In this document: positions 1-64,000 of the stretch, piece by piece
How positions within the stretch are numbered: position 1 is the stretch's first letter
Layout of the letters: every line of letters begins with the position of its first letter
Source of the DNA: an uncultured Clostridia bacterium
Lineage (GTDB): Bacteria > Bacillota > Clostridia > Oscillospirales > Ruminococcaceae
Direction: 5' to 3'
Assembly (NCBI GenBank): GCA_947588805.1
Contig: CANPYR010000005.1
Span: 1 to 64,000 of the forward strand
DNA length: 64,000 nt
The notes under the pieces: generated by a model
Told to the model about the DNA's origin: nothing
The model's database searches: none
The model's input: the letters and a program-made list of their open reading frames with translations, nothing else
Program-made: the position numbers and the translations under genes

Positions 1-143
1 ATGCCCGTGGGTATCGTTAAAGACAAAGATTAAAATGTGACAGCAATAAGGACATCGTACTGTCCTTGGTTCGTCTGCCGAGTGCTTATGACACACGTTT
101 AGGTATAATACATATAAAGCCGATAGGTTTAATTCAAAAAATC

Positions 144-184
144 AATTACTAATTACTAATTACTAATCACTAATCACTAACAAC
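144..184. repeat. Degenerate heptanucleotide tandem array (TAATTAC/TAATCAC)
   Basis: aattac-taattac-taattac-taatcac-taatcac-taacaac, period 7. Confidence 0.85.
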
Positions 185-203
185 TATCAAGGAGTCGAAA
201 AAA

Positions 204-776
204 ATGTCAAAAAATTTAACAAGAAACGAAGCCTGGGAGCTTCTGTGCAAGTGGAATCAGGAGTCCTTTCATTTAAAACACGCCGTGACGGTCGAGGGCG
301 TGATGAAGTATTTTGCCGTTGATCTCGGATACGCCGACGAAGCGGATTTCTGGGGGATAGTCGGACTGCTGCATGACTTGGATTTTGAGAAATTCCCGGA
401 GCAGCACTGCATAAAGGAGCAGGAAATTTTACGCGAATACGGCGCGGACGAGCGGCTTATTCACGCGGTCGCGAGCCACGGATATGGGCTGACGGTGGAC
501 ATAAAGCCGGAGCATGAGATGGAAAAGGTGCTGTATGCCGTGGACGAGCTGACGGGGCTTATAGGCGCGGTCGCGATAATGCGGCCGTCAAAGAGCGTAG
601 CGGATTTGGAGCTGAAATCGGTGAAGAAAAAGTATAAGACGCTGAATTTCGCGGCGGGATGTTCAAGGGATGTGATAAACCGCGGCGCGGAAATGCTGGG
701 GTGGGAGCTGGATGAGTTGATCAGCAGGACGATTCTGGCGATGAGAAGCTGCGAGGGGGAGTATGAGAGGGTATGA
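204..776 (+). CDS. HD-domain family hydrolase
   Basis: 190 aa ORF with HD-type motif GLLHDLDFEKFPEQH and later VDELTGLIGAVAIMRP; RBS-like aaggag upstream. Confidence 0.75.
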   Translation: MSKNLTRNEAWELLCKWNQESFHLKHAVTVEGVMKYFAVDLGYADEADFWGIVGLLHDLDFEKFPEQHCIKEQEILREYGADERLIHAVASHGYGLTVDIKPEHEMEKVLYAVDELTGLIGAVAIMRPSKSVADLELKSVKKKYKTLNFAAGCSRDVINRGAEMLGWELDELISRTILAMRSCEGEYERV

Positions 777-1023
777 TAAAGTGGGGTCTTTCCTCTATAT
801 GGCTATAATCTCCGCGCCCGTTTTCTTCCTTGCTTCTTGTGAGTTTCTCGGTAATGGGATCTTTCGCACGCGCTTCTCCGAGAGCGCTGTTTACCTCATT
901 CCTGCACCTTTCAATCAAAGAATAATCCGCCCTGTCGCGTTAGACAGAGCGGATTTGATTTTATTTTATTTTAATATATTGACAAGCAGATTTCAGTCTT
1001 GCCTTATCGCCCTGGGCTCGGCG

Positions 1024-2628
1024 CTATCCTGCCTGATCTCTCCTCACCCCAAACGTACACAGCGGGACTTTTCCGGCAGGCAGTGCAAGGTCGCCGCGGG
1101 TCATGAGCTCCTCAAGGAGTACCGCGCCCGCTTCGAGCCGGTGGTGGATTTTCGCGATCGCGCCGCATTGGTCGCGAACGCTTGCCGGGGCGTGGGCGGC
1201 GAGTATCTTTTCGCATACGTCCGAGACTTCGATCATAAGCTTTCCGACCTTTTCGACGGCAGAATTGAGATATTTTTCGGTAAGCTCGTTATACGATTTT
1301 TCTGTGAATACCGGAAATTCTGCCTTCATAACGCCGTCATTCACTGAAATAAATCCTCCGTCGATGAGGATCTCAAGCTGTTCCTGCTCGCTCTCACTGA
1401 GATTATCCGCACATTTTTCATCGATCGCCCGAACCATCAGTCTCGACTTTTCCGTGAACCGCCAATGATCCCAGAGCTGGCAATTTACGATCGCCCTGTA
1501 ATTTTCTGCCGAGAACCATGAGCTGCTCTCCGGAACCTCGTTGTGCATCGTAACGCCCACAAAACGGCTGTTGTCATAGTCGCCGTCATGCCCGAACACC
1601 CAGCCGTAACCTCCCAGCTTTAGGGGCTTCGGATCGCCGTAGGACGATTTATTTCGCGCATAGATAAACCCGTCTACGACGGCGATGTTTAACAGCATAA
1701 ACAAAAGCCTGTTGTCGTCGTAATTTTTGCCGGTGAAGTCGAGTTCCCGCACTTCGGGGACTATTTTTTTAATATCCTCGAATATCTCCTCCGCTCTGCG
1801 CGATACGAGCTTTTCAAGCGTTACGGCTGACTCTTTTTCGTATTCACCGGTCAGAATGACAAGGTTGGTCTGATACTTGCCGCCGATTTTCGTGATAATT
1901 CCCGCTGCTAAAAGCGCTTCTATTTCGTCTTCAAGATAAGGCATCGCAACGCCGAGCTCGACCGACAGCTCCTCCGCCGAGACCGGGGCATAATATGCCG
2001 CCAAAGCGATCGCACCGAGAATTTTCCTGTTAAAAAAGTCGGAATAATGATTCCGATCGCCCCAAAAATCCACCGAAAATCTGCCGGGGTCGTAGCTCTT
2101 TTTGCCTAATTTTCTTTCCATATAATAACCTTCTTTCATCTTCGCACGCGCCTTGAACAGGTGATATTTCACCGTCTCGACGCTGATCCCAAGTTCTTTT
2201 GCTATTTCGGAGCAGGATTTATTTTGGATATAGTATCGGACCGAGACCTCGCGCCGCGTTTTTGACAGAAGCGAGAGCTCGCGGCGTATGAGATAGATCT
2301 CCTCGGCATTTTGCGACGCGTCGAGCACGCCGTCCTCCGGCGAGGGAATGATCGTTTCAAGGTAAAACGCATTTTCTGCCGCCTTTTCATGCTTTCTCTT
2401 CTGCTCCTCACGGCGAATGTAGACTCGAAGGGTATTTTTGGCAGTCGCCCAGACGTATCCCCAAAACGCGCGGTCGTCGTTGAGATTTCCGACCGATTCT
2501 AAAACCCCGCAAACGATTTCCTGCGCCAAGTCCTCCGCGTCGCCGTAATCGAAAATGTTTCGCACCGCATAGCCGTAAATCGCGGGCAGATTGTCCAGCA
2601 GCAACTCCGCAGCCGTCTTGATATCCAT
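1024..2628 (-). CDS. ECF-like sigma-70 factor with a long (~350 aa) C-terminal extension
   Basis: N-terminus has sigma-70 region 2 (DYGDAEDLAQEIVCGVLE...FWGYVWATAKNTLRVYIRREEQKRK) and region 4 (SKTRREVSVRYYIQNKSCSEIAKELGISVETVKYHLFKARAKMKEG), then winged-helix-like segment. Confidence 0.75.
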   Translation of the reverse strand: MDIKTAAELLLDNLPAIYGYAVRNIFDYGDAEDLAQEIVCGVLESVGNLNDDRAFWGYVWATAKNTLRVYIRREEQKRKHEKAAENAFYLETIIPSPEDGVLDASQNAEEIYLIRRELSLLSKTRREVSVRYYIQNKSCSEIAKELGISVETVKYHLFKARAKMKEGYYMERKLGKKSYDPGRFSVDFWGDRNHYSDFFNRKILGAIALAAYYAPVSAEELSVELGVAMPYLEDEIEALLAAGIITKIGGKYQTNLVILTGEYEKESAVTLEKLVSRRAEEIFEDIKKIVPEVRELDFTGKNYDDNRLLFMLLNIAVVDGFIYARNKSSYGDPKPLKLGGYGWVFGHDGDYDNSRFVGVTMHNEVPESSSWFSAENYRAIVNCQLWDHWRFTEKSRLMVRAIDEKCADNLSESEQEQLEILIDGGFISVNDGVMKAEFPVFTEKSYNELTEKYLNSAVEKVGKLMIEVSDVCEKILAAHAPASVRDQCGAIAKIHHRLEAGAVLLEELMTRGDLALPAGKVPLCTFGVRRDQAG

Positions 2629-2778
2629 AACTTTGCTCCTTTGAAGATCTTCGTAAATATAGTGTCGAATCTTCCCCGCCGGTTAGCGTTTTGATAAAAT
2701 TCGGGGCATTTTTCGATGCATTTTTATTATATACTTTTTGAAGAAGGCGGGCAAGGGGCGGTTCTGAGAAAGAGGGCT

Positions 2779-3303
2779 TCAATCGTTTATATACATGACG
2801 TTCATCGTGCCGTTGCCGATGTCGCAAAGCATATTTATGCCCCTAAAATCCCGCAGCTTGTCCGCAACTGCCGAGAAGCCCTGCGGAAAAATATCCGCGC
2901 CGACAAAATTCACATGGTAGTCAGCACCCTTGAAGTTGAAGTCCGCGCTCTCTTTCTGCAAAAGATACGACTTAAAGCTGTCCTTTTGCTCACTGACCCA
3001 AGTCAGAGGAAGTCCTGCCGCGATGTAAACGTCGGCAGAAGCCAGCTTGCGGATATTAAGTTCCCTTGCGACGGCAGCGAGGGTAAGGATATAATAGTCG
3101 CCGTCGGTCATTTTGTCCGAGATAAATTCTTTGTGGTTTTCACCGATGATATAATACCTGCCCTCATAGACAAGCATATTGCTTTTGAAAGTCGGCTCCT
3201 TGTCATAAGCGGCAACGCCTGTTTTAAAGCAGCAGTGCGCGGTCTTGATATTCCCGTACCCATGGTCTATTCCGATGATGATCGGATTGTTAGTATAGTT
3301 CAT
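2779..3303 (-). pseudogene. ParM/StbA-like actin-family segregation protein, C-terminally truncated
   Basis: IIIGIDHGYGNIKTAHCCF...LCDIGNGTMNVMYIND then TGA; actin-fold phosphate motifs but only ~175 aa. Confidence 0.6.
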
Positions 3304-3387
3304 AATTATTCCTTTCTGCCCTTTGGGCTGTAAGACAGCATAATAAAAGCCCGCGAGACTTTTTAAAAATCTCACGGGCATTAAATT

Positions 3388-4332
3388 TTATGCCGATTTC
3401 TGTTTTTCGGATTCTTTTAGGTCTTTTCTCTTTAGGTTGTTCGCAGCGTGTCTGCAGGAATCACTGCAAAACTTTGTATTTTTTCTTTTTGCTTTGAAAG
3501 AGCTCCCGCAAAATTGGCAGCGCAGCGTTAAAAGAGGTTTGCTTGCACGCTCTTTTTTGTAAAACTTCCTCCTGCAATCAGCTCCGCAGAACATCGCGTT
3601 TGACCGCGTTGATTCAAACGTTTTTCCGCAGTTTTTGCAGGTAAGCCTAAACGGTTCGCCGACTTTATGTTCTCCCGCCTTTATCATGCGGTAACGCTCG
3701 CGGCTTGTGATACGATGCCTTTTAAGAGTTGCCTGCCGCTTTTCCTCTTCGGGAGAAAGTTCGGTGGGTGGGAGTTCAAACCTGCCGATAAATTTGAGAT
3801 AAATGTCAACCTGCTGAACCCTGTCGCCGTCAATCTTTTCGGGAGCGTGAACGACGATTTTGTCTATAAACTCGTTTATCATCGGCGTGGTAAGCTCTGT
3901 AAAGTCGGTGTATTTTTGAGCAAGCTCTATGAATTTCCCGATGTTCTCGGTATCTTCGGAATATTCCGCAAGAAGCTTCTCATCAGCGGAAATTCTTTCT
4001 TTAAGCTCGCTCTGTTCCGATTCATACTCCGATGAAAGCACGTCAAATCTTGCTTCGGGAATTTTCTCCATTGCATAAGATTCATAAAGTTTCTTGATTA
4101 TGACGTCGAGTTCGTCAACGCGCTTTTTGTTCTTGGCGGTCTGCCGCTTAAGCTCTTTGACGGTTTCGGCTTGCCTTATTTCGGAAGCACATCTGATCTT
4201 TTGAACAAATTCTTCCTCATTGTCGATAGCGTATTTGCTTACCGCCCGAATTGTTTCCAAAATCAGCGCCTGCAGATTTTTGGTTGTTATAAAATGACCT
4301 CTGCAAGCTTTGGTGTGATTTCTCTGCCCCAA
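3388..4332 (-). pseudogene. Large serine recombinase, C-terminal fragment (recombinase coiled coil/DUF4368-like); catalytic N-terminus missing
   Basis: ACRGHFITTKNLQALILETIRAVSKYAIDNEEEFVQKI...LTTPMINEFIDKIVVHAPEKIDGDRVQQVDIYLKFIGRFELP; no upstream resolvase domain. Confidence 0.7.
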
Positions 4333-4769
4333 CTTGTAGGCAGAACACTCATAGAAATCATAAGGGTATCATCGCTTTGCCCGTCTGCCGTTGATGAAAT
4401 ATCAATTCGTTGATATTGATATTGGACTTAATCAGCGGATAGATATACTCATAATGAAGCTGCAAGTTAGGAATATCGCCTGCTACGGACTGATTAGCAC
4501 AACCGGCAATTTTCTATCTTTACATTTATGGATTAAAGACAATTTCAGCACGGCTTGACGCCTTACGATTGACAAGGATATAGCTCAGATATATAATTTC
4601 AACAAAATTTGAATTTAACGTAGCATTACCGCAAAAGCCGTAGTATAGTAGTATAAGTTGAACAGAAAAGGAAACTGCTGGATGATTGACGATGAAAAAT
4701 CATAGAGATGTTCTTTAAACGGTCAGAACAAGGCATACGGAGCTGGACATTAAATACGGAACAATCTGC

Positions 4770-5266
4770 AGAAGCCTTTCAATAATATTGTGAACAACAG
4801 ACAGGACTCGGACGAATACGTCAACGACGCTTATTTATGAGCATGGAACGCCATTTCCCCGACAAGGCCAAACCCGCTGCTCAGCTTCGTCCTGAAAATC
4901 GTTCGGAACATTTTGCTCAAAATCTATTGGAGAAAGGAAGCGGCCAAACGGAGCGGTCGCTGCAAAGTTGCCTTAGAGAAAATCTAAGGCTGTATAGCAG
5001 ATCAAAATGCCGTGGAAGATAAAATCGAAGCTGGGGAGTTAGCCCGTATCATTAAGGACTTTTTGGGTACGCTGACGCTTGAAAACCGAGTTATTTTCAT
5101 GCGCCGCTATTGGTTTGCCGACGGCTATAAGGACATAGCCGAGATTATGGGGCTTTCGGAGAAGAATATCTCGTTCCGACTGACGCGTATCCGAGAGAAA
5201 ATAAAACAGTATTTGATAGAAAGAGAGGTATTCATATTAACGCAAAGAAGTTTTCCGACGCTATGA
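4770..5266 (+). pseudogene. Degraded ECF sigma-70 factor
   Basis: Reading through stops gives RQDSDEYVNDAYL*AWNAISPTRPNPLLSFVLKIVRNI...; intact region 4 at 5012-5266 (LTLENRVIFMRRYWFADGYKDIAEIMGLSEKNISFRLTRIREKIKQYL). Confidence 0.65.
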
Positions 5267-5592
5267 GCGAAATTGATACGAAATATGTTGATGAAGCTCT
5301 TTCTTATGACGCGTCGCATATCTCGAAGATACAAAGACATTTTTGGATGGCAGTTATACAGAACAGTATTTTTACCTGACGCAAGATACAAAATCCGGTA
5401 AATTGACGGTTTCTGATAATACGGCTCCAAACATAACGGCAGAATAGGATTACTGTTTGTGGGGGAGATATGCAAATGCTGAGCAACTATACGAGGGATT
5501 TGGAGAATGGGCGTAAGTAATTTCATCCCCGTCAAATAAAAAAATAATCCGAACGCGTCTCCAATCAGGAACAGGTTCGGATTATACTTATT

Positions 5593-5677
5593 TGGTGCGG
5601 CAAATGGGACTTGAACCCATACGTCGTTCGACACACGCCCCTCAAACGTGCCTGTCTGCCTATTCCAGCACTGCCGC
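5593..5677 (-). tRNA. tRNA-Leu (anticodon GAG), CCA encoded
   Basis: Reverse complement GCGGCAGTGCTGGAATAGGCAGACAGGCACGTTTGAGGGGCGTG...GGTTCAAGTCCCATTTGCCGCACCA; 7-bp acceptor stem, T-loop TTCAAGT, anticodon stem CACGT/GCGTG with loop TTGAGGG. Confidence 0.9.
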
Positions 5678-5884
5678 AAGCGATAACTAAGGGGGGTTGG
5701 GGATCCTTAGTTATCTATATTGATATCCGAGGGGATGGGGTGGCTCGGATATCAGATGAGGGGGCTCGGATGAACCGAGCATTGGTATTATAGCACTTTA
5801 TGCCGGAGTTGTCAAGGGGTTATGCGAAAATTTTTTAAATTTTTTTAATCCCTTCCCCGCCGTCTGTCCTCAGATCCCCTTCTC

Positions 5885-6592
5885 TCACTCGTCGCAGATC
5901 TTCTTTATCCTTCCCTCGCTGTTCTTTATCAGATTCACCATCGACGAATAAAGCTTCGGGAACTGCTCGGCAAGCGTCTGGGTGTTCACTTCGAGCTCCG
6001 TCTCGTCAAATTCATCCACCGCGTCCTCCGGGGGGATCGCGTTACCGTTCACCGCCGCTTTGAGCCTTGCGTCGCAAAGACTCATCGCCGCGTCTGCGCC
6101 GGACTGAGAGAGATCCTTATCCACGCTGAAGAAGTTCTGATCGTTTTTCGGACTCGCGCTGTAAAGATGTCTGAAGACCTTATAGACCGCAAGCATAAGA
6201 TACCCCGACGATTCTTTTATAACCGTCTGAGAACGGCAGCGCGTGAGAAGCGAGAAAAATACGCTCATCGAGTTATTTATAAGCTTTTTGTTGAACGCGA
6301 TCATCACCGAACCGGGAGTAACGCGATCGCGCTGATTAGGGTCGTCCTCGGGGATGTCCTCGAACGAGATGGTCTGACCGCCGGGTTCGGGGGAACGTCC
6401 TAAGAGATAGTCGCAGCTCACGCCGTAATAATCCGCGGCGCGAACCAAAAAGTCGAGCCCGCACTCGCGCTTGCCCTTTTCATAGTGCGAGAGAAGGCCT
6501 TGTGAAACGCCGAGATCCTCGGCGGCTTTTTTCTGTGATATCTTCCGTTCCTTGCGCAAAAGCGTCATAATTCTTGAAAAATCGCTTGTCAC
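5885..6592 (-). CDS. XRE-family HTH transcriptional regulator
   Basis: IMTLLRKERKISQKKAAEDLGVSQGLLSHYEKGKRECGLDFLVRAADYYGVSCDYLLGRS; likely GTG start with GGGGAG RBS. Confidence 0.85.
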   Translation of the reverse strand: MTSDFSRIMTLLRKERKISQKKAAEDLGVSQGLLSHYEKGKRECGLDFLVRAADYYGVSCDYLLGRSPEPGGQTISFEDIPEDDPNQRDRVTPGSVMIAFNKKLINNSMSVFFSLLTRCRSQTVIKESSGYLMLAVYKVFRHLYSASPKNDQNFFSVDKDLSQSGADAAMSLCDARLKAAVNGNAIPPEDAVDEFDETELEVNTQTLAEQFPKLYSSMVNLIKNSEGRIKKICDE

Positions 6593-7036
6593 TTTATTAT
6601 ACTCCCCGTAATAATAATTTTTACAAAAAAGATCCGGAGCGCAAAAAAGCACCGCTCCGCAAAGATCAGCTAAGGATAATTATACACCGAAAATTACAAA
6701 TTGTAAAATCGCAGATTAAATAAACTTTCCGGTCGATTTTTGTTGAAAACAGAGAGGGCGACAAAAAATCCCGGAAAAAACCGTCGAAATATTCAAAAAA
6801 AGAATGCCGCGCGGCATTTCGGGAAGTTAGACAATTAACTAAGGCAATAATAACAGGCGCAGAAAATATCCCAAGCTGAGCATTTATGACTTCTCTTCAT
6901 ACGGCATAACCGTTCCGAATTTTTGCATTTTTCAACCTCAAATCCCTCAAAAAATCCCCCCACCCGCTTGAAATTCTTCGCGGGATGTGGTATTGTGGTA
7001 TTGTAAAATAAAGTTCTTTTGATTAGGAGCATTTTA

Positions 7037-7663
7037 ATGAAAACTTACAGGATACATTTTATTCGCCATGGCCTTACAGTCTCAAACGAGGAGGGGAGAT
7101 ACTGCGGGATAACCGAGTCCTCGGTCTCGCCGAAGGGACGGCGCGAGCTTATGGAAAAGATGAACAAGTTCGTTTATCCCCCTGCCGACAAGGTCTATGT
7201 CAGCCCGCTGAAGCGCTGCGTCGAGACTGCTGCTTTCATCTATTCCGACGGTTACGCAAGAGTCGTCCCGGAGTTTCGTGAGATGAATTTCGGAGTCTTC
7301 GAGGGGAAAAAGCTTATCGATATCAAGGACGACGAGAGCTATAAGAAATTTTTAAAGGGAGGGCTTGATAACCCTCCCCCGAACGGAGAAAGCTTAAGAC
7401 AGGTTGTACAGCGCTGCTTTGAGGGCGTGGACTTCGTCATTAAGGATATGATGAGGGAGGATATCTCGAGCGCGGCAGTTATTACTCACGGCGGGATAAT
7501 AATGAATATAATGGGCTGCTTCGGGCTTCCGAAATATCCCCCGAACGATTACGCCTGCGACTTCGGAGAAGGCTTTACCGTCCTTGCTTCGGCGCAGATG
7601 TGGCAGCAGAGCGGAGCCTTTGAGGTCGCGGGAAAGCTGCCATATTTCAGAGAACAGAATTGA
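7037..7663 (+). CDS. Histidine phosphatase family protein (phosphoglycerate mutase/CobC-like)
   Basis: IHFIRHGLTVSNEEGRYCGITESSVSPKGRREL ... REMNFGVFEGK ... AAVITHGGIIMNI. Confidence 0.85.
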   Translation: MKTYRIHFIRHGLTVSNEEGRYCGITESSVSPKGRRELMEKMNKFVYPPADKVYVSPLKRCVETAAFIYSDGYARVVPEFREMNFGVFEGKKLIDIKDDESYKKFLKGGLDNPPPNGESLRQVVQRCFEGVDFVIKDMMREDISSAAVITHGGIIMNIMGCFGLPKYPPNDYACDFGEGFTVLASAQMWQQSGAFEVAGKLPYFREQN

Positions 7664-7716
7664 GAATTAAAAATTAAGAATTGAGATTCAGAACTCGGAT
7701 CTCTGATTTCCGATAT
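7654..7716. repeat. Degenerate heptad array filling a convergent intergenic gap
   Basis: acagaat-tgagaat-taaaaat-taagaat-tgagatt-cagaact-cggatct-ctgattt-ccgatat; contains the stop of the upstream gene and touches the stop of the downstream gene. Confidence 0.75.
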
Positions 7717-9071
7717 CAGTTTTTGAGACTGTGAAGCGGCGCGGGGATCTGTCCTCCGCGGTTTATGAATTTTTCCGGGCTTCTTGTGTTCACCTTCATT
7801 ATCGGGGCATGACCGAAAAGCCCTCCCCAATCCAATTCCTCGCCGTCCTTTTTGCCGATGGCGGGGATTATTCTTACAGCGGTGGTCTTTGAGTTTATCA
7901 TCCCTATAGCTGCCTCGTCTGCGATTATTCCCGCGATCGCTTCGGGAGTGATATCGCCCGGGACCGCTATCATGTCAAGACCTACGGAGCAGACTGCGGT
8001 CATGGCTTCAAGCTTTTCTATCGTCAGAGAGCCGCTTTTAGCGTCCTCTATCATTCCCGCGTCCTCGGATACCGGGATAAACGCGCCCGAGAGTCCTCCT
8101 ACCGAAGAACATGCCATCACGCCGCCCTTCTTAACGCTGTCGTTCAAAAGAGCAAGGCAGGCGGTAGTCCCCGGCGCGCCGCACTGCTCAAGCCCTATCT
8201 CTTCAAGGATATGAGCGACGCTGTCTCCGACGGCTGGGGTGGGAGCGAGTGAAAGATCGACTATCCCAAACGGCACGCCAAGGCGTTCCGAAGCCGTCAC
8301 GCCGACAAGCTGCCCCACGCGTGTGATCTTATAGGCGGTGGTTTTTATTATATTGCATACTTCGTTTATATTTGCTTCGGGATGCTTAGAGATCGCAGAG
8401 CGGACCACTCCGGGGCCGGATACGCCGACGTTTATAATGCAGTCCGGTTCGCCTACTCCGTGATACGCTCCCGCCATGAACGGGTTATCGTCCACCGAGT
8501 TGCAGAACACCACCAGCTTTGCCGCGCCGAAGCAGTCGCTTTCTACCGTCATTTCGGCGGTCTTACGGATTATCCTCCCCATCAGTTTGCATGCGTCAAG
8601 ATTTATCCCGGTCTTTGTGGAGCCGATATTCACCGACGAGCAGACTCTTGACGTGAGCTTAAGAGCTTCGGGGATGGATTCTATAAGCTCCCTGTCCCCT
8701 GCGGAAAATCCCTTCTGAACGAGCGCCGAGTATCCCCCGATAAGATTTACTCCGACCGCTTCCGCAGCTCTGTCCATGGTCAGAGCGAATTTCACGGGAC
8801 TTTCCTTGCACGCCGCGGAAATAATAGAGATCGGGGTGACGGAGATCCTCTTATTTATAATAGGTATCCCGTACTCCTTTTCTATCTCCTCTCCGACTCG
8901 CACAAGATCCTTAGCGCAGCCGGTGATTTTTTTATATACCTTTTCGCAAGCCCTGTCTATGTCGCTGTCGATACAGTCCAAAAGAGAGATTCCCATCGTT
9001 ATGGTCCGTATATCAAGGCACTCGTCCTGTATCATATGTATAGTTTCCAAAATATCCGTTACGTTTATCAT
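7716..9071 (-). CDS. PFL family protein (UPF0210/DUF711)
   Basis: [49 protein letters not shown]...; characteristic family start; paired with ACT-domain gene. Confidence 0.9.
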
Positions 9072-9117
9072 GTCAGCCCTCTGCTTCCTAAAGTCGTATT
9101 CTGTGTGTTAAATCAAG

Positions 9118-9180
9118 ATAGAAAATATAAAATATAAAATATAAAATTTAAAATTCAGATCGAAGCTTCCGAATTTCAGA
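9118..9180. repeat. Degenerate heptad array
   Basis: atagaaa-atataaa-atataaa-atataaa-atttaaa-attcaga..., running into the 3' end of the ACT-domain gene. Confidence 0.7.
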
Positions 9181-9445
9181 TATGATGCATCGAGTTAAAG
9201 ATATCCTCGTGCATGACATAGATAGACAGCCCGAGACTTTTCCCGAGCTCGCTCATCCGGTCGCTGAGTTCCGCTAAAGGGATGCTGAGCTTAGTTATGT
9301 CTACGAGCATGATCATAGCGAAAACGTCCTGCAAAACCGACTGAGAGACCTCAGTGACGTTAGCGTTGCACTCCGCACACATCGTCGAGACCTTCGCCAA
9401 AATCCCGACCGCGTCCTTACCGATAACCGAAATAACTGCTTTCAT
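9176..9445 (-). CDS. ACT domain-containing protein (UPF0237)
   Basis: MKAVISVIGKDAVGILAKVSTMCAECNANVTEVSQSVLQDVFAMIMLVDITKL. Confidence 0.9.
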   Translation of the reverse strand: MKAVISVIGKDAVGILAKVSTMCAECNANVTEVSQSVLQDVFAMIMLVDITKLSIPLAELSDRMSELGKSLGLSIYVMHEDIFNSMHHI

Positions 9446-9558
9446 TGGTAGCCTCCGTTAAAAAAGAATTTATACTGATAGATGGTGTGAGGATATTATA
9501 GCACAGGTTGGGAAGAAAAGCAAGAGGGAAAGATACGCGGGACGCGCCACGGCGCGGC

Positions 9559-9650
9559 AAGAAGTCAGAGGTCAGAAATCAGATATCAGAATTTCAAGGG
9601 GTTCGCCTTCGGCGAGGGATTTAAAGCACGGGGATAGTGTGTGCGTAATG
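9559..9650. repeat. Compound intergenic repeat: heptads + TTCGCCTTCGGCGA palindrome + ATAGTGTGTGCG
   Basis: Same module recurs at 36821-36906. Confidence 0.75.
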
Positions 9651-9814
9651 GATGCGCCTGGATACGCTGGCGCGCGGCCTGCGGGGCTTTAAGAGGGGAT
9701 TAGATGGGGGTTCGGCGGCGGGATGAGCTGTCCTTTGATAAAGCCATTACCTACTGCGCCCGCCGAACTTGCCGAGTTTTGTCCGTGAGACAACCGAAGC
9801 GGTACTTTGACAAC

Positions 9815-9887
9815 GCGATTAAAACTCTTTGAGGACGAGCGGTCGATAATTTATGACCGCGAAGTCCGAAAAGCAAGTTTTAACGCT
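9815..9887. repeat. Small imperfect palindromic element, copy 1
   Basis: GCGATTAAAACTCTTTGAG...GAAAAGCAAGTTTTAACGCT; arms conserved at 11544-11600. Confidence 0.65.
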
Positions 9888-10207
9888 TTGTTTCTGAGGG
9901 CGGTCAAACGGGAACAAAACCGGCAATGTTTTCCCGCCCCTCTCCCGCTCATCACGCCGCCGCGCTCGCATTTTTCATTTGCGAAATAATCTCCAAATCC
10001 CCTCTATCAGCGTTCCCCCAAATTTAACTCCAAGTTAAAAAAATAAACCTAAATTTAACTGCGCGGTTCTTGCAAAAATTTGCGCGGCGTGGTATGCTTT
10101 AATCACGGACAGAAAATGCGCATTAAAATCCCGCGCTTACGGTTCATTTCCGCAGCCGGGAGTCTGTGATTAAAAACTATAAAATTTAATTAAGGAGTTA
10201 TATTATT

Positions 10208-11272
10208 ATGGAGATTACTATTTCAAAAACGCTTAAGGAGCTTCGCCGCAAAAAGGGCAATACTCAGGAACAGCTTGCCGACTTTCTTTCAATCAGCACC
10301 CCCGCCGTCTCAAAATGGGAGCGCGCGGAAGGGTATCCCGATATCACGCTTTTACCCGCTATTTCCGAGTTTTACGGCGTTACGGTCGACGAACTGTTGG
10401 GAGTGGATTCGATAAGAAAGCTGCATAAAATCGACAGCGGAGTTAAAGACGGCCTTGAGCTTTTAAAAGCGGGAAAGACCGCCGAAGCCGTCAGGATCTG
10501 GCGCGAGCTTTATGCGGAGTTTCCTAACGATCATTCGGTTATAGCAGGGCTTGCTTTTGCGCTTTATTACGATTACAACGGAAACCGTCAGAACGTCGCT
10601 AATCTTAACGAAGTTATACTTCTTGAAGAGAGGATTTTGGATGAATCCACCGTACAGCACCTTCGCGACGCGGCCATAGAGCGGCTCTGCTACAGCTATT
10701 CCGCGCTCGGGGATGTTGAAAAGGCGAAGGAGTATGCAAATATGTCCGGGACTGTGAACTCATCCCGGGAGGTCCTTACCGCGAACATCCTCTCCGGCGA
10801 CGAGCAGTCCCGCAGCAACCGGACTCTTATAATCCAGCTTTTAGCGATCCTCCAGAACGCTATATATCATGTCGGAGCCGTCGACTGGCTCACCCGTCAC
10901 GAGCTTGTTTTAGGTCTTTTGGATCTTTTCTTCGACGGTAAAAACATGGGCGCGTACTACGGTAACGCCGCGAACGCGCACTACTTCTGCGCAAGAATTT
11001 ACGCCGGTACCGAAGGTTGCGAGGATAAGGTCAGATATCATCTTGAGAAGCTTGCGGAGTGCATAAAAAACGGTGCCGAGGCGCATCCGACCTACGGCGG
11101 CGAGATTTTCAAGGGGTATTACGTCGAGGACGGGGCCGTAATTAAAAACAGCGAGGAATCTCTGGGACAGGTTTACGCCAAGGCGCTCGGGCATGAAGAA
11201 AGCCCGATGTTCGACGGGCTGAGGGGAGAAAAATGGTTTGAGAAGGTGATGAAGACAGCGGAGGAGGGGTAA
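10208..11272 (+). CDS. XRE-family regulator with TPR-like C-terminal region
   Basis: ISKTLKELRRKKGNTQEQLADFLSISTPAVSKWERAEGYPDITLLPAISEFYGVTVDELLGVD followed by helical repeats. Confidence 0.85.
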   Translation: MEITISKTLKELRRKKGNTQEQLADFLSISTPAVSKWERAEGYPDITLLPAISEFYGVTVDELLGVDSIRKLHKIDSGVKDGLELLKAGKTAEAVRIWRELYAEFPNDHSVIAGLAFALYYDYNGNRQNVANLNEVILLEERILDESTVQHLRDAAIERLCYSYSALGDVEKAKEYANMSGTVNSSREVLTANILSGDEQSRSNRTLIIQLLAILQNAIYHVGAVDWLTRHELVLGLLDLFFDGKNMGAYYGNAANAHYFCARIYAGTEGCEDKVRYHLEKLAECIKNGAEAHPTYGGEIFKGYYVEDGAVIKNSEESLGQVYAKALGHEESPMFDGLRGEKWFEKVMKTAEEG

Positions 11273-11543
11273 GGGCGCTTGATTAGGCGCGGCGGCGGGG
11301 AAGAGCCGTGAATCGTTAAATTACGCATAAACCCGCGAAGAGCATAGGCGCATTTGCGCATTCATAGCTCCACGTGCAACGTACCGCAGTGCGGCTTACA
11401 AAAGCTATGCGCGTTCACCCCACCCCCAGCACGCCTGTTTTGACAGCATTAGCCGTCAAAAGGGGAGACCGCCTGCGGCGGCTCCCCTTGCCCATCTTTT
11501 GCTTATGGAGATTTCGCGCCTGCGGGCGCGGCCAAAGGTCGTT

Positions 11544-11600
11544 GCGATTAAAGCTCTTTGAGAGACTCCTGCGGCGCCTTGAAAAGCAATTTTTAACGCT
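11544..11600. repeat. Small imperfect palindromic element, copy 2
   Basis: GCGATTAAAGCTCTTTGAGAGAC...GAAAAGCAATTTTTAACGCT. Confidence 0.65.
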
Positions 11601-11696
11601 ACGAGTTTCTGCCATTTGAACCCCATGCTGCCTTTTGAGGAAAGGCCAGACTTTTCGCCTCCCGTCCTCAGCAGGCGGCTCTCTGAAACCGGCTTA

Positions 11697-14510
11697 TCAA
11701 TCCTCGCCCAGCTTCAGCGCCTTATTGATATTTATCTGCTTAATAAGTCTCGCAATTACTATAAATCCTACAATCAGCATCACAAGCACTATCACGTAAA
11801 GCTTGATATAATCGCTTCTCTGAGATATTACCCTGAACGGCGGCACCTGGTCGGTGACGTTGTAAAGCACCTGGAACAGCGGTACGAAGATGTCCGAAGC
11901 TATTCCTCCGATTATGATCGAAAGGAATATCGATACCCCGGAAACGAGCAGCTGCTCGTATACTATCATCGATATTATCTCCCTGAAGCTCATTCCCATC
12001 GCCCTTAAAATGCCGAACTGCAAAGTTCTTCCCTTGATGGAAAGGATCCAGTAGATAAGGAATCCTATGAAGCACATCGCCATTATCGTTATAAATCCGA
12101 GAGTCAGAGCGCCGTTTACGCCCTGAAGGACCGCGTCGGTCTTCGAGCTTATTATCAGCTGTGAAGCTACGTCAAGTCTTGTCGCGGTTATATCGTTATC
12201 CACTACGCTCTGGTAAAGCGCTGCTATATCCGCGTCGTCCTCAAGATCTATCCAAACCTCGTAAGGCTCTGTGATCGTCATTATCGACATATAGTCGTAG
12301 TTTAATATCGCAAAGTCGCGGTAGTCTCCCGCAGAGTTTTTGTCATACGGGTTGAGCGCCGGCCAGTATTCCACGATAGCTACAACCACCGTCTCAAACC
12401 AGTCGTTTCTCGCCCACTTTACCTGCACTACGTCCCCGAGCTTTATCCCGGCCTTATCCGCGTAAGACTGCGATACTATGATACCGTCCTGGCACTCGTT
12501 AAGAGCGTTTATGTAGTTATTTATATGCGAGGGAAGAAGATCCGAGCGGAACCAAGCAACTCTTGCGAACTGGCTCGGCACTATTCCCATGACGTGAACG
12601 TCTGCGGTCGTGGATTCGTTATAGCGGAGCTGGACCGCGTCGCGCTGGAACACCGGAGTCGCAAGCTTTACTCCCGCAAGAGAAGAATATCTGTCGAAAT
12701 CCGGCTCGGTGTACTGAGTAGTCGAGCTCTCCTCTCCCGTCTCGGGATCCGTCACTCTCACGCGGCTCGTCTTCCATGCTTCGGAGATCACCGCGTCGGC
12801 TCCGAGGTTATATCGAATCCTCTCCTCGGTGTTTCTGTTTATCGCCCTTGCGGTATTCGCCGAGAATATCCCGAGCGCTACCGTTAAGATCAGGAATATC
12901 ATTATGAACTTCTCGCGCCCTGTCGAGGAGCGGCCGATATTGTTAAGCGAGATATAAGCGGCCGGAGACCAGCGCTTTCTTCCGATCATATATATGAGCC
13001 TGATGAAGTATGGGTAAATCCTTACGCATAAAAGCGCAGCGCCGAGTATAAACACCGTCGAAGCCGCGAACATAAGCGGACTCATGGTCGTAGAGGTATC
13101 GATACCCTGGCTTATAAGATTGTCGTTCAGTCTGTTATACCACCAGAGCCAAGCTATCGGCAGTACCAGGCAGATAACGTCAAGGAAGGAGCGCTGCCAG
13201 AACGACTTTTTCTGCTCGTGAGCCTTAGACTGCTTATGCGCGACTATAGAAACTCTTGAAGCCGGGATTATCGGAACGAGAGTAGTTATAAAGAACACCC
13301 CGACCGCAGCTACCGCATACCCGAAAGCCGTAAGCGAAAGCTTGGCATGAAGCGCCGGCCTGTTTACAAATTCAAGGAAGCCGTTTGATACGCCCAGGAT
13401 ATTGCAGAGCCCGAGACCGACAAACGGTCCTATAAGCGCCGAGACTGCGCCGAGTATAAGCGTTTCATACGCGTAGATCCTTAAGATCTGCCACGACGAA
13501 GCGCCGCGGGATTTGAGCATCGCGATCTCGTTTCTCTCGCTCTCGATATTGAGCTGAGATACCATAAACAGGTAGAATATCAGCATCAGTATGACCGGTA
13601 TATCGAGCATAAGCATTATATACTTGAGCGAAGCCGCCTTGGAAGCGTAGCTTTCAAGTATCTGCTGCGCGGGGACGGTGAACGTCGCGTTGTCGTCCCT
13701 ATATTTTTCCGACTGCGAAGCGAACTGACTGCGGACGTGCTCGATAACGTTCATGTCCATGTGCTGGTAGTCGATTATGATCCGGCAGTCTACCTGGTTA
13801 AGATTTACGACTCCGGTCATGATAACGTCGTCGATGAGGGTGTTGAACTCGCAGAACATGGTGTTGTCGTATTCCGAAAGTCCCTCTGACCAGTAGGTAT
13901 CGTTATCGTCCAAAAGCTCGAATGTACCTACTATCTTTATCTTTACCGTTTCGCCGGGCGATAGGATATTCGTCACCTCGTATACGGTATCCTGCATGAC
14001 CTGCGCCACCTGCATAGCGCGCTCGGAGCATATTACTTCGTATACGTCCCCGTCCTTCTTGCCGGGTTCGAACATTCTTCCCGAGGTGATATTGATGTGA
14101 TCGCCGATTTCGGTCATACCGCCCAATTTTATCATCGCGGGTTCGCCCGTCTCGGTCTCGATATTTGTAATATACAGATACGCGTCCGAGGTGTAGCACT
14201 TATGGTTCAGATACGGCACAAAAAGGTCGTTGAATCTGTTTACCGACTTCGCGTATATATCCACGACGGTATTTCTCTGCCGCGCGGCGTTAGAGCCGGA
14301 AACTATTGTCTTTGAAACCGCGTAAACGCCGGGATATATCCCCTGGTCTTCCTGATATGCCTGCATGTCCTTTATAAGCATTCTCTGAAGCGAGGCGTGC
14401 ATATATATCGGGATCGTACTTGTCATCGCGGTCGCCATTATAAAGCCGATAAGAAGGCATATTACCATCCACTTGGTATTGCGCATCTTACGTATCAGAA
14501 GTGTCAGCAT
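11697..14510 (-). CDS. FtsX-like ABC transporter permease
   Basis: 937 aa; N-terminal TM, periplasmic-type domain, FtsX-type ESERNEIAMLKSRGASSWQILRIYAYETLILG and second LQFGILRAMGMSFREIISMIVYEQLLVSG. Confidence 0.85.
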   Translation of the reverse strand: MLTLLIRKMRNTKWMVICLLIGFIMATAMTSTIPIYMHASLQRMLIKDMQAYQEDQGIYPGVYAVSKTIVSGSNAARQRNTVVDIYAKSVNRFNDLFVPYLNHKCYTSDAYLYITNIETETGEPAMIKLGGMTEIGDHINITSGRMFEPGKKDGDVYEVICSERAMQVAQVMQDTVYEVTNILSPGETVKIKIVGTFELLDDNDTYWSEGLSEYDNTMFCEFNTLIDDVIMTGVVNLNQVDCRIIIDYQHMDMNVIEHVRSQFASQSEKYRDDNATFTVPAQQILESYASKAASLKYIMLMLDIPVILMLIFYLFMVSQLNIESERNEIAMLKSRGASSWQILRIYAYETLILGAVSALIGPFVGLGLCNILGVSNGFLEFVNRPALHAKLSLTAFGYAVAAVGVFFITTLVPIIPASRVSIVAHKQSKAHEQKKSFWQRSFLDVICLVLPIAWLWWYNRLNDNLISQGIDTSTTMSPLMFAASTVFILGAALLCVRIYPYFIRLIYMIGRKRWSPAAYISLNNIGRSSTGREKFIMIFLILTVALGIFSANTARAINRNTEERIRYNLGADAVISEAWKTSRVRVTDPETGEESSTTQYTEPDFDRYSSLAGVKLATPVFQRDAVQLRYNESTTADVHVMGIVPSQFARVAWFRSDLLPSHINNYINALNECQDGIIVSQSYADKAGIKLGDVVQVKWARNDWFETVVVAIVEYWPALNPYDKNSAGDYRDFAILNYDYMSIMTITEPYEVWIDLEDDADIAALYQSVVDNDITATRLDVASQLIISSKTDAVLQGVNGALTLGFITIMAMCFIGFLIYWILSIKGRTLQFGILRAMGMSFREIISMIVYEQLLVSGVSIFLSIIIGGIASDIFVPLFQVLYNVTDQVPPFRVISQRSDYIKLYVIVLVMLIVGFIVIARLIKQININKALKLGED

Positions 14511-14547
14511 ATTTTTCCTCCGAAAGTCTTATTTTGCGCTTGCCTTT

Positions 14548-15597
14548 TTATCTGATTATTACCTCGTCGCCCTCTTCAAGCCCCGAGGTTATCTCGACGA
14601 GCGACCCGCTCTGCAAGCCCTCGGTCACGCTGACGGCGGTCCTCTCGTTGTCCTTGAATACGTAAACCGTCGGAACTCCGTTTACCTTCTTTACAAGGTT
14701 AGCCGAGATTACAATGACGTTCTCGCGCTTGTCAAGAATTAAAAGCGTATCGGCGATATTTCCGACCGCCGAGGTCTCGGGGATTATGTCGTTGAACTTG
14801 ACGATTATATCCTCCGACTGCTCTCCCAAAACGTCCTCGCCGTTTGCGTCTACCAACGGCCCGCTCACGCTCTCGTCCCACTGACGGCCGGAGATATTTC
14901 TCACTATCGTCCCGTCGAAGTATTCGCCCTCGTATCTTATCTGGATCGGTCTTCCGATCAGAAACTCTCCTACGTCGTTATTCGGGTCGATCTTTATATA
15001 AAGATCCGTAACGTCTATTACCGTAACAACCGTGACTCCCGGGTTTACCCAGTCGCCGGGAGAGCAGGTCAGAACGTATGAAACGGTTCCCGAAACTCCC
15101 GAGTAAAGCTTCGCGGCTTCCTTTTCGGCATAGAGCTTGTCGAGATCGTTCTGCATAAGCTCTACGTCCAAAAGCTCCTTAGCTTTCACGTTCTCGGATT
15201 CGTGCTTCTCGACTGCGATATCGTATTCGAGCTGCTCTCGCCTTAGCTCCTTCTCCATCCTCTCTATCGAGTTGTCAAGCTCGTATGTCTCAAATTCCGC
15301 AAGGAGCTGCCCCTGCTCGACGTTTTCGCCTGCAGTCACATATACTTCCTTTATATTTCCTCCGACGTCCTCAAACCTGGCGTTATATTCGGTGCCGGAA
15401 GCTATCGTCCCGAGAGTCAGGACCTGCTTGACGATATCCCTTCTCGTGGCGGTCGTGGTGGTATACGAAACCTCGTTCTCCTTTACCACCGGCGCTTCCA
15501 GAAGCTCTTCCTCCTCCGGAAGGAAATAGCAGCCGCTGAGCGAACTCATCATCACGGCCGCGGCTCCCGCCGCTAAAATTATACCTTTAAGTTTCAT
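14548..15597 (-). CDS. HlyD/MacA-like efflux adaptor lipoprotein
   Basis: Lipobox SSLSGCYFL; GNIKEVYVTAGENVEQGQLLAEFETYELDNSIERMEKELRREQLEYDIAVEK; YSGVSGTVSYV; VTEGLQSGSLVEITSGLEEGDEVIIR. Confidence 0.85.
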   Translation of the reverse strand: MKLKGIILAAGAAAVMMSSLSGCYFLPEEEELLEAPVVKENEVSYTTTTATRRDIVKQVLTLGTIASGTEYNARFEDVGGNIKEVYVTAGENVEQGQLLAEFETYELDNSIERMEKELRREQLEYDIAVEKHESENVKAKELLDVELMQNDLDKLYAEKEAAKLYSGVSGTVSYVLTCSPGDWVNPGVTVVTVIDVTDLYIKIDPNNDVGEFLIGRPIQIRYEGEYFDGTIVRNISGRQWDESVSGPLVDANGEDVLGEQSEDIIVKFNDIIPETSAVGNIADTLLILDKRENVIVISANLVKKVNGVPTVYVFKDNERTAVSVTEGLQSGSLVEITSGLEEGDEVIIR

Positions 15598-15699
15598 AAC
15601 TAAATGCTCCTCCATGCGTAATTCATATTGGTCGGTTTGTCCGTATGCTTCTTTATCATTTATCAAACTCCCGTAAATAATGGGAAGTTATATACTTTT

Positions 15700-17370
15700 T
15701 TAATACCAGTCCCCAAGGCTGTCTCTGGTTATAGCGTCCTCGCTTCTGTAGAATTTTTTCCAGTCCCGAAGCTTCATATATCTTTCGGATATCTCCCCGT
15801 CGATCTCTGCTCTTATCCCGGAATAAACCGCCGCGAACGCCCATTTTGTTCTGTCTCGTGACATTTCATCCGGTCCCGGAAGTATATCGCACTCGGTTAT
15901 CGCCGCCATCTTTTCCGGCGCTATCTCCTTAGCCGCGAGCATGAAATTGACTCCGCTCCCGACTCCTCCGTAAAGATCCACAGAAACTATGTCCACTCTC
16001 TCGTCCCCGGGATAGAAATCCCTGTTCTGGCCGTTCCATACCCATATCAGGCTGTCGAGCTTATGAAAATACGTGAGCCTGTCGAATATTAGCTTATAAA
16101 GCCAGATATAGCTCTCCGCGTCGGCTCCCCACCAGAAAAGTCCGTTTCCCGCTTCGGGGAGGGGTCGGAATATCACCGGGATCTTATCCTCCCTGAGTCT
16201 TTTAAGCTGTATCGCTATCTGATCTATCCCGTCTACCACCATAAGCGTTTCAAACGGGACGTCTCCGTCGTCGTATCTCTGTCTTAAGGCCCCTCCGTCC
16301 ATCGTCGCTATATCAAGATCTATCACCGCGGATCTAAGATCAAATCCGTTTTCAAGATAGAGCGAGCCTCCCATCTCCCAGTACCAGCTGTAGCCGACGA
16401 TCCCTCCGTCGTCCCACCACTGCTTTGCAAGCTCTATGTCCCCGGCATCCTCTCCCGAGGAATACCCCATAAGCTCTCCGAACCGTATCGCTGGATACTT
16501 TCCCGTGGCGTTATATACCGCTTCTATCTCGGCGTTCGAACCCTGCGAGCAGTGCTGCGCGGTCATCACGCGAAGGCCGTATTCCTTTCTCAGGAATTCG
16601 TAAAGCTTTCTCATCCTTCTTAACGGGTCTTCAGTCACGGGCTTTCTCTGCACCGCATAATCAAGCCCGTTTACCGCTTCGTTGCTTTCGACCAATAGGC
16701 AGTCGAGATCCGTAGGCGCGTCAAAGCCTTCAAATATCGCGGAATTCGCGCCCTCGGTAAGATAAATGCCGTCAAATTCGACCGATTCGTATTCTCCGTT
16801 TCCGAGAGTTTCGACGTTATATTTTTCATCGCTCCCCGAAAATCCGAATCTGAACCGCGCCGGCTCATCCGACGCTATGCGTAGTGTGATATTATAAAGC
16901 TGCGAGCTCGGGACGTTTATTTTTATCTCTATCGCCCCGCCCGGCTCCGCTGTGACCGTACCGCCGCCGGAATATCCTTCCCTGCGGCCTGTCACTCCCG
17001 GGCCGTCCTTCTCAAACTCTATAAGCTCGCTGTGCTCCTTGTATTCGTATTCATACTCCGTCGGCTCGTATACCTCCGGGATATCGTTCCCCTCGGGATC
17101 CTCTGCAGGCTCCGTCTTAAGCTCTTCCGCAGTTATCTCTGCGTCCGAAGTCGCAACAGTCTCTATCGCTTCGGTCTTCGGTTCTTCGGTTATCTCGGGC
17201 TCAGTATCTTCCGAACTTACCGCCGTAGTCTCAGCCGGAGCTTCGGCGGTCATTATTTCAATTCCTTTGCTGTTTTCTGTCTTTGTTTCGTCCTCTGAAT
17301 TTTGCATATTCTCCGCGCCGCAGCCCGAGAGAAATATCGCAAGCGCCAGCACAGACAGCAGTTTTTTCAT
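15700..17370 (-). CDS. Secreted lipoprotein, CBM-like module plus GH26-like glycosidase
   Basis: Lipobox LSGCGAE; acidic/Thr linker; QHCSQGSNAEIEAVYNATGKYPAIRFGELMGYSSG; FRPLPEAGNGLFWWGADAESYIWLYKL...LIWVWNGQNRDFYPGDERVDIVSVDLYGG; ITECD. Confidence 0.75.
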   Translation of the reverse strand: MKKLLSVLALAIFLSGCGAENMQNSEDETKTENSKGIEIMTAEAPAETTAVSSEDTEPEITEEPKTEAIETVATSDAEITAEELKTEPAEDPEGNDIPEVYEPTEYEYEYKEHSELIEFEKDGPGVTGRREGYSGGGTVTAEPGGAIEIKINVPSSQLYNITLRIASDEPARFRFGFSGSDEKYNVETLGNGEYESVEFDGIYLTEGANSAIFEGFDAPTDLDCLLVESNEAVNGLDYAVQRKPVTEDPLRRMRKLYEFLRKEYGLRVMTAQHCSQGSNAEIEAVYNATGKYPAIRFGELMGYSSGEDAGDIELAKQWWDDGGIVGYSWYWEMGGSLYLENGFDLRSAVIDLDIATMDGGALRQRYDDGDVPFETLMVVDGIDQIAIQLKRLREDKIPVIFRPLPEAGNGLFWWGADAESYIWLYKLIFDRLTYFHKLDSLIWVWNGQNRDFYPGDERVDIVSVDLYGGVGSGVNFMLAAKEIAPEKMAAITECDILPGPDEMSRDRTKWAFAAVYSGIRAEIDGEISERYMKLRDWKKFYRSEDAITRDSLGDWY

Positions 17371-17424
17371 ATAAGCATCTCACATTTAACATATAAAAAG
17401 ATTTTGCGCGTTTAATCGGGAAAA

Positions 17425-17446
17425 CCTGCCGTCAAAAAACGGCAGG
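17425..17446 (-). terminator. Hairpin in the permease-GH26 gap, possible terminator/attenuator
   Basis: CCTGCCGT-TTTTTG-ACGGCAGG followed by TTTT on minus strand; lies upstream of the GH26 start. Confidence 0.45.
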
Positions 17447-17678
17447 CCCTGTCTCAGCGGTCGAGCCGATACCGAATACAGTCTTCGATATCTTTTCGCC
17501 CGCGGGCTGCGCCGGGGATAAATAAATTTCTCCCGCGGCGCTTTGCCCTTAAGCAGTTTATTCGCTTTAATTTTTAGCCGGAACTGTAATTTCGCTCTTT
17601 TGCTCTTTCGCTCTTTTCACGCTCCGAGTGATATTCGCCCTCTCAGCGCGATCCGAACGTTAAGATTAAAATTACAAA

Positions 17679-18800
17679 TTACATACCGGTCAGACCGGAC
17701 CTTGCAAGACCTTCGGTGAAGTGCTTCTGCAGGAAGATGTACATAATAAGTATCGGAGTGATGGAAAGCAGACAGCCTGATTCGAGCCATACTATCTTCT
17801 TTCTCGTACCCACCTGCGCGCCGTTGAAGAGCTGCTGGTCGAGCGTGTTGGAAAGCTTCTGGAGCTGCAAGGCTACCGTGTGGTATCCGTTTATGTATGT
17901 AGAGGATACATAGTAGTCGTTCCAGTACCATACTATCGAGAAGAGGAATACCGTTAAGAATGCGGAAGCCGCGTTCGGGATCATTATCTTCACGAAGGTC
18001 TTGAACGGGCCGCAGCCGTCAAGATAAGCCGCGTCTTCAAGCTCTACCGGCAGTCCTCTGAAGAACTGACGGAAGATGAAGATAAACAGACCCGACTTGA
18101 TTCCGTTTGCAAACAGCGCCGGAACGTACATAACTACCGGTACGCCTATCATCGAGCAGTAGAGCGAGCCGTCAAATTCGGAGACCAGAATGCTCTTTCC
18201 GAAGATCGAGGTTACTCCCATGCTGTGGAGCAGCTTCACAAGGCCGAAGCCCTTGAAGAACGCCCACTGCAGGTAAAGCGGGATAACCGTTATCTGCGGA
18301 GGAACGATGATCTGCATAAGAACCACTGCGAAGCATATTCCCTTGCCCTTGAAGTTGAATCTCGCAAGACCGTAGCCGGTGAGGGCGCAGGTCACGACCG
18401 AAAGGACCGAGCAGACAAGATTCAGTTTTACAGTGTTCCAAAGAGTCATTCCGAAGTCCATCGTCTCCCAGGTATCTATGATATTCGAGAGCGTGAGCGA
18501 CTTAGGAAGCCAGATTACCGACGGGTCGGTCATCTGAACGTTAGGCCTGAACGCGGTCGAGAACATATAGATCAGCGGGTAGAGGATTACGAAGCAGAGC
18601 CCGAAGAGGATAAGGAATCTGAAGAACGGCCAGACCTTGCCGATTATGGCTTTTCTTCTCAGGTACGCCGTGTGCTCAGGGGATACTATGCGCTCGTCAA
18701 GAGTGCCGGCTTTCTTCGCTGCTTTGAATGCCTTATGGCGTTCCTTGAGCGCCTTGGCACGTTCTTTTTCAAATAATTTTTCTTCTTTTGCAGTTGCCAT
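17679..18800 (-). CDS. Carbohydrate (CUT1-type) ABC transporter permease
   Basis: LEDAAYLDGCGPFKTFVKIMIPNAASAFLTVFLFSIVWYWNDYYVSS. Confidence 0.85.
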   Translation of the reverse strand: MATAKEEKLFEKERAKALKERHKAFKAAKKAGTLDERIVSPEHTAYLRRKAIIGKVWPFFRFLILFGLCFVILYPLIYMFSTAFRPNVQMTDPSVIWLPKSLTLSNIIDTWETMDFGMTLWNTVKLNLVCSVLSVVTCALTGYGLARFNFKGKGICFAVVLMQIIVPPQITVIPLYLQWAFFKGFGLVKLLHSMGVTSIFGKSILVSEFDGSLYCSMIGVPVVMYVPALFANGIKSGLFIFIFRQFFRGLPVELEDAAYLDGCGPFKTFVKIMIPNAASAFLTVFLFSIVWYWNDYYVSSTYINGYHTVALQLQKLSNTLDQQLFNGAQVGTRKKIVWLESGCLLSITPILIMYIFLQKHFTEGLARSGLTGM

Positions 18801-18813
18801 TTATATCCCTCCT

Positions 18814-19812
18814 TTATACCTCGTAGTAGACGAATTTGTTGATTATCGGAAGCACTATTCCGAGGGCGAGTATTACTATCGCGAAGTACGCCCACGCCAT
18901 GGCTGCCGAATAACCGTGGTTCCAGTTCGACGCTTCGCTCAGAACAAGCGCCATAACGCCGTTAGACGGGTCGATGAAGGAGTCGACTATCGTGTAGATA
19001 AGGTTAGTAACTATCATCGGGCTGATATACGGGATCGTTATCTTCCAGAAGAATTCCCAAGCCGTCGCGCCTTCTATCGACGCGGCTTCACGCGCAGATA
19101 CCGGAATGTTCTGCAAGGCCGAGAGGAAGATTATGATCTGGATACCGGAATCCCAGACGAGGTTAAATACGTTTGACGTTACCGTCGAGATAAGATCCGT
19201 CACCTTATCCGAGATATTGTATACGCCCAGGAAGTTCATCAGCGCGCCGGTCATATCCGTTTCAAACATCGTTGAGAACGCCTCCGCGCCGCCGGAATAT
19301 CCCGACGTATCCATATCGCCGTTGATTATCGACATTACAGGTCCGGTCGCGATGATGACCGGCAGGAAGAATACCGCGCGGGCGAAGGTTCTTCCTCTGA
19401 ACTTCTGGTTGATTATAACCGCGATAAAGATCGAGAAGATTATAATAAGAGGAGTCTGCCAGAGGGTATCCTTGAGCACCGAGAGAAGCGCTTCGGTGTA
19501 TTCCGTATCCTTTCTGAATGCGTCGATATAGTTTTGAATTCCTACGAAGGTGGTTCCTAAGTGACCGAGCGAAACGTCGGTGGTGTTGAAGGAATACCAG
19601 AAGGACAGCGCCAGGGGCCTGATGAAGAAGTAGAGAGATCCCACGATCCAGATCGCTAAGAATCCGTAAGCGTAGAGCGCTTTTCTGCGTTCGTAGGCGA
19701 TCCTCATACCCTTCTGCTTCGGAGCCTTTTCCGGCTTCGGCGCCTTCGGCTCTTTGACCTTCGGCTCCTTTGGCGTGACCGCTTTTACGGCCTCGTTTTG
19801 GGTTTCAGCCAT
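18814..19812 (-). CDS. Sugar (CUT1-type) ABC transporter permease
   Basis: YGFLAIWIVGSLYFFIRPLALSFWYSFNTTDV; SAREAASIEGATAWEFFWKITIPYISPMIVTNLIYTIVDSF. Confidence 0.85.
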   Translation of the reverse strand: MAETQNEAVKAVTPKEPKVKEPKAPKPEKAPKQKGMRIAYERRKALYAYGFLAIWIVGSLYFFIRPLALSFWYSFNTTDVSLGHLGTTFVGIQNYIDAFRKDTEYTEALLSVLKDTLWQTPLIIIFSIFIAVIINQKFRGRTFARAVFFLPVIIATGPVMSIINGDMDTSGYSGGAEAFSTMFETDMTGALMNFLGVYNISDKVTDLISTVTSNVFNLVWDSGIQIIIFLSALQNIPVSAREAASIEGATAWEFFWKITIPYISPMIVTNLIYTIVDSFIDPSNGVMALVLSEASNWNHGYSAAMAWAYFAIVILALGIVLPIINKFVYYEV

Positions 19813-22391
19813 TATTTCAGACCTCCTTTAACATATTCGGTATAGTTATAGGTCTTACCGTTAGCTTTGATATCTCCGCTCTTAAGATCCACAACCGTCT
19901 TATAACCGTTTGAATAGGTGGTCGTGATCTCGCTGCCGTCGATAACGTAGTCGGTAATAGTCGCGTCTTTCGCTCCCGAAAGCACCTCGTTCACGAGCTT
20001 ATATGCGCCCGCCGCTTCCTCGAGCCAGCCTTCATAGCAGGCGTAGAAGAGATCGACATAGTCGGTGTTTACAAGCTCCGCCGCTTCGTCGTGGATGAAG
20101 TCGAAGTGGATATTAGAGCCGGCGGCTATCGCCTTGAGAACCGCGACGGTGGTATCGGGAGTCCCGTTTACCGCTTCGGACGAATAGTCCACATAGCCGT
20201 GGAGGACCATCTGATAGAACGGAACGTCGTAGTCGCTTACCTTGAACTGAGAAGACTGAAGAGTCAGGTTCTCTATTCTGTTTACATAAGGGATTATGTA
20301 AGCGTTAGGCGAATCGGCTATAACCTTTCCGCACTTCTCGGCCGCGGCCTTATAGTACTCTACGACCTTTTCGGCGGTTACGTTTCTGTTGGTGCGGTTC
20401 TTATTTGAGAAGTCGCTCCAAAGAGTCGTCGCGATAACTCCGAGTCCCGCGCCCTGATCGAACTTGCCGAGATTCTTAGTTACCTTCTTGGAAAGCTTCT
20501 CTATCGATCTCGGAGTCATGAGAGCCGGCGCTACGCCGGAATCGGGAGTGCCGTAGGCTATATTGTAGGAGTACTGTCTTGAATATGATTTGGATACTCT
20601 GTAGGAAGTATCGAAGAGAGTCCAGAAGCCGTTGCCGTTGGACTTGAAGGTAAGCCCGGAAACGGAAGCGTAGTAGTCTACGCCGCTCTCGGCGAAGGAC
20701 TTGAGCATCTTCTTATAGTCGCCCTTGCCGCCCAGAACTCCCGCGACAGAGTCGCCGGTATCGAGCTTATTTGACATGGAGTCGTTAGACCAGTCGTTAT
20801 ACTTTACGACCATGTTGTCAACGCCGAATTCATTAAGCTGCGAAACGATATCCGACGCTTCGTCAAACGTCGTGTAAGAAGTCTTGAGCTTTACGGGGAA
20901 GCCTAAGATGGACTTGGACTTAAGAGTGCCGCCGTAGAAGTCTACGTAAAGCGCGGGATCGGAAGCCGATTCCTTCTTTGCAAGTCCCTTTTCCTCGATA
21001 AGATAGTTTCTGTATACGTCCGCTATCTCTCCCACGGAAACTTCGTCGTTGTCGGAGGTTACAGGGATGTACTTAACGCCTACTCTCGGAACGCCTATGG
21101 TTCCGTCGCCCTTTTCAAAGACTATGATGGCCGAAGAGTCGCCGGTCATGTAGTAGTCGTCGGTGGAGCGGAGAGTGAAGGAGAAGTAGCAGTTATTATA
21201 CCAGGAGTTCTCCTGCTTTGAATAGCTTACGTTTGCGTTGGCTTTAGCGAAGGTATCGCCGTCGGTCGCTATCATTACAAGACCGTTGTTTCCCTTTACC
21301 ATCGCCATTACGGGAAGATAAGCCTGCTCGGTGTGATCCGGCTCGACTTCCTTGACCTGGGTGATATCGCGGCCGTAGATGTCCTGAGAGTAGTCCGCGT
21401 ACGCGCCCTTACCGTTATTGAGACGGATTATCGCTCCCGAGCCGTCCGGTACGAACATATATCCGTCCTCGTCCTCGGTGGCGGCCGACATATAAGGAGT
21501 CAGCGCGAGCTCGGTGAGAACTACGGTATCGGTATCGGCTTCGGTATCGTCCTTGACGTCCTCTTTATATCCGTTGCGCTCTTTAATCTCGCTCGTCTCT
21601 ACGTATACGTAGAGTCCGTCGTCTTCAAGTCTGAAGTGGAGCGGAACGGTAGCTCCGGCAGTTCTGAGATTGTATGTGACTTTAAGACCGCCGTCCTCTG
21701 GCTCCATCTTGGTGTTGCCGTTTTCGGTGCATTCACGGTAGGAATACAGGAAAGCGGAGGACTGGATAAGGTCTGTCGCGTTGCCGTATTTGTAAGCCAG
21801 CGAGCTCATTCTGTTCTTGCGAAGGCTCGGCTTGCTGGTAGACTTATCGGAAAGGGCGTTTATCGGGTTTACCCAGTGGATGACTCCGGTCTCTTTTACA
21901 TAGAAACCGACTCTTTCCATGGTAGGCTCGGGATCCTCTCCCTCTTCCTCGGCGACAAGTCCCTCGTCGTAGTAGAGGATGAACTTATCGTTCTCGGCCG
22001 CTACCTTGCAGTTCGCAAGGGCTTCCTCGTCGGTGATGAGCGGCTCGGCTTCATCTTCCTCTTCGCCCTCTTCGCCTTCTTCGCCCTCGACGGCTTCCCC
22101 GTCCTCTGCGGGTTCTTCACCCTCGGCGGGTTCCTCGTCTTCTGCCGGCTCTTCGTCCTCTGCGGGCTCCTCGTCCTCTGCCGGTTCTGCGTCCCCGTCG
22201 GTTTCTTCACCGTCGGCGGGCTCGTCTGCGGGATTTTCCTCGGTATCCGCTTCCGGCGCTTCCTCGGAGGCTTCGGGGGCCGCGGTCTCGTCGGCCTGCT
22301 GATCGTCTGCAAGCGCCGAGAAGGTCATTGTTGTAATGAGCATTACCGCTGCCAGCAGGCAAGCCAGTAATTTAAGAAATTTGTTTTTCAT
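19812..22391 (-). CDS. Large secreted DUF5696-like protein (possible TIM-barrel glycosidase-like)
   Basis: Signal peptide MKNKFLKLLACLLAAVMLITTMTFSALAD; acidic EEPAED repeats; DEDGYMFVPDGSGAIIRLNNGKGAYADYSQDIYGRD; DNMVVKYNDWSND. Confidence 0.6.
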   Translation of the reverse strand: MKNKFLKLLACLLAAVMLITTMTFSALADDQQADETAAPEASEEAPEADTEENPADEPADGEETDGDAEPAEDEEPAEDEEPAEDEEPAEGEEPAEDGEAVEGEEGEEGEEEDEAEPLITDEEALANCKVAAENDKFILYYDEGLVAEEEGEDPEPTMERVGFYVKETGVIHWVNPINALSDKSTSKPSLRKNRMSSLAYKYGNATDLIQSSAFLYSYRECTENGNTKMEPEDGGLKVTYNLRTAGATVPLHFRLEDDGLYVYVETSEIKERNGYKEDVKDDTEADTDTVVLTELALTPYMSAATEDEDGYMFVPDGSGAIIRLNNGKGAYADYSQDIYGRDITQVKEVEPDHTEQAYLPVMAMVKGNNGLVMIATDGDTFAKANANVSYSKQENSWYNNCYFSFTLRSTDDYYMTGDSSAIIVFEKGDGTIGVPRVGVKYIPVTSDNDEVSVGEIADVYRNYLIEEKGLAKKESASDPALYVDFYGGTLKSKSILGFPVKLKTSYTTFDEASDIVSQLNEFGVDNMVVKYNDWSNDSMSNKLDTGDSVAGVLGGKGDYKKMLKSFAESGVDYYASVSGLTFKSNGNGFWTLFDTSYRVSKSYSRQYSYNIAYGTPDSGVAPALMTPRSIEKLSKKVTKNLGKFDQGAGLGVIATTLWSDFSNKNRTNRNVTAEKVVEYYKAAAEKCGKVIADSPNAYIIPYVNRIENLTLQSSQFKVSDYDVPFYQMVLHGYVDYSSEAVNGTPDTTVAVLKAIAAGSNIHFDFIHDEAAELVNTDYVDLFYACYEGWLEEAAGAYKLVNEVLSGAKDATITDYVIDGSEITTTYSNGYKTVVDLKSGDIKANGKTYNYTEYVKGGLK

Positions 22392-22414
22392 AACTTTACT
22401 CACTTTCTGCTTTG

Positions 22415-23050
22415 TCAGCTTCTTACTCTGTAGAGTATTTCCGTATAGATCGTTGCGAAGAATACATATACCTGCTGGAACAGCGACATGATAAGCGCTA
22501 AGAGTATGAGTATTATAAGCATACCCACGACCGTGAATATCATCGTCACTATCGTTACGGTGAAGTTGTACTGGTGGCACGCCTTCATTCCGAAGATCAT
22601 CAGTATAACGCTCCACCACAGACCTACCTGATAGATAGCGCTGAACCAGATGGACTCGTCAAGCGTGATGAAGTAGGAGATGCCTGTCGAGAGGAAGTTT
22701 CCGATTATGTACGGAACAAGCGCGTACGCCGAATAGATAGCTACTCTTCGCATATTTCCTTCGCCGTCGAAGAGCGTGCAAAGGCTCCAGTTAGCCACTA
22801 CCCAAGTCGCATAGTACGCGACCGACTGAACAAGTATCGGAACTATGTTGAAGATGTCCGAATAGCCCCTCGGGTTATATGCAAATCCTCCGTAACGGGT
22901 GTTGAATACCTGAGAGCAGAACAGCAAGAACACTATAAAGAAGGCGATCTTAATCGAGCCGGCCTTTTTCCATCTCATATCCTCAAACCCTTCAGTCGGG
23001 TGGAATATGACGTGCTTGACCCATGCCCACGGCTTCATATCATAAATCAT
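22415..23050 (-). CDS. Yip1-family-like membrane protein
   Basis: KHVIFHPTEGFEDMRWKKAGSIKIAFFIVFLLF...NWSLCTLFDGEGNMRRVAIYSAYALVPYIIGNFLST. Confidence 0.75.
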   Translation of the reverse strand: MIYDMKPWAWVKHVIFHPTEGFEDMRWKKAGSIKIAFFIVFLLFCSQVFNTRYGGFAYNPRGYSDIFNIVPILVQSVAYYATWVVANWSLCTLFDGEGNMRRVAIYSAYALVPYIIGNFLSTGISYFITLDESIWFSAIYQVGLWWSVILMIFGMKACHQYNFTVTIVTMIFTVVGMLIILILLALIMSLFQQVYVFFATIYTEILYRVRS

Positions 23051-24717
23051 TTGCCATTGCCCCCTTTCTTAATTTTACCTACAACCGTTATCGCCGCGTT
23101 CTTACAGGCTTCCGCAGCCTTCCCTACGCCGGTGGCGATAAGTCTCTGAGGGATCTTGCCCTTTCTCTGAAGGTACTTTATCACGAAGTAAATTATCACC
23201 AGGATAATTATTACGATTACATAGAGAGTGAAGTTGTCTCTTAATCCCTCCTGGCGATTCGCTTCAAAGGCTCTGTCGTACTCGTCGGCCTCAAAGGCGA
23301 GCTTTGCATACTTCATCGCTCCCTTGTAGTCGTCCTGGTTGTAGAGAGCCTTCGTTACGCCGACAAGACCCATGTAATATGCTCCGTCGCGCTTTAAAAC
23401 TTCCTGCCAGATTTCGTAGGCTTCCTCATAAAGTCCCTGGTTGTGGAGCTTTATGGCTTGGTGTACGTAAGAACCGAACTCGGTCATTCCGAACACCGTG
23501 ATATCGTTGTTACGTCCGTCAAGAACATAGATCTCGTCGCCCCAGGTCTCGATGGCGTTCGGGTTAGAGAATCCTCCTCTTTGCTCCTCCTGGTCAAATC
23601 CGAAGATAAGAAGCAAGTTGCAGCGCTCGTCGTACTGGAATATACGTCCGGAGGTATAGTCAAGGATGTTTATGAAGTGATCGTCCGAGACTGCGATATC
23701 GGTAAGACGCGTCGCGTATGTCGTGCCGTTGTAGTTTACCGCGACCAGATCTCCGAATTCATTGTTATCGGCGGTCTTTTCAAGGATGTTGTATCCCGCG
23801 GGATTCATTCTCTTTACCGCGTCGGTGGAAGCGTTAGCTACCTCGGTTACGGTATATACGAAGCCCTCGTCGTCGATGTCGAAGTTTGCGTACTCGACAG
23901 GCGTTGATTTTGTCAGCGAAGCTATCTGCTCCTCGGACGCTATCTTTCTCCAGAGCTTATTTCTGATTACCTCTGCGGTAACTTCAACTCTGTTCGCGCC
24001 GTAGTATCCTATGAAGGACCCGGAGTCGCTGAACATTATAGCTCCCTTGTTTACGGCCGGGCAGATGACGTAGATGTTCTTCGCCGCGTCGACGAGCACC
24101 TTGGTGCAGTAGAAGGACTGAGACTCATAAAGAGCGGTTTCTGGCTTGTAGTATTCCTGAATGATCCTTGCCGAAGTCGGAGTCTCCGCTGCGCACTTTA
24201 CGATTCTCTGGTTATCTCTGTCGGCGATGTACATAATGTCGTTCTCGTCTACAAAGATACCGTAAGGAGATTTGAGCTCGTCTGCGTCTACTTCGATCTC
24301 GTTGCCCTGATCGTCTACTATAGTATGCTTTGAAGTAGAGCCGGGGAAGTTTTTATAAACTGCCAGAAGCTCGAAATCAAGACTCAGCTTGATGATTCTG
24401 TTGTTTCCGGTATCGACGATATACATTTCGCCCTTCGGTGAGATGAAGAAGTCCTTCATATCCGAGAAGTTCACGTTCTCGTTATCAGAGATATAAAATT
24501 CCGAAGAGGGATCTCTCACTCTCTCGAGCCCGATATCGCGGTATGTAACCGTTTGGATTACCTCGTATCCCGCCTGGGACGGCAGAGCGTTCTGCCAGGC
24601 GTCGTAGTTATAGGTCGGATAGGGATCGACTGCCAGCGCCGTTATGCACATCGTGCTCAGCGCAAGCACGGCAGCGATCAGTACTGATATTATTTTTTTA
24701 AGATTCATACTTTTCAC
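23047..24717 (-). CDS. Secreted/membrane NHL-repeat protein with TPR-like segment and C-terminal TM
   Basis: Repeated PYGIFVDENDIMYIADRDNQRIVK, ISPKGEMYIVDTGNNRIIKL; LHNQGLYEEAYEIWQEVLKRDGAYYMGLVGVTKALYNQDDYKGAMKYAKLA; TM FTLYVIVIIILVIIYFVIKYLQ. Confidence 0.75.
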   Translation of the reverse strand: MKSMNLKKIISVLIAAVLALSTMCITALAVDPYPTYNYDAWQNALPSQAGYEVIQTVTYRDIGLERVRDPSSEFYISDNENVNFSDMKDFFISPKGEMYIVDTGNNRIIKLSLDFELLAVYKNFPGSTSKHTIVDDQGNEIEVDADELKSPYGIFVDENDIMYIADRDNQRIVKCAAETPTSARIIQEYYKPETALYESQSFYCTKVLVDAAKNIYVICPAVNKGAIMFSDSGSFIGYYGANRVEVTAEVIRNKLWRKIASEEQIASLTKSTPVEYANFDIDDEGFVYTVTEVANASTDAVKRMNPAGYNILEKTADNNEFGDLVAVNYNGTTYATRLTDIAVSDDHFINILDYTSGRIFQYDERCNLLLIFGFDQEEQRGGFSNPNAIETWGDEIYVLDGRNNDITVFGMTEFGSYVHQAIKLHNQGLYEEAYEIWQEVLKRDGAYYMGLVGVTKALYNQDDYKGAMKYAKLAFEADEYDRAFEANRQEGLRDNFTLYVIVIIILVIIYFVIKYLQRKGKIPQRLIATGVGKAAEACKNAAITVVGKIKKGGNGK

Positions 24718-24762
24718 CGCTTATCACCTTTCAATAGATTTAAATATTTCCAACGTATTGAA

Positions 24763-25737
24763 TTAGTCCTTCATACCGGAGTTAGCCATGGTTTCCATAA
24801 CATTACTCTGGGCAATGAGGAATATGACAAGCGGAGGGATCATCAGAACGACGGCCGACGCATAGATAATACCCTGTCTGGCGATACCGGAAGCTGCGAT
24901 CTGCGACATGATCGTCGGCAGAGTCTTGAGCTGCTCCTTATATACAAGAGCGCCGCCCTGGATGTTCCAGGCTCCCTGGAAGACGAAGATTATAAGCGTT
25001 GCGATAGCGGGCTTCTGGTTGGGGATAACTACCTGCCAGCAGGTCCTGAACGCGCCCGCTCCGTCGACGCGCGCCGCGTCGATTATCGCGTCGTTGATGG
25101 TTGACATATTCTGACGCATAAGATACAGTCCCATCGGAGTCGCTACCGACGGAAGTATCATCGCCCAATAGGTGTTTATCATTCCCATTTTAGCCATGAT
25201 AACGAACTGCATGATCCATGTCGCGGTCGAAGTGAAGAGCATCGAAGTTACTATCAGCTGGTTTGCGAATCTGTAGCCCGGGATGTTGGGGCATTTTGAA
25301 AGTACGTACGCGCAGCAGCAGACTACAAAGACGTGCATGACAGTGATAACGACGGTGATGAATACCGAGTTGAACACGTAACGTGAGAACGGTACCCAAA
25401 GGTTTCCGGCGACCTTGAAGAGGTTGGAGAAGTTTTCGCCGGTCGGCTGCAGTACATAGAGCTTAGGCGGGAATACGAAGAGCTCGCTTATCGGTTTTAA
25501 CGACTGTACTATTGAGTAGTAGAGAGGGAACACCATGAATATTCCTAAGAGCGCCAAGAGGATGAAGATCGCGATATCTCCGCCCAAAGAGCCGTTTATA
25601 TGCTTGCCCTTTGATTTCTTGACCCTTGCTTTTTCGATGTCGCCTCTTTTTTTCTGGCGCTTTCTCAGTTTCTTCAGCGCCTTTTCGTTTGCAGCTTCCA
25701 ATGACTCAGGAATCTGATTCTGAACGTTTTCAGCCAA
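24763..25737 (-). CDS. Carbohydrate ABC transporter permease
   Basis: FPLYYSIVQSLKPISELFVFPP; DAARVDGAGAFRTCWQVVIPNQKPAIATLIIFVFQGAWN. Confidence 0.85.
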   Translation of the reverse strand: MAENVQNQIPESLEAANEKALKKLRKRQKKRGDIEKARVKKSKGKHINGSLGGDIAIFILLALLGIFMVFPLYYSIVQSLKPISELFVFPPKLYVLQPTGENFSNLFKVAGNLWVPFSRYVFNSVFITVVITVMHVFVVCCCAYVLSKCPNIPGYRFANQLIVTSMLFTSTATWIMQFVIMAKMGMINTYWAMILPSVATPMGLYLMRQNMSTINDAIIDAARVDGAGAFRTCWQVVIPNQKPAIATLIIFVFQGAWNIQGGALVYKEQLKTLPTIMSQIAASGIARQGIIYASAVVLMIPPLVIFLIAQSNVMETMANSGMKD

Positions 25738-25751
25738 GATACTCCCCTCCT

Positions 25752-26711
25752 TTAATCTGTGTATTTGCTCAGCACGCTTCTGATGACGTGGTTACAGATA
25801 AGCATTACCGCGAAGAGCACGAAGCATATTGCGGAAGCGTAACCCATCTCATAACGTATCGAGCCGTAGTCCTGCGCGTGGTTCATGACCGTATGCACCG
25901 CGTACGCCGTTGACGGCAGACCGCAGAGCGAAGCTCCTACCGAGCCTACGGTGAAGGCTCCGGATATCGCAAGTACCGCTGCGAAGAGAAGCGACGGTCC
26001 CATGGCGGGGATGGTTATCGTAAAGAGCTCCTGGAATCTGTTCTGGATGCCTTCGATAGCGCCCGCTTCATAGAGCGCGGTATCGATTCCCTGGAATCCT
26101 GCGCGGAGCGCTAAGAAGCCCGCGCCCATCGACATCCACAGCTGTACTATTATAACTACCGTCATCATGTAGGTGACGTCGGTTAGCCACTGCTTAGCCG
26201 AGTTGATTATTCCGAGGTCGAGAAGTATGGAGTTAAGATATCCGTAGGAGTCGCCCGAGAAGATGAGCTGCCAGATAACGAATGCCGACGGCGTCATCGA
26301 CGGGGCGTAGAATACGAAGGTGAAGAATACCTTCAGGAACGGGTTCATCTCGTTTATGAGCCAAGCGAGGATAAAGCTCAGCACATAAGAGAACGGACCT
26401 GTGAACACCGCGAAGATAAGGGTGTTCTTGATAGCGATCAGGAATACGTCGTCGTTTACGAACAGCGAGTAGAAGTTGGTAAGTCCTACGTAGTGCGGGA
26501 ACTGAACGAGGTTAAACGACGTAAGTCCGAGCGGCAGCGACATTACAACCGGGATGATCGTAAAGAACGTGAACAGCAGGAAGAACGGAAGCATCATCCA
26601 GTAGCATGCCTGATTCATCTTCATCAAATGAAGCGTATAAGCCGTTTTGCTCTCGGTATTTATCGGTCTCGGCTTCTTTTGCTCTTGGGTTTCTTTTTTA
26701 GCCATGTTCAT
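25752..26711 (-). CDS. Sugar ABC transporter permease
   Basis: YWMMLPFFLLFTFFTIIPVVMSLPLGLTSFNLVQFPHYVGLTNF; ALYEAGAIEGIQNRFQELFTITIPAMGPSLLFAAVLAI. Confidence 0.85.
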   Translation of the reverse strand: MNMAKKETQEQKKPRPINTESKTAYTLHLMKMNQACYWMMLPFFLLFTFFTIIPVVMSLPLGLTSFNLVQFPHYVGLTNFYSLFVNDDVFLIAIKNTLIFAVFTGPFSYVLSFILAWLINEMNPFLKVFFTFVFYAPSMTPSAFVIWQLIFSGDSYGYLNSILLDLGIINSAKQWLTDVTYMMTVVIIVQLWMSMGAGFLALRAGFQGIDTALYEAGAIEGIQNRFQELFTITIPAMGPSLLFAAVLAISGAFTVGSVGASLCGLPSTAYAVHTVMNHAQDYGSIRYEMGYASAICFVLFAVMLICNHVIRSVLSKYTD

Positions 26712-26718
26712 CCCTCCT

Positions 26719-29646
26719 TTAAGAATTTTCCTCGGGAATCGGAATTCCGAGTTCCTCGTACTTTCTGATGATCTCGTCGTTTATATCCTTGTTGTACCAA
26801 AGAAGAGTATCTCTCGGGTTGGTAGCCTGGTTGACGGTCTCTCTGAAAGCGTTTGTGATGTTACGAGTTACGATATATGTTGCGGGGATGATATCGATAT
26901 CTACGGTATCCGACATCTGCTCAAGGATAAGGTCGGATTCCGACTGGCTCCAAGCGAGCTGAGGAAGGGCTTCCATATTCGCGGTATCGAAACGTCCCAT
27001 CGGTCCTAACAGCGCTTCGATCGAGCGTCCGTATTCGGACTGGATCTCTGCGGAGGTGAACCACTTGATGAGCTCCCAGGCGATCTCTCTCTGATGCTGA
27101 TTGAGCTTCGAGAAGATTATAGCGCCCGCGGAGGATGATGTGACGGAGTTATTAAGCTTTCCGCTCGCGTCGGGAGTGCCGGGCACGATATCGAATTCCC
27201 AGAGTCCTCTGATTTCCGGAGCGGCCATATAAAGCTGGTTATAGAAGGTGTAGCCCGTGATCACTATCGGATATTCTCCGGTTCTGAAACGTGTGAACTG
27301 GTCGAAGGTCTGCTCGAAGGAATAGGTCGAATAGAACTTGCACCACATCTCGAACGCTTCAACGGCGGGCTGGGTATCGAAGATGGTCTTTGTCTTTGAA
27401 GGATTATAGTATCCGAGACCTCTTTGAACCATGAATGTTCCGTAGACGTCGAAGTTAAAGCCTACGCCGAGGTAGCTTCTCTGGAGAGTCGGGAGCATAT
27501 CGATAAGCTCGGTCCAGGTATCCGGGCCGCCGTCGAATCCGAAGCCCTCCAAAACGTCGGTACGGGCGAACATCATCGGGAAGTTCTGAGAGATCGGGAG
27601 TCCGTAAACGCCGTTCTGATATGTATAGAGCGTCATGACGTTCGGAGCGAATCTCTTTATAACCTCCTGATAGTCCGGGAATTCGGTGAGATCCACCAAG
27701 CAGTCACGCGCAGCGAGCTGGATCGGGAGGTCTCCTCCGACGAAGAGAACTACGTCCGGTCCTTTTCCCGCGAGGGTGGATTCAAGTATACCGCCCTGAA
27801 CGAGGTTGATATTTATAGGTCTCTGCTCGTTTGCAAAGTAGGAGTCGACAAGCTCCTTGACGATCTGAGCCTGGTCGCGTCCTAAGGATACCCAGACGTT
27901 GAGGGCTTCGGTGTTGTCGTCCGAAAGAACGTCGTAGTCCTCAAAGAATGAGCCTAAGAACGAACGGAAGCTGAAGGAAAGCTGTTTGAAGAAGTTTTCC
28001 TTTATCGGGCTGAAGTCCTTCTCTGCGGATACCAGCTCGATAACGTCTACTTCAAGAGCCTGGCCTCTGTAGTCGGCCATCCACTGAGACAGCGAGGAGA
28101 TATTATCCTTGATCTGTCCTAAGCAACCCGGGATGTCGTCCGGCTTATCGACGAGTCTGTCAAGAAGTCTCGCCATAGTATCAAGAGAGATAGCTTCGGT
28201 ACCTTTAGTACCCGCAAGAGTCTCGACCTCGTCCTTGATATCTCTTAACGCCTGAGCGTAAGAAGCGAAGTCGTCAAGTATTCCTTCGATCTGGTTCTGG
28301 ATCATGTAGGTGTTGTATTCGTCGGGAGACGGTCCGGTGATCTGAAGGATCTGACGGTAGTAGCTGTTAAGATAGTAGATAACGTCGTCAAGCTCGCGCA
28401 TGATGCCGCCGATCTCGCCCGGCATGGCTTCAAGCATGAGGTTATGTTTTCCCGCTTCAAGATAGAAGTAGAGAACGTTTCCGTCGGCGTCGGTAGGAGT
28501 TACGCAATCCCAGGTGGTGGAGTAATAGAACTTTACCTGCTCCGCTTCCTTGCAGGGTACCTCGCCGTCGATATAGAGGGTTCTGTTGGAATAAAGTCCG
28601 CGCATCTGATCCTGCTTAGCTCTGATACCGATCTTTACCCATCCGGCCTTCGGCATCTCGAAGTCCCAGCTGATATACTGGTTAGAAGCCTTCCAGTTTT
28701 CCTTGCCGATGGTGTTATAGGTCATCTTTGTCGGGTCGGAAGGAGAAGTGAGGTAGGTGGAGCGGTCGTAGGTCGGATAAAGAGTTATATCCGAAGCGGA
28801 AGCGGGCGTCTCGCCTTCGATAGTTACAAAGATATCCGACGAAGAAGAAGCCTTGGACTCGTCAGCGGTGACGTTTTCCGTAGCGGAAGCCGCGGGAGCG
28901 TCGTCGGGATTGGCGAGCGTGATGGTCTTGATAGCGAATTTCGCCTTTTCGGATATCAGAGAAACGGTGTGAGTTCCCTTTTCAAAGTAGAATCCCAGAG
29001 GGCCTGCGAAAAGTCCGTCTCCGTCCTTGAACCATGCGGTCTGCCAGGCGAGAGCTTCCTCAAGCGTAGGTCTTATCTGGTTGTCGTGGATATCCTTTCT
29101 GAAGCCGAGACGGTTTCCCGCGTCGTCGTGTTCAAAGGAATCCTCCGCGCCGACCCATTTCTTGGCGAGCGCGATCCTCTCCGCGGAATCAAACGGAATC
29201 TCTCCGTCGACAGCCACCGAGAATTCGATGTTGTTTGCCGAGCTCGCAAGGGCGTAGTATTCGATCTTCATGCCGTAAACGCCGCTCTCGGGGATATCGA
29301 CTGTAAAGTCTATCTGTCCCGAAGCCTCCGGCCAGAAGAGAACTTCGCCCGCGCCGTCGGCTCCAGCGTCTACATACGCGCCGGTCTCCTCCGACGCCTG
29401 AACATAGTCGACGCCGTTTATGACGACCTCGGACTTTGGTCTTGGGTCATTTTGATGCTTGTCATAGTATGTACCGTAGGTACGCGCTCTGTTTTCGTCA
29501 GCCATCGACTGCGCCGAGGTTTCCCTTGCGGCGACAGGCTTGGCCGCTTCTTCCGCTTCGTCCGCGTATGCGACGGGAATAACCGGAAGCAGCATCGAAA
29601 GAGCGATGACAAATGCTATCAAACGCCTGAACATTTTGTCTTTCAC
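26719..29646 (-). CDS. Extracellular solute-binding protein with N-terminal CBM-like modules
   Basis: Signal peptide without lipobox (LIAFVIALSMLLPVIPVAYADE); beta-sandwich-like VLFWPEASGQIDFTVDIPESGVYGMKIEYYALASSANNIEFSVAVDG; C-terminal SBP-type INLVQGGILESTLAGKGPDVVLFVGGDLPIQLAARDCLVDLTEFPDYQ. Confidence 0.75.
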   Translation of the reverse strand: MKDKMFRRLIAFVIALSMLLPVIPVAYADEAEEAAKPVAARETSAQSMADENRARTYGTYYDKHQNDPRPKSEVVINGVDYVQASEETGAYVDAGADGAGEVLFWPEASGQIDFTVDIPESGVYGMKIEYYALASSANNIEFSVAVDGEIPFDSAERIALAKKWVGAEDSFEHDDAGNRLGFRKDIHDNQIRPTLEEALAWQTAWFKDGDGLFAGPLGFYFEKGTHTVSLISEKAKFAIKTITLANPDDAPAASATENVTADESKASSSSDIFVTIEGETPASASDITLYPTYDRSTYLTSPSDPTKMTYNTIGKENWKASNQYISWDFEMPKAGWVKIGIRAKQDQMRGLYSNRTLYIDGEVPCKEAEQVKFYYSTTWDCVTPTDADGNVLYFYLEAGKHNLMLEAMPGEIGGIMRELDDVIYYLNSYYRQILQITGPSPDEYNTYMIQNQIEGILDDFASYAQALRDIKDEVETLAGTKGTEAISLDTMARLLDRLVDKPDDIPGCLGQIKDNISSLSQWMADYRGQALEVDVIELVSAEKDFSPIKENFFKQLSFSFRSFLGSFFEDYDVLSDDNTEALNVWVSLGRDQAQIVKELVDSYFANEQRPININLVQGGILESTLAGKGPDVVLFVGGDLPIQLAARDCLVDLTEFPDYQEVIKRFAPNVMTLYTYQNGVYGLPISQNFPMMFARTDVLEGFGFDGGPDTWTELIDMLPTLQRSYLGVGFNFDVYGTFMVQRGLGYYNPSKTKTIFDTQPAVEAFEMWCKFYSTYSFEQTFDQFTRFRTGEYPIVITGYTFYNQLYMAAPEIRGLWEFDIVPGTPDASGKLNNSVTSSSAGAIIFSKLNQHQREIAWELIKWFTSAEIQSEYGRSIEALLGPMGRFDTANMEALPQLAWSQSESDLILEQMSDTVDIDIIPATYIVTRNITNAFRETVNQATNPRDTLLWYNKDINDEIIRKYEELGIPIPEENS

Positions 29647-29712
29647 TTTGAATCCACCTTTCAATAGATTTGGAGTGCGATATATTTTCTCCGTTAAGGT
29701 TAATAAAGTATA

Positions 29713-30690
29713 TTACTGCTGAGCCTTGTGTATGTAGATGCGCTCATTCTCGAGGTCGAGATCCGCTTTCACCTTCGAGCCGCCCTTGATGTCGAGTGCC
29801 TCGAGGTAATCCTTCGGAAGCTGGAGCCGTCCGGTCCTGTCAAGAACCACGAGCTCCTCGGAGAACTCCTCCGCGGCTTCCTCCTCGCCTGTATCCCAGC
29901 CCTTCGTCTCAGACATTATCTCCGCGTGAGATTTTTTGATGATCTCGCTCGAGGTCCTTCCGTCCCTTATCGAGATAACTCTGTCTATCTTTTTCGCAAG
30001 CCTTAGGTCGTGAGTTACGATCACGACCGTGACTCCGCGTTTTTGGTTGATGTCCTTGAAAACCCCGAGAAGCTGATCCGAGGTTTTGGTATCGACCGAG
30101 CCTGTCGGTTCGTCCGCAAGAAGTATCGCGGGATTATTTGCGAGCGAGATCGCGATAGCGACTCTTTGCTGCTCGCCGCCCGACATCTGGTCGAGCCTGG
30201 AATTTATTCTGTTTGAAAGCCCTACCGCGTCCAGAAGCTCGAGCGCGCGTTCGCGTCTTTCCTTCTGGCCCTGTAAGAGCATCGGAAGCTCTACGTTCTG
30301 CACCGCCGTGAGATAAGGCACCAAGTTTCTCGCGTTATTCTGCCACACGAATCCGACGGTGTTGCGCTTATAGATCATGTAGTCCTCCTCGGTGAATTTA
30401 AGAAGGTTTCTTCCGTTCACCGTAAGGCTTCCCGCGGAAGGCTTATCAAGCCCGCCGAGCATATTCAAAAGCGTGGATTTGCCGGAGCCGGAGGTTCCGA
30501 CTATCGCGACGAGCTCTCCCTTTTTGACCTGAAGATCAAGTCCCTGGAGCGCCACGACCTCTATCTGATCCGTCTTATAGATCTTCACGAGGTTCTCGCA
30601 CTCTATCGCGTACTCGCTCTCGGCCATAAGCTCCTGCTCGTGCGCAAGCTTTGCTTTTTTCTTTTTAGTCAACGATCTCACCGTCCTCAA
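29713..30690 (-). CDS. LolD/MacB-type ABC ATPase with C-terminal AbrB/SpoVT-like domain
   Basis: Walker A GTSGSGKST, signature MSGGEQQRVAIA, Walker B ILLADEPTG; C-terminus VVLDRTGRLQLPKDYLEALDIKGGSKVKADLDLENERIYIHKA. Confidence 0.8.
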   Translation of the reverse strand: MRTVRSLTKKKKAKLAHEQELMAESEYAIECENLVKIYKTDQIEVVALQGLDLQVKKGELVAIVGTSGSGKSTLLNMLGGLDKPSAGSLTVNGRNLLKFTEEDYMIYKRNTVGFVWQNNARNLVPYLTAVQNVELPMLLQGQKERRERALELLDAVGLSNRINSRLDQMSGGEQQRVAIAISLANNPAILLADEPTGSVDTKTSDQLLGVFKDINQKRGVTVVIVTHDLRLAKKIDRVISIRDGRTSSEIIKKSHAEIMSETKGWDTGEEEAAEEFSEELVVLDRTGRLQLPKDYLEALDIKGGSKVKADLDLENERIYIHKAQQ

Positions 30691-31342
30691 GAGTATACAC
30701 GCGGTCGGCGATCTCTAAAAGGCTCACGTCGTGCGTAGTCATTACTATAGTCATATGTTCATCCAAAACGAGCGTCTTGAAAAGCTCCACGATATGATGC
30801 GAGGTGCCGGAGTCGAGCTCCGCGGTAGGTTCGTCCGCGAAAATGATCTTCGGCTCGTGAGCTAAGGCTCTTGCGATAGCGACTCTTTGCTGCTCGCCGC
30901 CCGAAAGCTCTCCGGGGCGGTGATGCATTCTCTTTGCAAGTCCTACCTCTTCAAGACACTTAGTAACCCTTTCCTGTCTCTTCTCAAGAGGGAACCCGGC
31001 GAGTCTCAGCCCGAAGTCTACGTTTTCGTAAGCCGTCATCGAGCTCATAAGCGCCACCGACTGGAAAACGAACGCCATCTGATACCGCCTGAGCTCGTCG
31101 CGTTTTATATCGCTGAGCTTGGTTATGTCCTGCCCGTCGAAGATAACCTCTCCCGAAGTCGGCCTATCGAGCGCGCCGAGCATATTTATAAGGGTTGTTT
31201 TTCCGGAACCGGAGCGGCCCTTTAAGATAGTGAGCTTTCCCTCCGCGACCTGTATGTTCACTCCCCGAAGGGCATGGACCACCGAGCCGTCGCCGATCAC
31301 GAAGTCCCTTGTGATGTTTGAAGCTGTGAGTATGTCTGCCAT
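30665..31342 (-). CDS. LolD/MacB-type ABC transporter ATPase
   Basis: LKGRSGSGKTTLINMLGALDRPTSGEV; LSGGEQQRVAIARALAHEPKIIFADEPTAELDS. Confidence 0.9.
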   Translation of the reverse strand: MADILTASNITRDFVIGDGSVVHALRGVNIQVAEGKLTILKGRSGSGKTTLINMLGALDRPTSGEVIFDGQDITKLSDIKRDELRRYQMAFVFQSVALMSSMTAYENVDFGLRLAGFPLEKRQERVTKCLEEVGLAKRMHHRPGELSGGEQQRVAIARALAHEPKIIFADEPTAELDSGTSHHIVELFKTLVLDEHMTIVMTTHDVSLLEIADRVYTLEDGEIVD

Positions 31343-31406
31343 ATTGATCTCCAATTGCTTGTGCATTTTGCACAAAAATACCTGTCAGTTCTCTAAAACG
31401 ACTTTA

Positions 31407-31451
31407 AGCAAATACTTTTTCCGAGGGATTTGCCTGAAAAAGATATTTGCT
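31407..31451 (-). promoter_or_regulatory. Long inverted repeat/hairpin in the 5' leader
   Basis: AGCAAAT-a-CTTTTTC / GAAAAAG-at-ATTTGCT with 14-nt loop, between promoter and first gene. Confidence 0.6.
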
Positions 31452-31493
31452 CTTTAACACTTTATACTATTTTTGTTCCAATGGACTGCGTAT

Positions 31494-31522
31494 ATTATAC
31501 CAAAATATCACCGAAGTGTCAA
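31494..31522 (-). promoter_or_regulatory. Consensus sigma-A promoter of the ABC/glycan cluster
   Basis: Minus strand TTGACA (31522-31517), 17-bp spacer, TATAAT (31499-31494). Confidence 0.75.
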
Positions 31523-31748
31523 GTACTATCACGCAATTTACATAAAAAATTTTTTATTTGGGATTTGTATTCTATTTATTGTGCTGATTTTACGGCGAAT
31601 ATCTACATTTTGTGCTTTTTCCGAGTAAAAAAGTTGATAATTTTTGATTTTCGGCCAATAAAAACCGCCACCCGAAGATACGGATGACGATTTTATATGG
31701 AAATGAGAGTGAAGAAAATTTCAGAAATCTGCACAAATTTTACAGGCC

Positions 31749-32192
31749 TTATCTGTTCAGCTCGCGTATTATTTTAATGAAGCTGTCAAGGTCGTTGAAG
31801 TCCTTATACACCGACGCGAATCTCACATACGCGACGAGATCTATATCCTTCAAAGCCGCCAAAACGCCGTCTCCGAGCTCTGCGGTAGTGACCTCGGTGC
31901 GCATATCGTTCTGGAGCTTATTTTCGATACCGTCAACGATCCCCTCGACGGTGTCGGGGCTTATAACGCGTTTTTTAGTTGCGGACATAATGCCGTTAAT
32001 AAGCTTCTGGCGGTCGAAGGGCTCGAAGCCCCCGCTTTTTTTGATCACCATCAGAATCGGCTTTTCCACGACCTCGTAAGTGGTATATCTCTTTCCGCAT
32101 TCCGGGCATTCGCGGCGGCGGCGCTTTTTCCCCTCGCTCTGGCGGCTGTCTATGACCTTAGTTTTTTCATATCCGCAAAACGGGCATTTCAT
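31749..32192 (-). CDS. nrdR: Transcriptional repressor NrdR
   Basis: MKCPFCGYEKTKVIDSRQSEGKKRRRRECPECGKRYTTYEVVEKPILMVIKKSGGFEPFDRQKL. Confidence 0.95.
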   Translation of the reverse strand: MKCPFCGYEKTKVIDSRQSEGKKRRRRECPECGKRYTTYEVVEKPILMVIKKSGGFEPFDRQKLINGIMSATKKRVISPDTVEGIVDGIENKLQNDMRTEVTTAELGDGVLAALKDIDLVAYVRFASVYKDFNDLDSFIKIIRELNR

Positions 32193-32469
32193 GTCTGCAA
32201 ATCCTTTCAAAGTTTATTATATTTTGATGAATTTTATGCTTTTAACGGTTCTCTGCGGCCTGAGCGCCGGGAAGATATCGGCGAGGAATTCGGCATTCTT
32301 TGAAAATTTTTTATTTAAATCTACAGACAGTATAACACATTCGATTAAAAATTGCAAGAGGTTTTTTAAAAATTTCGGGAAAATAACGGGGAAAATATGG
32401 GGATATGCGGCGGGATTCGCTGCATTTGATGTAGTTTCTGCCGACTGCGCCCGCCCTTCCCCATAACCA

Positions 32470-32506
32470 AACTCCCCCACCCCGCCTTACGCGGAATGAG
32501 GGAGTT
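32470..32506 (-). terminator. Possible terminator downstream of fba
   Basis: AACTCCC...GGGAGTT inverted repeat downstream of fba; weak T tract. Confidence 0.35.
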
Positions 32507-32568
32507 CCCAATTAAATTCCGATCAGATCTTCTATAATCTCTGAAGCCCCGATTTGCCGTTTCTGACC

Positions 32569-33432
32569 TCAGGCCTTGCCTATGCAGCCGAAGATCTCCA
32601 TCTTCTCCCTGACGGTCTCCTTGATGGCTTCGCAGCCCGGAGCTAAGACCTTTCTCGGATCGAAGCCCTTGCCCTGAAGATCCTTGCCGTCCTCAATGTA
32701 CTTTCTTACCGCGGCGGTGAAGGAGATCTGGCACTCGGTGTTTACGTTTACCTTCGCAACGCCTAAGTTGATGGCCTTTTTGACCATATCCTCCGGAATT
32801 CCGGTGCCGCCGTGGAGAACGAGCGGCATATCTCCGACGGTCTTCTTGATGTTCTCAAGAACGTCGAATCTCAAACCCGGCCAGCCCTCGGGATATTTGC
32901 CGTGGATGTTGCCGATTCCGGCGGCAAGCATCGTTACGCCGAGATCCGCGATCATCTTGCACTCCGCGGGATCGGCGCACTCGCCCATGCTCGAAACGCC
33001 GTCCTCTTCGCCGCCGATAGCGCCGACCTCTGCTTCAAGAGAGATCCCCAAGATATCGCAGGTGTTTACAAGAGCGGTGGTGAGCTTAAGGTTTTCTTCG
33101 ATGGGATAGTGAGAACCGTCGAACATTATAGAGCTGAAGCCGGCGTTGATGCAGGCCTTCGCGCCTTCAAAAGTTCCGTGATCGAGATGTAAAGCGACGG
33201 GGACGGTGATGTTAAGGCACTTAATCATTCCCTTGACCATCCCGACTACGGTGTCGTAGCCGCACATATACTTACCCGCGCCCTCGGATACTCCTAAGAT
33301 AACCGGAGCCTTGAGCTCCTCAGCGGTCTGGAGAATACACTTTGTCCACTCCAGGTTGTTGATGTTGAACTGACCGACGGCATAGTGACCGTCTCTGGCC
33401 TTGTTGAGCATTTCCTTTGCCGATACCAGCAT
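32569..33432 (-). CDS. fba: Class II fructose-bisphosphate aldolase
   Basis: MLVSAKEMLNKARDGHYAVGQFNINNLEWTKCILQTAEELKAPVILGVSEGA; VALHLDHG; SIMFDGSHYP; LVLHGGTGIPEDMVKKAI. Confidence 0.9.
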   Translation of the reverse strand: MLVSAKEMLNKARDGHYAVGQFNINNLEWTKCILQTAEELKAPVILGVSEGAGKYMCGYDTVVGMVKGMIKCLNITVPVALHLDHGTFEGAKACINAGFSSIMFDGSHYPIEENLKLTTALVNTCDILGISLEAEVGAIGGEEDGVSSMGECADPAECKMIADLGVTMLAAGIGNIHGKYPEGWPGLRFDVLENIKKTVGDMPLVLHGGTGIPEDMVKKAINLGVAKVNVNTECQISFTAAVRKYIEDGKDLQGKGFDPRKVLAPGCEAIKETVREKMEIFGCIGKA

Positions 33433-33605
33433 AGCAGTATGACCTCCTGAAAAAATTTTTATCTGAAGAATACTTCGATGGATATATTATAGCAAATCTT
33501 TTTGAAAAATGCAATATTAAATCGCGAATTTTTATTCGGGAGGGGGGAAGATGTGTAAAATCCACTACAAAGCCGTCTCCTCCCGCCGCCATACTCGCTC
33601 TCCCC

Positions 33606-35066
33606 TCAATCCTCCGACGGCATTTTTTGTATCTCAAACCAGAACGTCGAACCTTTTCCCAGCTCGCTCTGCGCGCCGAATCTCAGCCCGTGCATCCTCA
33701 TTATCTCCTTGACTATCGAAAGCCCTAAGCCCGAGCCGATAACGTCGCGCTTCGTTCTCTCGTCCCTGTAGTAGCGGTCGAATATCTGCGGGAGCCGCTC
33801 GCGGGCGATGCCTACTCCGAAGTCTACTACCTCTATCCTCACCGTCTCCTTTAAATTCTTCTGCCGCACTATTATCCTGCGAGATTCTCCGGAATAGTTC
33901 ACGGCGTTGTTTATGAAATTATATAACACCTGCGCGAGTCTCGACTCGTCGCCGAAGCAGATCACGTCCTCGTCAAGCTCGACCTCGAATTTATACCCCT
34001 CCCGCTCCGAAAGCACCTGGTACCTCGCAAGCACCGAGGATATAAATTCCTGAACCGAGAATTGCCGCCTGTCAAGCTCTATCGCGCCGTTTTGGAGCTT
34101 TGAAAGCTCTAAAAGATTGTTTACCAGCTCCGAGAGCCTGTCCGACTCGTCTATAATTACCGACAAATGCTCCTCGCGCTTTTCGGGATTGTTGCCGGAA
34201 AGATCCCTTATCATCTCCGCGTACGCTTTTATCATTGTGAGCGGGGTGCGAAGATCGTGGGAAACGTTCGCGATAAGATCGTTTCTCAGGCTGTCTACCT
34301 TCAGGATCTCGGACGCGGCGAAGTTAAGCGCGTCCGCAAGCTCGTCTACCTCGGTATATCCCCCGCCCTCGAAGTGGGTGGTATAGTCCCCCGAAGCGAG
34401 AGCCTCCGCGCCCTGAGTTATCTGCTTGAAAGGCCGTGAAAGCCTTCTTGCAAGCGCGGTGGAGATGAAGATCGCAAGAAGGAATGTAAGAAGCGATATG
34501 AATACATACTGCTCCTTTAATATCTCTACCGCCGGGCCTATCGGCTCTATAGACGTGTTTATGAATGTGATATAGTGGTCGTGGAGCCTTACTCCGTAAA
34601 GATACTCGGTCGTTCCGAAGCGCTCGTTTGTCGTCTCGAACATGAAATGCCCGGAGGAGCTGTTCAGCACGTCGCTGCTGTAGCGGAAAAGATTGAATCC
34701 TCCGTCCTTTGTAAGAGCGGAGTATCCTCCCATGAAGTCGGCCGTTACCACGGCGTTTCCGTTCAGGTCGGCGATGACTATGGCCGCGGTGTTGTTGTAC
34801 GCAAGATCCTCTATCACGTCCCTGACCGAGAGAGGATAGTTTTCGTCAAACGCCAAAGAGATCGCGTTCGCCATCTTTCTTATCTTTATCTTCGTGGACA
34901 TTTCATAGTAGAAGCCGAGGGTGAAGATCTGGAAGAACCAGACTATAATCAGGATCCCGGCGATGAAAACAAGAAGATATATGCTTATCGTAGAATGAAG
35001 CGAAAGCGTTTTCTCTTTTATCTTAAGGCGCTTTTTTAGATCTTTGATTTTATCTGATGTTGTCAA
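33606..35066 (-). CDS. Sensor histidine kinase
   Basis: HAMP; NVSHDLRTPLTMIKAYAEMIRDLSG; DGVGIARERLPQIFDRYYRDERTKRDVIGSGLGLSIVKEI-type ATPase domain; TTG start overlapping the regulator gene. Confidence 0.9.
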   Translation of the reverse strand: MTTSDKIKDLKKRLKIKEKTLSLHSTISIYLLVFIAGILIIVWFFQIFTLGFYYEMSTKIKIRKMANAISLAFDENYPLSVRDVIEDLAYNNTAAIVIADLNGNAVVTADFMGGYSALTKDGGFNLFRYSSDVLNSSSGHFMFETTNERFGTTEYLYGVRLHDHYITFINTSIEPIGPAVEILKEQYVFISLLTFLLAIFISTALARRLSRPFKQITQGAEALASGDYTTHFEGGGYTEVDELADALNFAASEILKVDSLRNDLIANVSHDLRTPLTMIKAYAEMIRDLSGNNPEKREEHLSVIIDESDRLSELVNNLLELSKLQNGAIELDRRQFSVQEFISSVLARYQVLSEREGYKFEVELDEDVICFGDESRLAQVLYNFINNAVNYSGESRRIIVRQKNLKETVRIEVVDFGVGIARERLPQIFDRYYRDERTKRDVIGSGLGLSIVKEIMRMHGLRFGAQSELGKGSTFWFEIQKMPSED

Positions 35067-35724
35067 ACTTATACCCCATTCCGCGCAGCGTGACGATAAG
35101 GTCACGGTAGGGTCCCAGACTGTTTCTCAGCATTTTTATATGAGTATCCACGGTTCTGTCGTCGCCGTAGAAGTCAAATCCCCAGACCTCTTCCAAAAGC
35201 TTTTCACGGGACATGGCGATATTCATGTTCTTAGCAAGGAAGAAGAGTATATCGTACTCCTTCGGAGTCATCTGCGCGCGCTTTCCGTCGATTATCACGT
35301 CGCGGGCGGCAAAGTTTATCACAAGACCCTTGTATCTTATAACGTCCTCCTGAGTTTCCTTTGAAGCCCTCTTTATTACCACCTTTATCCTCGCCATCAG
35401 CTCCTTCGGAGAAAACGGCTTTACCACATAGTCGTCGATACCGACCTCGAAGCCGAAGAGCTTGTCGTACTCCTCGCCCCTCGCCGAGAGCATTATCACC
35501 GGGATATTCTTTATCTTCTTTATCTCCTTGCAGGCCGAATACCCGTCGAGCTTCGGCATCATTATATCCATAATGATACAGTCGAAGTTCTGATCCTCTC
35601 TGACCTTCTCCACCGCTTCCATTCCGTCCGCGGCTTCGACTACCTCGTACCCTTCAAAATTCGCGTACTCCTTGACTACCTCTCTTATCTTCGCCTCGTC
35701 GTCTACCATTAAAATTCTCGGCAT
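35050..35724 (-). CDS. OmpR-family response regulator
   Basis: MPRILMVDDEAKIREVVKEYANFEGYEVVEAADG; IIMDIMMPKLDGY; wHTH TPKEYDILFFLAKNMNIAMSREKLLEEVWGFDFYGDDRTVDTHIKMLRNSLG. Confidence 0.95.
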   Translation of the reverse strand: MPRILMVDDEAKIREVVKEYANFEGYEVVEAADGMEAVEKVREDQNFDCIIMDIMMPKLDGYSACKEIKKIKNIPVIMLSARGEEYDKLFGFEVGIDDYVVKPFSPKELMARIKVVIKRASKETQEDVIRYKGLVINFAARDVIIDGKRAQMTPKEYDILFFLAKNMNIAMSREKLLEEVWGFDFYGDDRTVDTHIKMLRNSLGPYRDLIVTLRGMGYKFDNIR

Positions 35725-35940
35725 GATACATCCCCCTTATATTAAAATTCCAAAAATTTCCGAGAGCTATTACTCTTCGCTTCTATTATACACTCATTAT
35801 TTCCTTTATTTGTGACTGTTTTATGAATTTTTTCGGAATTTTACCGCACTACTTTTAAATATCGGTTGAAAAATCCGCGGGAAAGTGATAAAATAGAGAA
35901 TATAAACGCTTCTTGAGCAAAAAGAAAGGAAACTGAGGAC

Positions 35941-36651
35941 ATGAAAATAGGGATGATAGCGGCGATGAAAAGCGAGCTTGAAGCCGCGCTTGAAAAATTC
36001 GGAGAGCCGATACGAAAAGAGGAATACAAAGGCTTTGAGATCTCGGTTTACTCCGTTTCGCCAAACGGTCAAGCCCCGAACGAGATATATGTAACGCGTT
36101 CCGGCGCTGGGGAGATATATGCAGCCGGCGCGACTCAGATGCTCATAGACCGTTACGGAGCGGAAGCTATCGTAAACTACGGCGTAGTAGGCGGTCTTAC
36201 GGACGACATGAAGATAACGCGGACGGTAGTCGTAGATAAGATCGTGCACTACGATTTTGACGTTTCTTTTATAGATAACTGCGAACCGGGTAGGTATGTA
36301 AACTATCCCGACATATATCTTGAGACCGACCGTTCGCTTTTGGAAGCGGCGTTGAAGGCGGTCCCGACTCTTGAGAAGGTAATATGCGCTTCGGGGGATA
36401 AGTTTATAGCGGATCCCGAGAAGAAGAGGGAGCTTAACAGGAAATACGGCGCGAAGATATGCGAGATGGAGTCTGCGGGGATATTTCTGACAGCTGACCG
36501 CGCGGGAGTTCCGGTGTTGATGATAAAGGCGGTATCGGACAGCGTTTCGGGCGGCGCGGACGAATTTGCATGCATGGTAAAAGAAGCCGCGGAGGAGTGC
36601 GTGCGCGCGACGCTCGCCGCGCTCGCGGGGGTAGGGGGGAAGAACGCTTAG
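35941..36651 (+). CDS. 5'-methylthioadenosine/S-adenosylhomocysteine nucleosidase-like protein
   Basis: MKIGMIAAMKSELEAAL; VNYGVVGGL; CASGDKFIADPEKK; CEMESAGIFLTADRAGVPVLMIKAVSDS. Confidence 0.85.
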   Translation: MKIGMIAAMKSELEAALEKFGEPIRKEEYKGFEISVYSVSPNGQAPNEIYVTRSGAGEIYAAGATQMLIDRYGAEAIVNYGVVGGLTDDMKITRTVVVDKIVHYDFDVSFIDNCEPGRYVNYPDIYLETDRSLLEAALKAVPTLEKVICASGDKFIADPEKKRELNRKYGAKICEMESAGIFLTADRAGVPVLMIKAVSDSVSGGADEFACMVKEAAEECVRATLAALAGVGGKNA

Positions 36652-36820
36652 CTCTGCGATTATCCCCGGCGAAGCTCCGAAGATATTATAATTCCCTGCG
36701 GTATTTGCAAGCAAAAGTTTATTATACTGTAAAAAATCTAATCCCCGATCGGCATATGAAGCGCCGAGAGGGGATATTTTTGCAGGCGTAAAATCGGATT
36801 TAGTCAGACGCGGCCCCATC

Positions 36821-36906
36821 AAGAAGACAGAAGGCAGAAATCAGATATCAGAATTACAAGGTTTCGCCTTCGGCGAAGAATATATAAATAGTGTGTGCGA
36901 AATTGG
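36821..36906. repeat. Compound intergenic repeat, second copy (see 9559-9650)
   Basis: aagaaga-cagaagg-cagaaat-cagatat-cagaatt-acaaggTTTCGCCTTCGGCGAAgaat...ATAGTGTGTGCG. Confidence 0.75.
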
Positions 36907-36980
36907 CGCTCCCCTGCATTTTCTACTTTTACGCCAATCCCCCGCCCAAAATTTTGTGCAAAATTTCCCTCTTCTTCCTC

Positions 36981-37034
36981 TTGACAAATTTGGTCTATTG
37001 TGATAGACTAAATACAGGTCTATAGCGATAGACC
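36981..37034 (+). promoter_or_regulatory. Promoter with two BlaI/MecI-type palindromic operators
   Basis: TTGACA 36981-36986, 17 bp, TAGACT 37004-37009; palindromes GGTCTATTGTGATAGACT (36992-37009) and GGTCTATAGCGATAGACC (37017-37034), centres 25 bp apart. Confidence 0.75.
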
Positions 37035-37073
37035 AATTCGGGCGGGAGTATTCGCCCGGGAAGGAGTGATATT

Positions 37074-37445
37074 ATGACAACAAAAATCACGGACGGGGAA
37101 ATGAAGCTTATGGAGATTATCTGGGAGCGCGGCGAAATACGCTCGGGAGAGCTGGCGGGGCTGGCGTTCGAGCGGCTCGGGTGGAAAAAATCCACCGTCT
37201 ACACGCTTTTAAAAAAGCTCTCAAACAAGGGCGTGATATCAAGCAGACAAAGCGTGATAACCCCTAACGTCTCGCGCGAGGAAGCGCTCTCGGAGCGCTC
37301 CGGGGAGGTGCTTTCTTCGGGATATCGCGGCTCTCTGCCGATGTTTTTAACGGCGTTTTTGCAAAAAAGCCGTCTGAGCGCCGAGGAGGCAAGGGAGCTT
37401 AAGCGGCTGATCGACGAGTACACCGAGGACGGTGATGAGAAATGA
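37074..37445 (+). CDS. BlaI/MecI/CopY family repressor
   Basis: ITDGEMKLMEIIWERGEIRSGELAGLAFERLGWKKSTVYTLLKKLSNKGVIS. Confidence 0.9.
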   Translation: MTTKITDGEMKLMEIIWERGEIRSGELAGLAFERLGWKKSTVYTLLKKLSNKGVISSRQSVITPNVSREEALSERSGEVLSSGYRGSLPMFLTAFLQKSRLSAEEARELKRLIDEYTEDGDEK

Positions 37446-40400
37446 AGGAAGCTTTTCTTGCGGTTTTGAATATGTCCGTCACAGGAGCGGCGATAATCGC
37501 TGCGCTCTTGGTGATAAGGATTCTCTTTAAAAATCTTCCGCGGCGGTTTGCGTACGCGCTCTGGGCGATACCTGCGATACGGCTTCTCTGTCCGTTTTCG
37601 GTGCCGTCGGCGCTCAGCGCCTTTAATCTTTTCAGACCGAGATCGGTGGTAGGAAACCGGATGTCTTACATCCTTCCCGCCGTTCCGAACACCCTCCCCG
37701 AGAGCGCGGTAAATCCGGCGGGGTTGGCTGATTCCGGAACTTTTACGGGATTTTATTCGGGAGGTCTTGAAGCTTCGGAAACGCAGGCAAAGTCTTTTGA
37801 TTTTATAGCTCTTGCGGCTAAGATCTGGGCTGCCGCGGCGGTTCTGATACTTATTTGGAACATAATAAGCTACGTCAGGATAAGGCTTTTGGTAAAAGAT
37901 TCCGAGGATATGGGGCAGTATTTTATCTGCGAAAAAATCAGTTCCCCGTTCGTCTTCGGGTTCATAAGACCTAAAATATATCTTCCCTCGGGGCTTGACT
38001 CTCAGGATACCGACTGCGTTCTTGCTCACGAAAAATCTCATATCCGCAGGCGAGATTATCTGGTGAAGCTTCTTACCGTCCCCATTCTTTCGCTTCACTG
38101 GTTCAACCCGCTCGCGTGGCTCGGTATAAGGCTCATGACGGTAGATATGGAGCTCAGCTGCGACGAGAACGCGTTAAAAATTCTTTCCGGAGATCGCAGA
38201 AAGATTTACGCGAACGCGCTTCTGAACGTATCGATGAAGCAGAACGGCCTTGCGGCTTCGGCGTTTTTGGGGTTTGGGGAGACCGGAGTAAAATCTCGGA
38301 TAAAAGAGATCTTAAGGACAAAGAAGCCGACCGTTTTCGGGATAGCGGCTGCGGTGATAATTATAACTGTCTCGGCCGTATGCTTTCTTACGAACGCAAG
38401 CGCGGGAAGAAAGGATAAGGCTCCGGAGGACTTCGGAGGATATCTGAGCTACGCTTCGGAGGAAGTCCCCGACCTTGCGGGCGGGCATAACAGATACGCG
38501 GACGGAATGACTCCAGCGGAGATGGACGGTATAACCGCCGACAGCGCGATTTTAGCCCGGACCGAAGCCGACGGCAAAAGCGTATTTCTCATAGGCTACA
38601 ATGTCAGGCGCGACAGCGAATATGATCCCGAAGCGCTCTACTGCTCGTTTCTCAGCATAGGAGTCTCAAGCGGCGGGGAGTATATAAACACTCTTCAGAT
38701 CCCGGAAGATATCCTTTCCGATCCCGAAAACGAAGCTTTTGCTCTGAAAGAGCCGCTTTTGGATGAATATATCGGCGCATACGGCATGGACGGGGAACTT
38801 CTTATCGCGTTTAATTATTTTGAAACCCCGGAGCGCTGTAAAACCCTTCTTTACCGCGATACCGAGAACGGCCCGAAGGAGATTGAGGGATATCTTAAGC
38901 TTTATCCCGACGGATCGGCCGCGGGGGATAAGCTGAGCCGCGGGATAGATCTCTACAGGGGCTATAAGGTTGATACAAAGTCCGGGACTGTATCCGATCC
39001 GGTCACCGGTCTCAGCGTGCGGATAGATCTCAAAAACGATATAAACGGCCTGCCGGGAGCGCACTATACCGTCTTAGGCGGCGAAGCGTTTTCGGAAGCG
39101 GAGCTTGACGTTCAGAGAACTATAAGCGAAGCGGGAACTCTCGGGTTCATACTCGGGGAGCGGGAGCTTTGCGACTACTGCAGGGAGTTTTATATCAAAG
39201 AAAATCCCGATAAGTCCCCGGACGAGATTTATGTAAACGTGCTTTCGGCTTTAAGCGATACCGTTTATACCGTATCGGTTCGCGATGGAGGATGGGACGG
39301 AGAGATCATAGAAAAATATACCGTAAATCTTGAAAAGGGAGTCGGCGAAACGGATGACGGCGGGCTGGTCGATCTGAGACCTTATATACCGGAGCTCAGG
39401 GACGAGTTTGATATCCCGACTCTTACCGAAAACGCCGAGAGCTTATACAGAGCCGCGAACGGATACTACGGCGAGCTTGAAATAAGCTGCGAGGAAGGGC
39501 AGGACGGGATGATAACTATCTCGGTCGAAATTTCCGGGAGCAGAGTCGAAAGCTATACCGTGAACAGATATACCGCGATAGGTTATGACAGCGCTTTATC
39601 TGCGGTGGATCTCCGCGAAGCCGTAGCTTCTGAGCTTTACGTTTTAAAGCTTTCGGGTTCGGGGTTTATAAATTCGGTTGCGGATAACGCCGCTAAATAC
39701 TATGAGGAATTGAACCCCGGCGCGATCGCATACGGATACTTCGGCGGCGCGGACGTATACGGAAGACCGGTGATAGACGTTTACGACGGGGATATGGCGG
39801 CAAGCTATTCGATGATAACGGTAAAAAACGACGGCGAGTACGTAACCTATGCCTTCACAGAAAAGCCCGATATCGGCGGCGAGAAAACCGATCAGTCGCT
39901 TCTTGCCGACGCGGCGGCAAAATACTTTATGGAAAAGAGCGGGACTAAGACTTATCCCGTTCTGAGCGGATCTACGGTTTATCCCGATACCCTGACCGTA
40001 GAGATAGATTCCGACGGCGGGAAAGAAACATACTATATCAACATGATAACCGCAAAGGGCTTTGACGAAAAACTTAACGCGTTCGATCTTAGCGAATATA
40101 TCTCGGGCGTGTCTCTGTCCCAAGGGAAAATCAACGAGCTTTGCAACTTATATATGGAATTTGAGCGCTTTAGCGAATATTCTACTCTTAAGTGCGACGA
40201 GTCGAAGCCGGAAGAGATCGTAGGGAATACCTATCTTCCCGTTACCGAGCCGGGATTTGATACGCTTGAGGACTGGAAGGCATTTTTAAACAGAGTATTT
40301 ACTCCGGCGCTCGCGGAGAAGATGTATGAAAATACCGCTTCGGGAGACGCTCCGAAATACGCCGAAAAGGACGGGAAACTATACGCTAAAAACGTGGGAC

Positions 40401-41143
40401 AGACGGAGTGGAACTACGACAGGAGCTACGCCGTGACGTGGGGTCAGCAAGGGGACGAAGTTACGGTTTCCATAAGCAGGCGGGTTCTTAGCGACAAAAG
40501 CAAAGCGGATTACGAGGTAAAGCTGAAGCTTTCGCAGGCAGGCGGGGAATGGCTGATAGATGAAATTGTCGGCAAAGGCCGCGTTTCGGAGAATGAGAGC
40601 TCGGAAGAGGATATTATCCCGGAAAGCGAGTACCGAGAGCTTGCGGAGAAATACGTCGCGGACGAGGGATTTTACTACACGGTAGGTATAGATACCTCCA
40701 AAGAGCCCTTCTACGACGGCGAACACTATCCCGCGGGAAACGAAGCTCTTGATACCTTTGAGGAGTGGGAAGAATACAAGAGGACGATTTATACCGACGA
40801 AGCGGTCGGGGAGATCATGAGCGGGATAGTAATGATCGACGGCGAAAGCTCCGGGGAATACTACGGGGACGTGCTTTGCGATCAAAAGACGGGAAAGATC
40901 TATCTTCCGGTCTCGGACTATATTCTTAACACTTCGGAGATGAGCTTTACCGTAACCCGCCGGGAGGATTTCGACGTTATAACCGTGACGAGGGGATACG
41001 AAAACGGTGATATGCTATGCAACGATCTATATGTAAGGAGCACCGAAAACGGGCTCAGGATATTTGCGGCAACGCACTGCACCGTGACGAAGTACGGGGA
41101 GAGGATAGGGGACGTTTACACGGATCTCGGGGAATATTTTTAA
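37442..41143 (+). CDS. BlaR1-like M56 membrane metallopeptidase with long repetitive ectodomain
   Basis: Zn motif LAHEKSHIRRRDYLVKLL, HWFNPLAWLGIRLMTVDMELSCDENALK; then ~900 aa beyond the TM at AAAVIIITVSAVCFLT. Confidence 0.85.
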   Translation: MKEAFLAVLNMSVTGAAIIAALLVIRILFKNLPRRFAYALWAIPAIRLLCPFSVPSALSAFNLFRPRSVVGNRMSYILPAVPNTLPESAVNPAGLADSGTFTGFYSGGLEASETQAKSFDFIALAAKIWAAAAVLILIWNIISYVRIRLLVKDSEDMGQYFICEKISSPFVFGFIRPKIYLPSGLDSQDTDCVLAHEKSHIRRRDYLVKLLTVPILSLHWFNPLAWLGIRLMTVDMELSCDENALKILSGDRRKIYANALLNVSMKQNGLAASAFLGFGETGVKSRIKEILRTKKPTVFGIAAAVIIITVSAVCFLTNASAGRKDKAPEDFGGYLSYASEEVPDLAGGHNRYADGMTPAEMDGITADSAILARTEADGKSVFLIGYNVRRDSEYDPEALYCSFLSIGVSSGGEYINTLQIPEDILSDPENEAFALKEPLLDEYIGAYGMDGELLIAFNYFETPERCKTLLYRDTENGPKEIEGYLKLYPDGSAAGDKLSRGIDLYRGYKVDTKSGTVSDPVTGLSVRIDLKNDINGLPGAHYTVLGGEAFSEAELDVQRTISEAGTLGFILGERELCDYCREFYIKENPDKSPDEIYVNVLSALSDTVYTVSVRDGGWDGEIIEKYTVNLEKGVGETDDGGLVDLRPYIPELRDEFDIPTLTENAESLYRAANGYYGELEISCEEGQDGMITISVEISGSRVESYTVNRYTAIGYDSALSAVDLREAVASELYVLKLSGSGFINSVADNAAKYYEELNPGAIAYGYFGGADVYGRPVIDVYDGDMAASYSMITVKNDGEYVTYAFTEKPDIGGEKTDQSLLADAAAKYFMEKSGTKTYPVLSGSTVYPDTLTVEIDSDGGKETYYINMITAKGFDEKLNAFDLSEYISGVSLSQGKINELCNLYMEFERFSEYSTLKCDESKPEEIVGNTYLPVTEPGFDTLEDWKAFLNRVFTPALAEKMYENTASGDAPKYAEKDGKLYAKNVGQTEWNYDRSYAVTWGQQGDEVTVSISRRVLSDKSKADYEVKLKLSQAGGEWLIDEIVGKGRVSENESSEEDIIPESEYRELAEKYVADEGFYYTVGIDTSKEPFYDGEHYPAGNEALDTFEEWEEYKRTIYTDEAVGEIMSGIVMIDGESSGEYYGDVLCDQKTGKIYLPVSDYILNTSEMSFTVTRREDFDVITVTRGYENGDMLCNDLYVRSTENGLRIFAATHCTVTKYGERIGDVYTDLGEYF

Positions 41144-41252
41144 AATTTTTTGAAATTATCTGAATTTTCCCGAAACCTTTGGGGATGTTTTGACGGGTAT
41201 TATAGCAGAGGATGAAATTCGCCCATGCAATAAAGGCGCGCGGCGCCGAATC

Positions 41253-41287
41253 ATCTGATTTCTGACGTCTGATTTCTGTCTTCTTTT
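41253..41287. repeat. Degenerate heptad array
   Basis: atctgat-ttctgac-gtctgat-ttctgtc-ttctttt. Confidence 0.7.
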
Positions 41288-41334
41288 CGGGCCTTTTCAT
41301 CCCGCTATAATTCAATCATCCGGAGGTAATAAAC

Positions 41335-42426
41335 ATGAACCTGAAAAAACGCCTGATCCCATTGATACTTCTCTCCGCGCTTGCTCTTACGTCCTGCGCG
41401 TCCGCGCCGGCTACCGATTCGCCTTCCGCGGTCGAAAATTCCGCTCAGCCGGCAGCTTCCCAAGGCTCAGAAGAAATTACTGAAGACGAGATAAGATCCC
41501 TTATCGAGCTTGACCGAAGATACGAAAGGATAACCCGGCTCGCGGACTTTTCCTGGGGCGAATCGGATATAACAGACATCGATCCCGAAGCCGAAACGTT
41601 TTATAAGGTCACAGAGCCGGGGCTTGAAAAATTTTCCGACTTTGAGGATTTAGTGCGCTCGACCTATACCGAAAACGTCGCGGAATATTACATCTGGCAG
41701 CAGACCGAGTCTGAAAACCGAATTTTCAAAAACGTAAACGGGGATCTATACTTTATCGGCGCGGGCGGCGCAGGCACGGATACCTCCGAAGAATTTTTCT
41801 TCGAGATCCTTTCTTCATCCCCGACCGAAGCCGAAGCGGACGTGCACCGCCCCTATATTTTCGACGACGAGCAGGGCGAATACGAAACGCGGCGCTACTT
41901 TTTCAGACGTGAAAGCTCCGGCTGGAGGATCGCAAACGGCGACGTATCCGGGATAGAGATCCCCGAAAGCGCGGTCTCGGAGCTTTTGGAGAAGGAGCGT
42001 TTCATACTCGAAGCGATAAACGGAAACGGCTTCACGCTTCCCTCGGAGCAGGATATCTCCGACGGAAAATATTCTGCCGTGACGAACGAGTTCGGGGACG
42101 TATTTTACCCGGTTTTGGATGAAAATTTCGACGGCTGGGACGAATGGCAAAGCTATGTCGAAAGCGTTTACGGCGAGGATCTTGCCCGCGAGACGTTGAT
42201 GAACGGTACGGTTATAAAGAGCGGGGATAAAACCTATGCCGAGAAAAACGCCGGCAGCGGCGCGGAAGAAAGCGCCCAGCCCGAGTGGAAGCAGCTTTTG
42301 AGCGGCAGTGACGAGGATCCCGAGGTTTGGGGCACGGTAACGGGCGACAAGAAGACGGTTTACCGTTTTAAAGAGACCGCCGCCGGTTGGAGAATAGAAT
42401 GGGAATACCCAAGCGCGGGGGATTAA
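41335..42426 (+). CDS. Lipoprotein with two domains resembling the C-terminal repeats of the upstream BlaR1-like protein
   Basis: Lipobox ALTSCASA; YKVTEPGLEKFSDFEDLVRSTYTENVAEYY and YPVLDENFDGWDEWQSYVESVYGEDLARET. Confidence 0.7.
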   Translation: MNLKKRLIPLILLSALALTSCASAPATDSPSAVENSAQPAASQGSEEITEDEIRSLIELDRRYERITRLADFSWGESDITDIDPEAETFYKVTEPGLEKFSDFEDLVRSTYTENVAEYYIWQQTESENRIFKNVNGDLYFIGAGGAGTDTSEEFFFEILSSSPTEAEADVHRPYIFDDEQGEYETRRYFFRRESSGWRIANGDVSGIEIPESAVSELLEKERFILEAINGNGFTLPSEQDISDGKYSAVTNEFGDVFYPVLDENFDGWDEWQSYVESVYGEDLARETLMNGTVIKSGDKTYAEKNAGSGAEESAQPEWKQLLSGSDEDPEVWGTVTGDKKTVYRFKETAAGWRIEWEYPSAGD

Positions 42427-42463
42427 ATAAGAAGTGTGAAATATTAGGAAAAGATGGGGAAAA

Positions 42464-42487
42464 AGCAGCCTGCGGGGCTGCTTTTTT
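42464..42487 (+). terminator. Rho-independent terminator
   Basis: AGCAGCC tgcg GGGCTGCT followed by TTTTT. Confidence 0.85.
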
Positions 42488-42527
42488 GATTGGAATTTGA
42501 CGGGGATGACTTAATCGGCTTTTTCAC

Positions 42528-42569
42528 ATTCTATCCTCTAACCTTCTGACTCTCTATCTTCTATTTTCC
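42528..42569. repeat. Degenerate heptad array
   Basis: attctat-cctctaa-ccttctg-actctct-atcttct-attttcc. Confidence 0.55.
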
Positions 42570-42724
42570 CCCCCAAGCCATAATTTTCTCCCCTCGCGCA
42601 AGAAAATCGCTTTACTTTCCCGCGAAGAAGTGATATAATTATTTCGCGGCGCGTTTTTTGCCGCAAAAACCCCCCGCCTGCGCGCAAAAATCCCGCGTGG
42701 CGGCCTTTAGGAAGTGTTAAAGCT

Positions 42725-44539
42725 ATGATAAAACGAATTCTTGCAACCGCTCTGGCGCTTTCTCTTGCTCTTACAATGCTCTTCGGCTGCGCGGAGGGCG
42801 GCAGGGAAGAACCCGAGAATCCTCCCGCGCTCGAAACGGCGGAACAGTCTCCCAAAACTGCGGAAAATTCCGAAGCAGCGACAGAGCCGGTCACGGAGAT
42901 TCCGGAGGAGACTTCGGAAACCCAAACTGAGCCCGCGCCCGAGACCGAACCCGTTACGGAAACCGAACCCGCCGCTGAGATGGAAAGCTCCGAGACTGCC
43001 GCGCCCGAGACGGAAGCTTTTTCCGAGACCGTTGCGACCTCGGTCACGGCCGAGACCTTGCAGTCCGAAACCTTCGCCGTTTCGGTAAAAGATATGAGCG
43101 GGAAGATGTATGCGGTAAACGACGTGAACGTAAGGCTTTTGCCTGACGCTTCGAGCGAGAGGATAGGCCATCTTGACCGCGGAGACGAGGTCGAGATTAC
43201 GGGACAGGCCGAAAACGGCTGGTACAGAATAAAATTCAGGGACGGTGAATATTTCGTGAGTAACAGTTATCTTTCTTCGGAAAAACCTGCCGAGACTACG
43301 GCGGCTGAGACTACGGTCATGACTACCTCCGCTGCGACTGCGTCGTCGTCCGCGGCGGCTTCAAAATCCGAAGAAAAAGAAGAAAAAACCGAAAAAACTA
43401 AGTGGATAGCGGCTTGGGGCACGGCGATGCTCACGGCGGCAGCGGAACAGACTCCTACGAACCCGGGGCTTTCGGGGAATACCGTAAGACAGCAGGTCAG
43501 GGTATCCGCAGGCGGCGAAAAGCTCAGGCTCGTTATCTCAAACGAGTACGGAAGATCGGAGCTTAAGATCGAAAATATCAGGATAGCGAAGATCCCGAAT
43601 CCCAAAAAACCCGCGATAACTCTCGATACCGAGAAGGTGCTGACGGTAGACGGAAAGTCGTCCTTCAGCGTTCCAGCGGGTAAAAGAGTCACCACTGACG
43701 TTATTGATTTTGAGTTTGAAGCGCTTTCGGATCTTGCGATAACAATGAAGCTCGGGAGCGTTCCGGATATGATAACCTGCCACACGGCTTCGCGCTGCTC
43801 GGCTTGGGTGATAAAGGGCGATCACGTCTCCGACAACGACTACGGCTCGTTCCAGGAAATGACCGCTTGGTACTTTATCGCGGAGGTGGATACGCTCGCC
43901 GAGGAGGACGCGGGAGTTTTGGTATGTCTCGGCGACTCGCTCACCGACGGCGCGAGCGTTACGACAAACGGCTTCTCGACATATCCCCAGGAGCTTGCAA
44001 GGCAGTTCTTAGCGGATCCCGAGCTTGAAAATATCTCGGTAATAAATATGGGTATCGGCGCTACCGCGCTCTATATCTACGGCGGCGATATCGCAGGCTC
44101 AAGAAGAGCGAACAGAGACGTTTTGAAAGTCCCGGGGATAAAATACTGCGTGCTTCTGATGGGAGTAAACGATATCGGAGCCGCTCAGAACGACATATCC
44201 TCCGACATAATCAAGGAATACAAGTCGATAATAAAACGCTGTCACGAAAGAGATATAAAGGTCTTCGGCTGCACCATAACGCCGTTCAAGGGAAATTCCT
44301 ACTATTCGGATCTTCATGAGAAAATACGTCTTGCGGTAAACGAATTCGTACTCTCGGACGGCTCGGGATTCGACGGCGTTATCGATCTTTCAAGCGCGGT
44401 GGCTTCAAAGGACGATCCCGCGAAGATGGATAAAAAATACGTTTCGGTCTGGAACGACTATCTCCACTTCAACGATAACGGCTATAAGTATGTCGGAAAG
44501 ACGGTATACGGAAAGCTCAAGGAATATTTAGCGGATTGA
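42725..44539 (+). CDS. SGNH/GDSL hydrolase lipoprotein with SH3b-like domain
   Basis: LTMLFGCAEGG; NVRLLPDASSERIGHLDRGDEVEITGQAENGWYRIKFRDGEYFVSNSYL; VCLGDSLTDGASVTT; VSVWNDYLHFNDNGYKYVGK. Confidence 0.85.
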   Translation: MIKRILATALALSLALTMLFGCAEGGREEPENPPALETAEQSPKTAENSEAATEPVTEIPEETSETQTEPAPETEPVTETEPAAEMESSETAAPETEAFSETVATSVTAETLQSETFAVSVKDMSGKMYAVNDVNVRLLPDASSERIGHLDRGDEVEITGQAENGWYRIKFRDGEYFVSNSYLSSEKPAETTAAETTVMTTSAATASSSAAASKSEEKEEKTEKTKWIAAWGTAMLTAAAEQTPTNPGLSGNTVRQQVRVSAGGEKLRLVISNEYGRSELKIENIRIAKIPNPKKPAITLDTEKVLTVDGKSSFSVPAGKRVTTDVIDFEFEALSDLAITMKLGSVPDMITCHTASRCSAWVIKGDHVSDNDYGSFQEMTAWYFIAEVDTLAEEDAGVLVCLGDSLTDGASVTTNGFSTYPQELARQFLADPELENISVINMGIGATALYIYGGDIAGSRRANRDVLKVPGIKYCVLLMGVNDIGAAQNDISSDIIKEYKSIIKRCHERDIKVFGCTITPFKGNSYYSDLHEKIRLAVNEFVLSDGSGFDGVIDLSSAVASKDDPAKMDKKYVSVWNDYLHFNDNGYKYVGKTVYGKLKEYLAD

Positions 44540-44590
44540 TATCGAAAAATTTATAAAAAAAATTTATATGCGATACAGGAGGAATAAAAA

Positions 44591-45820
44591 ATGTTTAAAA
44601 AGCTTATCGCGCTGTTCTTAGCGCTTGCGACTGCGTTCTCGCTCACTGCCTGCGGCTCCGATTTCGTGGAGAAGCCTGACGAGGACGGCTGGGTAGCGAC
44701 ATGGGCTTCGGCCCAGCTGGTCGCGGGAACTAACGAGCTTCCGACCAAGCCCGCTCTCAAGGAAAACACCTGCCGCCAGCAGATAAGAGTAAATATCGGC
44801 GGCGAAAAAATAAGGCTCACCCTCTCTAACGAATACGGCGAGCTTCCCGCGATCTTCGAGTCGGTGCATATAGCGCATCTTCTGAACGCGGGCGAAAACG
44901 CGATAGATACCGCTACGGATACCGTCGTCACATTCGGCGGCTCCGAAGAGGTGAAGATCGAAGCCGGCCAGACCGCCACGTCGGACGAGATAGATTTCAG
45001 CTTTGAAGCTCTTGACGATCTTGCGGTAACGATCAAGTTCGGAAAATATGCCGGCTCAGCCGCGACGAGCCACACCGGCGCGAGGTGCCACACCTGGATC
45101 ATCGAGGGAGATCATGTGACCGATGAAAGCTTCACAGCGACCGAGACCATGACGAGCTGGTACTTCATCTCGGAGCTCGATACCTGGGCGAAGGCCGGAA
45201 CAAAGACGGTAGTGCTCTTCGGAGACTCCATCACCGACGGCTACGGGACCACCCCGAACCAGTTCGAGCGCTGGAGCGACGAGATGACGCGGCTCTTCCA
45301 GGCTAATCCGGAGTACAGCAATATCACCGTCGCGAACGAAGGGATAGGCGGCAACTCGGTATTCGGCGGGCTGGGGACCGCCGCGAAGGACCGCTTTGAC
45401 AGAGACGTTTTAGGGATCGCGGGAGTAAGATACGTGATACTTCTTATCGGTATCAACGATATCGGATACGCAAACGAGGATATATCCGAGAGCATGAAGG
45501 AGCAGTACAGCATAATGATCCAGAAGTGCCACGAAAACGGGATAAGAGTCTACGCCGGAACGATAACGCCTGTAGGGTCTAACGGTTACTACAGCGAGCT
45601 CCACGACAAGATAAGAAACGAGCTCAACGACTGGTTCAGGACAGAAAAATCCTTCGACGGAGTCATCGATTTCGACGAGCTCTTAAGAGACCCGAATAAG
45701 CCGGATACGCTGCTCCCGGAGTATTCAAACGACAATCTCCACCCGAGCATAGAGGGTTATAAGAAGATGGGAGAGTACGCGTATCAGAGACTCTTGGAGA
45801 TCTGGGAAGGGGAGAAGTGA
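44591..45820 (+). CDS. SGNH/GDSL hydrolase lipoprotein (tandem paralogue)
   Basis: SLTACGSD; VVLFGDSITDGYGTTPNQFERWSDEMTRLFQ; NDNLHPSIEGYKKMGEYAYQRL. Confidence 0.85.
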   Translation: MFKKLIALFLALATAFSLTACGSDFVEKPDEDGWVATWASAQLVAGTNELPTKPALKENTCRQQIRVNIGGEKIRLTLSNEYGELPAIFESVHIAHLLNAGENAIDTATDTVVTFGGSEEVKIEAGQTATSDEIDFSFEALDDLAVTIKFGKYAGSAATSHTGARCHTWIIEGDHVTDESFTATETMTSWYFISELDTWAKAGTKTVVLFGDSITDGYGTTPNQFERWSDEMTRLFQANPEYSNITVANEGIGGNSVFGGLGTAAKDRFDRDVLGIAGVRYVILLIGINDIGYANEDISESMKEQYSIMIQKCHENGIRVYAGTITPVGSNGYYSELHDKIRNELNDWFRTEKSFDGVIDFDELLRDPNKPDTLLPEYSNDNLHPSIEGYKKMGEYAYQRLLEIWEGEK

Positions 45821-45984
45821 GGAGCTTGAAGCGGGAAAGACTCCCGGACTGTCTTGCGATTCTTTTCTTACGGTAGGCTCGGACAGATGTAAAAAATCCC
45901 GCCAACTCTTTGACTTGAAGAATATCAACCGTCAAGCACAGTATCATTTCCCGCCGGAATCTGTGAAATAATCTCAAAAAAATC

Positions 45985-46015
45985 CCAGCCCGCGACATTA
46001 CCCGCCGCGGGCTGG
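45985..46015. terminator. Bidirectional terminator between convergent genes
   Basis: CCAGCCCGCG acattacccgc CGCGGGCTGG, T-rich on both sides. Confidence 0.8.
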
Positions 46016-46048
46016 TTGTTTTCATAAATCCTATCCCTATATTTCCCC

Positions 46049-47278
46049 TTAATCCGTATAAGCTACCGCGAGGACCTGCAGGTCGCATCTTTCGTTTCCT
46101 GCCTCGGCGTGGAATTCAAGTCTGTATTTTCCTGCGTTAAAGCTGTGATGTAAAACGCCTACGTACGGACAGTTCCAGCCGCCCTGCTCATACTCGTTGA
46201 AGGTCTTCGTCCCGACACGCTCGTCGTTGAAGTATATGTCGCATACAAGCTTTCCGAAGCTGTTCGTACCGGAATCGGGATAGATCACGTACGCGGATTT
46301 CCCCTCAAATTCAAATACAAGCGGGTCGTTAGATTCGTCAAACATCTTCGTCCAGCCGTCGGAATAGTGGAAGCCCGTGCTCGACTTTCTCCAGGATCCG
46401 ATATCGGCGGGCTCGGCGTAGGAGCGCTCCAACATATGCGCGTTATAGAAGTATTGCGGATACATCCAGTCGTCGGGAACCGTGACGTCGGCTTCGGGAG
46501 CTTCGGCTCTGTCTACCTCGTTGTAGAAGTAGGAGATGAAGTCCGCAACAACCGCGTTACCCTCCGCGTGGGGGTGAGTATAGTCGGAGGAGAATTCGCT
46601 CCACTGCATGGCTCCCTCGTCGAAGAGATATGTGATACCGTCCGCGTAGCTTATCATAGGCACGTCGTAGTGCGCGCCGATCTCCTTCTTCCATGCCTGA
46701 GAAGTCCAGCCGGCTTCCATCCTCGCAAAGAGAAGTATGACCGCAGGCTTTGTCTCGTAATCAAGAGCGTCGCGGATCATGGCTTCAAACGCGGCTCTTG
46801 TATCGTCGTCGTCGCCGTCGTTTACCGCGAATTCGATGAAGATAATATCCGGCTGATGATCCAAAACATCCTTCTCAAAGCGAAGAGCGCCAAGGTTAGA
46901 AGGCGTGCCGGAGATCCCGGAATTAAAGTAGTGGACGTTATCGCCGTTCCCCTTGCCGTAGGTTTCTTTAAAGCCGAGGTAGGAGCGGTTCGCGTAGCAG
47001 GTCTCAAGACCGTCTCCCTCGGTGATGGAGCCGCCGATGTACACGATATTTACATCCTCGCCGTTTCTCGCCTTTTCTATGGCTTTTTTAAGGCGGTAGG
47101 TATTCCCGAGGCTTGTCAAGGATTTGATTTTCGCGTTGTTCATGTACTCGTCGCGCGAAGACGGCTTGTCGATCCATTCAAGCGCCGCGTCGGGACTGCT
47201 TCCCCCGCCGCAGGCGGTCAGCATTCCCATCGAGAGAGTCGCGGTTAAAAGATAAACGATAAATTTTTTGACGTTCAT
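46049..47278 (-). CDS. SGNH hydrolase lipoprotein (divergent family)
   Basis: LTACGGG; EDVNIVYIGGSITEGDGLETCYANRSYLGFKETYG; DIIFIEFAVNDGDDDDT; SDYTHPHAEGNAVVADFI. Confidence 0.8.
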   Translation of the reverse strand: MNVKKFIVYLLTATLSMGMLTACGGGSSPDAALEWIDKPSSRDEYMNNAKIKSLTSLGNTYRLKKAIEKARNGEDVNIVYIGGSITEGDGLETCYANRSYLGFKETYGKGNGDNVHYFNSGISGTPSNLGALRFEKDVLDHQPDIIFIEFAVNDGDDDDTRAAFEAMIRDALDYETKPAVILLFARMEAGWTSQAWKKEIGAHYDVPMISYADGITYLFDEGAMQWSEFSSDYTHPHAEGNAVVADFISYFYNEVDRAEAPEADVTVPDDWMYPQYFYNAHMLERSYAEPADIGSWRKSSTGFHYSDGWTKMFDESNDPLVFEFEGKSAYVIYPDSGTNSFGKLVCDIYFNDERVGTKTFNEYEQGGWNCPYVGVLHHSFNAGKYRLEFHAEAGNERCDLQVLAVAYTD

Positions 47279-47509
47279 AATAAATGCTCCTTTTTGTTTT
47301 TCGCCGAAAGGCGTTTTTTTGGCGTTTAAGCGACGGTTATATTATACTATATCTTTCGGGAATTTTCAATATGTTGTGAAATAATTTGCGGGGGAGAGAT
47401 GAAGAAAAAAATTATGAAGAAGGTTTGAGGGAAGGTAGTTAATTCGGCTTCCGATATCCGTCTTATAGCCCCCGCCCGGCCTGCCATCCTCATCCCCGCT
47501 TCCTCGCCT

Positions 47510-48098
47510 TCACCCCTCGTAAATTTCGAGCTTCAGAACTTTGTCGGCCTGCTCTTCGCCGCTTAACGTCACCGTAACTTGGGCGCTCTCCCACACTACC
47601 GACCAGTTGCGGTCGGTCATATTTTTTCCGTCGTTATGAAGCGTGAATTTTTTCTTGCAGACCGTCTTTCCCCCTCTTTTCAAAACCACCCGCCCGTCCT
47701 GAGGGCCGAAAGGCCATCCGGGAGAACCGAGCGTCTGCAAAAGGACTTCGTATTCTCCGTTTTCCGACGTCGCGACCGTTTCGGGGATCCTGTCCGCAAG
47801 AAACACAATGTTCCATAATATAAAATTCAAAACTAAGGCGCCACCGCACAATTATTTTGGTGCAGATACGCAGTCAGATTTTTTGTCAGATGAAACAAAA
47901 ACCGGAGCTAATACTTTGTGTATTCGCGAGGATTTTTGTGAAATATGACGAAAAATATGCAAGTAGATGCGCCAAAAAGGCGTTAGCCGCTAATTGCGCG
48001 GTGGTGCCCTAAAAATATCGCGAAAACGCGCGCGGCGACGCTTACCGCAGCTGCCGCGGTCAGCGCCGTCTTCTTTAAAAATTTCCGTTATCTGACAT
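47510..48098 (-). pseudogene. Small N-terminally membrane-anchored protein, split by a MITE-like insertion and a frameshift
   Basis: Excising 47837-48008 plus one CTAA copy joins KKTALTAAAAVSVAARVFAIFL to VLNFILWNIVFLADRIPETV in frame; one extra T in the 5-T run near 48080 restores an ATG start (MSDNGNFLKK...). Confidence 0.7.
47837..48008. mobile_element. MITE-like element, 172 bp, 18-bp TIRs, CTAA target duplication
   Basis: Left GGCGCCACCGCACAATTA, right (rc) GGCACCACCGCGCAATTA, 16/18 identical; flanked by CTAA at 47833-47836 and 48009-48012; no ORF of useful size. Confidence 0.85.
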
Positions 48099-48155
48099 CT
48101 TTTTCTCAAAACTGCAAATCTTTTCGCAGCAACTGTCCCGGCCTGTATCTTATAC

Positions 48156-49286
48156 TCAGCTCTCGGAATAATTTCCTAAAAACTTGAAGCTCTCGCAGGT
48201 CTGCTCAAGCGCTTCAAGCATAGCCGCGACTCTCGTATCCCGCACGCTTCCCTGCATTTCAAAGAAGAACATGAACTCAAAATCATGCCCTACGATGGGA
48301 TAGCTTTCTAACTTTATCAGGTTAATTTCAAGCGCGGTAAGTCTTGCCAAGACCTCGTAAAGCGCGCCGGGACGGTGCTTGAGCGCTAAAATAAGGCTTA
48401 TCCTGTCCGCGCCGGGATATATCTCCCGCTCTTTTGATATGCAGATAAATCTTGTATAGTTGTTGTCGCTGTTCTGGATGTTTTTGGCAATAGGAACAAG
48501 CCCGTAAAGCTCGCAGGCGGGATGTGAAGCTATGGCCGCGATATCCCCGAACTCAGAGCGCGAAGCGATCTCCGCCGCCATGGCGGTATTCGCGCAGGGG
48601 ACTACCGATATCTTCCCCCCGAGACTTTTAAGAAATTCGGAGCACTGTCCGAGAGCCTGCTCGTGAGAACGGATCTCTTTTATTTTTTCAAGAGTCGCGC
48701 CGGGTTTTGCCAAAAGCTCGTGACGGATGCAAAGACGTGTGCTTCTTACAATGCTGACGTTTTTGCGGTTCAGAAGATCGTACACCGCCCTCACGGAGCC
48801 GTTGGAGCTGTTTTCGATAGGGATAAGTCCGAAGCGGCAAAGTCCGTTTTCCACAGCGTCGAAGACCGCCTCGAAGCTTTTGAAGAACATAAGATTCCCG
48901 CGCGGGAAAAGGCTGTCCGCAGCCATCTGAGAATTTGCACCCTCGACTCCCTGGACGGCGATTATGCCGTTTTGTGGGAAATCTCCGGGATTTTTTGAAA
49001 GGGTTTCGGATAGGATGGATCTTATCTTAGTCCCGGCGGGATTTTTGCATTCGCGGTAAGCCCTGCCGAGCTCGAAAAGCGAGTTGTAGAATCTATGTAT
49101 ATACGGCTCCATATCTCCGCTCTTTTCGGTCGCCCAGCGAAGCATTTCCCTCTCGCGGGTTTTAATTTCGGCGGGACTGAGCTCCTCCTCGGAAGCCTGA
49201 GCGGAGAGCTCCATTCTTTCCAAAAGCTTCGGAAAAAGCTCGCGGTCAAGCCTGTCTATTTTTTTTCGTATTTCGTCTATCGGCAT
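48156..49286 (-). CDS. pheA: Bifunctional chorismate mutase/prephenate dehydratase
   Basis: MPIDEIRKKIDRLDRELFPKLLERMELSAQ; IAVQGVEGANSQMAADSLFP; IPIENSSNGSVRAVYDLL; ACT segment LALKHRPGALYEVLARLTALEINLIKLESYPI. Confidence 0.9.
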   Translation of the reverse strand: MPIDEIRKKIDRLDRELFPKLLERMELSAQASEEELSPAEIKTREREMLRWATEKSGDMEPYIHRFYNSLFELGRAYRECKNPAGTKIRSILSETLSKNPGDFPQNGIIAVQGVEGANSQMAADSLFPRGNLMFFKSFEAVFDAVENGLCRFGLIPIENSSNGSVRAVYDLLNRKNVSIVRSTRLCIRHELLAKPGATLEKIKEIRSHEQALGQCSEFLKSLGGKISVVPCANTAMAAEIASRSEFGDIAAIASHPACELYGLVPIAKNIQNSDNNYTRFICISKEREIYPGADRISLILALKHRPGALYEVLARLTALEINLIKLESYPIVGHDFEFMFFFEMQGSVRDTRVAAMLEALEQTCESFKFLGNYSES

Positions 49287-49335
49287 TTTTTTACACCTCG
49301 GCCTTGATTCGGAAGACGGAACGGCATATAATCCC

Positions 49336-49391
49336 CATCTCTATCTTCTAATCTCTAATTTCTGACTTCTGATTTCTGTCCTCTAATAGCT
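49336..49391. repeat. Degenerate heptad array overlapping the 3' end of the DAHP synthase gene
   Basis: catctct-atcttct-aatctct-aatttct-gacttct-gatttct-gtcctct-aatagct. Confidence 0.85.
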
Positions 49392-50368
49392 TCTATCTTT
49401 TGCACCATGCTCTCAAAGCCCGACAGCTTGATAGTGAGAGGTCCGTCGCACATAGCGTGCTCGGGGTTTTCATGAACCGCCGCGAGTATACCGTCGGCTC
49501 CCGCCGCAATCGAAGCAAGCGCGAGCGGCTCTACGAGAGGATATTTCCCCGAAGCGTAGGACGGGTCCGCTATCACGGGAAGGTGCGAGAGCTGCTTGAG
49601 GACCGGTATCGCGGAAATGTCGAGCGTAAAGCTTGTGTGCGGCTCGAAGGTCCTTATACCGCGCTCGCAGAGTATTACTTCTCCGTTTCCCTCCGACATT
49701 ATGTACTCCGCGCTCATGAGAAGCTCTTCATATGTGGCCGAAACCGCTCTTTTCAGTATCACCGGCTTGCCGAAACTTCCCAAAAATCTTAAGAGCTCGT
49801 AGTTTCTCATGTTCCTTGCGCCGATTATTATTATATCCACGTCCTCGAACCCGCCCGCCTGCGAAATGTCCGCAAGCTCCGCTGCTATCGGCAGTCCGCT
49901 GAGCTTTTTTGCCTTTACAAGATATTCTATCCCCTTCTCGCGAAGCCCCTGAAACGAGTACGGCGAGCTTCGGGATTTGTACGCCCCGCCCCAGAGTATA
50001 TCCGCTCCGGCGTTTTTAAGCTTTAAAGCGAGCGAACATATCTGCTCCTCGCTCTCGACCGCGCCCGGGCCCGCTATCTTTACCGCGCTCCCGCCGCCTA
50101 TCTTGACTCCCCCTGCGGTTATGACCGTGTCGAGAGGATGAAACTTCCGGTTTGCGCTCTTGTACGGCTCCTGCACCCTCCTCACGGCTTCAACGATCTC
50201 AAGCGCGGAGATAAGATCGATATCTATAACGGAGGTATCGCCGACAAGCCCTAAGATGGTCTGCTGCGCTCCGACAGTAGTCTGGACGCTCACGCCCTTC
50301 GATTCGAGCCATGTCATAAGCGAACGGAGCTGAGTTTTATCCGGGTTCTGCTTTAAAATTACTACCAT
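49355..50368 (-). CDS. aroF: 3-deoxy-7-phosphoheptulonate synthase
   Basis: MVVILKQNPDKTQLRSLMTWLESKGVSVQTTVGAQQTILGLVGDTSVID; VKIAGPGAVESEEQICSLALKLKNAGADILWGGAYKSRSSPYSFQGL; VIADPSYASGKYPLVEPLALASIAAGADGI; N-terminal part of the 50614 ORF judged spurious. Confidence 0.9.
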   Translation of the reverse strand: MVVILKQNPDKTQLRSLMTWLESKGVSVQTTVGAQQTILGLVGDTSVIDIDLISALEIVEAVRRVQEPYKSANRKFHPLDTVITAGGVKIGGGSAVKIAGPGAVESEEQICSLALKLKNAGADILWGGAYKSRSSPYSFQGLREKGIEYLVKAKKLSGLPIAAELADISQAGGFEDVDIIIIGARNMRNYELLRFLGSFGKPVILKRAVSATYEELLMSAEYIMSEGNGEVILCERGIRTFEPHTSFTLDISAIPVLKQLSHLPVIADPSYASGKYPLVEPLALASIAAGADGILAAVHENPEHAMCDGPLTIKLSGFESMVQKIEAIRGQKSEVRN

Positions 50369-50517
50369 AAGATCACCGCTTTTGGAATTTTGAGAATTTG
50401 AGAATAAGAAAATCCGGAAATCGGAATATAACCGTCCCCTCTTAAGACGCGCCTTTTCGGGCGCGCCGAGAGGTCGGTACCAAGAATTCGGATATACGGG
50501 TGCCGAAAGCCGGAGCG

Positions 50518-51267
50518 TTATTCGTAGTCTACTACGTTCACCCAGTTTAAGAGGAATTCTCTTTCCTGCTCGTTGCCCTTGACCGACTGGGAAGCCGCCA
50601 CTATCGGCATCCACTTCTGGACGTACTGGCGCGCGGTATCGGATTTTTTGCAGAAGAGATCGAGATATTTCTTCGCCGTCTCATACTGTCCCCCAAGGCA
50701 GAAGAGAAGATAGGTCCTCGCCGCGTCTGCGGAAGCGTTGCCCTGAGTCGCGTGAGCCCAGTCTATCACATACCACCTTCCGTCGTCGGTGATGATAACG
50801 TTAGATGGATTAAAATCTCCGTGGCAGACCTTATTATGCTTAGGCATGCCGTCAAGACGGACGTGCAGCTCGTATCTTGTAGTAGCGTCAAGCTTGGTCT
50901 GCGAGATCTTCGAGTTCATCTTATCCTTGAGCTTATTAAGCATGGGGCAGGTCTTAGACTGTATCTCGACCTGTATATCTACGAGCTGTTCCAGATACTC
51001 CTGCTTCTTATCGGGATTTTCATCCATAAGCTGCTGGAGCGTTTTCCCTTCAATATACTCCGAAACGATCGCCCACCGTCCGTCGATGGTAGTGACCTCT
51101 AAGAGCTTCGGAATAGGAAGTCCCGTCTCCTCTATCCTTGCCTGATTAAGCGCTTCGTTCAGTATATTCGCCTTGCTGTAGCCCTCGACGAAGAGCTTTA
51201 TGCAGCGATCTCCGTCCCGGTAAACCGTTTTGGTCGGGCGCTCGGCTATAACGTTAGTAAGATTCAT
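50518..51267 (-). CDS. Aminoglycoside phosphotransferase (APH)-fold kinase
   Basis: VCHGDFNPSNVIITDDGRWYVIDWAHATQGNASADAARTYLL. Confidence 0.85.
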   Translation of the reverse strand: MNLTNVIAERPTKTVYRDGDRCIKLFVEGYSKANILNEALNQARIEETGLPIPKLLEVTTIDGRWAIVSEYIEGKTLQQLMDENPDKKQEYLEQLVDIQVEIQSKTCPMLNKLKDKMNSKISQTKLDATTRYELHVRLDGMPKHNKVCHGDFNPSNVIITDDGRWYVIDWAHATQGNASADAARTYLLFCLGGQYETAKKYLDLFCKKSDTARQYVQKWMPIVAASQSVKGNEQEREFLLNWVNVVDYE

Positions 51268-51271
51268 ATAT

Positions 51272-53893
51272 TCAGACCTCCTCTGTCCATTTCTTTCCGT
51301 AGTACGCGTTAAGATACATCTTCTTTATCTCGCTCATAAGCGGATATCTCGGGTTCGCCCCCGTGCACTGATCGTCGAATGCGTTCTCGGTCATCTCATC
51401 CAAAAGATCAAGGAACTTCTTCTCATCCGGAACATAGTCGCGTATGGTCGGCTTGATCCCTATCTTCTCCTTGAGCTCGTCTATCGCCTTGATAAGCCCG
51501 TTCACCTTCGCCCTGTCGTCCTTTCCCTTTATTCCGAGAGAGTCTGCGATCTCGGCGTATCTCTCAAGCGCATGGGGATATTCGTACTGCGGGAACGTCC
51601 CCATCTTCGCCGGGGCTTCGGCCGAATTGAACCTTATGACCTCGTCTATTAAGAGCGCGTTGGCGACTCCGTGGGCGATATGATGATAAGCCCCGAGCTT
51701 ATGCGCCATAGAATGGCACACCCCGAGGAAAGCGTTTGCAAACGCCATTCCCGCCATAGTCGCCGCGTTCGCCATCTTCTCCCTCGCTTTTACGTTTGTT
51801 CCGTCGTTATAAGCGATAGGAAGATATTCAAAAATGATCTTAAGAGCCTGAATCGCAAGCCCGTCGGTATAATCTGTCGCCATCACCGAAACGTAAGCTT
51901 CAAGAGCGTGAGTAACCGCGTCGATACCCGAAGCTGAGGTAAGTCCCTTCGGAGCTGACATATGAAAATCGGTATCGATAACAGCCATATCCGGCAGAAG
52001 CTCATAGTCCGCAAGAGGATATTTAACGCCGCTCGACTCGTCGGTGATGACCGCGAACGGAGTCACCTCGGATCCCGTGCCCGCGGAGGTCGGAACCGCG
52101 ACGAAGTATGCCTTTTCTCCCATCTTCGGGAAGGTATATACTCTCTTTCTTATATCCGAAAATCTCATCGCCATATCCGCAAAGTCCGCTTCGGGATGCT
52201 CGTACAGCACCCACATTATCTTCGCCGCGTCCATAGCCGAACCGCCGCCCAAAGCGATTATAACGTCCGGCTCGAAGCTTACCATAGCCTTGGCTCCCGC
52301 CTTAGCGGAAGCGAGCGTCGGATCCGGCTCCACGTCGAAGAATACCGTGTAAGCGATATCAAGCTCTTCAAGCTTATCGGTTATCGGCTTTGCGTAGCCG
52401 TTTTTATATAAGAAGCTGTCCGTGACTACAAACGCACGCTTTTTGCCCATGTCTCGGATCTCCGAAAGAGCGACCGGCAGACATCCTTTTTTGATATACA
52501 CCTTTTCGGGCGCGCGGAACCAAAGCATATTCTCTCTCCTTTCGGCCACCGTCTTTATATTAAGAAGGTGCTTCACGCCGACGTTGTCCGATACCGAATT
52601 CCCTCCCCACGAGCCGCAGCCCAAAGTGAGCGACGGGGCGAGACGGAAGTTATAAAGATCTCCTATTCCTCCGTGAGAGGACGGAGTGTTCACCAAAATG
52701 CGGCAGGTCTTCATCCTCTCCGCGAATTCGTCAAGCTTTTGCTTTTCGGTATCGACGTTAAGATAGATTGAAGAAGTGTGACCGAAGCCGCCGTCTGCGA
52801 TAAGTCTCTCGGCCTTTTTAAACGCGTCCTCTATATCCTCGGCCTTATACATCGCAAGGACCGGCGAAAGCTTTTCATGAGAAAACTCCTCGGACAGCTC
52901 TACGCTTTCGACCTCTCCTATCAGTATCTTGGCGCTCTCCGGAACGCTTATCCCGCATATCCTTGCAATCTCGGCGGCTCTCTGTCCCACGATCTTGGCG
53001 TTAAGAGCGCCGTTGATTATCATCGTTTTCCTTACCTTATCCGTCTCCTCGGGATTAAGAAAATAACATCCGCGGCGTGAAAATTCTTCCTTTACCTTTT
53101 CGTATACTCCCTTTAATACGATCACCGACTGCTCCGAAGCGCATATCATGCCGTTGTCGAAGGTCTTGGAATGAATAATGGAGTTCACCGCAAGAAGTAT
53201 GTCCGCGCTGTCGTCGATTATGGCCGGAGTGTTCCCCGCGCCGACTCCGAGAGCGGGTTTTCCGCTCGAATACGCGGATTTAACCATACCCGCGCCGCCC
53301 GTGGCAAGAATTATGTCCGCTTCCCTCATAAGGGTGTTGGTCATTTCAAGAGTCGGGATATCTATCCAGCCGATGATATCCTCAGGCGCTCCCGCTTTGA
53401 CCGCCGCTTCCAAAACGATTTTCGCGGCTTCGATAGTGGACTTCTTCGCCCTCGGGTGAGGAGAGATAATAATGCCGTTTCTCGTCTTAAGCGAGATAAG
53501 AGTCTTGAATATGGCGGTGGAGGTAGGGTTGGTGGTCGGAATCACCGCCGCGATAACCCCTATCGGCTCCGCGATCTTCATAATCCCTCCCGACTTATCC
53601 TCCTCGATAACGCCGCAGGTCTTCACGTTCTTGTACTGGTTGTAGATGTACTCCGAAGCGTAGTGATTTTTAATCACCTTGTCCTCGACTACTCCCATCC
53701 CGGTCTCCTCGACCGCAAGCTTCGCAAGCGGGATCCTTTTCTTATTCGCCGCCGAAGCCGCCGCTAAAAAGATCTTATCGACTTGCTCCTGCGAATACTC
53801 CGCGAACCTCGTCTGGGCTTCCCTTACGCGCTTTATAAGCTCTTCAAGCTTTTCTACGCCGTCGGTTACGGGATAGTTCTTTTCTTCTGCCAT
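51272..53893 (-). CDS. adhE: Bifunctional acetaldehyde-CoA/alcohol dehydrogenase
   Basis: N-terminal aldehyde DH (EPIGVIAAVIPTTNPTSTAIFKTLISLKTRN; FDNGMICASEQSVI) plus C-terminal Fe-ADH (VIIALGGGSAMDAAKIMW; VCHSMAHKLGAYHHIAHG). Confidence 0.95.
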   Translation of the reverse strand: MAEEKNYPVTDGVEKLEELIKRVREAQTRFAEYSQEQVDKIFLAAASAANKKRIPLAKLAVEETGMGVVEDKVIKNHYASEYIYNQYKNVKTCGVIEEDKSGGIMKIAEPIGVIAAVIPTTNPTSTAIFKTLISLKTRNGIIISPHPRAKKSTIEAAKIVLEAAVKAGAPEDIIGWIDIPTLEMTNTLMREADIILATGGAGMVKSAYSSGKPALGVGAGNTPAIIDDSADILLAVNSIIHSKTFDNGMICASEQSVIVLKGVYEKVKEEFSRRGCYFLNPEETDKVRKTMIINGALNAKIVGQRAAEIARICGISVPESAKILIGEVESVELSEEFSHEKLSPVLAMYKAEDIEDAFKKAERLIADGGFGHTSSIYLNVDTEKQKLDEFAERMKTCRILVNTPSSHGGIGDLYNFRLAPSLTLGCGSWGGNSVSDNVGVKHLLNIKTVAERRENMLWFRAPEKVYIKKGCLPVALSEIRDMGKKRAFVVTDSFLYKNGYAKPITDKLEELDIAYTVFFDVEPDPTLASAKAGAKAMVSFEPDVIIALGGGSAMDAAKIMWVLYEHPEADFADMAMRFSDIRKRVYTFPKMGEKAYFVAVPTSAGTGSEVTPFAVITDESSGVKYPLADYELLPDMAVIDTDFHMSAPKGLTSASGIDAVTHALEAYVSVMATDYTDGLAIQALKIIFEYLPIAYNDGTNVKAREKMANAATMAGMAFANAFLGVCHSMAHKLGAYHHIAHGVANALLIDEVIRFNSAEAPAKMGTFPQYEYPHALERYAEIADSLGIKGKDDRAKVNGLIKAIDELKEKIGIKPTIRDYVPDEKKFLDLLDEMTENAFDDQCTGANPRYPLMSEIKKMYLNAYYGKKWTEEV

Positions 53894-53999
53894 TAAAATA
53901 ACCTCCTCATATACAGATGAATATTTCATCCGGTTAAACAAAGCTAAATACGGATACCCGCCTTCTCCGAGCTGTGATCGGATCCTGTTTTCTGCATTC

Positions 54000-54749
54000 T
54001 TATTGCCGCGGCTTTCTTGAAGTCAGAAATTCCACAGCTCTTTCCGCCGCGTCCCGGGAATTTCCCCAATCGGCGTTTTCTCCGTTGTTTCTGTAGTCGA
54101 ACATCGAACAGAAATGACTCACGTCTTTATAAAGCGCTTCGACCTGAGCGGCTCCGAGCTTTAAAACGTCGTCTCTGAAATCGAGCGCGGTCCTTTTATC
54201 AAGAGCTTCGGGAGCCAATGAAAGAAGAGTCTCGCAGTGCGGCATACAGATATAGGGCTGTTCTTTAAAGAGCGCTCTGAATTCCTTGGAATTCTTATAC
54301 ATATCGAACACAGTCACCATGAGTCTTTCCATCGCCCAATCGACTTTCGAGCAGACGAAGCAGGTGGAATTCGTCTTGGATAAATTTTTCACGCGTTTGG
54401 ATTTATTATCGATAAGTCCCTGCTTTTCAAAGACCTCGCGCTTCACCGTTTCAAGGCGGGTTTGAATCATAAGAGCGAGCGAAAGGCGGTTTTTCTGTCT
54501 GAGCATTTGGTCGAAATGAGTCTTGCAGAAGCCGAGACGGTTAGTTTCTATCCTCACGTCCGGCTCCATCATCGCCGCGCCCATGATATATTCCACGGTT
54601 CTCTTTTCAAGCATATCCCGCATTCTGCATATAGGACAGCCGTCCTTCGGTTCAAAGATCTCGTTTACGGGGATGGTTAAGATAGATTCGCGCATATCTT
54701 CGGTCATAATAAAGCGCGGCGGCTCCGGCTTTATTATTTCTCCTTTCAT
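54000..54749 (-). CDS. Cysteine-rich DUF6062-like protein
   Basis: DGCPICRMRDMLEKRTVEYIMGAAMMEPDVRIETNRLGFCKTHFDQML; STCFVCSKVDWAMERL; ICMPHCETLL. Confidence 0.6.
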   Translation of the reverse strand: MKGEIIKPEPPRFIMTEDMRESILTIPVNEIFEPKDGCPICRMRDMLEKRTVEYIMGAAMMEPDVRIETNRLGFCKTHFDQMLRQKNRLSLALMIQTRLETVKREVFEKQGLIDNKSKRVKNLSKTNSTCFVCSKVDWAMERLMVTVFDMYKNSKEFRALFKEQPYICMPHCETLLSLAPEALDKRTALDFRDDVLKLGAAQVEALYKDVSHFCSMFDYRNNGENADWGNSRDAAERAVEFLTSRKPRQ

Positions 54750-54889
54750 TGAATAAATACCGCTCGGGCAAAAGCATTCGCTTCAAAGCGTTCGCCGCTA
54801 TAGCGTCCGAGAAAAAACAGTTGCAAAATTTCTACGAGTATATTATAATATAATTTCGGAAGAAAATCAACAGTTTCGGAGTGATTTTT

Positions 54890-55723
54890 ATGAAATATGA
54901 GATATCGGGGAAGGATATAATACTCTTTGAAGAGGATTTGGAGCTTGACGACGTTTTGGATACGGGTCAGGCGTTTCGCTGGGAAAAGGCGGGCGAAAAC
55001 AGGTATACGGGATTTTGTCTCGACTCTTATCTGGATATATCGGGAAGCGACGGAAAATTCATACTTAAAGATACCGACGAGAAAACTTTTTTGGAGGTCT
55101 GGGCGAAGTATTTCGATCTTGAGACGGACTATTCGGCGCTCAGGGAGCTTTATTCGTCCGACTTGACTCTTAAGAAAGCCTGCGAATTTTCAAAAGGCGT
55201 AAGGCTTCTTCGGCAGGACTCCTGGGAAGCTCTCGTATGCTTTATCTTTTCTTCAAACAACAACATCCGAAGGATAAAAGGGATAGTATCCCGACTTTGC
55301 GAACGTTACGGGCATTTTCCGACTCCGGGCGAGCTGAGCCGCGAGACCGCAGAATCCCTGAGCTTTCTCAGAGCCGGATTCAGGGCGGGATACATACTTG
55401 ACGCGGCTAAGAAGATCTCGTCGGAGGAGATATCGCTTGAGAGGATAAAAGAGCTTCCCTACGCCGAAGCGCGCGAAGAGCTTATGAAGATAAAGGGAGT
55501 GGGTCCGAAGGTAGCGGACTGCGCGCTGCTGAGCGGATTCGGAAAGACCGAAGCTTTTCCTCTCGACGTATGGATGAAGCGCGTGATGGAGCAGTACTAC
55601 AGCGAAGGCTTCCCCGAAAAGTTCTATAAAACCCGCGGAATAGCTCAGCTCTACCTCTTCAAATACATACGCGAACAGAAGACAGAAATCAGAGGTCAGA
55701 AGTCAGAAAGTGCGAAGCTTTAA
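54890..55723 (+). CDS. OGG-type 8-oxoguanine/3-methyladenine DNA glycosylase
   Basis: DTGQAFRWEK; WEALVCFIFSSNNNIRRIKGIVSRLCERYG; MKIKGVGPKVADCALLSGFGKTEAFPLDVWMKRVMEQYY (HhH-GPD). Confidence 0.9.
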   Translation: MKYEISGKDIILFEEDLELDDVLDTGQAFRWEKAGENRYTGFCLDSYLDISGSDGKFILKDTDEKTFLEVWAKYFDLETDYSALRELYSSDLTLKKACEFSKGVRLLRQDSWEALVCFIFSSNNNIRRIKGIVSRLCERYGHFPTPGELSRETAESLSFLRAGFRAGYILDAAKKISSEEISLERIKELPYAEAREELMKIKGVGPKVADCALLSGFGKTEAFPLDVWMKRVMEQYYSEGFPEKFYKTRGIAQLYLFKYIREQKTEIRGQKSESAKL

Positions 55724-55880
55724 TTTTTGCACTTTCATGAATAATCGACATAATCAACATTTTCGAGTCGATACGATTAGAAGACAGAAATCAGAGCTCA
55801 GAAGTCAGAAAGTGCGAAGCTTTAATTTTTGCACTTTCATGAATAATCGACATAATCAACATTTTCGAGTCGATTATGCG
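55677..55880. repeat. Two direct copies of a 102-bp module: heptads plus two hairpins
   Basis: agaagacagaaatcagag.tcagaagtcagaaagtgcgaagctttaatttttgcactttcatgaataatcgacataatcaacattttcgagtcgat repeated at 55677 and 55779. Confidence 0.9.
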
Positions 55881-55961
55881 AATCCGAAACTCCAAACGCA
55901 GCGCCGCTCTCATCCGACTCTATCTTCTAATCTTCTAACTTTCTAATCAATAGGTGTTAAA

Positions 55962-57101
55962 ATGGTAGCAGGAATAATATCTGAATACAACCCGTTCCAC
56001 CGGGGGCATGAATATCATCTCGGAAAGACTCGTGAAGCCGGAGCTTCGCATATTGTCTGCGTGATGAGCGGTTTTACGGTCCAGCGCGGGGACTTCGCGA
56101 TTTTGGATCCCTTTCTTCGCGCCCGTAAGGCGGTAGAGCGCGGCGCGGATCTCGTTCTTGAGCTTCCCCCGCAGTTTTCTCTTAGTCCCGCCCGGGACTT
56201 CGCAGCCGCGGGAGTCGATATCCTAAGACGGCTCGGGACGGTGGAAATGCTCTCCTTCGGCGCGGAAACTCCGGATACCGAATCTTTAAAAGATCTCTCC
56301 GAAAAGGCCGAGCAAGCCGAACTTAGAGTCAAAAAAATCATGTCGGGCGGCAAAACGTATCCTCGGGCTCTTTCGGAAGCTCTCGGCGAAGAGGACGCTA
56401 AAAAGCTCTCGGGACCTAACAACACCCTCGCCGCGGAATATTTAAGAGCCGCTAAAGGCTGGGACGTAACTCCTTTAGCGATAAAAAGAACCTCCCCTCA
56501 CGACTCGCAGGAAACCGACAGCGGCTTCGCTTCGGCAGGATATATAAGACGGCTTCTTCGCGAAAAAAAGGACTGCGAAAGATATTTGGGATACCCGGCG
56601 CCGGATCCTGAAAGCCTTTCGCTCATCGAAAACGCCGAAAAAGCGATACTTTTAAAGCTCTCCGGGATGAGCGCCGAGGAATTTTCACGGGTTCCGTATT
56701 CGGGGGAGCTCGCGCCGAGACTCTATGCCGCTTCAAGACGGGCGGCGACGCTTGAAGAGATCTTTATTAAATCTAAGTCCCGAAACTTCACCCTCTCGCG
56801 TGTGAGACGGACCGTTCTCATGGCGGTTTTGGGGATTACCGAAGAAGATCTCTCCCCGCCGGAATTTGTCAGGGTATTAGCTCTGAACCGCCGCGGCGCG
56901 GAGATCCTAAGGGCGGCGCGCAAAAGCTCCGAAATAGCCGTGGGAAGCTCTTTAGCCGATCTCTCCGGGATCTCGCCGGCGGCAAAAAGACAGGCCGAGC
57001 TTACGGAATCCGCTTCACGCCTTTGGGACTTCGGACATAAAATCCCGAGCGGGATATCGGAATACAGAAGAACCGCGAAGCTTTCAGAGAAGGAAATGTA
57101 G
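55962..57101 (+). CDS. tmcAL: tRNA(Met) cytidine acetate ligase-like nucleotidyltransferase
   Basis: MVAGIISEYNPFHRGHEYHLGKTREAGASHIVCVMSGFTVQRGDFAILDPFLRARKAVERGADLVLELPPQFSL. Confidence 0.9.
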   Translation: MVAGIISEYNPFHRGHEYHLGKTREAGASHIVCVMSGFTVQRGDFAILDPFLRARKAVERGADLVLELPPQFSLSPARDFAAAGVDILRRLGTVEMLSFGAETPDTESLKDLSEKAEQAELRVKKIMSGGKTYPRALSEALGEEDAKKLSGPNNTLAAEYLRAAKGWDVTPLAIKRTSPHDSQETDSGFASAGYIRRLLREKKDCERYLGYPAPDPESLSLIENAEKAILLKLSGMSAEEFSRVPYSGELAPRLYAASRRAATLEEIFIKSKSRNFTLSRVRRTVLMAVLGITEEDLSPPEFVRVLALNRRGAEILRAARKSSEIAVGSSLADLSGISPAAKRQAELTESASRLWDFGHKIPSGISEYRRTAKLSEKEM

Positions 57102-57308
57102 CAGAGTCAAAGCCTAAATATTTATTATAAATCATATCAAAAGAGCGAAGAGGGCTCGCGCCATATTACGGAGCGCCCGCTTCGCTTTATGTCGGTCGGA
57201 TAACCGCAAAACGGCAAAGAAAAAAATTTTTCTTCGGCGGGGGATATTTATAATTTTTCGCCGTCTTTATATATGAAGGCCTTCAAATCACAGCAAGGAG
57301 GGATAACT

Positions 57309-57866
57309 ATGGAAGACCGGGAGATAGTTGAGCTTTATCTTTCCCGGGACGAGAACGCAGTTAAGAAAACGTCCGAAAAATACGGCGCGTACTGTCTTAA
57401 GATCGCAAGAAATATCCTGAGCGCCGCCGAGGACGCGGAAGAATGCGTGAGCGAAGCTTACTATAAGGCTTGGATTTCGATCCCGCCGGAGCGCCCCGAA
57501 AGCCTTGGAGCATGGCTCGGAGCGATAGTAAGAAACACCGCGCTCGACATGTTCAGAAAAAGCCGCAGGCAGAAAAGATTTCAGGGCGCGGAGGAGATTC
57601 TGGACGAGCTCTCGGACTGCGTTCCCTCGCCGGAAAACGTAGAGCGGGAGCTTGACGTTAAAGAGCTGACCGAGAAGATAAACTCCTGGCTCGAAAAGAC
57701 CGACAGGCGGGACAGAAGGATATTTGTGCAGAGATATTTTTTAGGGGATCCCGTAAAATTGATCTCGGAAAAAACAGGAGAGCCGCCGGAAAAGATCTCA
57801 AAAAGACTTTCAAGGTTAAGGCAAAAGCTCAGAAAAGAGCTTGAGAAGGAGGGTTATACGGTATGA
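57309..57866 (+). CDS. ECF sigma-70 factor
   Basis: ARNILSAAEDAEECVSEAYYKAWISIPPERPESLGAWLGAIVRNTALDMFRKSRRQKRF; DRRIFVQRYFLGDPVKLISEKTGEPPEKISKRLSRLRQKLRKEL. Confidence 0.9.
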   Translation: MEDREIVELYLSRDENAVKKTSEKYGAYCLKIARNILSAAEDAEECVSEAYYKAWISIPPERPESLGAWLGAIVRNTALDMFRKSRRQKRFQGAEEILDELSDCVPSPENVERELDVKELTEKINSWLEKTDRRDRRIFVQRYFLGDPVKLISEKTGEPPEKISKRLSRLRQKLRKELEKEGYTV

Positions 57867-58969
57867 AGGAAAAAGAAGCTATGAAAATTTTCAAGAGCAT
57901 TTCGGGGATAAGAAGCGAGTATATAGACGAAGCCGAGAGCCCGGAGATAAAAAAGACGTTTCCTGTTAAGCGTTTCGCGGCTTCCGCGGCGGCTGCGGCA
58001 GTATTCGCTTTTGCGCTCGGGATATACGCGTTAAGCGGGCGTTTTCGGTTATCCTCGGGATCCCAGTCCCCCGAACAAAAGACCGAGACGGGGCTTCCGG
58101 AATCGGCGGCAACGCAAAATTACTCCGAGGACGGAGATGAAATAGTTGAGGTGGAGCTGTCCTACAACGAGAGGATCCAAAACGGCGAGGAGGTTAAGAT
58201 CGAGACGTATATAGATGAAAGGACGGAGCACCAGGGGTTTGCATACACCCTTAAAAACATCACCGTTTCATCCGTCTTCCCGGAGGGGATAACTAAGGAC
58301 GACATTTCCAACACCCCGTCGGTAGCGGCCTATACCGACGCGGATCCCGAAAGATATCCCGAGGGGTATACCGCGGAGTATTACGACTACGGCGAATACG
58401 CAGCCGAGCACGGTCTGCCGCCGATAGAATCCGAAAAAGGCTACGGGGATCCCGAGACGGGAAGCGGCGCGTACACCGAAAGAGCGCTGTATGTAAGCGA
58501 CGTGATAGATGAAAACGGCCTTTACATCGGTCCCAAGGACGTTCCGGACGAGGGGTACAAGTGGCTCTTTTTGGAGCTTGAAATAGAGAATCTCTCGGAT
58601 GAAGAGCGGCTTGAATATCTTGGCGACATGGACGTCTGCGGCGGGGTATATCTCGACTGCCCGAGGATACGTTTCACAGACGAAAGAGGAATCGAGCAGG
58701 ACTATTATTCGGACTATATCGGATACTCCTACTTCGGAAACCACATCTGTTACATGAGCGAGCACACGGACAAAATAATCAGCGACAACCTCCCGGACGG
58801 CGTTGCTTTTTATAATATGAGCTTTTCCCCGAGGGAGAAAAAGCGGGTGATACTCGGGTACTGCATAAGCGATCATTTTGTTTACGGCGAATTGGTGTTA
58901 CAGCTTCACAACGCGGAAGCGGAGAAGGCGAGTTCGCAGAGGGACATGGTTTATCTGCCGTTGAAGTAG
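57863..58969 (+). CDS. Membrane-anchored protein, likely anti-sigma partner
   Basis: Overlaps the sigma-factor gene by 4 bp; single TM FAASAAAAAVFAFALGIYAL; extracellular remainder. Confidence 0.6.
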   Translation: MKEKEAMKIFKSISGIRSEYIDEAESPEIKKTFPVKRFAASAAAAAVFAFALGIYALSGRFRLSSGSQSPEQKTETGLPESAATQNYSEDGDEIVEVELSYNERIQNGEEVKIETYIDERTEHQGFAYTLKNITVSSVFPEGITKDDISNTPSVAAYTDADPERYPEGYTAEYYDYGEYAAEHGLPPIESEKGYGDPETGSGAYTERALYVSDVIDENGLYIGPKDVPDEGYKWLFLELEIENLSDEERLEYLGDMDVCGGVYLDCPRIRFTDERGIEQDYYSDYIGYSYFGNHICYMSEHTDKIISDNLPDGVAFYNMSFSPREKKRVILGYCISDHFVYGELVLQLHNAEAEKASSQRDMVYLPLK

Positions 58970-59016
58970 GGCGGAAGATATGCGGTACGGCAGGGCGCGG
59001 AAAACTATAGTTACAG

Positions 59017-59051
59017 CTTCCGACTTCTGATTTCTCAATTCTGTTTTCTAA
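59017..59051. repeat. Degenerate heptad array
   Basis: cttccga-cttctga-tttctca-attctgt-tttctaa. Confidence 0.65.
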
Positions 59052-59165
59052 TCTAAAGTTCCGCTTTAGTTTCTGTCAACATCTGCTGTCTTTACATTTT
59101 CTGTGCGGCGCGGTATAATTAAATCAACAAAAGCGCTTTTGAATATTTTTTTAGGAGACGGTAAT

Positions 59166-60236
59166 ATGAATATCGGACAGAATATTAAATCTTTAAGACG
59201 CGAGCAGGACATTACTCAGGAGCAGTTAGCGGAATATCTCTGCGTTTCTCCGCAGGCCGTGAGCCAGTGGGAGACCGACAGGACCGCGCCGGATATATCT
59301 CAGCTTCCGATTCTTGCGAACGTATTCGGAGTGACTGTTGACAGGATTTTAGGAATCGACGTCGCGAAAACGCAGGAGAGGATCAAATCAATCATCGACG
59401 AGTCGCATGAATTCTACGGCAAGAGCGATTTTGCGGGAGCGGCGGCAGTGCTCGAAAAGGGGCTCAAAGAATACCCGCGCTCGTACGAGCTGATGGAGCG
59501 GCTTGCGGACAATCTTTCCTGTCTCGGGAAAAAGCAGGAAGCAGTCAGACTTTGCGAGATAATTCTCTCGGAAAGCAGAAACAGCGTGATCCGCGAAAGC
59601 GCCACGCAGAGCCTTATTTTCTGCCGCGGCAATTCCGGCGAGAAAAAAGAAGCCCTCGGTCTTATAAACACCCTCCCGCACGTATGGTCGAGCCGCGAAG
59701 ATATGCTTCTTCTCATGCTCTCGGACTGCGACGGGGATAAGGAGAGGATTTTGGAAGCGGTTCCGGAGTATGCGGAATTTCTGACGAACCGGCTTATGAT
59801 CTGCCTTCAGAAGCTTTCGGAGCCGAAGCTTGGTTATAACGAGGACGAAAGGATAAAGCTTTTAAGGCAGTCCGCGGCGGTCGGCGAGACGGTATTTTGC
59901 GACGGCGACGGGATGTTCTCGGCGCAGTTCATGCGGACGGCGTACAAAAAGCTCGGGGATATCTACGCGGCGCGAAAGGACTCGGAAAATCTGCTTGAAT
60001 GCCTTGAAAAGGAGACGGAATACGCAAAAGAGTTTGAGACCTACGACGCAAACGCCGTTCACACCTCCCCGGCGGTCAGAGGATACCGCCCCGGGGGAGC
60101 GGTCCCGGAGGACGAGCCTGAAACCGAGCAGATTCTGAAAAGGCTTAAGGATTGCGAGGAATATGATTTTGTCAGGGACAGCGAGAGGTTCATGGAAGTT
60201 GTGAAACGCCTTGGGGACCCGAAGCGAGAGGCGTGA
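59166..60236 (+). CDS. XRE-family regulator with TPR-like C-terminus
   Basis: MNIGQNIKSLRREQDITQEQLAEYLCVSPQAVSQWETDRTAPDISQLPILANVFGVTVDRILGID; helical-repeat remainder. Confidence 0.85.
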   Translation: MNIGQNIKSLRREQDITQEQLAEYLCVSPQAVSQWETDRTAPDISQLPILANVFGVTVDRILGIDVAKTQERIKSIIDESHEFYGKSDFAGAAAVLEKGLKEYPRSYELMERLADNLSCLGKKQEAVRLCEIILSESRNSVIRESATQSLIFCRGNSGEKKEALGLINTLPHVWSSREDMLLLMLSDCDGDKERILEAVPEYAEFLTNRLMICLQKLSEPKLGYNEDERIKLLRQSAAVGETVFCDGDGMFSAQFMRTAYKKLGDIYAARKDSENLLECLEKETEYAKEFETYDANAVHTSPAVRGYRPGGAVPEDEPETEQILKRLKDCEEYDFVRDSERFMEVVKRLGDPKREA

Positions 60237-60310
60237 AGCATAAGAGCGCCGGCGGTAAAACCCGTCAGCGCAGAATGAAGCCGAAGTTAAGAAAGTGCAT
60301 AGGATAAACA

Positions 60311-60349
60311 CCCGCCTGCTTTTTATCGGGATCCCCCGGAGCAGGCGGG
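60311..60349. terminator. Perfect 10-bp stem downstream of the XRE-TPR gene; possible terminator without a clear T tract
   Basis: CCCGCCTGCT ... AGCAGGCGGG. Confidence 0.4.
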
Positions 60350-60551
60350 ATATTCTCAATACGAAATTTTGAACATGTATTGAATTTTATATCATTTTTC
60401 AGGTTCATATTTTCGGGTTTTTATTTAAATATGCGAGTAAATTCGCGTTTATTCATTTTCAGATCTGCTAATATTACAAAATTGCCGTTGACAAGACGTT
60501 AAAAACGGGTTATACTTATTACGGATACCGTTCGGGAAGAGGTGCGAAACC

Positions 60552-61385
60552 GTGAAGATAAATGAAGCTATATACCCCTACAACATCGAAGCCCGAAAGC
60601 TCCCCGTTCACCTGACCGGGATCGGCGGGACCGAGTGGCAGGAGCACATAATCAGGCCGGACGGCTACCACTGGCACCAGATACTTTTCAGCGAGGAGGG
60701 CGAAGGCGTTTTAAAATACGACAACGCCGCCGTCAGGATCGAGGAAGGCGAATTCTTCTTTCTCCCGACCGGATATCCGCACGAGTACTTCTCAAATAAC
60801 GAAAAGTGGGGAGTTAAGTGGATAACCTTCGACGGCTACGCGGTAAATCATATCTTAAGCCTGATGAACATGACGAAGCCGACGGTTATTAAACCGTATG
60901 AGCCGGAAGCGCTGCAAAGCCTTTTTGCAAAGATGTATGCGGCTCAGAGATCCGATAAGCTGCACTGCGATTTTATCTGCTCGGGACTTGTTTATGAATT
61001 TATAATCGAATTTAACCGACATATGAACGACCGCGAGAGCAGACTGAGAAGCGACCGCAGCAAGCTTATAATCCCCGTGCTGAACTATATCGACGAAAAT
61101 TTCAGGCAGGATTTTTCGCTCACCGTTCTTGCGGGGATAGCAGGCGTAAGCCCTCAGCACCTCTGCCGGGTGTTCAAGGAAGCGATGAATATGCGCCCCG
61201 GAGAATATCTTACGGAAAAAAGACTCCGGGAATCCCGCAGACTCTTACGGACAAGCGGTCTGCCGATAGCCAAGATCGCCATTCTCTCCGGCTTTTCCGA
61301 TCCGGGATACTTCGGAACGGTATTTAAAAAGCACGAAGGGATCACTCCCGCCGAATATAAGAAGATTTACAGCGGCAAACAGTAA
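60552..61385 (+). CDS. AraC-family regulator with N-terminal cupin
   Basis: GYHWHQILFSEEGEGVLKY...EGEFFFLPTGYPHEYF; FSLTVLAGIAGVSPQHLCRVFKEAMNMRPGEYLTEKRLRESRRLLRTSGLPIAKIAILSGFSDPGYFGTVFKKHEGITPAEYKK. Confidence 0.9.
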   Translation: MKINEAIYPYNIEARKLPVHLTGIGGTEWQEHIIRPDGYHWHQILFSEEGEGVLKYDNAAVRIEEGEFFFLPTGYPHEYFSNNEKWGVKWITFDGYAVNHILSLMNMTKPTVIKPYEPEALQSLFAKMYAAQRSDKLHCDFICSGLVYEFIIEFNRHMNDRESRLRSDRSKLIIPVLNYIDENFRQDFSLTVLAGIAGVSPQHLCRVFKEAMNMRPGEYLTEKRLRESRRLLRTSGLPIAKIAILSGFSDPGYFGTVFKKHEGITPAEYKKIYSGKQ

Positions 61386-61423
61386 ACGGCATGAAAATAT
61401 TTCAGATACAAGGAGGAAAAAAT

Positions 61424-62977
61424 ATGCGTTTTTACAAGACTGCGGCGTTTTTCACTGCCGCCGCGCTGCTGATGAGCGGCTGCGGATTCGATTCCGAAAG
61501 AAAGAAGATAAACCCCGACGACGTGACTCCCGCCGAGAGCTACGGCTTTGAAAAGCTTAGCTTTGACGGAATAGAGAAACAGGAATTTTATGTCCTTCTT
61601 GAAGCCGAGGATTCCGCTCCGGGAAACGGAGTGAGCATTAAGTCGGATAAATCCGACTGCTCCGGAGGTAAATATGCCGACATTTCGGATAATTCCGGAT
61701 TTAAGCTGACGGCGGATATCCCGTCCGATCAGTTCTACAAAATAACCGTTCGTCACTGCGCGGGAGGTCATAAAGAAAACGAGCTGAGATTTAACGGCAA
61801 AAAAGTGTTCGACATCTATTCCGAATCGGGAGATTGGGTAGATACCGTCGTAGACGGAGTATTCCTGAATAAGGGGACAAACACCGTCACCCTCGGCTCC
61901 GGTTGGAGCTGGTTCTCGATCGATTCAATAGAGATCGAGGACGGCGCTTCGATTGACGACGGCATTTACAGCGGAATGTCCGAAACGCTTTCAAACGAGT
62001 ATGCAAATTTAAAGACTCAAAATATATATCAGTACCTGCGCGCGATATACGGCAAACGAACACTTGCGGGACAATGCACCGACTACGGAAATAACACCGA
62101 GACTGACGCGTTGTATAAGGGGCTTGGAAAATATCCGGCAGTCAGAACTTTTGACTTTATCTTTGACAGCCCGAGCTATCCGTATCCCAACGACCGACCC
62201 GCAAAGGACTACGACCTTGCGATTGAGTGGAGCAAGGACGGCGGGCTTGTAGTCTATGACTGGCACTGGCACGCCCCATGCGGCGGGGCCGATTTTTACT
62301 CCGAAAAAACTTCATTCAGGCTCTCAAGCGCCGTCACAGACAAGGACATAGCGCACATGGCGCTTAAAGATATAAAGAAGCTTTATGACGGCGGCGAAAT
62401 AAGCGAGGAAGCATATAAGCTTGTCAGCGACATCGACGTAATATCCGGATATATGCAGAAGCTTGAGGACAACAACGTGACCGTTCTATGGAGACCTCTG
62501 CATGAAGCTTCTGGCGGCTGGTTCTGGTGGGGAGCTTCGGGCTCGGAGCCGTATAAGTGGCTCTGGAAGCTGATGTATGAGCGCATGACAGACTATTTTG
62601 AGCTCGACAACCTCATCTGGGTGTGGAACGCTCAGAACGAGGACTGGTATCCGGGAGACGAATACTGCGACATCGCGGCGATTGATATATACGGAGCAAA
62701 TCACGACTACGGCGTATCCCCCGCGACTCTTGCGGATATGCATGACTGGTCCGGCGGGGATAAGATGGTCACAATGAGCGAGTGCGCGACGATGCCGGAT
62801 CCGGATCTTATAGTAAGAGATAACGCGTATTGGCTTTGGTTCGCGGTCTGGAACTGGGACTATATCGTCAAGAACGGCACGCCGGAGCTGTCGGACGCGT
62901 TCACGGAATTTGACATGATGAAAAAAGTGTACGACAGCGAGGTTATTATTACAAGAGACGAGCTGCCGGAGTTTTGA
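61424..62977 (+). CDS. GH26 beta-mannanase-like lipoprotein with N-terminal CBM-like module
   Basis: LLMSGCGF lipobox; GQCTDYGNNTETDALYKGLGKYPAVRTFDF; WRPLHEASGGWFWWGASGSEPYKWLWKLMYERM; MSECATMPDPD. Confidence 0.85.
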   Translation: MRFYKTAAFFTAAALLMSGCGFDSERKKINPDDVTPAESYGFEKLSFDGIEKQEFYVLLEAEDSAPGNGVSIKSDKSDCSGGKYADISDNSGFKLTADIPSDQFYKITVRHCAGGHKENELRFNGKKVFDIYSESGDWVDTVVDGVFLNKGTNTVTLGSGWSWFSIDSIEIEDGASIDDGIYSGMSETLSNEYANLKTQNIYQYLRAIYGKRTLAGQCTDYGNNTETDALYKGLGKYPAVRTFDFIFDSPSYPYPNDRPAKDYDLAIEWSKDGGLVVYDWHWHAPCGGADFYSEKTSFRLSSAVTDKDIAHMALKDIKKLYDGGEISEEAYKLVSDIDVISGYMQKLEDNNVTVLWRPLHEASGGWFWWGASGSEPYKWLWKLMYERMTDYFELDNLIWVWNAQNEDWYPGDEYCDIAAIDIYGANHDYGVSPATLADMHDWSGGDKMVTMSECATMPDPDLIVRDNAYWLWFAVWNWDYIVKNGTPELSDAFTEFDMMKKVYDSEVIITRDELPEF

Positions 62978-63170
62978 CGGGAAAAGCTTCCGACCATGCC
63001 TCTTTAATTTTGAACATCACCTCACAATAAGCGGCTGACGCCTTTTGAAGAATACTCGAATAAACGCGAGGAATTATCTAAAAGAGCAGTCGAGAGGGAA
63101 CAAAGCCGGCAATGTTTTCCGCTCTTGCTTGTACCGCCCCCAAAAAATCTCAAAAAAGGAGTCCTAACTC

Positions 63171-63701
63171 ATGTCCAACACCACCCCCAAATTCAAGCTC
63201 AAAGACCTCACTCTTACCGCAGTCTTCGCGGCGCTTTTGTGCGTAATATCGCCTTTTACAATCCCTATCGGACCTGTCGGGATAAGTCTCGCCACGTTCG
63301 GAATTTACCTCTCGGGCGCGGTTTTGGGCCCGAAAAAAGCTGGGATCGCGACTGCAATTTATCTGCTGCTCGGAATGATCGGGCTGCCTGTTTTCTCGGG
63401 ATTTATGGGCGGGATCCAGCGGCTCGCAGGCCCGACCGGGGGCTATCTCGTCGGGTATATCCCGATGGCTGCGATCACAGGATTCTTCGCCGAAAGATCA
63501 AAAAAATTCGCCTTACTGCCGATCGGAATGGCCTTGGGTACGGCGCTTCTGTACGCGCTCGGGACGGCGTGGTTCTGTATGATGAGCGGGACGGAGATAA
63601 TCCCGGCGCTGACGGTGTGCGTGATACCGTTTTTGCCCGGCGACGCGTTAAAAATCGCCTGCGCGAGCGTTCTCGGTTCGCGGCTTAAGAAGCTTGTATA
63701 A
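63171..63701 (+). CDS. bioY: BioY-family biotin transporter substrate-binding component
   Basis: LKDLTLTAVFAALLCVISPFTIPIGPVGISLATFGIYLSGAVLGPKKAGIATAIYLLLGMIGLPVFSGFMGGIQRLAGPTGGYLVGYI. Confidence 0.95.
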   Translation: MSNTTPKFKLKDLTLTAVFAALLCVISPFTIPIGPVGISLATFGIYLSGAVLGPKKAGIATAIYLLLGMIGLPVFSGFMGGIQRLAGPTGGYLVGYIPMAAITGFFAERSKKFALLPIGMALGTALLYALGTAWFCMMSGTEIIPALTVCVIPFLPGDALKIACASVLGSRLKKLV

Positions 63702-64000
63702 TTAAATTTTCATGCGCAAAAAGCGACTTGCCCTAAGACTTACGCATAAAAATATCCCTATCCTCGATATTTTCAGAATCGAAATACCCGAGCTTAGCCC
63801 AACACTTCGGTACGCGCTATTCTAAAGTTTGACCGAAGCTGAGATTTTGACGGCTTAGAATTTATACGCGAGCAATCGATACATAGCCTTGCAGACGCTT
63901 TTTCAAGACATCGCGCTGAAATTTTCTGTCGCTCAAAAATTGATAATTTAACAGCTCCCATCGCTGAAAAATGCTATCGCGTTGGAAGCCGTTATTTTTT

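Follow-up and report, generated by a model that had tools for sequence, protein, structure and literature searches.

The element and the gene that it interrupts

What separates the two parts of a small reading frame beside a prephenate dehydratase gene is the question raised by this locus in a 64,000-nucleotide stretch of an uncultured Clostridia bacterium (the window). On the - strand, the upstream part of the frame (48009..48087) and its downstream part (47510..47832) lie on either side of 172 bp at 47837..48008, next to a pheA-type prephenate dehydratase gene (48156..49286, - strand; Pfam PDT, 2.3e-55). Direct re-reading showed that the 172 bp start with the left terminal inverted repeat (TIR) GGCGCCACCGCACAATTA (47837..47854, + strand) and finish with the right TIR GGCACCACCGCGCAATTA (47991..48008, read on the - strand), which agree at 16 of 18 positions, exactly as the earlier note had claimed, and are paired likewise in other copies. 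The target-site duplication CTAA stands on the left (47833..47836) and on the right (48009..48012) of the element, and 4-bp duplications are found at other copies, too. The element has no coding capacity apart from short mechanical ORFs, and no sigma-70-like promoter was found inside it. The imperfect inward similarity of the ends, also described before, is real and larger than noted: folded as RNA, the entire 172 bp form one imperfect hairpin or palindrome, with -77.1 kcal/mol for the + strand, the more stable one (shuffled mean -42.5, z -8.7), and -62.9 kcal/mol for the - strand.

When the element and one CTAA are deleted, the two reading frames join (AIFL-VLNFILWN). With the joined peptide as query, two congeners proved to have an uninterrupted homolog, G004 (59% identity, residues 1-130) and G017 (51%), and two more, distant, homologs came from within the family. 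The intact gene adjoins the same prephenate dehydratase gene in both congeners (L271, L272) as in the window, and when the joined host flanks, with one CTAA kept between them, were aligned at the DNA level to both orthologs, no gap appeared at the junction. The G004 and G017 loci are empty sites, and the in-frame junction that had been put forward as evidence of an insertion agrees with these uninterrupted orthologs.

The insertion point falls in the hydrophobic N-terminal segment of a gene whose product, a protein with no Pfam match, looks small and membrane-anchored. The start of the host gene shows a one-base gap relative to the G004 ortholog, and no usual in-frame start codon is present upstream; the gene is for these two reasons regarded as decayed. 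This decay looks either independent of the insertion or later than it. A neighbour in the window, 46049-47278 (-), has a Pfam match to GDSL-type lipase/esterase, and the frames at 42725-44539 (+) and 44591-45820 (+) appear similar to it by eye (SGNH-like motifs).

Copies and target-site duplications

The source genome was searched over 2,008,613 bases in 53 contigs (86% complete) and contained about 15 copies of the element, each with its own flanks. Ten full-length copies were 98-100% identical and one further copy was at 92%; four copies carried an extra block of ~85 bp, and three diverged relatives were also present. An exact 4-bp duplication was seen at 11 of the 13 source-genome copies with readable flanks (TTAA six times, CTAA three times, ATAA and TTAT). 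Since the further copies have flanks of their own and most carry such exact duplications, chance is ruled out as the origin of the element. Exact 4-bp duplications likewise border 28 of 41 elements in three other genomes (G396, G878 and G880), where the elements without one mostly show a slight mismatch or reach a contig end. YTAR accounts for 25 of the 39 exact duplications, the others being AT-rich tetramers (TATA, TAAA, TTTA, CAAG, ATAA etc.).

TIRs, duplication, a short non-coding sequence, multiple copies and empty-site alleles are thus all found, as the assignment to a miniature element (MITE) had implied. As for the two findings that would have spoken against it, no other copies anywhere or the same 172 bp within an intact longer gene, the opposite was seen. 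It is confirmed that the 172 bp are a non-autonomous DNA element, a MITE, inserted in a gene.

A hairpin, a strand asymmetry and an intergenic position could also befit a REP-type element moved as a single-stranded hairpin by a tyrosine (RAYT) transposase, and REP/BIME sequences with RAYT share with the present element that they are repeated, intergenic hairpins. Target duplications and long TIRs, however, mark DDE transposition and not Y1/RAYT elements. The present element has both the long TIRs and the exact 4-bp duplications, so that membership in the REP/RAYT group, which lacks target duplication, was rejected and this route of movement is considered extremely improbable.

A hairpin core in the class Clostridia

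The 172-bp query matched 11 of the 60 genomes searched, the source genome included. In two genomes from other families of the order, the match was limited to inner positions 41-117, which led to the recognition of a core. A covariance model (R1), built from 66 diverse core sequences, matches the window at 47868..47967 (cmsearch, 93.3 bits on the + strand and 30.3 bits on the - strand); the apical part of this hairpin core, AAAAACCGGAGCTAATAC-TTTGT-GTATTCGCGAGGATTTTT with conserved unpaired As in alignments A1 and A2, lies at 47897..47937 (+). R1 matches were obtained in 82 of 388 sampled Clostridia genomes and in 52 of 221 genera, so that the repeat is present in about one fifth of the sampled genomes, common human-gut genera included. 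In addition, a one-side pattern of the apical hairpin was scanned over one genome per species for 85,462 species (GTDB species set). At least 117 stretches matched, and among the matches listed all titles were Clostridia or Bacillota, with Gemmiger formicilis, Faecalibacterium prausnitzii, Butyricicoccus, Dysosmobacter and Subdoligranulum among them.

Rfam 15 gave no match up to E 1 over window positions 47600-48200, nor did the elements at five related loci match any of its families, and a search of the open-access literature returned no description of this MITE or core family. As far as searched, a class-wide family with a co-varying core and changing ends was previously unlisted.

Element copies are also present on human-fecal phage contigs. 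Viral contigs (L232 and L233 from IMG/VR, and L234) hold copies of the core element whose apical loops differ in sequence, and a match to GP20-b RNA lies near the core copy of L232. The MITE was further seen on four Subdoligranulum variabile records of one assembly (OY725839, OY725847, OY725857 and OY725879, labelled plasmid 5, 13, 23 and 45). Because that assembly holds dozens of such records, the plasmid labels are doubtful, and the records may be mislabelled chromosomal contigs.

Taking all lines of evidence together, we regard it as likely that the element belongs to a class-wide, end-variable MITE superfamily, the conserved, RNA-like hairpin core of which would be kept for a role other than movement.

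Structure and covariation of the core

In the first alignment (66 sequences), double compensatory changes were found at 16 of 26 pairs; at one core pair, for example, 25 sequences have G-C, 20 have A-U and 18 have C-G, and one breaks the pairing. Covariation scored 0.372, compared with 0.131 after shuffling (0/500) and 0.075-0.101 in slid controls. In this first set, the search pattern prescribed the loop and the right arm, whose invariance there is therefore uninformative. The model itself, with no fixed loop pattern, was used to collect a second set of 48 sequences, a few loci of which also occur in the first. Double changes occurred at 23 of 26 pairs in this second set, the alignment of which leans toward the model's own structure, and the loop was variable. 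One unpaired A was nonetheless kept in 44 of the 48 sequences, another in 42 of 48, and the A of the right arm (column 76) in 48 of 48.

The two strands are not equivalent. One strand was the more stable when folded in 63 of 66 cores, and G-T cells outnumbered A-C cells by 130 to 17 over the pairs, or by 82 to 17 if the count is confined to pairs that are mainly Watson-Crick.

Palindromes can be corrected by template switching between their arms, and compensatory changes can in this way arise without selection, which is a point against the explanation favoured here. The core might then be functionless, an old palindrome that has spread horizontally and whose pairing is upheld by template-switch repair between the arms; the copies on phage contigs and plasmid-labelled records make such transfer plausible. 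Arm correction, however, should remove mismatches, whereas the asymmetric internal loop with its unpaired As is kept across genera, and the excess of G-T over A-C falls on one consistent strand. While correction between palindrome arms may yield covariation without selection, it would yield neither the kept unpaired As nor the strand bias, which is an argument and not a proof. We consider a functionless core rather unlikely and prefer the reading that the core would act as a folded single strand, most likely RNA.

Ends, modules and end-only elements

The core recurs between differing end types. Type A ends (GGCNNCACCGCRYAATTM), whose hosts include the window's genus and Gemmiger formicilis ATCC 27749, are accompanied by 4-bp duplications and type B ends (GAGCCTGTTCAGNATCTC) by TAA on each side in most copies, and further end types start with GTAACCGCTGATTAAATC, GGGMACCTCTGAAAACTC or GGAAGCNCTGATTAAKTC. 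To judge from their sequences, the end types are loosely alike, and divergence of one end lineage is as possible as an exchange of ends.

The interior is variable as well. A second module of ~85 bp (GAATAAACGCGGGGTTTTATCC...) stands beside the core or in its place, within the same ends (L012, 1627-1713; L013, L014, L015, L020, L021 and L032). In four copies of the source genome it is located beside the core and forms a second hairpin within the terminal stem, and in L032 it replaces the core. The MITE is modular, and its 257-bp form has two hairpins when folded.

Three elements of only 36 bp in G880 (L299 from 101, L292 and L300) consist of the two ends alone and have TTAA, CTAA and TTAG duplications, and core-less elements of 67-78 bp also carry duplications. 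The 36-bp elements reflect either ends that are able to move alone or in-place deletion of longer copies; that they could be deletions of longer palindromes in place counts against the favoured explanation. Given that the duplications around these end-only elements are intact, the ends alone probably suffice for movement. As the ends also vary, movement probably does not require the core, which would be kept for another reason.

These elements bear on the idea that the core is itself part of transposase recognition, as a further binding site or as an excision hairpin that transposition requires. In the high-copy families that were read, most full-length members contain the core, which thus travels with the ends. 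Such a role appears quite unlikely, however, in view of the duplications at both the 36-bp end-only and the 67-78-bp core-less elements and of the combination of one core with different ends and duplication lengths.

Search for the partner transposase

The earlier note had suggested a search for further copies, empty sites and an autonomous IS with the same TIRs; copies and empty sites were recovered, and the autonomous IS was not found. A search for TIR pairs in 31 genomes of the genus did not reveal a transposase with these ends, and a tally of the TIRs in 396 genomes of the order gave no autonomous partner among the matches listed per genome. Likewise, no transposase with matching ends was detected on inspection of five TIR-rich genomes, G396, Butyricicoccus, Gemmiger, F. 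prausnitzii and the metagenome-assembled genome (MAG) G880, and no autonomous element emerged when long ORFs were screened generically for flanking inverted repeats and a duplication. This result speaks against the explanation favoured here, but the absence of an autonomous copy is weak evidence because the genomes are mostly draft MAGs, which break at repeats and lose IS copies.

Candidates of the IS5 type were considered individually. PF01609 occurs in the source genome in two elements only, the ends of which do not match. PF13340 was present in 3 of 22 host genomes (L308-L310), and in L309 and L310, from hosts with type A ends, no matching ends flank the transposase.

As a refinement of the favoured explanation, and as the earlier note had suggested, the partner transposase of the GGCNNCACCGCRCAATTA ends could belong to the IS5 family (IS5, IS427 or IS1031 type). 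The range of target duplications in IS5 subgroups includes NTAN/YTAR 4-bp sequences and TAA, and the duplications at type A (NTAN/YTAR, 4 bp) and type B (TAA) elements agree with it, although the fit to YTAR is partial (25 of the 39 exact duplications). Four-bp target duplications are, however, also produced by IS families other than IS5, PF13340 is restricted to those 3 of the 22 host genomes, and no matching ends were seen around the transposase in L309 and L310 or on the PF01609 elements. We hold the assignment to IS5 as tentative, at somewhat below an even chance.

A model for the spread and maintenance of the core

We propose that a DDE-type transposase, acting in trans, recognised the 18-bp ends; the insertion itself duplicated CTAA and broke the small membrane-protein gene. 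The core lineage would have moved with transposases that recognise different ends; a common core with different ends is observed, and the partner transposases would have been exchanged or have diverged. The core has probably been kept since a single strand, most likely RNA of the window + strand, folds, and this folded strand would be recognised or processed by a host factor, as for Correia/CREE or BOX elements. A more specific version, in which a class-wide structured RNA with fixed unpaired As is a MITE passenger that outlives end changes, selfish or useful to the host, through repeated switches of transposase partners, is conceivable and falls slightly short of being probable.

Type II MITEs are shorter than 500 bp, have TIRs and short direct repeats, are non-coding, AT-rich, multi-copy and mainly intergenic, and by definition share only their ends with an IS; their descriptions usually concern one species or genus, and their transcript would fold as a stable stem-loop (PMC10969869). 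The present elements are alike in size, TIRs, direct repeats, lack of coding, AT-richness, copy number, intergenic site and the stem-loop that a transcript would form, whereas their core is conserved throughout a class, with co-varying pairs, between ends that differ. The Correia elements of Neisseria (CREE/NEMIS) are likewise palindromic MITEs near genes for which hairpin processing or regulation has been proposed. In contrast to CREE, which has an IHF site and promoters (PMC10969869), the element described here contains no sigma-70-like promoter that could be found, and the host class is unrelated. BOX/RUP of Streptococcus pneumoniae are modular small repeats, as are the core and the ~85-bp module, the likeness lying in modularity. 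RNase III cleavage, promoters and small RNAs derived from MITEs have been reviewed (PMC10969869). Should the core prove to be a functional RNA, gut bacteria would have in it a large RNA family that is so far unannotated. The MITE is also a natural test case for why non-autonomous elements retain an interior seemingly unneeded for mobility.

Genomic context and orientation

The elements are mostly intergenic when mechanical ORFs are counted. Where both neighbouring genes run in the same direction, the stable strand was antisense to them in 52 cases and sense in 22 in the first set (p 0.0006), and in 19 and 7 cases, respectively, in the second (p 0.03), although the two sets share about five loci (Gemmiger, G880) and copies within one genome are related, so that they are not fully independent. 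The simplest reading of this bias is that a strong hairpin is avoided in mRNA, and a function is not thereby demonstrated. With respect to a functional RNA, which we prefer, avoidance of hairpins in mRNA fits the antisense bias at least as well.

The MITE breaks genes and probably also fragments metagenome assemblies, those of Clostridia MAGs included: in G396, G880, G545, G667 and G769, many contigs end inside the MITE.
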